NCBI GenBank assembly: GCA_021157585.1
Contig: JAGGWH010000139.1
Location: 1-32,536, forward strand
DNA from: Bacteroidales bacterium
Lineage (GTDB): Bacteria > Bacteroidota > Bacteroidia > Bacteroidales > UBA12170
Reading direction: 5' to 3'
Length of the DNA: 32,536 bases
In this document: positions 1-32,536 of the stretch, piece by piece
Numbering within the stretch: the first letter of the stretch is position 1
How the letters are laid out: each line of letters opens with the position of its first letter
Position numbers and translations under genes: made by a program
The notes under the pieces: model-generated
The model's input: the letters and a program-made list of their open reading frames with translations, nothing else
Told to the model about the DNA's origin: nothing
The model's database searches: none

Positions 1-21
1 AAAAGCAAATTGTATGCAAAT

Positions 22-58
22 AAAAAAAGAGCTACAATCTTTTAGATTATAACTCTTT
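22..58 (-). terminator. Rho-independent terminator of tRNA-Arg
   Basis: On the minus strand a 12-bp stem (plus-strand arms 29-40 and 44-55, two G-U pairs, loop of three) is followed by seven U residues encoded by the A run at 22-28. It lies just downstream of the tRNA 3' end at 69, so it fits a terminator for the tRNA transcript, and for the permease gene behind it if the two are co-transcribed. Confidence 0.75.
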
Positions 59-68
59 GATTTTCAGG

Positions 69-142
69 TGAACCTGAAGGGACTCGAACCCCCAACCTCC
101 TGATCCGTAGTCAGGTGCACTATCCAATTATGCTACAGGTCC
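69..142 (-). tRNA. tRNA-Arg (anticodon ACG)
   Basis: Read on the minus strand, this is a 74-nt cloverleaf. The 7-bp acceptor stem is GGACCTG paired with CAGGTTC (one G-U pair), with discriminator A at 69. The anticodon stem is CCTGA/TCAGG with loop CTACGGA, which puts ACG at the anticodon. The T arm contains GGTTCGAGTCC. The CCA end is not encoded: the three bases after the discriminator read CCT. ACG is normally deaminated to ICG and reads CGN arginine codons. It lies downstream of, and on the same strand as, the AI-2E-type permease gene. Confidence 0.95.
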
Positions 143-164
143 ATTCAACATCGTGTTGCGGCTG

Positions 165-172
165 CAAAAATA
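165..172 (-). promoter_or_regulatory. Probable -7 box for tRNA-Arg
   Basis: The minus strand reads TATTTTTG followed by CA, an exact match to the Bacteroidota -7 box TAnnTTTG. It sits about 22 bases upstream of the tRNA 5' end. No good -33 TTTG is seen at the usual spacing, so the call rests on the -7 box and its position. Confidence 0.5.
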
Positions 173-206
173 CATATTTTTTCAAAAGAATAAAGCATTC
201 TGTAAA

Positions 207-1262
207 TTATTCTTTGCTTTTTCTGAGTTCTTTTATTGCAGAGCTATCACCAAGCAAAATACCTATATTCTTTGTCTCTTCTCTACTGTCTAAAATGATT
301 TTTAAAGTAATAGTTAAAGGGGTAGCTATCAGCATACCTACTGTTCCTAAAACCCAACCCCAAATAATTAAAGATATAAAGACAACAAAAGGTGATAAAC
401 CCAAACTCTTCCCCATCAACCTTGGTTCAATAACACTTCCAATAAAAAAGTTAATAGCAAAAAACAAGACTATAGTTGCAATACCATAACCTATAGGAAG
501 CTGTAAAAAAGCCAAAAGCACAGCAGGAACAGCAGCAATAATAGATCCAATATTTGGTATAAAATTCAAAAGAAATGCCAAAGCACCCCATAAAATAGGG
601 AAATCAACTCCTAAAATTGCCAAACCTATACTCACCAAAATTCCGGTAGCAAGACTGGTTAAAGTCTTTATCCCGAAATACTTTTTTAAGCTATGAACTA
701 CCTTATTAACACTTCCCAAAGAATCAGGCGAGATAATGGCGAGTTTATTTTTGAAACTGGACACTTCCATCAGCATAAACACAAAAACCAAAACAATTAA
801 AAATGAATTACTAAGCATACTGCTAAATCCAGAAAAAACATTTCCTGCCAATGTCAGAGCTTGACCCGGATTAACCTGTTCTAAAGCATCAAAATTCTCT
901 TCCATTATTCCGTAATTGACCAAGAGCTTTTGTAACGAAGTCCAAACCCCTTCTAACTTAACTTGATAAGTAGGCAAAGTGGCCAAAAAATTGGTTAATG
1001 ACGATCCTAATAAAACTACTAAAGCAGTTATAACAATCCAAAGAATGAATAAAACTGTTAACATTGCCACAGAATCGGAGGCTCCTTTTTTCTTTAACCA
1101 GTCGAAGGGAGCCAAACTTATAGCCGTTAACAAAATAGCCAATAAAAAGAGTGTTACAATATCTGATGCACTTTTTAAACCTGCGATAAGAATAATTAAT
1201 GAGGCCGAAATAATCCAAAATTTTAAACTTGCAATAGAATTAGTATTATTTGATACTTTCAT
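207..1262 (-). CDS. AI-2E/PerM family inner-membrane permease
   Basis: A 351-residue polytopic membrane protein of the AI-2E transporter (PerM/UPF0118) family. Two hydrophobic segments near the N terminus are followed by a soluble, helical stretch, then several C-terminal membrane segments. These carry the conserved PNIGS motif and the EPRLMGKSLGLSP block that mark the family. Characterised members include TqsA, which exports the quorum signal AI-2, and others linked to Na+(Li+)/H+ antiport, so the substrate cannot be assigned from sequence. The start is the ATG at 1262. The gene stands alone, with the tRNA-Arg gene downstream on the same strand. No -7 box was found directly upstream. Confidence 0.88.
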   Translation of the reverse strand: MKVSNNTNSIASLKFWIISASLIILIAGLKSASDIVTLFLLAILLTAISLAPFDWLKKKGASDSVAMLTVLFILWIVITALVVLLGSSLTNFLATLPTYQVKLEGVWTSLQKLLVNYGIMEENFDALEQVNPGQALTLAGNVFSGFSSMLSNSFLIVLVFVFMLMEVSSFKNKLAIISPDSLGSVNKVVHSLKKYFGIKTLTSLATGILVSIGLAILGVDFPILWGALAFLLNFIPNIGSIIAAVPAVLLAFLQLPIGYGIATIVLFFAINFFIGSVIEPRLMGKSLGLSPFVVFISLIIWGWVLGTVGMLIATPLTITLKIILDSREETKNIGILLGDSSAIKELRKSKE

Positions 1263-1580
1263 AAAATATACTTTTTTGATAAAGAAATTACGTAAAGCTG
1301 AGCTGCGAACCGAATATTGATTTCATTATTCTTTAACTATTTCTTATTCTATACTTCAACTGTCGGATAATGGAAAACCCTATTTTGCTGCCAAAATCAA
1401 TATAATTATCATAGAAATCCCTTCAGCAATAAATAAATCAGAGTGTAAAAATAAACAAAATCAGACGACTACCTTAATTTCTCAAACAAAAAAGGCTACA
1501 ATGCTGATAAGCTGTAAAAACCCAAGAAAAAAATGTAAATTTGTTTTCCTTTAAGGAATAAAAAGACAAAACAGCCAAAA
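1263..1580. other. Intergenic gap, 318 bp, no gene seen
   Basis: AT-rich spacer between the divergent permease gene and the small conserved protein at 1581. Apart from a possible -7 box at 1536-1543 I see no open frame with coding character, no tRNA and no strong hairpin. Confidence 0.6.
1536..1543 (+). promoter_or_regulatory. Candidate -7 box upstream of the DUF6913-like gene
   Basis: TAAATTTG matches the Bacteroidota -7 consensus TAnnTTTG exactly and would give a leader of roughly 35 bases before the TTG start at 1581. No -33 TTTG lies at the usual distance, so this could be a chance match in AT-rich DNA. Confidence 0.4.
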
Positions 1581-2126
1581 TTGAATTTGATAAAAAATTA
1601 TATACAAAAATATAGTTTAAAGAAAACGTATCGCACTAATCGAAGAGATGTGTTGATAAGCAATTTTTATTCTATTAAAACAATTGGGCTGCTTTCTAAT
1701 CCTAAAAACGAAACAGAAATATTTGAAGTGGATAAAGTACTCAAGCTCTTTAAAGAACATAATAAAGAGGTAACTCCTCTTATATATTTTGATAAGCAGA
1801 TTGAAAACGATATATTTACAAAAAATATTGACTGGAGTGGATTTGGAAAAGAAAACTGTAATTGGTTTGGAAAACCAAAAAAAGATATCAATATAAGTCG
1901 ATTTATAAACAAAGAATTAGACATTTTAATTGATCTTAGTTTCTCAAAAAATTACAGTTTACAGTCAGTTTTTGTTCAGTCGAAAGCACGATTAAAAATT
2001 ATGCCTACAAGTAATCTGAGCAAGCAATTTGCCGATTTGATGATAGAAACACCTAATCCAAACGACAAGATAGCTTTTACAAATGAGTTAATACACTATT
2101 TAAAGATAATAAATAAAGACCTATAA
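1581..2126 (+). CDS. Conserved Bacteroidota protein, DUF6913-like
   Basis: A 181-residue soluble protein without signal peptide or membrane segment. Its pattern is a basic N terminus, a segment reading IGLLSNPKNETEIFEV, a central WFGKP, and LDILIDLSF followed later by KIMPTSN. This resembles the DUF6913 proteins often found beside dapA in Bacteroidota. The assignment is from memory of the family; its function is unknown. The frame opens with TTG at 1581; the first in-frame ATG lies too far into the protein to be the start, and the upstream in-frame stop is at 1536. The stop codon overlaps the dapA ATG (TAATG), so the two are translationally coupled, which suggests a shared operon but does not reveal a role. 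Confidence 0.75.
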   Translation: MNLIKNYIQKYSLKKTYRTNRRDVLISNFYSIKTIGLLSNPKNETEIFEVDKVLKLFKEHNKEVTPLIYFDKQIENDIFTKNIDWSGFGKENCNWFGKPKKDINISRFINKELDILIDLSFSKNYSLQSVFVQSKARLKIMPTSNLSKQFADLMIETPNPNDKIAFTNELIHYLKIINKDL

Positions 2127-3022
2127 TGATAAATTCAAAATTTTATGGAGCTGGAGTTGCACTTACAACACCTTTCCACAAATACGGAACCGTCGATTTT
2201 ACTTCACTTGGTAACCTAATTGAACACGTTATAAAAGGCGGAATAGATTATGTTGTTGCCTTAGGTACAACTTCTGAAACAGCTACTCTCACAGAGGATG
2301 AACGACAAGCTGTTCTTAATTTTATTATTGAAAACGTAAATAAACGAGTACCTATTGTAGTGGGCATTGGCGGAAATAATACTCAATCTTTAGTAGAAAC
2401 AATTAAGCATTTCGATTTTGAAGGCATAGATGCTATTTTATCGGTAACTCCTTATTACAACAAACCAAATCAAAAAGGACTTTACTACCATTATAAAGCT
2501 TTGGCCAGCATATCGCCTCTACCAATTATTTTATACAACGTACCCAGTCGTACCTGTGTAAACATAAGTGCAGAGACTACTCTTAAATTAGCTCACGAAT
2601 TCGATAATATTATTGCAATAAAAGAGGCTTCGGGAGATATGATGCAAATCATGAATATTTTAAAAGCTAAGCCAAAAGATTTCCTTGTAATTTCCGGCGA
2701 CGATCCTCTAACAAATTCTATGGTTGCTATGGGTGGTGCAGGAGTTATTAGCGTTACTGCTAATGCTTATCCTAAAGAATTTCATAAACTCGTAAAAGCA
2801 GGCTTAAATAAAAATTATGAAGAGGCTCACAGAATAAATAATGCTTTACTCGAATTTATGGAAGCTGTTTTTGAAGATGGAAACCCTGCCGGCATTAAAG
2901 TTGCTTTGAGTGTTATGGGATTAATGAAAAATAATTTACGTCTGCCTTTAGTTAAAGCCAATGTGCCGACTTCTAACAAAATAAAAGTATTTATTGAAGA
3001 ATTTAAAAGTCCTGTTAAATAA
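2126..3022 (+). CDS. dapA: 4-hydroxy-tetrahydrodipicolinate synthase
   Basis: Condenses pyruvate with aspartate semialdehyde in the cytoplasm. This is the first committed step to diaminopimelate and lysine, and hence to peptidoglycan cross-links. The 298-residue length is normal for this TIM-barrel family. Visible motifs are GTTSE at 47-51, the YYNKPNQKG loop near 110, YNVPSRT with catalytic Tyr137 and substrate-binding Arg142, and IAIKEASGD with the Schiff-base Lys166. GGAGVISVTAN follows near the C-terminal side of the barrel. The ATG overlaps the stop of the upstream gene, and the next gene starts 16 bases after this stop, so the three are probably co-transcribed. Confidence 0.97.
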   Translation: MINSKFYGAGVALTTPFHKYGTVDFTSLGNLIEHVIKGGIDYVVALGTTSETATLTEDERQAVLNFIIENVNKRVPIVVGIGGNNTQSLVETIKHFDFEGIDAILSVTPYYNKPNQKGLYYHYKALASISPLPIILYNVPSRTCVNISAETTLKLAHEFDNIIAIKEASGDMMQIMNILKAKPKDFLVISGDDPLTNSMVAMGGAGVISVTANAYPKEFHKLVKAGLNKNYEEAHRINNALLEFMEAVFEDGNPAGIKVALSVMGLMKNNLRLPLVKANVPTSNKIKVFIEEFKSPVK

Positions 3023-3038
3023 CAAAGTATTATCTCCT

Positions 3039-4733
3039 ATGATAAAAGCAGTTCGATTTTTATTTATTTCAATACTATTTTTTAGTATATCCTCGTTTTC
3101 TCAAGCACAAAATCCAAAAAGGGATATTCTTAACAAGACTTTTAAATCTACCAAAGAGTGCTATTTTAGCTTTCCTATTAAATCAAAAGAGCAACTCAAT
3201 CAATTATCAAAAATTATTTCTATCGATAGAGTTACAGCATCTACCGCATATGCTTATGCTAATCGCAATGATTTTAATAAATTCTTAAATACAAATATCG
3301 ATTTTCAGCTTTTGGATCACCCTAACGCTAATTTTAAAGCAGTAATGTTCGACTCAAAGTTGAAGCAAACTTATGCCTGGGATAAATACCTCAGCTATAA
3401 TGATTATGTTGATATGATGTATCAATTTGCTACTGATTACCCTGATATTTGTCAGGTTTTCAGTCTTGGACAATCTGTTGATGGTAGAGAATTACTTATT
3501 GCTAAAATATCCGATAATATTTCACTATCGGAGGCTGAACCTCAATTCCTCTATACAGGTCAAATGCATGGAGACGAAGTGGCAACTTCAATTATATTGC
3601 TTCGACTTATAGATTATTTATTGATAAATTATGGTACAAACGATCAAATAAACCGTTTGATTGATGAGGTGGAAATATGGATTAACCCTTTAGCCAATCC
3701 TGACGGAACTTATACTAACGACAATTCAACTGTAAGCGGAGCAACACGATTTAACGCAAATGCTATTGATATCAATCGTAATTTCCCCGACCCAAAAGAT
3801 GGCGATCATCCGGATGGAAAAAGCTGGCAAGCAGAAACACAAATATTTATGACTCTTGCCGAAACGCAGCATTTTGTAATGTCGGCAAATACCCATAGCG
3901 GATCGGAAGTAGTTAATTACCCTTGGGATACTTGGACAAAACTCCATGCCGATGATAATTGGTGGCAAATGGTTTCTCACGAATATGCCGATTTAGCTCA
4001 ACTAAATTCGCCTTCGGGATATATGAGCGGATTTGATGATGGGATAACCAATGGAGCCGAATGGTACATTATTAATGGTGGGCGACAAGATTACATGAAC
4101 TATTTTCATCACTGTCGGGAATTTACCATAGAACAATCTACGGAGAAAATGGTTCCCGAAAATGAATTACCAAACTATTGGGACTATAACAGACAAGCTA
4201 TGCTAAACTATATGGAGCAGGTAACTTACGGTTTTAGAGGTAGAATTACCGATTCCGATACCGGAGATCCAATTCAAGCAAAACTCGAAATTGAAAGTCA
4301 CGATTTTGATAATTCCTTTATCTTTTCAAATTTAGAAGGATATTATTATCGTCCTATAAAAGCCGGAACTTACACTCTAAACTTTTCTGCAGAAGGATAC
4401 GAATCTAAATCCATTAGTAACCAAAGTATTGCCGATTTCGATTCAAAAATTATAAATGTTGGCCTAAAAAAAATTAATACAGGAGTGGATTCCAACATAC
4501 TCTCAGAACTAAGAATTGTTAACCCTGTTCAAAATCATCAACTACAAATTAGTAGTCCAATAGATATTATAAGAGTAAATATCTACTCTATTTTAGGTCA
4601 ACTTATTTATACCAAAAAAACAAAAAATAAAGAGTTACAAATTGACATTCAAAATTTCAAAAGCAGCATCTATATCCTAAATTTAGAATTTTCTGATGGA
4701 GAAAGAGTAGAGAAACGCTTTATTATGCATTAA
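3039..4733 (+). CDS. Secreted M14 zinc carboxypeptidase, T9SS cargo
   Basis: A 564-residue secreted metallopeptidase predicted to remove C-terminal residues from peptides. The N terminus is a signal peptide (hydrophobic core 7-20, likely cut after SQAQ). The M14 catalytic domain spans about 110-395. It has zinc ligands His177 and Glu180 (MHGDE) and His286 (NTHSG), Arg247 in INRNFP for the substrate carboxylate, and the catalytic Glu365 in FTIEQ. A carboxypeptidase regulatory-like beta domain follows at about 398-475. The last 70 or so residues form a T9SS type A sorting domain, so the enzyme should be exported through type IX secretion. I place the start at the ATG at 3039; an in-frame TTG at 2994 would overlap dapA and add residues before the signal peptide. 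Confidence 0.92.
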   Translation: MIKAVRFLFISILFFSISSFSQAQNPKRDILNKTFKSTKECYFSFPIKSKEQLNQLSKIISIDRVTASTAYAYANRNDFNKFLNTNIDFQLLDHPNANFKAVMFDSKLKQTYAWDKYLSYNDYVDMMYQFATDYPDICQVFSLGQSVDGRELLIAKISDNISLSEAEPQFLYTGQMHGDEVATSIILLRLIDYLLINYGTNDQINRLIDEVEIWINPLANPDGTYTNDNSTVSGATRFNANAIDINRNFPDPKDGDHPDGKSWQAETQIFMTLAETQHFVMSANTHSGSEVVNYPWDTWTKLHADDNWWQMVSHEYADLAQLNSPSGYMSGFDDGITNGAEWYIINGGRQDYMNYFHHCREFTIEQSTEKMVPENELPNYWDYNRQAMLNYMEQVTYGFRGRITDSDTGDPIQAKLEIESHDFDNSFIFSNLEGYYYRPIKAGTYTLNFSAEGYESKSISNQSIADFDSKIINVGLKKINTGVDSNILSELRIVNPVQNHQLQISSPIDIIRVNIYSILGQLIYTKKTKNKELQIDIQNFKSSIYILNLEFSDGERVEKRFIMH

Positions 4734-4885
4734 TATCAACTCTTAGGTTAAATTTTCATAAAATAAGCTATCTATTTTTGTGAGTTTTAAAAATTAGCAG
4801 AAATTAGCCTCGGCTTAAGAAAAGCAAGCTTATTTTAACTGTTTTTTACCTAAAAAATCAAGCGAAAATCAGCCGAAAAAAATTA

Positions 4886-4916
4886 TTTTATTATTGACCG
4901 AAAAAATATACTTTTG
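4886..4916 (+). promoter_or_regulatory. bamD promoter, start codon at about +1
   Basis: The -7 box TACTTTTG at 4909-4916 is an exact TAnnTTTG match. A weak -33 (TTTT at 4886-4889) lies 19 bases upstream. Only four bases separate the box from the bamD ATG at 4921, so transcription should begin at or within about two bases of the start codon. This also argues against the alternative in-frame TTG start at 4894, which would lie inside the promoter. Confidence 0.7.
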
Positions 4917-4920
4917 CACA

Positions 4921-5733
4921 ATGTTTAAAAATAGACTAACTCTAATTGCTTTCATACTGATTCTCATAGGAAATAGCTCTTGTGGGCGATTCCAAAAATT
5001 GCTCAAAAGCAACGACTATGAAGAGAAATACGCTATGGCACTTGAATTTTTTGAAAACGAAGAATACAATAAGACCTTACAGCTCTTCAATCAAATCTCA
5101 CCTATCTACAGAGGAACAGACAAAGCGCAAAAGATAGAATTTTTATCTGCTATGAGTCATTATGGTCAAAAAGACTATGTTCTTGCCAGCTATTATTTTA
5201 AACGTTATTATCAAGCATATCCTAAATCAGAGCAAGCTGAAGAGGCTCTTTTTATGAGTGCATATTCCAACTATCTGGATTCACCACGTGCTAGCTTAGA
5301 TCAAAAAACAACCGTTGACGCAATTCAAGAAATGAAATTATTTGTTTCGCGTTTTCCAAATAGCGAAAAGATAAGCCAAGCCAAAGATTTAATAAAAGAA
5401 ATGGAAAATCGCCTTGAGTTAAAAGCTTTTAATATGGCTAAACTCTATATTAAAATGAGCGATTATAAAGCGTCTATTGCTTCTTTAGAAGCATTTATAA
5501 AACAGTACCAATCGAGTATTTATCACGAAGAAGCCTCATTCTTACTTATTCAAGCGAATTATGAATATGCTTTAAACAGTATTGCAGCCAGGCAAGAAGA
5601 ACGCTTTTCTAAGGCATCAGAAGCTTATATTGATTTTATTTCTCAGTTTCCTGAAAGCAAATATTTAAAAAAGGCAGAGAAAATGAATGAAGTAGCATCT
5701 ACTTATATCAAAAAAACAATTGCAGAAAATTAA
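4921..5733 (+). CDS. bamD: Outer membrane assembly lipoprotein BamD
   Basis: A 270-residue lipoprotein subunit of the BAM complex, which folds beta-barrel proteins into the outer membrane. The signal peptide is followed by a lipobox-like NSSC with the lipidated cysteine at residue 21. The rest is helical tetratricopeptide-like repeats (for example ALEFFENEEYNKTLQLF, ASYYFKRYYQAYPKSEQAEEA, AIQEMKLFVSRFPNSE), the BamD/YfiO pattern, and length is typical. The start at 4921 is chosen because the promoter lies immediately upstream and the signal peptide begins there. The omega subunit gene follows after 11 bases, consistent with an operon. Confidence 0.93.
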   Translation: MFKNRLTLIAFILILIGNSSCGRFQKLLKSNDYEEKYAMALEFFENEEYNKTLQLFNQISPIYRGTDKAQKIEFLSAMSHYGQKDYVLASYYFKRYYQAYPKSEQAEEALFMSAYSNYLDSPRASLDQKTTVDAIQEMKLFVSRFPNSEKISQAKDLIKEMENRLELKAFNMAKLYIKMSDYKASIASLEAFIKQYQSSIYHEEASFLLIQANYEYALNSIAARQEERFSKASEAYIDFISQFPESKYLKKAEKMNEVASTYIKKTIAEN

Positions 5734-5744
5734 ACAAACATAAG

Positions 5745-6080
5745 ATGGATTACAAAAAAATTAAAACGGATAGTGAAGCCGTAACACGTAAACTGAAAGA
5801 TTTTGATACCCCCACAGGAAATATTTACGAAACGGTATCTATCTTATCAAAACGCGCAAATCAAATAGGGAAAGATATTAAAGAAGAACTAAACAGAAAA
5901 ATTGAAGAGTTTGCAACTCCCAATGACAGTTTGGAAGAAATTTTTGAGAACAGAGAGCAAATAGAATTAGCCAGATTTTACGAAAGACTTCCAAAACCAA
6001 CATTGATTGCAATACAGGAATTTTTGGACGGTAATATCTATTATCGTAATCCAGCAAAAGATATTAATACTTTAAAATAA
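5745..6080 (+). CDS. rpoZ: RNA polymerase omega subunit (Rpb6 family)
   Basis: A 111-residue protein matching the Bacteroidota form of the omega/Rpb6 subunit. Omega helps fold and stabilise the beta-prime subunit of RNA polymerase. The N-terminal part contains the NIYETVSILSKRANQIGKDI segment, the omega-like helix pair, and the C-terminal part is acidic and species-variable. It has no signal peptide. The assignment rests on this segment plus the conserved position between bamD and coaBC. It lies 11 bases after bamD, and a strong terminator-like hairpin follows before coaBC. Confidence 0.85.
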   Translation: MDYKKIKTDSEAVTRKLKDFDTPTGNIYETVSILSKRANQIGKDIKEELNRKIEEFATPNDSLEEIFENREQIELARFYERLPKPTLIAIQEFLDGNIYYRNPAKDINTLK

Positions 6081-6100
6081 ACATTTTTTTGTTTTATAAG

Positions 6101-6150
6101 AACTTCTTTACGTTATTTCCGTACAAATATGGAATCGTAAAGAAGTTTTT
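6101..6150 (+). terminator. Terminator or attenuator between rpoZ and coaBC
   Basis: A 12-bp perfect stem (6101-6112 with 6136-6147) encloses a second short stem (6117-6120 with 6131-6134) and is followed by a T-rich run. It ends only about 13 bases before the coaBC ATG, and I see no good -7 box between hairpin and gene. It either ends the bamD-rpoZ transcript or partly attenuates read-through into coaBC. Confidence 0.75.
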
Positions 6151-6162
6151 TTATTTGAAGCT

Positions 6163-7359
6163 ATGCAGTTAAAAGGAAAAAAAATATTAATCGGTATCAC
6201 AGCTAGTATTGCTGCCTATAAAATTCCTATACTCGTTCGCTTATTAAAAAAAGAAGGCGCAGAAGTTCAGGTAATAATGACTGAATCATCACGCAACTTT
6301 GTAAGTCAACTAACATTAGCTACTCTTTCAGGAAATCCTGCCTATCATTTACCTTTTAATACCGAAAACGGAAGTTGGAATAGTCATGTTGAATTTGCTC
6401 TTTGGGCCGACTTAATGCTTATCGCTCCCCTATCGGCTGCTACACTGAGCAAAATGGCTCACGGTCATTCCGACAATCTTCTAACAACAACTTATCTCTC
6501 TGCAAAATGCCCCGTTTATTTTGCTCCCGCTATGGATTTGGATATGTTTGCTCATCCAAGCACAAAGAAAAATATTGAAACACTTATAAGTTACGGCAAT
6601 CATTTTATTGAATCCCAAACAGGTGAACTAGCAAGTGGATTATGTGGTGCAGGCAGAATGGAAGAGCCGGAGAAAATGCTCGAAATTATCATCAAGCATT
6701 TTAAGAAAAAAGCTGATTTCGCCGAAAAAAAAGTCTTAATTACTGCCGGACCAACTTATGAAGCAATAGACCCCGTTCGCTTTATCGGAAATTACTCAAG
6801 CGGAAGAATGGGTTATGCAATAGCTCACGAATTTGCTAAACGAGGAGCAGAAGTATTTCTTGTTAGCGGACCCAGTTCACAAAAAGTCGAGCATTCAAAT
6901 ATTCAACGCATAGGTGTACAATCGGCTCAACAAATGTTTGAGGCTTGTCGGAATTTATTTAAACAAACGGATATTGCTGTTATGTCGGCTGCGGTTGCCG
7001 ACTTTAAACCTAAGAAAGTCCCTAACTCAAAAATTAAGAAAGAAGATGGATTTAACCAAATTGAGCTTGAGCCAACTGTCGATATATTAAAAACATTAGG
7101 TAACCAAAAACAAAATCAAATTTTAATCGGTTTTGCTTTGGAAACAACTAATGAGTTGGAAAATGCACAAAAGAAATTAAAAAGCAAAAATTGCGATGCC
7201 ATCATTTTAAACTCATTACAAAATGCCGGTGCAGGATTTCAGCACAATACCAATAAAATTTCTATTATTGATAAATCTCTGCAAAAAATTGATTTCCCCC
7301 TAAAATCTAAAGCTGAAGTAGCCAGCGATATTTGTGATTTTATTCAGAAGCTAATTTAA
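6163..7359 (+). CDS. coaBC: Bifunctional PPC synthetase/decarboxylase CoaBC
   Basis: A 398-residue fused enzyme of coenzyme A synthesis. The N-terminal flavoprotein CoaC decarboxylates phosphopantothenoylcysteine; the C-terminal CoaB makes it from phosphopantothenate and cysteine. CoaC shows GITASIAAYK for FMN binding, the catalytic His75 (SHVEFA), PAMDLDMF at 122-129 and the reactive Cys161 in GLCGAGRM. In E. coli the PAMN motif has Asn125; here it is Asp125. CoaB begins near 188 (KKVLITAGPTYEAIDPVR, NYSSGRMG) and has the MSAAVADFKPKK motif. A run of eight A residues (6725-6732) sits exactly at the domain junction. Length and layout are normal. Confidence 0.95.
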   Translation: MQLKGKKILIGITASIAAYKIPILVRLLKKEGAEVQVIMTESSRNFVSQLTLATLSGNPAYHLPFNTENGSWNSHVEFALWADLMLIAPLSAATLSKMAHGHSDNLLTTTYLSAKCPVYFAPAMDLDMFAHPSTKKNIETLISYGNHFIESQTGELASGLCGAGRMEEPEKMLEIIIKHFKKKADFAEKKVLITAGPTYEAIDPVRFIGNYSSGRMGYAIAHEFAKRGAEVFLVSGPSSQKVEHSNIQRIGVQSAQQMFEACRNLFKQTDIAVMSAAVADFKPKKVPNSKIKKEDGFNQIELEPTVDILKTLGNQKQNQILIGFALETTNELENAQKKLKSKNCDAIILNSLQNAGAGFQHNTNKISIIDKSLQKIDFPLKSKAEVASDICDFIQKLI

Positions 7360-7434
7360 ACAGATCAAACGTATCTAATTAAATCGCAAGAAAGACAAAG
7401 AAATTCTCAGATCTTGTGTGTTTATATTACAGAA

Positions 7435-7493
7435 CTCTGCGGCTTTGCGACTTCGCGAGAAATATTATCACGCAAAGACGCAAGGGCGCAAAG
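7435..7493. repeat. GCAAAG-type imperfect palindromic repeat
   Basis: Two 25-base arms (7435-7459 and 7469-7493) are imperfect inverted copies around a 9-base loop. They are built from GCAAAG/CTTTGC units spaced 7-9 bases apart, as in ACGCAAAGACGCAAGGGCGC. GC content is clearly above the flanks. The element sits in the 267-bp spacer between coaBC and the DUF4835 gene. Its form suggests a REP-like dispersed intergenic element or structured RNA; with no T run directly after it, it is not a classical terminator. Confidence 0.65.
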
Positions 7494-7626
7494 AAGTAGT
7501 GGCTGTTAAATATTAAGATGTATTTCCCCGATAATTTAAACACGCAGGCTAAATTTTTATGCTTATTTTTATGCCGAAATAATTTGTCGCATAACTAATC
7601 GTTTGTTTGATAAAACATCGGTAAAT

Positions 7627-8538
7627 ATGATAAAAAAAAGTTTAAAAGTATTTAGCATCTTCGTTCTGATACAACTGTTTGCTTTTCAGAGTATTGGACA
7701 AGAAATTAATTGTCAGATTCAAGTAAGTGCAAGGCAAGTGCAAGGCACAGATCAAACAGCATTTGAAGCTATGCAAACTGCTTTATATGAATTTATTAAC
7801 GCAAGAAAATGGACTCCCTATTCATATAAACTAGAAGAAAGAATTGAAACCACCATCTTACTCACTATCACCGAGCAACTCTCTTCCGAAAAATATAGAG
7901 GGAAATTAAATCTAGTACTTAAACGTCCGGTTTATAAAACCAATTTAAATACCACTTTATTTAATTACGTAGATAAAGACATTGAATTTACTTATGTAGA
8001 AAACGAACCTCTTGAGTTTAGCGATAATTCTTTTGATAGCAACCTGACTGCAATTATTGCTTATTATATCAATATTTTTTTAGGTCTTGATGCCGATTCG
8101 TTCAGTCCGCTTGGCGGAACACCTTATTATGAGCGAGCACAAGCCATTGTACAGAGCGCACAAAGCACCAGCGAACCCGGATGGAAAGCATATGAAAATC
8201 AGAAAAATAGATATTGGCTAAGCGAAAATTTAACCAATCCAATTTATCGTCCGCTTAGAGAAAGTATTTATAAATATCATCGCTTAGGCTTAGACAGAAT
8301 GTACGATAATGCAGATATAGGGCGCACTTCCATAGCCGAAAGTATAAAATTATTAGGAAGAGTAAATGAGCAAAAACCGGGATCATTTTTAATACAGCTA
8401 ATTTTAGAAGCCAAACGTAATGAAATTATTAAAGTTTTTTCGGAGGGATCTCCAAATACGAAAACCGAAGTGGTAAATATTTTAAAAGAAATAGACCCTG
8501 CTAACGGATCGCGCTATCAACAAATCCTTTCGCGCTAA
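7627..8538 (+). CDS. DUF4835 family exported protein (PorD-like)
   Basis: A 303-residue protein with an N-terminal signal peptide (hydrophobic core about 7-19, likely cut near QSIGQ) and no other membrane segment. The start of the mature part (INCQIQVSARQVQGTDQ, then EFINARKWTPYSY) is the signature of the DUF4835 family, found almost only in Bacteroidota between coaBC and recN. From memory, the name PorD, a type IX secretion component, has been used for family members; I cannot verify that here. T9SS cargo encoded elsewhere in the window fits such a role. The ATG at 7627 is preferred over an in-frame TTG at 7603 because the signal peptide begins there. recN follows after 11 bases. Confidence 0.8.
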   Translation: MIKKSLKVFSIFVLIQLFAFQSIGQEINCQIQVSARQVQGTDQTAFEAMQTALYEFINARKWTPYSYKLEERIETTILLTITEQLSSEKYRGKLNLVLKRPVYKTNLNTTLFNYVDKDIEFTYVENEPLEFSDNSFDSNLTAIIAYYINIFLGLDADSFSPLGGTPYYERAQAIVQSAQSTSEPGWKAYENQKNRYWLSENLTNPIYRPLRESIYKYHRLGLDRMYDNADIGRTSIAESIKLLGRVNEQKPGSFLIQLILEAKRNEIIKVFSEGSPNTKTEVVNILKEIDPANGSRYQQILSR

Positions 8539-8549
8539 AACATTTTAAG

Positions 8550-10205
8550 ATGCTTAAGAATCTATCTATCTCCAATTACGTACTTATCGATAAACTCAAT
8601 ATCGATTTTCACAAACATTTTTCGGCCATTACCGGAGAGACAGGTGCCGGTAAATCCATTATTATCGGTGGTTTAGGTTTGATACTCGGAAAGCGTGCCG
8701 ATACAGCTACCCTACTCGATTCTAAACAAAAATGTATCATAGAAGGGACTTTCGATATTTCAGCATTTAATTTACAAAGCTTTTTTGAAGAAAACGACCT
8801 TGATTTTGATACTACAACCCGCGTACGAAGAGAAATTACTCCTCAAGGAAAAAGTCGTGCTTTTATAAACGACACCCCTGTTACTCTTAATTTGTTAAAA
8901 CAGTTTGGAGAATTGGTCATCGACATTCACTCACAACATAATACCTTGCTGATTCACAATCCCGAATATCAGCTCGATTTGCTGGATACTTTTGCAGGAA
9001 ATGAAAAATTAAGAGAAAAATATTCTATTCATTACCAAGAATTTCAAAAGAATCTTGCCTTAGCTTCTAAACTAAAAAAGCAGATTGCACAAGCACAAGC
9101 CGACAATGACTATATCCGTTTTTTATTAGAAGAATTAGAAGCAGCAAAAGTAAGTGTCGGTGAAATGGAAGCCATTGAAAGTGAGCTAAATGTTTTAAAT
9201 CATGCCGAAGAAATAAAGACTGCTTGGCTGCAAGCTTCATCAGGTTTAAATTCTGACGAACAGGGGTTGCTTAGTGCTATGAATCAGCTGCTTCAGCAAA
9301 TCAGACCCGTTCAGGAATACCAAAAAGAATTGGAAAGTTTATATGAGCGTCTTAACTCCGTATATATCGAACTCGACGATATTGCAAGAGAAGCTGTTGC
9401 AATGGAAGAATCTGTTGAAATAGATCCAAACAGACAAGAATTTTTAAATGAACGTTTATCTTTACTATTTAAGCTTACTAAAAAACATCAGCTCAATCAT
9501 GCCGATGAACTGCCACAAAAAGAAGAATCTCTAGCTAATCAGCTTTTTTCGAGCGATAAACTGCAAGAGCAGTTAGAGAAACTACAAGAGCAGCTTTTGA
9601 TTGATGAAAAAGAACTAAGCGACTTAGCAGAACAATTACACTCTGCTCGCGAAAAAGCATCAAAACCACTTGCCATTAAACTTATAGAACAATTAATACA
9701 ATTGGGAATTCCCGATGCGCAAATCAATTTTGTTCTCAAACCTCAAACTGTATTCTTGGAACATGGCCGCGACGAAGTAGATTTTCTTTTCTCTGCAAAT
9801 GCCGGACTAAAACCCGATTTAATAAGTAAAACAGCTTCCGGAGGAGAGCTCTCTCGTCTAATGCTTGGCATTAAATATCTTTTAGCTACTAAGAAGAATT
9901 TACCGGGAATTATCTTTGATGAAATTGATAGTGGTGTTTCGGGAGAGATTGCCGAACGTTTGGGATCTTTAATGAAACAAATGGGACAAACTATGCAAGT
10001 TATCGCCATAACACATCTTCCACAAATTGCGGCATTAGCACAAAACCACTATTTGGTTTATAAGAAAAATGAAACTATTTTTGCTCGCACAGAAATTAAA
10101 AAAATGTCTGATGATGAGCGGATTGAAGAGCTAGCAGCAATGCTAAGTGGCTCAGAAATAAGCGAATCCGCAAGGGAAAATGCTCGTGTTTTATTAAAAA
10201 AATAA
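8550..10205 (+). CDS. recN: DNA repair ATPase RecN
   Basis: A 551-residue SMC-like ATPase that acts early in double-strand break repair and promotes DNA end joining and recombination. Walker A is GETGAGKS at 29-36. The middle (about 160-370) is coiled coil rich in Glu, Gln and Leu. The ABC signature is ASGGELSRLM at 429-438 and Walker B is IIFDEIDSG at 454-462. Length and order are those of RecN. It lies 11 bases after the DUF4835 gene and 21 before fabI, so it is probably part of the same transcript. There is no LexA-type box that I can recognise upstream. Confidence 0.96.
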   Translation: MLKNLSISNYVLIDKLNIDFHKHFSAITGETGAGKSIIIGGLGLILGKRADTATLLDSKQKCIIEGTFDISAFNLQSFFEENDLDFDTTTRVRREITPQGKSRAFINDTPVTLNLLKQFGELVIDIHSQHNTLLIHNPEYQLDLLDTFAGNEKLREKYSIHYQEFQKNLALASKLKKQIAQAQADNDYIRFLLEELEAAKVSVGEMEAIESELNVLNHAEEIKTAWLQASSGLNSDEQGLLSAMNQLLQQIRPVQEYQKELESLYERLNSVYIELDDIAREAVAMEESVEIDPNRQEFLNERLSLLFKLTKKHQLNHADELPQKEESLANQLFSSDKLQEQLEKLQEQLLIDEKELSDLAEQLHSAREKASKPLAIKLIEQLIQLGIPDAQINFVLKPQTVFLEHGRDEVDFLFSANAGLKPDLISKTASGGELSRLMLGIKYLLATKKNLPGIIFDEIDSGVSGEIAERLGSLMKQMGQTMQVIAITHLPQIAALAQNHYLVYKKNETIFARTEIKKMSDDERIEELAAMLSGSEISESARENARVLLKK

Positions 10206-10226
10206 ATAGACAATAAAAAAATCTTT

Positions 10227-11060
10227 ATGGCCTATAATTTATTAAAAGGAAAAAAGGGGATCATCTTTGGAGCCCTAAATGATAAATCTATTGCGTGGAA
10301 AGTAGCTGAAAAAGCTCATGAAGAAGGCGCAGAATTTTTGCTTACCAATACTCCCGTTTCTATGCGATTTGGAGAAATTGATGAGTTGGCAAAAAAATGC
10401 AATACAGAAGTTATTCCGGCAGATGCAACCAGTACAAAAGATCTGGAAAACCTGATTCAAACGGCAATGGATAAGTATGGTAAAATAGATTTTGTACTGC
10501 ACTCTATTGGAATGTCGCCAAATGTACGTAAGAAATTAACTTACGATGAGCTGAATTACGATTTCTATAAGAAGACCCTTGACATCTCTGCCCTTTCTTT
10601 TCATAAAATGATTTCTATCTGTAAAAAGAAAGATGCCATTAACGATTGGGGGTCTATTGTAGCATTATCCTATGTTGCAGCACAGCGTACACTCTACGGT
10701 TATAACGATATGGCTGATGCTAAATCGCTGTTGGAATCTATTGCACGTAGCTTTGGATATATTTACGGCAGAGAGAAAAAAGTTCGTATCAATACCATTT
10801 CACAATCGCCTACTGCAACTACTGCAGGTAGTGGAGTTAAAGGATTTGACGGCTTAATGGATTTTACGGAACGTATGTCGCCTCTCGGCAATGCAACAGC
10901 TTCAGAATGTGCCGATTATACTATTAGCCTATTTAGCGATCTTACCCGAAAGGTAACTATGCAAAACCTTTTCCACGATGGAGGATTCTCCAGTATGGGA
11001 ATGAGTATGCGAGCTATGATGCAATACAACAAAAGTTTTGATGGTATTCCTGAAGATTAA
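10227..11060 (+). CDS. fabI: Enoyl-[acyl-carrier-protein] reductase FabI
   Basis: A 277-residue NADH-dependent reductase that completes each elongation cycle of type II fatty acid synthesis by reducing the trans-2-enoyl-ACP double bond. It is a short-chain dehydrogenase fold with the FabI-type nucleotide loop GIIFGALNDKSIAWKVA at 11-27. SIGMSP follows at 93-98. The active site has LSYVAAQR with Tyr149 and YNDMADAK with Tyr159 and Lys166. The Tyr-x6-Lys spacing is that of FabI rather than classical SDR enzymes. It is the last gene of the plus-strand block that begins at bamD and ends at a bidirectional terminator. Confidence 0.95.
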   Translation: MAYNLLKGKKGIIFGALNDKSIAWKVAEKAHEEGAEFLLTNTPVSMRFGEIDELAKKCNTEVIPADATSTKDLENLIQTAMDKYGKIDFVLHSIGMSPNVRKKLTYDELNYDFYKKTLDISALSFHKMISICKKKDAINDWGSIVALSYVAAQRTLYGYNDMADAKSLLESIARSFGYIYGREKKVRINTISQSPTATTAGSGVKGFDGLMDFTERMSPLGNATASECADYTISLFSDLTRKVTMQNLFHDGGFSSMGMSMRAMMQYNKSFDGIPED

Positions 11061-11143
11061 ACAGAATTAAAGTTAGGGTTTCGCTTAAAGCGAAGCTCTC
11101 AATAAAATAAGAACTGATTCACTTAATTGATTAACTATAAACT

Positions 11144-11184
11144 AAAAATCCCTTCAATAATCAATGATTATTGAAGGGATTTTT
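11144..11184. terminator. Bidirectional terminator, fabI / icd
   Basis: A near-perfect inverted repeat. The arm AAAAATCCCTTCAATAA (11144-11160) pairs with the complementary arm ending in GAAGGGATTTTT at 11184, around a 7-base loop. It has an A run on one side and a T run on the other, so it can work for both convergent genes: fabI on plus (ends 11060) and isocitrate dehydrogenase on minus (ends 11225). Confidence 0.9.
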
Positions 11185-11224
11185 AAGCGTATTTGATTTA
11201 TATCTTCTTTAAAAGATAAGCCAA

Positions 11225-13453
11225 TTAAATATTATCGATAATAGTATTCAAGGAAGTACTAGGTCGCATAGCTTTTGCAACTAAGTCTGCATCAGGCTCA
11301 AAATACCCACCAATATTAGTTGCTTTACCTTCGGCAGCAGCGATTTCGGCTAATATTTTAGTTTCATTATCTTGCAGTTGTTTAGCTACTTCTTTAAATT
11401 TACTTTGCAATTCTACATCTTCTGTTTGTTCCGCTAAAGTTTCGGCCCAATACATTGCAAGATAGAAATGAGTACCACGATTATCTAATTCACCTGCTTT
11501 TCTTGAAGGCGATTTTCTATTTTCTAAATATTTAGAAACTGCTTTATCTAAAGTTTTTGATAAAAGCATAGCTCTCTCATTATCGGTAACATTAGCAAGA
11601 TGTTCCAAAGAAACTGTTAATGCTAAAAACTCACCTAATGAATCCCATCTTAAATGACCTTCTTTAACAAATTGTTGAACGTGTTTTGGAGCAGATCCTC
11701 CGGCACCGGTTTCAAATAACCCACCACCATTTAACAAAGGAACTATCGACAACATTTTTGCAGAAGTTCCTAATTCTAAAATTGGAAATAAGTCGGTTAA
11801 ATAATCTCTTAATGCATTTCCTGTAACCGAGATAGTATCTAAACCCGCTTTTACACGTGGAAGAGTATATTTCATAGCGTCAACAGGTGACATTATTTGA
11901 ATATCCAAGCCACTAATGTCATGATCTTTTAAATAAGTATTTACTTTTTGAATCATTACTGCATCATGAGCTCTATTTTTATCTAACCAGAAAATTGCCG
12001 GAGAACCCGTTGCTCTGGCTCTGCTAACAGCAAGTTTTACCCAATCTCTGATAGGTAAATCTTTAGCTTGGCATCCTCTATAAATATCTCCCTCTTCAAC
12101 TTGATGACTTAATAAAACATTACCATCTTCATCAACTATCTGAATAGTTCCGTCAGCAGGAGATTTGAATGTTTTATCGTGAGAGCCGTATTCTTCGGCT
12201 TTTTGAGCCATTAGTCCAACATTAGAAACATTTCCCATTGTTGCAGGATCGAAAGCACCGTTCTTTTTGCAAAAGTCAATTGCTTCTTGATACCACTCAG
12301 AATAACATCTATCAGGAATAACCGCTTTGGTATCTTGAAGTTCTCCTTTGGCATTCCACATACCACCGGAATCACGTACTACATTTGGCATTGAAGCATC
12401 AATAATAATATCATTACTTGCATGAAGATTAGTAATTCCTTTATCAGAATCGACCATTGCAATTGCAGGTCTTGACTTATAAACAGCTTGTATATCGGCT
12501 TCAATTTCAGCTTTTTTATCAGCGGGTAAGCTTTCTATTCTTTTATATAAATCTCCTAAACCAAGATCAGGATTAATGTCTAATTTCTTAAATAAATCTG
12601 CGTGTTTCTCAAAAACATCCTTAAAGAAAACAGCAACAAAATGCCCGAAAATAATTGGGTCAGAAACTTTCATCATTGTTGCTTTTAAATGTACTGAGAA
12701 TAAAGTATCATTTTTCTTAGCATCTTCAATTTCTTCAGCAATAAATTTACGTAAAGCTTTAACACTCATATATGTTGCATCGAGAACCTCATCTTTTAAA
12801 ACATGAAGTTTTTCTTTAAGAACAGTTTTATTTTTAGACTTATCGATAAATTCAAATCTAACATCTTGTTCTTTTTCTATTACAATGGATTTTTCATTTC
12901 CATAAAAATCACCATCATTCATATGTGCAACATGAGTTTTAGAATCGGAAGACCAAGCCCCCAACTTCTTAGGATTTCTCTTTGCATTTGCCTTTACTGA
13001 AGGTGCAACTCTACGATCAGAATTACCTTGACGTAAAACAGGATTTACAGCAGAACCCAAACATTTTGCATATTTGGCATTCAAAAGTTTATCTTCCTCT
13101 GTTTCGGGATATTCAGGATAATCAGGAAGTTTATATCCTTTATCTTGCAATTCTTTAATAGCAGCTTTAAGCTGAGGAATTGATGCACTGATATTTGGTA
13201 GCTTAATAATATTAGCCTCTTTTCTTTCTACTAATTCACCCAAATAAGCTAATTCATCTACTCGCTGTTGTTCTTCGGTTAAATATTCGGGAAAAGTCGA
13301 GATTATTCTTGATGATAGTGAGATATCTTTTGTTTCAACAACAATACCTGCTGCATTTGTAAACGCATTTACAATAGGTAATAAAGAATAGGTAGCCAAA
13401 GCAGGAGCTTCGTCTATTTTCGTCCAGATTATTTTTGATTTTTCTTGTACCAT
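11225..13453 (-). CDS. icd: NADP-dependent isocitrate dehydrogenase, monomeric
   Basis: A 742-residue enzyme of the monomeric (about 80 kDa) isocitrate dehydrogenase class, which converts isocitrate to 2-oxoglutarate and CO2 with NADP+ in the TCA cycle. Class-typical stretches include the N-terminal [20 protein letters not shown], the [20 protein letters not shown] segment, the [10 protein letters not shown] block, [20 protein letters not shown] and [15 protein letters not shown]. It is unrelated in length and sequence to the 45-kDa homodimeric enzymes. The start is the ATG at 13453. A possible -7 box (TAAATTTG on minus, 13575-13582) would give a leader of about 115 bases. The gene is monocistronic. 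Confidence 0.95.
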
Positions 13454-13942
13454 AATTTGTTTTATTATAAACTTTTAGTTTTTGTATTTTATTTTGGTTT
13501 TTTATCGTTTATTCGTCAGCTATAAGCATACTTTTGTACTTTCTGCAGCACTTCTTTACACTTAAAAAACAGAGCAAATTTAAGGAGAATTCGGCTTAGA
13601 ATCCGAATAAATTACGGTTCTAAATAAAATAAATATTTCCAAATAAGAGACGAAAACATACTCTACAATTTTCGTGATCTATTTTAATATTAGGATCAAA
13701 TATTGTAAGTACTCTATTCCTTTTATGTTAGCCTATTTGGAAATTATGGGATGTAAAAGCAACACTCCTGCTTTGTTGTCAAGAAAAATTTATATATACC
13801 AGTCTTTCAGGCTTATAAAAAACTGAATATCCATAGAAACAAAATGAATCAGTGCCTAACCCACAGGTTTTGGTCTTGATCCAAAATTTCGTTATGGCAC
13901 ACTTAAAACAAAAAAAACCGTTGAAAAATTTCAACGGTTTAG
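13454..13942. other. 489-bp gene-free gap with inverted repeats
   Basis: Spacer between icd and tRNA-Leu. I see no open frame with coding character. It holds an exact 11-bp inverted repeat (13635-13645 with 13734-13744) flanking about 90 bases, with a 7-bp hairpin inside (13650-13656 with 13669-13675). A TACTTTTG -7 match lies on the plus strand at 13529-13536, and a TAAATTTG match on minus at 13575-13582. The tRNA terminator is at the right end. A non-coding RNA is possible but not supported beyond these signals. Confidence 0.5.
13908..13940 (-). terminator. Rho-independent terminator of tRNA-Leu
   Basis: A 12-bp perfect stem (13915-13926 with 13929-13940), its closing loop widened in practice to four or more bases, is followed on the minus strand by a run of U encoded by the A stretch at 13911-13914 and beyond. 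It begins three bases after the tRNA 3' end. Confidence 0.85.
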
Positions 13943-14024
13943 TGCGGATGAAGGGACTCGAACCCCCACGCCTCTCGGCACTAGATCCTAAGTCTAGCGC
14001 GGCTACCAATTACGCCACATCCGC
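13943..14024 (-). tRNA. tRNA-Leu (anticodon TAG)
   Basis: Read on the minus strand, an 82-nt class II tRNA. The acceptor stem GCGGATG pairs perfectly with CATCCGC, with discriminator A at 13943. The anticodon stem is CTAGA/TCTAG with loop CTTAGGA, giving anticodon TAG for CUN leucine codons. The long variable arm (TGCCGAGAGGCG region) and the T arm GGTTCGAGTCC are as expected. CCA is not encoded. It has its own promoter at 14043-14072 and its own terminator. Confidence 0.96.
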
Positions 14025-14042
14025 AATTGTTTTTAAGCGCTG

Positions 14043-14072
14043 CAAAGATACAAACATTTTAATACGACCAAA
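14043..14072 (-). promoter_or_regulatory. tRNA-Leu promoter (-33 TTTG, -7 TATCTTTG)
   Basis: On the minus strand the -7 box TATCTTTG (14043-14050) is an exact TAnnTTTG match followed by GCA. A perfect -33 TTTG (14069-14072) lies 18 bases upstream. The predicted start of transcription is about 15 bases before the tRNA 5' end at 14024. This is one of the best promoter matches in the window. Confidence 0.8.
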
Positions 14073-14124
14073 ACGTTTTTTTAATTTCCGGTAAAAAAAA
14101 CTAAGAATATTATAATTGCTTGGT

Positions 14125-15228
14125 CTAGAAACCAATCAATAATCCTAATCCACCGGCAATTAAACCCACTGCTACATTAATAGCCTTCATGACCAAAAAA
14201 CTTTTACGTGATTCGGCAAGCAAGGGTAATGCTCCATGTCCATCCTGAACAATAGAACTAGCAAGTAATATGCTAAAGGGAATCATCCCTTGAAAAAAGA
14301 GGATAATAAATATAAAATGAGGTCCGGATTCAGGAATTATGCCGATAACTACAGCTAATATCAATATCAACCACAAATTATCTGTTATCCAATCTTTTAC
14401 ATCGTAAAACTGATCGAGCATGCCTACAAGCAATAGAGCGGAAAATGTCCACAACAATACTTTCAAAAAGTGCTTTTTAATTACATGTCCCCAGAGATGA
14501 TCTTCTAAAAAGTGGTCGCTCGACAATAAAAATATAGCCAAAGCACTAACAGAAATAAGTATAAAAGTAGCTTTTATCCAATTAAAATGATGATGTGCCG
14601 TATCTGCAATGTCTTTATGAATTTGTCCATCAACTATACTAAAACTAACTTGTTCATGACCCATTACACCCGACAGTAAAGCAAAAAGGAATAATATTAT
14701 TCCGCCAATCAATAATGCTCGTGTAAAAGTAATATTTCGTATATTTTCCAGTATACTTCTTGGTTTTAGAACTGCAGAATCTACTTCGTGTTCGTGAATA
14801 ACCAAATGTCCGGGAGGCACACAAAAGAAATCAAATCGCTTACCAAAAACCGTTAAAAGCCATCCAACCAATATTGCAATTATAAAAATAATCCCATTAA
14901 GCCAAAGAGCAGCTTCCGGAATAATAGAGAACATAACAAAGGCTTCATCTCCTGATGTGGCAATCATTACGGTTACGAGAGCAGCAAATTTCACAATTCC
15001 GTGAGCATATAAAGAAACAACGGTATAAGCTCCTAAACATCCGGGAATTACTCCCATAAAAGCAGCAAATACTAATTGTAAAAAAGGTGAATCTTTTAAG
15101 TGCTTAGCCCAGTTACCACGTGATTTAACATTTAAAAATTCGATTATCAGCATCATTACCAGAACAAAGCTGGTAATCATAATCGACTGTTTAATGATGG
15201 GGACTAAAATAGCAAGAAATGTTTCCAT
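14125..15228 (-). CDS. Putative 10TM heavy-metal exporter (ArsP_2/DUF2899-like)
   Basis: A 367-residue membrane protein with about ten hydrophobic segments in two halves. The pattern resembles the family named putative 10TM heavy-metal exporter (ArsP_2, formerly DUF2899), whose members are variously annotated as arsenic efflux or putative manganese transporters. Conserved-looking features are GVIPGCLGAYTVVSLYAHG and ATSGDEAFVMF in the first half, and the matching GIIPESGPHFIFI and VQDGHGALPLLAESRKSF in the second. The soluble middle is histidine-rich (VIHEHEVD, DTAHHHFNW, SSDHFLEDHLWGH), which suits metal binding. The substrate is not known. It lies 87 bases downstream of the Nramp-like gene but has its own consensus promoter. 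Confidence 0.72.
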   Translation of the reverse strand: METFLAILVPIIKQSIMITSFVLVMMLIIEFLNVKSRGNWAKHLKDSPFLQLVFAAFMGVIPGCLGAYTVVSLYAHGIVKFAALVTVMIATSGDEAFVMFSIIPEAALWLNGIIFIIAILVGWLLTVFGKRFDFFCVPPGHLVIHEHEVDSAVLKPRSILENIRNITFTRALLIGGIILFLFALLSGVMGHEQVSFSIVDGQIHKDIADTAHHHFNWIKATFILISVSALAIFLLSSDHFLEDHLWGHVIKKHFLKVLLWTFSALLLVGMLDQFYDVKDWITDNLWLILILAVVIGIIPESGPHFIFIILFFQGMIPFSILLASSIVQDGHGALPLLAESRKSFLVMKAINVAVGLIAGGLGLLIGF

Positions 15229-15232
15229 AATG

Positions 15233-15265
15233 CAAAACTAAACTAAAATTCATATCTAATACAAA
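15233..15265 (-). promoter_or_regulatory. Promoter of the 10TM exporter gene, start codon at about +1
   Basis: On the minus strand the -7 box TAGTTTTG (15233-15240) matches TAnnTTTG exactly. A perfect -33 TTTG (15262-15265) lies 21 bases upstream. Only four bases (15229-15232) separate the box from the ATG at 15228, so the mRNA should be leaderless or nearly so. Confidence 0.75.
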
Positions 15266-15315
15266 TACATATTTAAAATACCAAAAAATAGCTATATTTT
15301 CAAATATTTTAACAG

Positions 15316-16560
15316 CTATAACATAAAACGCCAAACCAAATAAAACACGCTAAACAAACTCAGAAAAACCATTCCTATCCACGCATAAACCAATAACCAT
15401 TTTTTAGGTTTTAAATCTTCCGGAAAATGCGAATGGGTAACAGCTTTATAATTTAAAATTGCTAAAACCGGTGCTGCAACAAAAGAAATAGTGGTCGCCA
15501 TATCTATAATAAAACGCATAGATTGACCAAAATAAATCAGCAATGCCAATGTTCCAAAAATAGTAATCAACATCCAAGTCGTATAAGGAAGCATACTCTT
15601 TTTGTTTTTCATTTTCAGAGCAGGAAACAACAATTCTGTTGTAGGCTGCATCACTCTTGGATAAGCATCAAGAACAGTAACCGTTGTAGAAAACATAGTT
15701 GTTAAAGCTGCAATAGCAATAAGCCAATATGCCCAATTACCCAAAGATGTTGTATACATATTGATAAGCTGTCCGGCAAATTCTACACCATTAGCCGAAA
15801 GCTCTTTTCCCGAACCATACATAACAAAAGCGCCTAAAGATACAAATCCCATAGCAAGAAAAGCAGTACCTATATAGCCAAAATTAAAATCAAACAAAGA
15901 CTCTTTTAAAGTGGGTTTATGTCCGCTAAGTTCAAACTTAGCAACTGTCCAGCTTGAATGCCAAGTTGAAATATCAATGGGTCCCGGCATCCAACCCACT
16001 AAAGCAATTAAAAAAGCTAAATCTGTTGCATTACTCCAATCAAAACTTGGGGCATCAACAGTTTTAAGATCAAATGCGGCTATTACTGCTATTAAAGTAG
16101 AAACGGTAAGAGTTATAATAATTATCTTGATTATTTTATCGAGAGCTGAAAATTTTCCGCTTAATAAAACAAACATGGTAAAAAATAGTATTATAGCAGT
16201 TAAGCTATTAGCACTAAGTGTAATACCAAAAATATTCCCCAACAAAGCCGCTGTAACTACGGTAACGGCTGCCTGCAATGCAAACATAGTGCTTACGGTT
16301 AACAGAGCAAATATTCCAAGAGCCCATTTACCTGTTTTATAATAGCCGTGCACTAAGGATTTCCCTGTTGCAGTTGCATAGCGAGGAGCAAATTCGAAAA
16401 ACGGATACTTTATAACATTAGCAGCAATTACCACCCAAATCAATTCAAAACCATAACTGGCTCCTGCTCTTGTAGATTGCACCAAATGAGAAACTCCCAC
16501 AGCAGCTCCGGCATACAACAATCCCGGACCGAGAGTCTTCAACAAAACTTTTATGTTCAT
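15316..16560 (-). CDS. Nramp-family-like transporter with altered metal site
   Basis: A 414-residue membrane protein with about eleven hydrophobic segments and the Nramp (SLC11) layout. The N-terminal GPGLLYAGAAVGVSHLVQST aligns with canonical Nramp TM1, but the metal-binding DPGN motif reads G22-V23-S24-H25, so both the Asp and the Asn ligands are absent. The TM6 Met-Pro pair is kept (GWMPGPID, Met191-Pro192). YGFELIW and ATATGKSLVHGY also match the family. Canonical members import Mn2+ or Fe2+ with protons; for this subgroup the substrate cannot be assumed. It starts 26 bases after the dnaX stop and probably shares its transcript. The exporter-like gene follows. Confidence 0.82.
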   Translation of the reverse strand: MNIKVLLKTLGPGLLYAGAAVGVSHLVQSTRAGASYGFELIWVVIAANVIKYPFFEFAPRYATATGKSLVHGYYKTGKWALGIFALLTVSTMFALQAAVTVVTAALLGNIFGITLSANSLTAIILFFTMFVLLSGKFSALDKIIKIIIITLTVSTLIAVIAAFDLKTVDAPSFDWSNATDLAFLIALVGWMPGPIDISTWHSSWTVAKFELSGHKPTLKESLFDFNFGYIGTAFLAMGFVSLGAFVMYGSGKELSANGVEFAGQLINMYTTSLGNWAYWLIAIAALTTMFSTTVTVLDAYPRVMQPTTELLFPALKMKNKKSMLPYTTWMLITIFGTLALLIYFGQSMRFIIDMATTISFVAAPVLAILNYKAVTHSHFPEDLKPKKWLLVYAWIGMVFLSLFSVFYLVWRFML

Positions 16561-16586
16561 TATTGATTAATTTAAATTGGTATCAC

Positions 16587-18401
16587 TTAGAATTCCAGTT
16601 CTAAATTCAAATTATCTTTTAATTTTTTCAAGTTAGGATTTTTCTCCACCATAGCCTTATATCTTTCGGCAGGCTGAATTATTCTCACACTATTTCCGTT
16701 TTCAATAATTTTAATATCAGACTTTAATTTATAATTATTTAAACGAACTCTAAGCAGTTTCATCAATTCAAACTTTTTCTCATCTAAAACACTTTTTTGA
16801 GCATCGTTATGAACTCGTAATTCAATTATAAAACCGTCTCTAAGTACCGCTTTATTTGTTTTTAATGTAGCATATAAACCCTGATTATGTTTAATGCGGT
16901 CTAAAAAAATATTGAATACCTTATCTAAATCATCCTGAGTAAATTCATCGGCAATATCTTCCTTACCAATCATATACGCATCAGGATTAACATCTTCCAG
17001 TTTAGAATTCTCTTCAGCTTTTATTGAAACTCCCAAGCCAATTCCTTTTGGCATACGCTTTACGGAAGTAGTTGATTCTTCAACTTTTGTTTGAGAAGGA
17101 ACAGCCTGTTCTTTTATTTCGGGCTCAGATATTTTTGTACTAACCACAGTATCCTCTTTAGCCTTTTTCTCTATAACGGGGGCTACATATGGTTTTTTTT
17201 CTTCAATAGATGGTGGCGATGCTATTCTTTCTTTCGCTTTCTTCTGTACGGGTAATGCAGGGATTTGTTCTTTAGAAACTGACTCTGATATACCACTTCC
17301 CAAAGCTACCATTTGCATTAAGGTAAGCTCAATTAACAATCGTTTATTATTACTTGCCTTATAATTTACATCGCATTGAGTATTCAAATCTAAAGCTTTA
17401 AGCAAAAAGGCTGAAGAAAATTTATTTGAATTATTGTAATATCTTTTCCTAATAGATGCCGATGTTTCGAGCAAATCAATAGTTTTCGCATCTCTGCTTA
17501 CCAACAGATTGCGCAGATGTTCGCCTAATCCTATTAAGAAATGCTGACCATCAAATCCACGCTCAATAATATCATTGAAAATAACTAAAACAGAGCTTAT
17601 ATCTCCACTTAAAAACTGGTCAGAAATTTTAAAGAAATAATCATAATCTAAAACATGAAGATTCTCTACTACCTTTTGGTAAGTCACATTTCCTGATGTA
17701 AAACTCACTAATTGATCGAAAATAGACAATGCATCGCGCATGGCACCATCAGCCTTTTGAGCTATCAGGTGCAAAGCTTCTTCATCGGCTTGCACATTCT
17801 CTTTCTCGGCAACAAAGGCCAAATATTTGGCAATATCAACAACATTTATACGCTTAAAATCAAAGACCTGACAACGCGATAAAATTGTAGGTATAATCTT
17901 ATGCTTTTCGGTCGTTGCCAAAATAAATTTAACATAAGGAGGTGGCTCTTCTAATGTTTTAAGAAATGCATTAAAAGCCGCTTGCGAAAGCATATGCACC
18001 TCATCAATAATATATACCTTGTATTTACCTACCTGAGGCGGAATACGAACTTGTTCTACCAAACGACGAATATCATCAACAGAATTATTCGAGGCAGCGT
18101 CAAGCTCCATTATATTAAACGAAGCATTCTGATTAAAAGAAAGACAAGATTCACACTCATTACAAGGCTCAATTACATCAGGGTTATTTTCTAAATCGAG
18201 ATTCAGACAATTAATTGTTTTAGCAAATATACGTGCCGAAGTAGTTTTACCAACTCCACGCGGACCTGTAAACAAATATGCCTGAGCTAAATAATGATTT
18301 TTAATGGCATTCTTTAATGTATTTGTGATCGCTTTTTGACCTACAACCGTATCAAAAGTTGCCGGTCTGTATTTTCGTGCCGAAACGATAAAATTTTCCA
18401 T
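16587..18401 (-). CDS. dnaX: DNA polymerase III subunit gamma/tau
   Basis: A 604-residue AAA+ clamp-loader subunit. It drives loading of the beta clamp and, through its C-terminal tau region, ties the loader to polymerase and helicase. Walker A is GPRGVGKT at 46-53. Zinc ligands are Cys65, Cys80, Cys83 and Cys86, Walker B is IIDEVH at 131-136, sensor 1 is LATTE at 161-165 and the SRC box is at 175-177. The region after about 375 is a low-complexity linker rich in Lys, Glu and Pro, then a tau-like C-terminal domain (about 490-604). A run of eight A residues at codons 401-403 could allow a truncated gamma form. The ATG is at 18401. Confidence 0.95.
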   Translation of the reverse strand: MENFIVSARKYRPATFDTVVGQKAITNTLKNAIKNHYLAQAYLFTGPRGVGKTTSARIFAKTINCLNLDLENNPDVIEPCNECESCLSFNQNASFNIMELDAASNNSVDDIRRLVEQVRIPPQVGKYKVYIIDEVHMLSQAAFNAFLKTLEEPPPYVKFILATTEKHKIIPTILSRCQVFDFKRINVVDIAKYLAFVAEKENVQADEEALHLIAQKADGAMRDALSIFDQLVSFTSGNVTYQKVVENLHVLDYDYFFKISDQFLSGDISSVLVIFNDIIERGFDGQHFLIGLGEHLRNLLVSRDAKTIDLLETSASIRKRYYNNSNKFSSAFLLKALDLNTQCDVNYKASNNKRLLIELTLMQMVALGSGISESVSKEQIPALPVQKKAKERIASPPSIEEKKPYVAPVIEKKAKEDTVVSTKISEPEIKEQAVPSQTKVEESTTSVKRMPKGIGLGVSIKAEENSKLEDVNPDAYMIGKEDIADEFTQDDLDKVFNIFLDRIKHNQGLYATLKTNKAVLRDGFIIELRVHNDAQKSVLDEKKFELMKLLRVRLNNYKLKSDIKIIENGNSVRIIQPAERYKAMVEKNPNLKKLKDNLNLELEF

Positions 18402-18435
18402 GAAAATCTTTTAAATATTATACTGCTTTAATCTT

Positions 18436-18443
18436 CAAAAATA
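18436..18443 (-). promoter_or_regulatory. Candidate -7 box of dnaX
   Basis: The minus strand reads TATTTTTG, an exact TAnnTTTG match, 34 bases upstream of the dnaX ATG at 18401. No -33 TTTG is seen at the usual spacing, so confidence is moderate. Confidence 0.45.
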
Positions 18444-18590
18444 AGAAAAATAATGCTACAATAATTGGTTTGAAACAATTTATCGAATACAAAATACTTT
18501 GCTAACACCATTAAAAAGACTTCAAAAAAGCGATATGTTAAAAAAAACATATTGATTAGTAAATTGCTTTTATGATACTTGTAATATTGC

Positions 18591-18598
18591 TACTTTTG
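18591..18598 (+). promoter_or_regulatory. -7 box of the moeA-moaA-moaC operon
   Basis: TACTTTTG matches TAnnTTTG exactly. The predicted transcription start (about 18601-18604) lies downstream of an in-frame GTG at 18598, so translation must start at the ATG at 18616, giving a short leader of roughly 12-15 bases. A T-rich stretch stands 19 bases upstream but the -33 TTTG is not perfect. Confidence 0.6.
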
Positions 18599-18615
18599 TG
18601 CTTCAAATTTTCAAC

Positions 18616-19788
18616 ATGATTAAACAAGAAGAAGCATTTAAAATTTTAAAACAATCTGTTTTTAAACTGGGAACAGAATTAATTCCATATCAAAATAGTT
18701 TAGGCAGAATTTTAGCCGAAAATGTATATTCAGATATGGATATGCCACCTTTTAATAAATCGGCTGTAGATGGCTACGCTTGTCGTAAGCAAGACTTAGG
18801 AAACGATTTGGAGCTTCTCGAAATTATTCCTGCCGGAATAGCTCCCACCAAAAGTATTGGATCAAATCAATGCTCTCAAATTATGACAGGAGCGGAAGTT
18901 CCTGAAGGTGCCGACACTATTATTATGGTTGAACATACCGAAACAATAAATAAAAAAATAAGGTTCGTTCATAGTAAAACAAACTCGAATATTTGTGCTA
19001 TTGGTGAAGACATAAGAAAAGCTGATTTAGTACTTGAAGATGGAACATTAATTAAAGCACAACAAATTCCTGTTTTAGCTTCTGTTGGAAAGGTATTTAT
19101 CCACGTTTATCGTCAACCAAAGGTAGCTGTTATTTCAACCGGTGATGAGTTAGTTGAACCACATATTATCCCACAAACTTCGCAAATAAGGAATAGCAAT
19201 GCAGCACAGCTGATGGCTCAACTTAAACAATTAGGTTTGGAAGGACGTTATATTGGTATTGCTAAAGATAGTCCGGAATCTACCCGAAAAATGTTAGAAG
19301 AAGCTCTTGACAGTAGCGATATTGTTTTACTCTCAGGTGGCGTTTCTATGGGCGAATTTGATTTTGTCCCTGCAATTCTCGAAGAAAAAGGTATCAAAAT
19401 ACTATTTAAAAGTTTGGCTGTGCAACCCGGCCGACCAACTGTTTTTGGAAAAAAAGAAGGTCAGTTCTTTTTTGGACTTCCCGGAAATCCTGTCTCTTCC
19501 TTTGTACAATTTGAATTATTGGTAAAACCATTAATTTATAATTTGATGGGATACGATTTTAAACCTCTATCATTAAAAATGCCTATGGGTGTTGAATATA
19601 CCCGTAAAAAAGCTAAGAGAAAATCTTATATTCCGGTTTATTTTAACGAAAATAGCGAAGTAATACCGGTAGATTATAATGGTTCCGCTCATATCCATTC
19701 CTATGTTAAAGCCGATGGAATGATTTATATAAACATAGGCGAAACAACACTAAAAAAAGGACTTATAGTTGATGTACGACAGATTTAA
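18616..19788 (+). CDS. moeA: Molybdopterin molybdenumtransferase MoeA
   Basis: A 390-residue enzyme that inserts molybdate into adenylylated molybdopterin, the last general step of molybdenum cofactor synthesis. Family motifs are MPPFNKSAVDGYA near residue 43, IMTGAEVPEGADTI near 89, AVISTGDEL, the LLSGGVSMGEFDFV substrate-site loop, QPGRPTVFG and GLPGNPVSSF. Length is normal. The ATG at 18616 is chosen over the GTG at 18598 because the promoter -7 box overlaps the latter. The end overlaps moaA by 17 bases, so the two are coupled. I see no molybdate transporter, MoaE/MoaD or molybdoenzyme in the window. Confidence 0.95.
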   Translation: MIKQEEAFKILKQSVFKLGTELIPYQNSLGRILAENVYSDMDMPPFNKSAVDGYACRKQDLGNDLELLEIIPAGIAPTKSIGSNQCSQIMTGAEVPEGADTIIMVEHTETINKKIRFVHSKTNSNICAIGEDIRKADLVLEDGTLIKAQQIPVLASVGKVFIHVYRQPKVAVISTGDELVEPHIIPQTSQIRNSNAAQLMAQLKQLGLEGRYIGIAKDSPESTRKMLEEALDSSDIVLLSGGVSMGEFDFVPAILEEKGIKILFKSLAVQPGRPTVFGKKEGQFFFGLPGNPVSSFVQFELLVKPLIYNLMGYDFKPLSLKMPMGVEYTRKKAKRKSYIPVYFNENSEVIPVDYNGSAHIHSYVKADGMIYINIGETTLKKGLIVDVRQI

Positions 19789-20572
19789 TAGAAAAATTAA
19801 CTACTTACGCATTTCTGTTACCGACCGTTGTAATTTACGTTGCGTATATTGCATGCCGGCCGAAGGCGTAGATTTAATATCGCATAAAGATATTTTAAGC
19901 TTCGAGGAGATTGTAGACTTTACAAAAAAAGCCGTTGCTGATGGTGTTGATAAAGTTAGAATTACGGGAGGAGAACCACTTGTAAGACACGATATTATTA
20001 AACTAATTAAAAGTATCGGAGAAATTAAAGGCATTAAAGATTTTGGAATGACTACCAACGGAATACTTCTTCCAAAATATGCTGAACAATTAAAAGCCGC
20101 AGGCTTGATGCGAGTAAATATTAGTTTAGACACTATGAATCCGCAACGTTATAGGGAAATTACACGATTGGGAAATATTGATGATGTTTTTGCCGGTATT
20201 GAAGCAGCTAAAAAAGCTGAATTATTTCCCATCAAGATAAATTGCGTTATAAAAAAATCGCGCTATGAACCCGATGCCGTAGACGTTACTGAATATTGTA
20301 AAGCTAAGGGATTAGAAATCCGGTATATACACGAAATGAATTTGGAAACAGGCGAATTTTCAATAGTAGAAGGTGGCGAAGGTGGCGATTGCAAAAACTG
20401 TAACCGCTTAAGATTAACAGCTAACGGAAATGTAATGCCCTGTCTTTTCTCCAATTTAGCTTATAATGTCAGAGAACTAGGTATAGAAAAATCTATAGAC
20501 GAAAGTTTAAAAAATAAACCCAAAAGCGGAACGACTAATCATATTAACCATTTTAGTAATATTGGAGGTTAA
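19772..20572 (+). CDS. moaA: GTP 3',8-cyclase MoaA, compact form
   Basis: A 266-residue radical SAM enzyme that, with MoaC, converts GTP to cyclic pyranopterin monophosphate in molybdenum cofactor synthesis. The N-terminal cluster motif is DRCNLRCVYC with Cys20, Cys24 and Cys27, and TGGEPL follows at 65-70. The second, substrate-binding 4Fe-4S cluster is carried by Cys207, Cys210 and Cys224 (CKNCNRLRLT then PCLF). The protein ends in Gly-Gly, the C-terminal motif needed by MoaA. Compared with usual lengths of about 320-340, some 50 residues are missing between the barrel and the second cluster. All key residues remain, so I read it as a short variant, not a broken gene. The ATG at 19772 overlaps moeA. 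Confidence 0.88.
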   Translation: MYDRFNRKINYLRISVTDRCNLRCVYCMPAEGVDLISHKDILSFEEIVDFTKKAVADGVDKVRITGGEPLVRHDIIKLIKSIGEIKGIKDFGMTTNGILLPKYAEQLKAAGLMRVNISLDTMNPQRYREITRLGNIDDVFAGIEAAKKAELFPIKINCVIKKSRYEPDAVDVTEYCKAKGLEIRYIHEMNLETGEFSIVEGGEGGDCKNCNRLRLTANGNVMPCLFSNLAYNVRELGIEKSIDESLKNKPKSGTTNHINHFSNIGG

Positions 20573-20600
20573 TTAGAACTTAGGATTTAAAATTACATTT

Positions 20601-21050
20601 ATGGAACTATCGCATATCAATAAAGAAGGTAAAGCCAATATGGTGGATGTAGCCAACAAACCCGACCAGAGCAGAACAGCACGCGCTCAAGGCTTTATTC
20701 GTTTACAAAAAGAAACCTTAGCTTTAATTGCAGAAAACGGATTAAAAAAAGGAGATGTATTAACCGTAGCTGAAATTGCAGGTATTCAAGGTGGTAAAAA
20801 AACCAACGAACTTATTCCTCTCTGTCATCCTTTAATGATTACAAAAATAGATGTTAAAACCGAAATCCTTAAAGATGGTGTTAGAGTAGAAAGTTTTGCA
20901 AAATGCATTGGAAAAACCGGTATTGAAATGGAAGCACTAACGGCTGTTAACATTGCTTTACTAACCATTTACGATATGTGCAAGGCTGTTGATAAGCAAA
21001 TGACAATGGATGGTATTGAATTACTTGAAAAAGTGAAAGAGGATTTATAA
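20601..21050 (+). CDS. moaC: Cyclic pyranopterin monophosphate synthase MoaC
   Basis: A 149-residue enzyme that rearranges the MoaA product (3',8-cyclo-7,8-dihydro-GTP) into cyclic pyranopterin monophosphate. Motifs are MVDVANKP and RTARAQGFIRL at the N terminus, GKKTNELIPLCHPLMI in the centre, and GKTGIEMEALTAVNIALLTIYDMCKAVDK with the conserved C-terminal lysines. Length is slightly short but within the family range. It starts 28 bases after moaA in the same operon. The gene downstream runs in the opposite direction. Confidence 0.96.
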   Translation: MELSHINKEGKANMVDVANKPDQSRTARAQGFIRLQKETLALIAENGLKKGDVLTVAEIAGIQGGKKTNELIPLCHPLMITKIDVKTEILKDGVRVESFAKCIGKTGIEMEALTAVNIALLTIYDMCKAVDKQMTMDGIELLEKVKEDL

Positions 21051-21054
21051 ATAT

Positions 21055-21092
21055 GGTCAAAACATCCAAATGTTATCATTTGACATTTGACC
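21055..21092. terminator. Possible terminator hairpin between moaC and trmH-like gene
   Basis: Nested inverted repeats: outer arms GGTCAAA (21055-21061) and TTTGACC (21086-21092), inner stem CAAATG (21067-21072) with CATTTG (21077-21082) around TTAT. It lies in the 43-bp spacer between convergent genes, the expected place for a shared terminator, but has no T run on either strand. Confidence 0.45.
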
Positions 21093-21093
21093 C

Positions 21094-21627
21094 TTAGACA
21101 TTTTCGAGTCCCAAATGCTGCCTTCCCCACTCAAAAGCAGCTATAGCTGCAGCATGCGAAACATTCAAAGATAATGTTTTACCTATAAGTGGAATATATA
21201 CAGTTTTAGAAACCTTATTTAAACATTCTTGGGCAATCCCAAAGCGTTCATTTCCGACGAGTAAAACACATTTTTCGGGTAATGATGTTTTATACAAATT
21301 ACTAGCTTTAGTGCTGGTTTCTACTGCAACTATTTCAAAATCTTCAGGAATTTGTGATTTAAAAACCTCGGGCTTACAAAAAGAATAATCGACAGATTTT
21401 AAGCTAGAATGAGCAACTCTAGCAATTTTTTTCGCCTTAAATATAGTTTCACTTTGTATAAATAAAACCTTACTGATACCAAGATTCCCTGATAGTCGAA
21501 TCAGAGCACCAACATTTTCCGGAGTTCTGAGTTCGTAAGCTGCCAATATTAAATTTGAGGCATTTCCAAACTTATTTTTAGTCTTTGTATTAAAAAACTC
21601 TACGGAATTGGCATATTTATTATCCAT
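21094..21627 (-). CDS. TrmH/SpoU family RNA methyltransferase
   Basis: A 177-residue SPOUT-class enzyme predicted to methylate the 2'-hydroxyl of a ribose in tRNA or rRNA using S-adenosylmethionine. The three family motifs are present: motif 1 ENVGALIRLSGNLG with its conserved Asn and Arg, motif 2 VLLVGNERFGI, and motif 3 YIPLIGKTLSLNVSHAAAIA, which forms the knot and binds the cofactor. It lacks the extra N-terminal substrate-binding domain of RlmB, so it is a minimal form; the target nucleotide cannot be inferred. The start is the ATG at 21627, with an in-frame TTG just before it. It is convergent with moaC and 116 bases downstream of rpmH. Confidence 0.88.
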   Translation of the reverse strand: MDNKYANSVEFFNTKTKNKFGNASNLILAAYELRTPENVGALIRLSGNLGISKVLFIQSETIFKAKKIARVAHSSLKSVDYSFCKPEVFKSQIPEDFEIVAVETSTKASNLYKTSLPEKCVLLVGNERFGIAQECLNKVSKTVYIPLIGKTLSLNVSHAAAIAAFEWGRQHLGLENV

Positions 21628-21687
21628 CAAGAATATTTAATTATTCCGGTCAATCAAAAATTATATAAGGAAGACCATTACTTAAAC

Positions 21688-21717
21688 AAAAAAAGAAGAC
21701 ATCAACCAATGCCTTCT
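21688..21717 (-). terminator. Rho-independent terminator of rpmH
   Basis: On the minus strand a 9-bp stem (21694-21702 with 21709-21717, one G-U pair, loop of six) is followed by seven U residues. It starts 27 bases after the rpmH stop. Confidence 0.8.
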
Positions 21718-21743
21718 AAATTTATCCAAAAGAAATCAGCGAA

Positions 21744-21905
21744 TTATTTTCTTCCGTTAAACTCGTCAGAAACAGTTAATTGCGCTCTTCCTTTAGCTCT
21801 TCTACGAGCTAAAATCTTACGACCGTTTTTAGAAGCCATACGCTCTCTAAAACCATGTTTATTTTTTCTTTTGCGAACTGAAGGTTGATATGTTCTCTTG
21901 CTCAT
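21744..21905 (-). CDS. rpmH: 50S ribosomal protein L34
   Basis: A 53-residue, very basic ribosomal protein. It begins [20 protein letters not shown], has the [19 protein letters not shown] core that defines L34, and ends with a short acidic and then basic tail (SDEFNGRK). The core is nearly invariant across bacteria, so the call is secure despite the small size. It has its own strong promoter (21931-21961) and terminator. The usual neighbours rnpA and dnaA are not adjacent here, which is common in Bacteroidota. Confidence 0.97.
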
Positions 21906-21930
21906 AGCTTATTCTTGTTTTTTCGGACTG

Positions 21931-21961
21931 CAAAATTACAGTCTTTTTTCAGAATTACAAA
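21931..21961 (-). promoter_or_regulatory. rpmH promoter, full Bacteroidota consensus
   Basis: On the minus strand the -7 box TAATTTTG (21931-21938) and a perfect -33 TTTG (21958-21961) are 19 bases apart, the canonical arrangement. The predicted leader is about 20-23 bases before the ATG at 21905. Confidence 0.85.
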
Positions 21962-21980
21962 TCTTTCTATCTAATTTTTG

Positions 21981-22019
21981 AAAAATAATCAGGCTATCGA
22001 AAAAACGATAACCTGATTA
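21981..22019 (-). terminator. Rho-independent terminator of pepD
   Basis: A 14-bp stem with one mismatch (21986-21999 with 22006-22019), an A6 loop on plus, is followed on the minus strand by five U residues. It lies 11 bases after the pepD stop and just upstream of the rpmH promoter. Confidence 0.8.
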
Positions 22020-22029
22020 GCATTTAAAA

Positions 22030-23490
22030 TTATTTTTTAGGAATATTTTTCAAAGTTTCAACTGTAAAATCCCAGAATTTCTGAACACTCTCAATATTTA
22101 CTTTTTCATCGGGAGAGTGAGGGAAACGAATAGTTGGTCCAAAGGAAATCATATCCCAATTAGGATAAACACCACCTAAAAGTCCACATTCCAGACCGGC
22201 ATGAATAGCAGTAACTTTTGGGATAACACCATATTTGTTATTGTAAATATCGCTCATCGCTTTCAATATTGGAGAATCAACATTTGGTTTCCATCCCGGA
22301 TATTGACCATCAAAGACAATTTTAGCTCCGGCTAATTGAAATACACTTTCAATCATATTTTCTAAATCTTGCTTTGCAGAATCTACAGAGCTACGAATTA
22401 GAGTTAAAACATTTATCTTACCATTTCCTGATTTTACAATAGCTAAGTTATTAGAGGTTTCTACCAATCCTTCCATATTATCGCTCATTCTGATAACACC
22501 ATTAGGAACGGCATATACCGCATTAAACAATGCTGTTTGAGTAGCAGAATCAATTAAGCTTTCAGGAAGATCGGCAGCTTCAACATCAAAAGTCATAAAA
22601 GGCTCTGTTTCCGAAAGCTCTGCTTTAAATACATCGCCACAAGCAGTAACATAGGCTTCAAATTCGCCGGCTTTATCAGCAGGAACAACAACAGTTGCAA
22701 AAGATTCGCGAGGAATAGCATTCCTTAAACTACCGCCATCAATAGAAGCCAAACGCAAACCGAATTTCGTTGCAGATGAACGTAAAAAACGATTTAATAG
22801 TTTATTTGAATTCCCACGTTGTAAAGGAATATCAACACCGGAATGACCGCCTTTTAAACCTGTAAGAGCAAGTTTATAAGCTTTAAATCCGGTAGGAACA
22901 GCTTCCTCGGTATATGTAAATTCGGCATTTGCATTTGTACCACCGGCACAACCGATATACAATTCACCTTCGTCTTCCGAATCCATATTTATTAAAATAT
23001 CGCCTTTCAACACATCGCCTTTCAATCCAAAAGCACCTGTCATACCTGTTTCTTCGTCGCAGGTAAATAAAGCCTCTATAGGACCATGTACCATATCAGT
23101 GGATTCTAAAACAGCCATTGCAGCGGCAACGCCCATTCCATTATCAGCACCTAAAGTTGTTCCTTCGGCAGTTACCCAATCACCATCAACAACAGCATTA
23201 ATTGGATCTTTAGTAAAATCGTGATCTATATCAGAATTTTTCTGAGGAACCATATCTAAATGCCCTTGCAAAATGACACCTTTACGATCTTCCATTCCGG
23301 GAGTTGCAGGTTTACGGATTATAACGTTTCCAACTTCATCTTTAAAAGTTTCTAATCCAAGGCTATTACCATAATTTACCATAAAATCTTGGATACGATC
23401 TTCAAATTTAGATGGACGAGGTATTTGTGTTAAACTATAAAAATGTTTCCAAATTACTTTTGGTTCCAGATTTAAAATCTCTTTACTCAT
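22030..23490 (-). CDS. pepD: Aminoacyl-histidine dipeptidase (M20 family)
   Basis: A 486-residue cytoplasmic di-zinc dipeptidase of the PepD (peptidase D, beta-alanyl-histidine dipeptidase) type, which splits Xaa-His and other dipeptides. Metal and catalytic residues are visible: QGHLDMVPQ with His77 and Asp79, the bridging Asp116 in LGADNGMG, catalytic Glu146 and ligand Glu147 in TCDEETG, Asp170 in INMDSEDE, and a C-terminal His in RFPHSPDE. HAGLECGLLGG is also typical of the class. There is no signal peptide. Length matches. It could take up dipeptides imported by a transporter; an MFS gene lies two genes upstream on the same strand. Confidence 0.95.
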   Translation of the reverse strand: MSKEILNLEPKVIWKHFYSLTQIPRPSKFEDRIQDFMVNYGNSLGLETFKDEVGNVIIRKPATPGMEDRKGVILQGHLDMVPQKNSDIDHDFTKDPINAVVDGDWVTAEGTTLGADNGMGVAAAMAVLESTDMVHGPIEALFTCDEETGMTGAFGLKGDVLKGDILINMDSEDEGELYIGCAGGTNANAEFTYTEEAVPTGFKAYKLALTGLKGGHSGVDIPLQRGNSNKLLNRFLRSSATKFGLRLASIDGGSLRNAIPRESFATVVVPADKAGEFEAYVTACGDVFKAELSETEPFMTFDVEAADLPESLIDSATQTALFNAVYAVPNGVIRMSDNMEGLVETSNNLAIVKSGNGKINVLTLIRSSVDSAKQDLENMIESVFQLAGAKIVFDGQYPGWKPNVDSPILKAMSDIYNNKYGVIPKVTAIHAGLECGLLGGVYPNWDMISFGPTIRFPHSPDEKVNIESVQKFWDFTVETLKNIPKK

Positions 23491-23634
23491 ATGTTTATGT
23501 TTTTAAATTTATCTTAAATTATTAAGATGCTAAATTAGCAAATAATTTAGGATTTGAATGTCATACATTCTTTAAAAACTAAGCATTTAACGTTTTTTAA
23601 ATAGAGATATTTATAAACGAAAAAATAAACGATT

Positions 23635-24357
23635 TTATAAACGCATATTCAAATGTGAAAACTCTAAATCCAACGAAAGCTGTCTTATTCTCTTTTCATT
23701 AAGAAGAGCCTTTACAATAAAAAAGCTAAAGAAAATAGCAATATGACACATTACCGAAGGCATTGAACCTTGATAGGTCGGCAAAAAAGCTGTAATTAAA
23801 ATACTGGGTATAATAAAAACCACAGAACCTATCACAAAATTACCAATTAATTGACGTTTTCTGAGATCAGGGGTAAACACCATATTACGAACAGCCATAA
23901 TAAGCATGGTAAACAAACCTAATTGATAATAAAGTCCGTAAAACTGATAAAGGATATCAGCGTGATAATAGGTAGCAAAAAACTGCTGACAGCTTAATAA
24001 TACAGCAGAAGTTGGTTTAGATAAAAAATATGTAATAAAGAAGAGGGCACTACCAAGAAAAGCAAATGTAATATAGCGTTGTGTTTTTGATTCTTTTGGA
24101 GAACTTAAATAAGCAAAATACACTCCCAAAGCAGGCAACATAGTAATATCGGCAAAAGACAAACGAACTAAAAAAGAATGCCCCGGAAACATACAATTAA
24201 AAGCCTCTAATAACTGATAAGTTCCCAAGAAAAATAAGATTGAAGTTATACTCTTCAGATGACTTCCGCTTTGTTTAAAGAGCAAGAAGAAATAGATAAA
24301 GGCAAATATTTCAATCAAACCCGTAAAAAGAGCTAAATATGGCGAATAAGCGTTCAT
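23635..24357 (-). CDS. Orphan 7TM membrane protein, unknown function
   Basis: A 240-residue protein with seven hydrophobic segments, short loops and a charged C-terminal tail (NEKRIRQLSLDLEFS). I do not recognise the family with confidence. The layout (seven helices, extracytoplasmic N terminus, conserved-looking YQLLEAFNCMFPG and FADITMLPALGVYFAYL) recalls the N-terminal 7TM sensor module that precedes histidine kinase domains. The tail resembles the start of a coiled-coil linker, but here the protein simply stops and no kinase follows. It has a good promoter of its own (24389-24419) and is not tightly linked to pepD (144 bases apart) or the MFS gene. Confidence 0.7.
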   Translation of the reverse strand: MNAYSPYLALFTGLIEIFAFIYFFLLFKQSGSHLKSITSILFFLGTYQLLEAFNCMFPGHSFLVRLSFADITMLPALGVYFAYLSSPKESKTQRYITFAFLGSALFFITYFLSKPTSAVLLSCQQFFATYYHADILYQFYGLYYQLGLFTMLIMAVRNMVFTPDLRKRQLIGNFVIGSVVFIIPSILITAFLPTYQGSMPSVMCHIAIFFSFFIVKALLNEKRIRQLSLDLEFSHLNMRL

Positions 24358-24388
24358 TTTGATATTTTAAGTTGTTTATAATGCCGGG

Positions 24389-24419
24389 CAAAATTATAAA
24401 ATAATCAATTCGTATGAAA
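24389..24419 (-). promoter_or_regulatory. Promoter of the 7TM protein gene
   Basis: On the minus strand TAATTTTG (24389-24396) is an exact -7 match, with TTTC (24416-24419, one mismatch to TTTG) 19 bases upstream. The predicted leader is about 27 bases before the ATG at 24357. Confidence 0.6.
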
Positions 24420-24542
24420 ATAATCCGAAAAAATACGAATCTACAAACCTCCGTCAGGAAACCGGAATCAAATTAAGCTTAGTATTGTGACTTATTTTGT
24501 ATGTAAAATCAAGCTTAATCGGAATATTATTTGACATAAAGC

Positions 24543-24577
24543 AAAAGAGCCGACTTAAATAATAAGTCGGCTCTTTT
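24543..24577. terminator. Terminator downstream of the MFS gene
   Basis: A perfect 15-bp inverted repeat: AAAAGAGCCGACTTA at 24543-24557, its complement at 24563-24577, and a 5-base loop. A and T runs lie at its ends. It is 16 bases past the MFS stop (minus strand) and reads as an efficient terminator on that strand. Confidence 0.88.
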
Positions 24578-24593
24578 AAATATTTTAAAGAAA

Positions 24594-25970
24594 TTACTTT
24601 TTAATATTTGGTAATTCCAAACCGTAACCTTTTTTCTTGTCATCTGCTTTTAACATAAAAGCAACTAATACTGCTAATATTCCAAACGCCGTAAATATCA
24701 GCATAGGAACAGTATAATTGTACGATATATTTTCACCCGCTGCTTTAGCAGCAGACACTCCGGGATTTGTCTTATCTAAAACAATACCTATAAGCAATGG
24801 TACACCCATTAAACCCCAATTCTGAATCCAAAAAATTAATGAAAATGCAGTACCCAATTGTTTTTCAGGAATAATTTTAGCAACCGAAGGCCACATTGCT
24901 GAAGGAACTAAGGATAAAGCAACACCTAATAAGATAACTAATACAACAGCAACCATCCAATGATTAAATACAGGCAAGGAGAATATACCGTGAATAATCA
25001 CAAGCATAGTAGCTCCAATAATCATTATAGTGGCTCCTTTACCTTTTTTATCATAAATACCACCAAAAAGAGGAGTTAAAAATAATGTTCCCAAGGGTAA
25101 TAAGCTAGGGATTAGTCCTGCTAATTCTTGACTAACATGATATTTATTTACCATTAAATCGGCGGCATATTTTAGGAATGGAAAGACTGATGAATAAAAT
25201 AAAACACAAAGAAGTGCAATAAGCCAAAAGCCTTTGTTCTTTACAATTAGCAATATATCACTAAACTTAAATGGATCATCAACAACAACTTCACCTTCTA
25301 CTACTTCCGAAGCATCTAATTTTTTATCCATAAAAGTATAAAAGATAAATGCGATAAAGCCTGCGACTAATAAAACAAGAGCAAAAGCAATTGGAGCGGA
25401 AATTGAATCGTTGAAATAAGTAGCAATAGGAACGGGAGCAGCCATAGCCAATAATGTTCCTAATCTGGCAACAGCCATTTGCATGCCCATAGCCAAAGCC
25501 ATTTCGTAGCCTTTAAACCACTTTACAATAATTTTTGAAACCGTAATTCCCGCAACTTCTACACCAACGCCAAAAATAGCAAATCCAATAGAAGCTATAA
25601 CCACTTGAGATTTCCAACCAAAAATCATTGCGTCAGGTGCAAAAGTAGTCGAAATAGCATAATATTTTATACTCGCTCCAAGAACCATAACTCCAGAAGC
25701 CATAACTCCGGTAAATCTAACACCCATCTTATCAAGAATAATACCTCCCAAAATAAGCATTATGAAAAATACATTTAACCAACCATAAGCACTAGTAAAA
25801 ACGCCATAATCGGTACTCGTCCACTTTAGTTGAGATTCCAACATAGGCTTAAGAGGAGACATAATATCAGTCAACATATAACCTGCAAACATGGTAATGG
25901 AGATAATCCCCAAAGCAGTCCACCGGGCAACCTTTGAGTCTCTTAATGATTGTTTAATTACTTCTGTCAT
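24594..25970 (-). CDS. Major facilitator superfamily transporter
   Basis: A 458-residue inner-membrane protein with about twelve hydrophobic helices and a central soluble loop (about 215-235, acidic). The MFS motif A between helices 2 and 3 reads GGIILDKMGVRFTG, and its counterpart in the second half is GGIYDKKGKG. The STDYGVFTSAYGWLNVFF segment precedes the first of these. The substrate is not evident. By eye it has some similarity to MFSD1-like carriers, which move dipeptides in animals, and a dipeptidase is encoded nearby, but this is weak inference. The ATG at 25970 follows an AT-rich leader with no clear -7 box. A strong terminator follows. Confidence 0.85.
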   Translation of the reverse strand: MTEVIKQSLRDSKVARWTALGIISITMFAGYMLTDIMSPLKPMLESQLKWTSTDYGVFTSAYGWLNVFFIMLILGGIILDKMGVRFTGVMASGVMVLGASIKYYAISTTFAPDAMIFGWKSQVVIASIGFAIFGVGVEVAGITVSKIIVKWFKGYEMALAMGMQMAVARLGTLLAMAAPVPIATYFNDSISAPIAFALVLLVAGFIAFIFYTFMDKKLDASEVVEGEVVVDDPFKFSDILLIVKNKGFWLIALLCVLFYSSVFPFLKYAADLMVNKYHVSQELAGLIPSLLPLGTLFLTPLFGGIYDKKGKGATIMIIGATMLVIIHGIFSLPVFNHWMVAVVLVILLGVALSLVPSAMWPSVAKIIPEKQLGTAFSLIFWIQNWGLMGVPLLIGIVLDKTNPGVSAAKAAGENISYNYTVPMLIFTAFGILAVLVAFMLKADDKKKGYGLELPNIKK

Positions 25971-26092
25971 ATTCTATTTTTTTTATAATTTTCAAGCGGC
26001 TAATGTAGTAATTTTTTGTGGATGCAGGCGCATTCAATAAATTTGAAACAAACAAATAACAAGATTATTTTGACATATATTATCTGTATCTA

Positions 26093-26725
26093 TCAATATA
26101 AATGAATTACCTTTTTTGTTTCAAAAAACTCTTCATCAAAGATTTGCGAAAGTTCAAAAATCTTGTATTTCTTATTGGTATGTGCTATTTCTTCTAAAAC
26201 ATCTCCTCCTTTAATATAAAGTATTCCATTACGGAGCTTGTTTTTTTGCTTTTTAGAAATATTATGTTCTACCCAAGGAAGAAAATCGGGTAAATTGGTA
26301 ACGGCACGACTAACAATAAAATCAAAACGAATCTTTTTTACATTCTCAGCTCGTTTTTGCTCTGCTCTTACATTTTTTAGTCCAAGCTGATTAATTACAT
26401 CTTGTACAACTTTTATCTTTTTACCAATGGTATCTATCAAATAGAAATTAGTTTCTGGAAACAAAATGGCTAAGGGGATTCCGGGAAATCCACCACCGGT
26501 TCCAACATCCATAATTGTAGTGCCGGGAACAAATTTTATAACTTTCGCTATTGACAAAGAATGTAAAAAATGGCGTTCAACCAAATTATCCATATCGTTA
26601 CGACTAATCAGATTAATTTTTGAATTCCAATCCAAATAAAGCTCTTTTGCTTTCTTAAACTGATTTAGTTGTAGCGGACTTAAATTGGGGAAATATTTTG
26701 TTATAAGCTCAATGGAGTTTTGCAT
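26093..26725 (-). CDS. rsmG: 16S rRNA (guanine527-N7)-methyltransferase RsmG
   Basis: A 210-residue SAM-dependent enzyme (GidB) that methylates N7 of G527 in the 530 loop of 16S rRNA; loss gives low-level streptomycin resistance in other bacteria. The family blocks are present: NLISRNDMDNLVERHFLHSL, then the SAM-binding IMDVGTGGGFPGIPLAILFP, then NVRAEQKRAE and FDFIVSRAVTNLPDFLPW. I start it at the ATG at 26725. An in-frame upstream ATG at 26776 would add 17 residues, but it lies upstream of the promoter and within repeat DNA. The mRNA is predicted to be leaderless. Confidence 0.93.
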   Translation of the reverse strand: MQNSIELITKYFPNLSPLQLNQFKKAKELYLDWNSKINLISRNDMDNLVERHFLHSLSIAKVIKFVPGTTIMDVGTGGGFPGIPLAILFPETNFYLIDTIGKKIKVVQDVINQLGLKNVRAEQKRAENVKKIRFDFIVSRAVTNLPDFLPWVEHNISKKQKNKLRNGILYIKGGDVLEEIAHTNKKYKIFELSQIFDEEFFETKKVIHLY

Positions 26726-26729
26726 TTGG

Positions 26730-26737
26730 CAAAGATA
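26730..26737 (-). promoter_or_regulatory. rsmG -7 box, start codon at about +1
   Basis: The minus strand reads TATCTTTG then CCAA then the ATG at 26725. The match to TAnnTTTG is exact and identical to the tRNA-Leu -7 box. The four-base gap to ATG implies a leaderless transcript. A -33 TTTG is not evident. Confidence 0.6.
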
Positions 26738-26750
26738 AAAAAAGAAAGTG

Positions 26751-26826
26751 AAAAGATGCTTCTCTTCGTTCAGCATGACGGCTGTGTTCTCGCCTCCTTT
26801 TCTCCCTTTCCCCTCGTCTCCCTTTC
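26751..26826 (+). repeat. Direct repeat R1, copy 1
   Basis: About 76 bases that recur at 27419-27494 with only two differences. It begins AAAAGATGCTTCTCTTCG, contains TTCAGCATGACGGCTGTG, and ends in a C-rich pyrimidine tract. On the other strand it contains GTCATGCTGAACGAAG followed by GAAGCATCT, which resembles short intergenic repeats common in bacterial genomes (from memory). Confidence 0.85.
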
Positions 26827-26842
26827 TCCCTCTCTCCTTTTA

Positions 26843-26867
26843 TATCAAGACGAAAGAACAGACTATT
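26843..26867 (+). repeat. Repeat motif R2, copy 1
   Basis: The segment TATCAAGACGAAAGAACAGA and the next few bases recur at 27361-27385 with one change (C to T). In copy 1 R2 follows R1; in copy 2 R2 precedes R1, so the order is rearranged. Confidence 0.7.
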
Positions 26868-27237
26868 CCTCTTCTTCATTTTGCCATGACGCAAAACGAA
26901 GCAAAAAGTCTAGGACAATCGATGGCTTTCCAGCCTCTGCCGTAATGATGATTTTTTAACGCCATTCTTGGTAAAATAATTGACTAAAGTAGTTCAGAGT
27001 TTTTCGCTTTATTTAAAATTCAGTTTTTTATTTCCAAACGTATTCAATGTCATTATTTTAAAACGCAAGCGGTATGGCGAAAAATCAATCATTCCGTCAT
27101 TCACCGCTCCCGCCGGCCTCCACGATTGTCCAAGCCACCCACATAACTATCGGTTCAATACTCTCAACTACTCACCATCATTTTATTTTCTATCCTTTTT
27201 TTATCAAATCGAAAGAGGCAGGAGAAGCTTAGAGAAA

Positions 27238-27273
27238 CGGTGAAGTTTACAGCTTGCCTGTAAAATCACACCG
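27238..27273. repeat. 36-base hairpin inside the repeat island
   Basis: Outer arms CGGTGA (27238-27243) and TCACACCG (27266-27273, two extra bases) flank a perfect inner stem TTTACAG (27246-27252) with CTGTAAA (27258-27264) around a 5-base loop. There is no T run, so it is not a standard terminator. Confidence 0.6.
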
Positions 27274-27328
27274 CTGAACTTAGCTTATCCAACGAAGTCG
27301 TTGCAGATAAAAAACAGCCTTGATCCTT

Positions 27329-27350
27329 CCTGCATGCCTTGGCAGACAGG
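27329..27350. repeat. 22-bp imperfect palindrome
   Basis: CCTGCATGCC (27329-27338) and GGCAGACAGG (27341-27350) form 10-base arms with two mismatches around TT. It has the form of short CCTGCCNGCC-like palindromes that occur as dispersed intergenic repeats; the match is by eye. Confidence 0.6.
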
Positions 27351-27360
27351 TATTTCTTTC

Positions 27361-27385
27361 GTATCAAGACGAAAGAATAGACTAT
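27361..27385 (+). repeat. Repeat motif R2, copy 2
   Basis: Second copy of the motif at 26843-26867 (TATCAAGACGAAAGAATAGA and following bases), 35 bases before the second copy of R1. A weaker relative (TATCAAATCGAAAGAG) lies at about 27202-27217. Confidence 0.7.
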
Positions 27386-27418
27386 TCATCCTCTTTCTTA
27401 TTTTATCACCAAAAACAA

Positions 27419-27494
27419 AAAAGATGCTTCTCTTCGTTCAGCATGACGGCTGTGTTCTTGCCTCCTTTTCTCCCTTTCCCCTCGTCTCCTTTTC
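27419..27494 (+). repeat. Direct repeat R1, copy 2
   Basis: Second copy of the 76-base repeat at 26751-26826, offset by 668 bases. The similarity ends within the pyrimidine tract, after which the two copies diverge. Confidence 0.85.
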
Positions 27495-27645
27495 CCTACT
27501 CAACCTCAACCTCAACCCTTGTCCGTCCCCTGACGGATCAACCTTATCACTTCCACATTATCAACATCCTCACATTAATATCTTTCTTCTTTCAGAGCAA
27601 TTACAACTTATATATTGCCTTATTTTGTATTATAAGATTGATATT

Positions 27646-28599
27646 ATGCAAAAATCCTTAAGCTTTTTTTTCGCCTTATTACTCTCGGTATCGGCTTTAG
27701 CGCAAACAGACCGTGAAGCTTATATAAAAAAATATAAAGCTACCGCAGTTAAAAAAATGAAAGAACATGGCATTCCGGCAAGTATAACATTGGCACAAGG
27801 AATTTTGGAGTCAGGTGCAGGAAAAAGCAGTCTTGCCATTAAAGCCAATAATCATTTCGGAATAAAGTGCCATAAAGACTGGAAAGGCAAAACATTTATT
27901 ATGGACGATGATAAAAAAAACGAGTGTTTTAGGAAATATAAATCTGCCGACCAAAGTTTTGAAGATCACTCTAAGTTTTTAACTACTCGTGACCGTTATG
28001 CTTTTTTGTTTGAATATAAAATAACCGACTACAAAAAGTGGGCACGCGGTTTAAAAAAGGCCGGTTATGCCACCAACCCCAAATATGCACAAATGCTTAT
28101 TAAAGTCATTGAAGAAAATAATCTCAGTCGCTTTGACAAAGTCAAAAATTACAAAGATTTAGTAGACGAAGAAGCAAGTGTCGCAGTATCTAAAACAGAT
28201 TCTAAATACCCCGAATATTTAGATAAATCAACAGAAGATTTCCATCCCATATCCATATCTTCTACAAATAGAATTATTTATGAAACTAATGGCGTTCAAT
28301 ATGTTTTGGCTCTACAACAAGACAGCTGGAAAGTAATAGCCGAAGAGTTTGGTTTTTATACTAAACAAATACTCGACTTTAATTCCGCTAACAAAAAAAC
28401 ACCTCTAAATCCCGGCGATCGCGTTTATATTGAAAAGAAAAATAAAAAAGCTGATGTTTTATATCACATCGTTCAAGAAGGTGAAACTTTACAAGGTATT
28501 AGTCAGAAATATGCCGTTAGAACAAAATTCATCAAGAAGCTAAATAAAATAAAACGAAACGAAGATTTAATTGCAGGACAACGATTAAAACTGAGATAG
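27646..28599 (+). CDS. Secreted GH73 N-acetylglucosaminidase with LysM domains
   Basis: A 317-residue exported peptidoglycan hydrolase. A signal peptide (about 1-20, ending SALAQ) is followed by a glucosaminidase domain (about 22-165) with the catalytic-type Glu55 in QGILESGAGKS and the NNHFGIKC block of GH73 enzymes. After a linker come a degenerate LysM-like region (about 209-262, SWKVIAEEFGFYTKQI, NPGDRVYI) and a clear LysM at about 272-317 (YHIVQEGETLQGISQKY), which bind glycan. It probably remodels the cell wall during growth or division. The frame is open back to 27301, but that extension is encoded by repeat DNA and precedes the signal peptide, so the ATG at 27646 is the likely start. 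Confidence 0.92.
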   Translation: MQKSLSFFFALLLSVSALAQTDREAYIKKYKATAVKKMKEHGIPASITLAQGILESGAGKSSLAIKANNHFGIKCHKDWKGKTFIMDDDKKNECFRKYKSADQSFEDHSKFLTTRDRYAFLFEYKITDYKKWARGLKKAGYATNPKYAQMLIKVIEENNLSRFDKVKNYKDLVDEEASVAVSKTDSKYPEYLDKSTEDFHPISISSTNRIIYETNGVQYVLALQQDSWKVIAEEFGFYTKQILDFNSANKKTPLNPGDRVYIEKKNKKADVLYHIVQEGETLQGISQKYAVRTKFIKKLNKIKRNEDLIAGQRLKLR

Positions 28600-28661
28600 A
28601 CTGCAATAATATTCTAAAAAATTACCAAAATAGTCCTTATTCCCACACACTTTCCATTTAT

Positions 28662-28676
28662 TGGAATAATATTCCA
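28662..28676. promoter_or_regulatory. 15-bp palindrome upstream of T9SS cargo gene
   Basis: TGGAATAATATTCCA is a perfect odd-length palindrome about 30 bases upstream of the -33 region of the next promoter. A partial copy (CAATAATATTC) lies at about 28605-28615. It could be a regulator-binding site; no regulator is known. Confidence 0.35.
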
Positions 28677-28706
28677 TTATATACATCACATTTAGTAAGG
28701 AATTAT

Positions 28707-28738
28707 ATTGACTAATCCTAAATATGGACATACTTTTG
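28707..28738 (+). promoter_or_regulatory. Promoter of the lamin-tail T9SS protein gene
   Basis: The -7 box TACTTTTG (28731-28738) is an exact match and ATTG (28707-28710, one mismatch to TTTG) lies 20 bases upstream. The leader would be about 125 bases to the ATG at 28868, the longest predicted in the window. Confidence 0.6.
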
Positions 28739-28867
28739 TAGTCAGCTTGGAGATTTGCATTTAAAACTAAAGCATAGTAAGCACAATAGCAAGCTCCGAA
28801 CTTGGAAAAAAGGATTAAATATTACGGTTGTTTAACCACATTAAACCGTAAGCAAAAACATAAAAAG

Positions 28868-31030
28868 ATGAAGAACTCAATCAATATTATTTGGAGAGAT
28901 ACCATCAAATCCTTTGGTCTCAGTCTAAGCTTAATCATTCTACTGATTACCACCCCCTCTTTCGGACAAACAGTAAATAATTTTAAATCTTCTTCTCCAA
29001 ATGGCGAAAACATCATCATATCGATGATGGAAAATACCATTCCTAGAAAAAACAGTTATATTCAGATTTATAACGCTGATGTTAATATAATAAATCTGGA
29101 AAACTGGAGTCTAATTGCTATTGCTAACGGAAATGAAGTTTGCACTTGGAGCTTAAGCGGAACTATTAAACCCGGAGAAAGCAAAACAGCCGGAAGTAAT
29201 AGAAATAGGAATTTTAGTCCCGACTTTACTAATTCTTCGTGGAAGAATGGTAACAACAAATGGGATGGTAAAGACGATGGTGCTAAACTCTACTATAACA
29301 GTAATTTAATTGACAATGCCTACAGCACTACAAACTGGAGTGACGGCGTTTTACTAAGAAATGAAGATATCGGAAATGCAAACACAAACTTTACCGAATC
29401 GGAATGGAGTACTTATTCCACTTCTTTTGACGAAACATCTCACAACTGCCGATTACCAATTATTGATATTGGACCGGGATTATGGAGTGAGCTAACTACC
29501 GACTTTGCAAAAGGAGCAAGTTATAATATTAAAGGAGATGTAGAAGTAGATATTGCCAATCCTGCCGAATGTTATTCTATCTATATTCAAAAAGATAATA
29601 CGCTATCCGTAAGACCATTAGCAGCACTAACCATAAATAAAAACTTAAATAATTATGCCGGCAATGCAGCATTTACCATAAAAGCTAATAGCAGCGGAAG
29701 CGGATCGGTAATAATTTACGGCATTAGCGACAACGGCACTATGGAACAATATTTTGACGATATTAAACTACAAAATTGGAAATTTATTTCCTCTCCGGTC
29801 AGAAATGCCAAATCGGCCATATACGAGAACGATTACCTGATGTATTATTACGAACCTCAAATGCGCTATGTAAGCATCACTCCTTCCAATGTTAGTTTAA
29901 AAGTTGGCAGAGGATATGCGGTAAAAAAATCTCAAGATAGTATAGAAAAATACGAAGGAATATTCAATAGCGGAGAAGTTAAAATACCAACGCTAACCAA
30001 CACTCTCGGCGTCCCTTATTCAACAGACGGATATAGCGGCTGGAATCTGATAGGAAACCCTTATACATCTTCTATCGACTGGGACAAAGTTGAGCTTCCT
30101 TCCAAAGTAAACGGACAAGTGAGTGTTTGGGTAATGCATACCGAAAACGGCGAAACAGTTTACGACTGGAAAGTGTGGGTAAAGAGCTTTTGGAGCATAT
30201 TTGGTTTTGGTGATCCCGAAGCTCATTATATAGCTCCGGGCGAGGGCTTCTTTGTATTCTCAAACGACATGGAAAATATAAGTTTCGACAGCTCCGTTCA
30301 GCTTCATCATTTTACCGAAAACAACACCAAAAATGTTCCCACTCCCGTACTAAACGAAGCTATGGAAATTAAAGCAAGCGGAAATAATTTTAGCAGCAGT
30401 TTTTATCTCAGATTCTTAGACGACGCCAAATTCGATTTCGACCCTCAATTAGATGCTTTTAAAAGACTTAGCGAATCAAAAAAATTACCTCAGATTTATA
30501 ATAAACTGGAAGAGACAATTTTAGCCGCAAACAGCATTCCTCATCCTGCCGAAGATGATATTCTTCACTTAGCCTTTACTTGCGGAACAGAAGGAGCCTA
30601 TAAATTAGATTTTATTGGAATAGACGGATTTGATTACGAACAAAATTTTTACCTAAAAGACAATATTAGTGGAGAGATTACAAACCTTCGACAAGAACAA
30701 ACTATAGAGTTTAACTATAAATTTAGCGACCCCGAAAATCGATTCGACCTTTTATTTGGCTTAGTAAGCGGAACCAACGATTTAGAGAAAGATAAATTTG
30801 GAACCAATATCTATCAATCTGCCGGAAATATTTATATAAAAACCAACTATCCGCAAAAACAAAATCTTAAAGTTGAAATAAAAAATTTATTAGGACAAAG
30901 CGTTTATTCCTCCAAAACTATTAACGATTTTACAAACGGCAAAGATCTAAATCTACCAAATGCCACTTACCTTGTTAGTATTATTGATAAAGACTACTAT
31001 CTGACTAAAAAAGTGGCTGTTTACAAATAA
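28868..31030 (+). CDS. Secreted lamin-tail-like protein with T9SS sorting domain
   Basis: A 720-residue exported protein. The signal peptide covers about 1-34 (core SLSLIILLITT, cut near SFGQ). Residues of about 45-175 resemble a lamin tail domain (IINLENWSLIAI, then LSGTIKPGES and DDGAKLYYNS). The middle carries segments common in Bacteroidota surface proteins (LQNWKFISSPV, GWNLIGNPYTSSIDWD). The last 75 or so residues are a T9SS type A sorting domain (VEIKNLLGQSVYSS, LPNATYLVSI, then TKKVAVYK), so it should be exported and anchored or released by type IX secretion. No enzymatic motif is visible. I use the ATG at 28868; an in-frame TTG at 28802 precedes the signal peptide. Confidence 0.85.
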   Translation: MKNSINIIWRDTIKSFGLSLSLIILLITTPSFGQTVNNFKSSSPNGENIIISMMENTIPRKNSYIQIYNADVNIINLENWSLIAIANGNEVCTWSLSGTIKPGESKTAGSNRNRNFSPDFTNSSWKNGNNKWDGKDDGAKLYYNSNLIDNAYSTTNWSDGVLLRNEDIGNANTNFTESEWSTYSTSFDETSHNCRLPIIDIGPGLWSELTTDFAKGASYNIKGDVEVDIANPAECYSIYIQKDNTLSVRPLAALTINKNLNNYAGNAAFTIKANSSGSGSVIIYGISDNGTMEQYFDDIKLQNWKFISSPVRNAKSAIYENDYLMYYYEPQMRYVSITPSNVSLKVGRGYAVKKSQDSIEKYEGIFNSGEVKIPTLTNTLGVPYSTDGYSGWNLIGNPYTSSIDWDKVELPSKVNGQVSVWVMHTENGETVYDWKVWVKSFWSIFGFGDPEAHYIAPGEGFFVFSNDMENISFDSSVQLHHFTENNTKNVPTPVLNEAMEIKASGNNFSSSFYLRFLDDAKFDFDPQLDAFKRLSESKKLPQIYNKLEETILAANSIPHPAEDDILHLAFTCGTEGAYKLDFIGIDGFDYEQNFYLKDNISGEITNLRQEQTIEFNYKFSDPENRFDLLFGLVSGTNDLEKDKFGTNIYQSAGNIYIKTNYPQKQNLKVEIKNLLGQSVYSSKTINDFTNGKDLNLPNATYLVSIIDKDYYLTKKVAVYK

Positions 31031-31094
31031 AGTCGGAGTGCGATTTAATTTTCTATATTTTTAGTCGAAGGCGACTTTAAGTCGCGCCCCGACT
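31031..31094. repeat. Nested palindromic element (GTCG-rich)
   Basis: Outer arms of 18 bases (31031-31048 and 31077-31094) pair along their whole length with a few G-U pairs. Inside the loop is a second hairpin, AGTCG (31063-31067) with CGACT (31072-31076) around AAGG. An A run follows on plus. It begins directly after the stop at 31030, so it may also end that transcript, but its size and GTCG repeats suggest a REP-like element. Confidence 0.65.
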
Positions 31095-31266
31095 AATAAA
31101 AAAAGGTTGTTTATAAATAGGTATTATTGTGCATAAATAGTTTAAAACCTATGAAGTTACTCTAAGATTTGATTGTAAATTTGTAACTGAAGAATTCTGT
31201 TTATAAGACTCCGATATTTGCGGACTCTTAACATGTACTAACCTGATAAACAATCTATTATAGCAA

Positions 31267-31274
31267 TAGTTTTG
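31267..31274 (+). promoter_or_regulatory. Candidate -7 box of the last gene
   Basis: TAGTTTTG matches TAnnTTTG exactly and would give a leader of about 48 bases to the ATG at 31326. No -33 TTTG is at the usual spacing. A second -7 match (TAAATTTG) lies at 31176-31183. Confidence 0.4.
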
Positions 31275-31325
31275 TTCTCGGGTTTTATTGTTTTAAATAG
31301 AACTTGAACATTAAAAATATATGCG

Positions 31326-32536
31326 ATGCAAACAAATTATTATTCCATACTTTCTTCTAAAATTGTTAAGAAACCATGGCTTATGGTTTTTTTGGTTTTT
31401 TTCAGCACTCTTTTCTTTACGGCAAATTTAAAGGCACAGACACTTTTAGACAATTATGATGGTACTGATGACCTTACTTACACAACGGAAGGAACATGGT
31501 CTATTACCGGTGGACAATACGAGGGACAAAACGGAGGAGCTTCAACCCCGGAACATAGCTACGCTTCTTATGATCTTTCAAATTCTTTTTCCGGCTACAT
31601 TTTGGACAAAGCAAACACCAATACTTGGTTTGGATGGATAGACTTAAATAATGATGTGGTCTCAGGATGGGGTTCTACTAATAAATCTGCAGGAATGGTT
31701 TTAGCCGCAAACTCTTCAGATTTTAACGCCACGACAACAAGCGGTTATGCTGTTGTACTTAGAAATAATCCTGACGAATTAGTCATTATCCGTTTTGATA
31801 ATGGGATTACTTCAGGAGCAACCAACTTGCCAGATAATTCTACAGAAATAGTTTCCAGTGGTTACACTTATGCCGATTCTGACAATGGTGTAAACTTTTT
31901 TGTAGAATACCTTAGCGATGGCACTTGGAAAATTTCTTACTTGGCTGGCGCAAAACTCTCAGATGCAAATGCTGTTGACAAAGCTCAATACACCGGTGGT
32001 GATGACACTTCATTAAGTGCTGAAGAAACCTATACGGGTTCTACTTATAAATATGCAGGCTGGGTTTACGCACATGGAAGCACAACCAATACATCATATT
32101 TTGATAATTTTGGTGCTAGTTATACCGATAATTTACCACCTGTTGCAACTTGGGATCCTGCTGATGGAGATATTGGAGTAGCTGTTGATGGAGATATAAC
32201 GATTACTTTTAACGAGGCCATTCAAAATACTGATGGAAGTGCAATAACAGACCTTAGCACTCTCATTACACTTAAATTAGATGATTCAGGTGGTGCCGAT
32301 GTGAGCTATTCTGCAACTATAGATGGGACAAATACCATAATCACAATAACTCCTGATGTAGATTTAACCAACTCTCAGCTGTATTATGTTGCCATAGCAG
32401 CTGTTGAGGATGCAAACGGAAACGAAACCTCTGGGGAAAGTATTTCTTTTACAGCTATTGGACCTGAGCCAACTAATGATCCTAATGATAAGAGTATAAC
32501 GGATATTACTCATATAGATATTACCATTAACTGGAG
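31326..32536 (+). CDS. Secreted multi-domain protein with Ig-like domain, 3' end outside window
   Basis: The frame is open from the ATG at 31326 to the end of the window (403 complete codons). A signal peptide covers about 1-38 (core LMVFLVFFSTLFF, cut near NLKAQ). Residues of about 39-270 form a beta-rich domain with many Gly, Ser, Thr and Asn and aromatic residues, ending in TSYFDNFGASY; it looks like a lectin/LamG-type jelly roll, but I cannot assign a family. From about 272 to 378 is a bacterial Ig-like (Big_5) domain: PPVATWDPADGDIGVAVDG, then ITITFNEAI and ITITPDVDL. Another repeat starts at the window edge. Such proteins in this phylum usually end in a T9SS sorting domain. No gene name can be given. 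Confidence 0.8.
   Translation, partial: MQTNYYSILSSKIVKKPWLMVFLVFFSTLFFTANLKAQTLLDNYDGTDDLTYTTEGTWSITGGQYEGQNGGASTPEHSYASYDLSNSFSGYILDKANTNTWFGWIDLNNDVVSGWGSTNKSAGMVLAANSSDFNATTTSGYAVVLRNNPDELVIIRFDNGITSGATNLPDNSTEIVSSGYTYADSDNGVNFFVEYLSDGTWKISYLAGAKLSDANAVDKAQYTGGDDTSLSAEETYTGSTYKYAGWVYAHGSTTNTSYFDNFGASYTDNLPPVATWDPADGDIGVAVDGDITITFNEAIQNTDGSAITDLSTLITLKLDDSGGADVSYSATIDGTNTIITITPDVDLTNSQLYYVAIAAVEDANGNETSGESISFTAIGPEPTNDPNDKSITDITHIDITINW

Follow-up and report, generated by a model that had tools for sequence, protein, structure and literature searches.

A gene within the window analysed here (the whole stretch of 32,536 nucleotides from a Bacteroidales bacterium) specifies a transporter which has the predicted fold of the SLC11 (Nramp) proteins, in which the canonical DPGN motif of transmembrane helix 1 (TM1) is replaced by GVSH, and which belongs to a distinct clade, here named GxSH. 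The contribution of this study lies in the definition of that clade, with its conserved residues, its range and its relation to MntH, and in a corrected reading of TM6. It is proposed, with confidence evenly poised between acceptance and doubt, that the window protein is a divalent metal importer whose site has been rebuilt from a TM1 histidine and a TM6 acid. Databases label GxSH proteins as “Nramp family divalent metal transporter” although the residues which define metal binding are absent. If they are metal carriers, they show the extent to which a site can be rebuilt within the fold and may represent a missing importer where MntH is absent; if another substrate is carried, many annotations are misleading. 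Either outcome bears on the origin of metal specificity within the LeuT fold, a current question for Nramp laboratories.

The transporter gene and its predicted fold

The open reading frame, which the preliminary description had recorded without its strand, is a real gene of 414 codons (Table 1). Its product scores 57.9 bits (E 1.2e-15) against the Pfam Nramp model PF01566, the curated cut-off of which is 29.8, and 72.8 bits (E 3e-20), above the cut-off, against NCBIfam Nramp_1, while falling far under the cut-offs of the MntH-specific NCBIfam models. Substitutions which separate the gene from its relatives L004 and L005 are concentrated at third codon positions (188 and 197, respectively, versus 65 and 64 at positions 1 and 2 together), representing an approximately threefold excess over positions 1 and 2 combined. 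The gene is thus established beyond chance by its Pfam and NCBIfam scores, its SLC11 fold matches and this third-position excess, and it is near certain that its product is an SLC11-fold member. The protein represents a branch distinct from ordinary Nramp within a known transporter superfamily. A 143-residue frame which lies antisense within the gene (15911-16342, forward strand) looks like a chance shadow reading frame.

Table 1. Features of the window that are discussed in the text
Feature	Position	Strand	Evidence or remark
ArsP_2 family gene, 10-TM putative heavy-metal exporter, downstream	14125..15228	-	PF11449, 118.2 bits; NF037962, 134.5 bits
GVSH-type Nramp-related transporter gene (window gene)	15316..16560	-	ORF of 414 aa, ATG start; Pfam, NCBIfam, AlphaFold2
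TM8 charged pair codons, D298-A-Y-P-R302	15655..15669	-	D298 in 116/117 rows, R302 in 111/117 (K in 5)
TM6a/TM6b break codons, M191-P192-G193-P194-I195-D196	15973..15990	-	DSSP break in model
TM1 motif codons, G22-V23-S24-H25 in place of DPGN	16486..16497	-	GVSH in 115/117 distinct core rows
DnaX-like gene (by eye), upstream	16587..18401	-	Adjoins the gene in 14 rows, all of them close relatives

An AlphaFold2 model of the window protein, built with 68 family rows, reached a pLDDT of 89.6 and a pTM of 0.89. All of the top 24 Foldseek matches to this model are SLC11 or Nramp-related structures, with TM scores of 0.77/0.80 against DraNramp, and the best VIA-align match is outward-open apo DraNramp (6d91; Z 38.7, with 384 residues aligned at an rmsd of 3.4), lower scores being obtained for EleNRMT (Z 35.0), a YcsG model (Z 33.9) and the amino-acid carrier AdiC (Z 33.1). 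A placement outside the SLC11 fold, which the preliminary description had named as a refuting outcome, is not the case, and its view of a distinct SLC11-fold subgroup without the canonical ligands is borne out by the Pfam and NCBIfam assignments, the fold model and the tree described below. Because amino-acid carriers score close behind the Nramps, the fold alone leaves the substrate unnamed. DSSP assigned the TM6a/TM6b break to residues 191 to 196 and TM1 to one helix (residues 12 to 36), unbroken at positions 22 to 25; as the canonical-Nramp control for the two breaks, a model from only 9 rows with a pLDDT of 56.4, was too poor to serve, nothing is concluded from the unbroken TM1.

Phylogeny and range of the GxSH clade

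A scan of 84,980 species genomes returned 139 relatives; the 80 retained derive, by record title, from Bacteroidota, Nitrosomonas, Nitrotoga, Methylomonas and a few others. GGSH proteins were present in plasmid-collection records of Neisseria gonorrhoeae, Photobacterium and Pseudoalteromonas, with 35-37% identity over nearly the full length, and more distant relatives carry GASH (Azospirillum and Skermanella) or GSSH (Haladaptatus). Two entries of that collection, NZ_CP119140.1 and NZ_CP119142.1 (N. gonorrhoeae, 2.17 Mb each), look like chromosomes filed as plasmids. For alignment A1, a filter at 85% identity reduced the homologues to 70 rows including the query, 68 of which entered (the truncated L056 and L008 were left out).

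The tree, inferred from a 60-row set minus L126, established the clade: support was 100/100 for GVSH plus GGSH, 99/98 for all 28 GxSH rows and 62/30 for GVSH alone (59 rows). Since GVSH alone reached only this last value, GxSH is considered the clade to name. In the midpoint drawing, the DPGN, GPGT, GTGS and GAGD rows and two NRMT-like rows all fall outside it, the deeper joins being unsure on account of long branches, chiefly those of Haladaptatus and L018. The tree of GVSH-type homologues which had been suggested as a check thus sets the GxSH rows apart from canonical, NRMT-like and GAGD proteins. Four genomes with Nitrosomonas or Methylomonas loci (G217, G218, G220 and G229) gave no PF01566 match, while all four were matched by A1, and surveys based on PF01566 consequently undercount the GVSH clade.

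The absence of DPGN, on which the preliminary description had centred, is real but not special to the window gene, as it is common to the related rows and to other Nramp-related groups. Loss of this motif is of a known kind: the literature already distinguishes several groups, most of them uncharacterised. A 2026 preprint (PMC12873925) describes the Nramp-related proteins as paraphyletic, DPGN and MPH giving way to a variety of residues, and as uncharacterised save for two groups, one NRMT-like and the other, “G-motif 3”, containing MntG; PMC13060092 gives the specificity of most Nramp-related proteins as unknown, and PMC9606685 treats an outgroup separate from NRMT. Judged on TM1, TM3 and TM6, the window protein is Nramp-related in the usage of PMC12873925, which takes in superfamily members that lack DPGN and MPH and also the proton-pathway residues of TM3 and TM9. 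Among literature titles and abstract openings, none was found which describes a GxSH group, and nothing relevant linked Nitrosomonas with Nramp; a literature search for transport or metal results on any GxSH protein found none. The gonococcal GGSH gene is probably NGO1455, since it is the sole PF01566 match in the gonococcal record. In PMC1802743, NGO1455 is classed as a putative NRAMP transporter; its level there is 2.6-fold up under FNR plus nitrite, with no enrichment in ChIP, and a 2026 in-silico paper names it as well.

Conserved residues of TM1, TM3 and TM8

Residue counts were performed after the removal of identical sequences (130 rows reduced to 123, comprising 117 core and 6 outlying rows), with L196, a GAGD-type non-member, staying among the 117. 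TM1 of the window protein reads GPGLLYAGAAVGVSHLVQSTRAGASYGFELIW, and G22, V23, S24 and H25 correspond column for column to D-P-G-N in the L-INS-i multi-family alignments (the larger of which holds 60 rows), precisely as had been claimed. GVSH is missing only from L195 (GGAN) and L196 (GAGD) among the core rows, and the six outlying rows display GGSH, GASH or GSSH. Histidine occupies position 25 in 115/117 core rows and in 6/6 outlying GxSH rows, so that, in terms of alignment columns, no other candidate side chain of TM1 is as well conserved as His25, and its earlier nomination as a candidate ligand is supported. Across the superfamily the same column contains N, G, D, H, T, S or E; because the residue changes by group (N in canonical Nramp, G in NRMT-like rows, D in GAGD rows and H here), position 25 is regarded as group-specific. 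L195 (G234:C25:178826-180052) is the sole clade member without His25; Met191 is also replaced, by Thr, while Asp196 and Asp298 are kept, and its neighbours resemble, by eye, genes for pantothenate kinase and for a protein of outer-membrane assembly.

The preliminary description made no mention of several further features of the clade, namely Asp/Glu196, Asp298, Arg302, a near-invariant Trp190 and the lost TM3 Glu. Between residues 82 and 110 (TM3), 97 of the 117 rows hold no acidic residue, 19 hold one and 1 holds two, and within the TM3 core (88-107) an acidic residue occurs in only 2/117; judged from these columns, the TM3 Glu of canonical Nramp is lost in the GxSH clade. The TM8 pair D298 and R302 is present in 6/6 outlying GxSH rows and absent from the DPGN, GPGT, GTGS and GAGD rows shown in the 60-row alignment.

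Register of TM6

Conservation around the TM6 break is near complete: W at 190 in 116/117 (Y/F in the GASH and GSSH rows), M at 191 in 114/117, P at 192 in 116/117, and, at 196, D (108 rows), E (8 rows) or T (1 row), to which may be added a conserved Trp204; for residues 190 to 197 this is, among the 80 loci of the species-genome scan, partly the product of selection, as these loci were found with peptides including WMPGPIDI. Loci from the other genome searches are free of this bias, and the TM1 GVSH was in no search pattern. Residue 193 is more variable (A 65, T 19, I 14, G 11, S 8) and is never H.

It had been stated that the TM6 Met191-Pro192 pair of Nramp is kept. The pair is indeed present and near-invariant, but its homology with the canonical Met-Pro is doubtful, most alignments placing Gly193 on the Met. 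An ungapped register, with Gly193 on the canonical Met and Pro194 on the Pro, was obtained with phmmer, with a profile alignment against ScaDMT and with the L-INS-i multi-family alignments, and hhalign gave the same result for the GPGT and GAGD groups; when run on two DPGN profiles, it set Met191 on the canonical Met at the cost of a two-residue gap. The ungapped register was weighted higher because GPGT and DPGN rows align together gap-free, and Met191-Pro192 is probably not the canonical Met-Pro pair. The GxSH clade is accordingly written, in this register, as GxxH-WxxA/T/G/S/I. Met191 and Asp196 both lie inside the TM6 break in either register, since the break in the model spans 191 to 196.

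Proposed mechanism and comparison with known transporters

Canonical Nramps are defined by DPGN and MPH (PMC10185341), and their site has been abbreviated as DxxN-A/CxxM, that of NRAT as DxxN-AxxT and that of NRMT as DxxG-TxxA/T (PMC8806188). All three retain the TM1 Asp, which the GxSH clade lacks. With canonical SLC11 proteins (DraNramp, ScaDMT, EcoDMT, DMT1 and NRAMP1), the window protein shares the LeuT fold, the GPG opening of TM1 and the broken TM6; it differs from them in lacking DPGN, in reading MPG instead of MPH, in the loss of the TM3 Glu and in its extra TM8 Asp/Arg pair. Gly in place of the TM1 Asp is common to GxSH and to the “G-motif” Nramp-related groups including MntG/YcsG, as seen in the GAGD, GPGT and GTGS rows; GAGD-type rows, which are taken to be near MntG, form a separate clade with Asp where GxSH has His. 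The GGSH proteins of Neisseria, Photobacterium and Pseudoalteromonas carry the TM6 and TM8 residues of the window protein and differ from it by Gly for Val in the motif and Glu for Asp at 196.

We infer that a GxSH protein would import a divalent metal by LeuT-fold alternating access. With the TM1 Asp gone, the site would comprise the invariant His25, at the TM1 Asn position, and the conserved Asp/Glu196 in the TM6 break, to which Met191 may contribute a soft ligand. In DraNramp, a TM6b His (H232) located beneath the site acts together with the TM3 Glu (PMC10185341); both are gone in the GxSH clade, in which a TM1 His and a TM6 acid are gained. Acid and His would thus in effect exchange sides between the pseudo-symmetric TM1 and TM6 helices, this being a reading of columns and not of geometry. 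A site of His plus carboxylate suggests a transition metal (Mn, Fe or Zn) rather than Mg, and canonical proton coupling is not expected since the TM3 Glu is lost. Metal transport by remote or Nramp-related proteins has precedent by analogy: Bacillus subtilis YcsG/MntG raises cellular Mn (PMC10448178), and Acinetobacter baumannii MumT, with <25% identity to reported NRAMPs, is needed for Mn accumulation (PMC5050338). Against a metal importer stands the loss of both the TM1 Asp and the TM3 Glu, residues the loss of which abolished transport in BfraNramp (PMC12873925), as does the apparent position of Trp190, which in the ungapped register falls on DraNramp A227, the backbone carbonyl of which binds metal (PMC10185341).

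A bolder form of this proposal, which we regard as unlikely though worth stating, holds that GxSH represents a separate solution to metal transport: the acid would have passed from TM1 to the TM6 break and the His from TM6b to TM1, and the TM8 Asp/Arg pair would take over from the charge network of TM3 and TM9. The outcome would be an uncoupled transporter whose selectivity, for instance for Zn or Fe, is unseen in characterised Nramps, and which is widespread in Bacteroidota and also present in ammonia oxidisers and Neisseria.

Nramps belong to the APC superfamily. The main rival explanation, somewhat improbable in our judgement, is accordingly that a small organic solute is carried, the GxxH of TM1 and the TM6 aromatic forming a pocket like that of APC amino-acid carriers. 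The loss of all canonical metal ligands together with the TM3 Glu, the conservation of Trp190 and Trp204, the modest distance between AdiC and Nramp in the VIA-align scores, the preponderance of recurrent neighbours without a metal link (see below) and the former annotation of YcsG as a 5-oxoproline importer (PMC10448178) are all consistent with such a substrate. Conversely, the top structure and sequence matches are Nramp/SLC11 proteins, the remote superfamily members YcsG and MumT behave as Mn importers, and an invariant His with a near-invariant Asp/Glu in the break is what a metal site needs.

That the protein transports Mg2+ in the manner of NRMT, its site being enlarged and hydrated, appears highly improbable. 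NRMT (EleNRMT) resembles the window protein in being Nramp-related, in having lost the Asn of the site and in probably having lost the Met, and the ungapped Met position of the GxSH clade is mostly Ala, Thr, Gly or Ser, comparable to the A/T of NRMT. The likeness drawn in the preliminary description is nevertheless loose: NRMTs keep the TM1 Asp, their Asn position is Gly and TM6 contributes a Thr, the corresponding residues of the window protein being Gly, His and Trp, and the clade as a whole, with GxxH and WxxA/T/G/S/I in the ungapped register, departs from the NRMT signature of DxxG in TM1 and TxxA/T in TM6. Histidine is, moreover, a poor Mg ligand. In the tree, the two NRMT-like rows stand apart from the GxSH rows, and the search of 10 loci for riboswitches, described below, returned no M-box. 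A different substrate for the GxSH subgroup, as suggested previously, is plausible.

Co-occurrence with canonical Nramp genes

Among 148 sampled Bacteroidota genomes, 32 carry a GVSH gene (A1 match) and 46 a PF01566 match of at least 378 bits, and the two occur together in 0/148, where 9.9 would be expected (Fisher p 1.7e-6); lineage confounds this distribution, as family f81 contributes many of the 32. Counted by genus, 20 and 26 of 83 genera are concerned, with none shared (Fisher 2e-4; the 26 genera with canonical genes were counted by hand). TM1 was checked in 24 of the 46 strong-match genomes, 23 of which have DPGN, with one (L238) unread. In 25 of the 32 GVSH genomes the TM1 motif was determined for 31 further Nramp-type loci: 23 are GPGT, 7 GTGS and 1 of another G type, with no DPGN among them. 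The remaining seven GVSH genomes are the window's own (G000; second gene GPGT), G114 (unmatched by PF01566), G150 and G178 (in each of which the GVSH gene itself is the one match) and G091, G181 and G192, the best PF01566 E values of which are 3.8e-9, 2.2e-9 and 9.5e-4, respectively. The window's genome has two PF01566 genes, and because the second of these (L001, G000:C15:2599-3633; TM1 AAFIGPGTITT) is of the GPGT type, it appears to be without a DPGN Nramp. DPGN and GVSH are both present in G226, a genome from outside the sample.

These data hint that the GVSH clade lives where MntH is absent; since related genomes are not independent, the mutual exclusion is a hint and no proof of MntH replacement. 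They also bear on a reading close to that of the preliminary description, which we consider improbable, namely that the protein is a proton-independent Mn2+/Fe2+ uniporter which replaces MntH with ordinary transition-metal selectivity and in which the Met191 thioether is the kept soft ligand. The lack of overlap with DPGN-type genes in the 148-genome sample, the hhalign placement of Met191 on the canonical Met and the joint loss of His25 and Met191 in L195, as if the two formed one site (a single case), favour such a uniporter. However, Met191 lies two positions off in the register of most other alignments, and the GPGT and GTGS genes that GVSH genomes also hold (31/31 loci being of G types) could equally provide the stand-in for MntH.

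Gene neighbourhood

The window gene is separated by 87 bases from the ArsP_2 gene and by 26 bases from the DnaX-like gene. The ArsP_2 gene is possibly an operon partner, within its own genus only: the arrangement recurs in near relatives, in a cluster of 16 rows, several of which are duplicates of one genome. Literature titles and abstract openings yielded nothing on the function of PF11449/DUF2899.

Clustering of neighbours across 116 rows, redundant loci included, identified as recurrent elsewhere an MsbA-like ABC exporter (17 rows), LipA (by eye; 9), a PAQR/HlyIII protein (5) and a thiamine-binding protein (4), with a NupC-like nucleoside transporter in a single row. The MsbA-like exporter lies downstream in Nitrosomonadaceae (L101:9257-11068 and relatives), a Flavobacteriales locus (L066:6102-7919) has it on the opposite flank, and LipA adjoins the GVSH gene in Flavobacteriia. 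Assignment of the Nitrosomonas neighbour as an Atm1/heavy-metal exporter was considered and dropped, as NCBIfam ranks MsbA-like models first, under their cut-offs. The most suggestive metal link among the neighbours is found in one Bacteroidales lineage (L190, 5629-9386), where genes for a ZnuA-like protein, a ZnuC-like ABC ATPase and a ZnuB-like ABC permease start 4 bases downstream, the family test covering the ZnuA-like protein only. A search of 10 loci for riboswitches (Mg M-box and Mn yybP-ykoY) found none, only a tRNA being seen.

Because the neighbours vary by lineage, context leaves the substrate unnamed, and a shared operon partner was abandoned as a substrate clue, the partners being lineage-bound and mutually discordant and the ZnuABC-like set confined to one lineage. 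For the proposed divalent metal importer, the complementary distribution and the minority of metal-linked neighbours (ArsP_2 in its own genus, the Znu-like set of L190) count in favour; the mostly metal-unrelated neighbours, the lineage-following distribution, G226 and the lack of a riboswitch at the 10 loci count against. Elsewhere in the window, a MoaA-like gene (19769-20572; 267 aa) may be shortened, its C-terminal domain covering only 53-113 of the 128 positions of Mob_synth_C.
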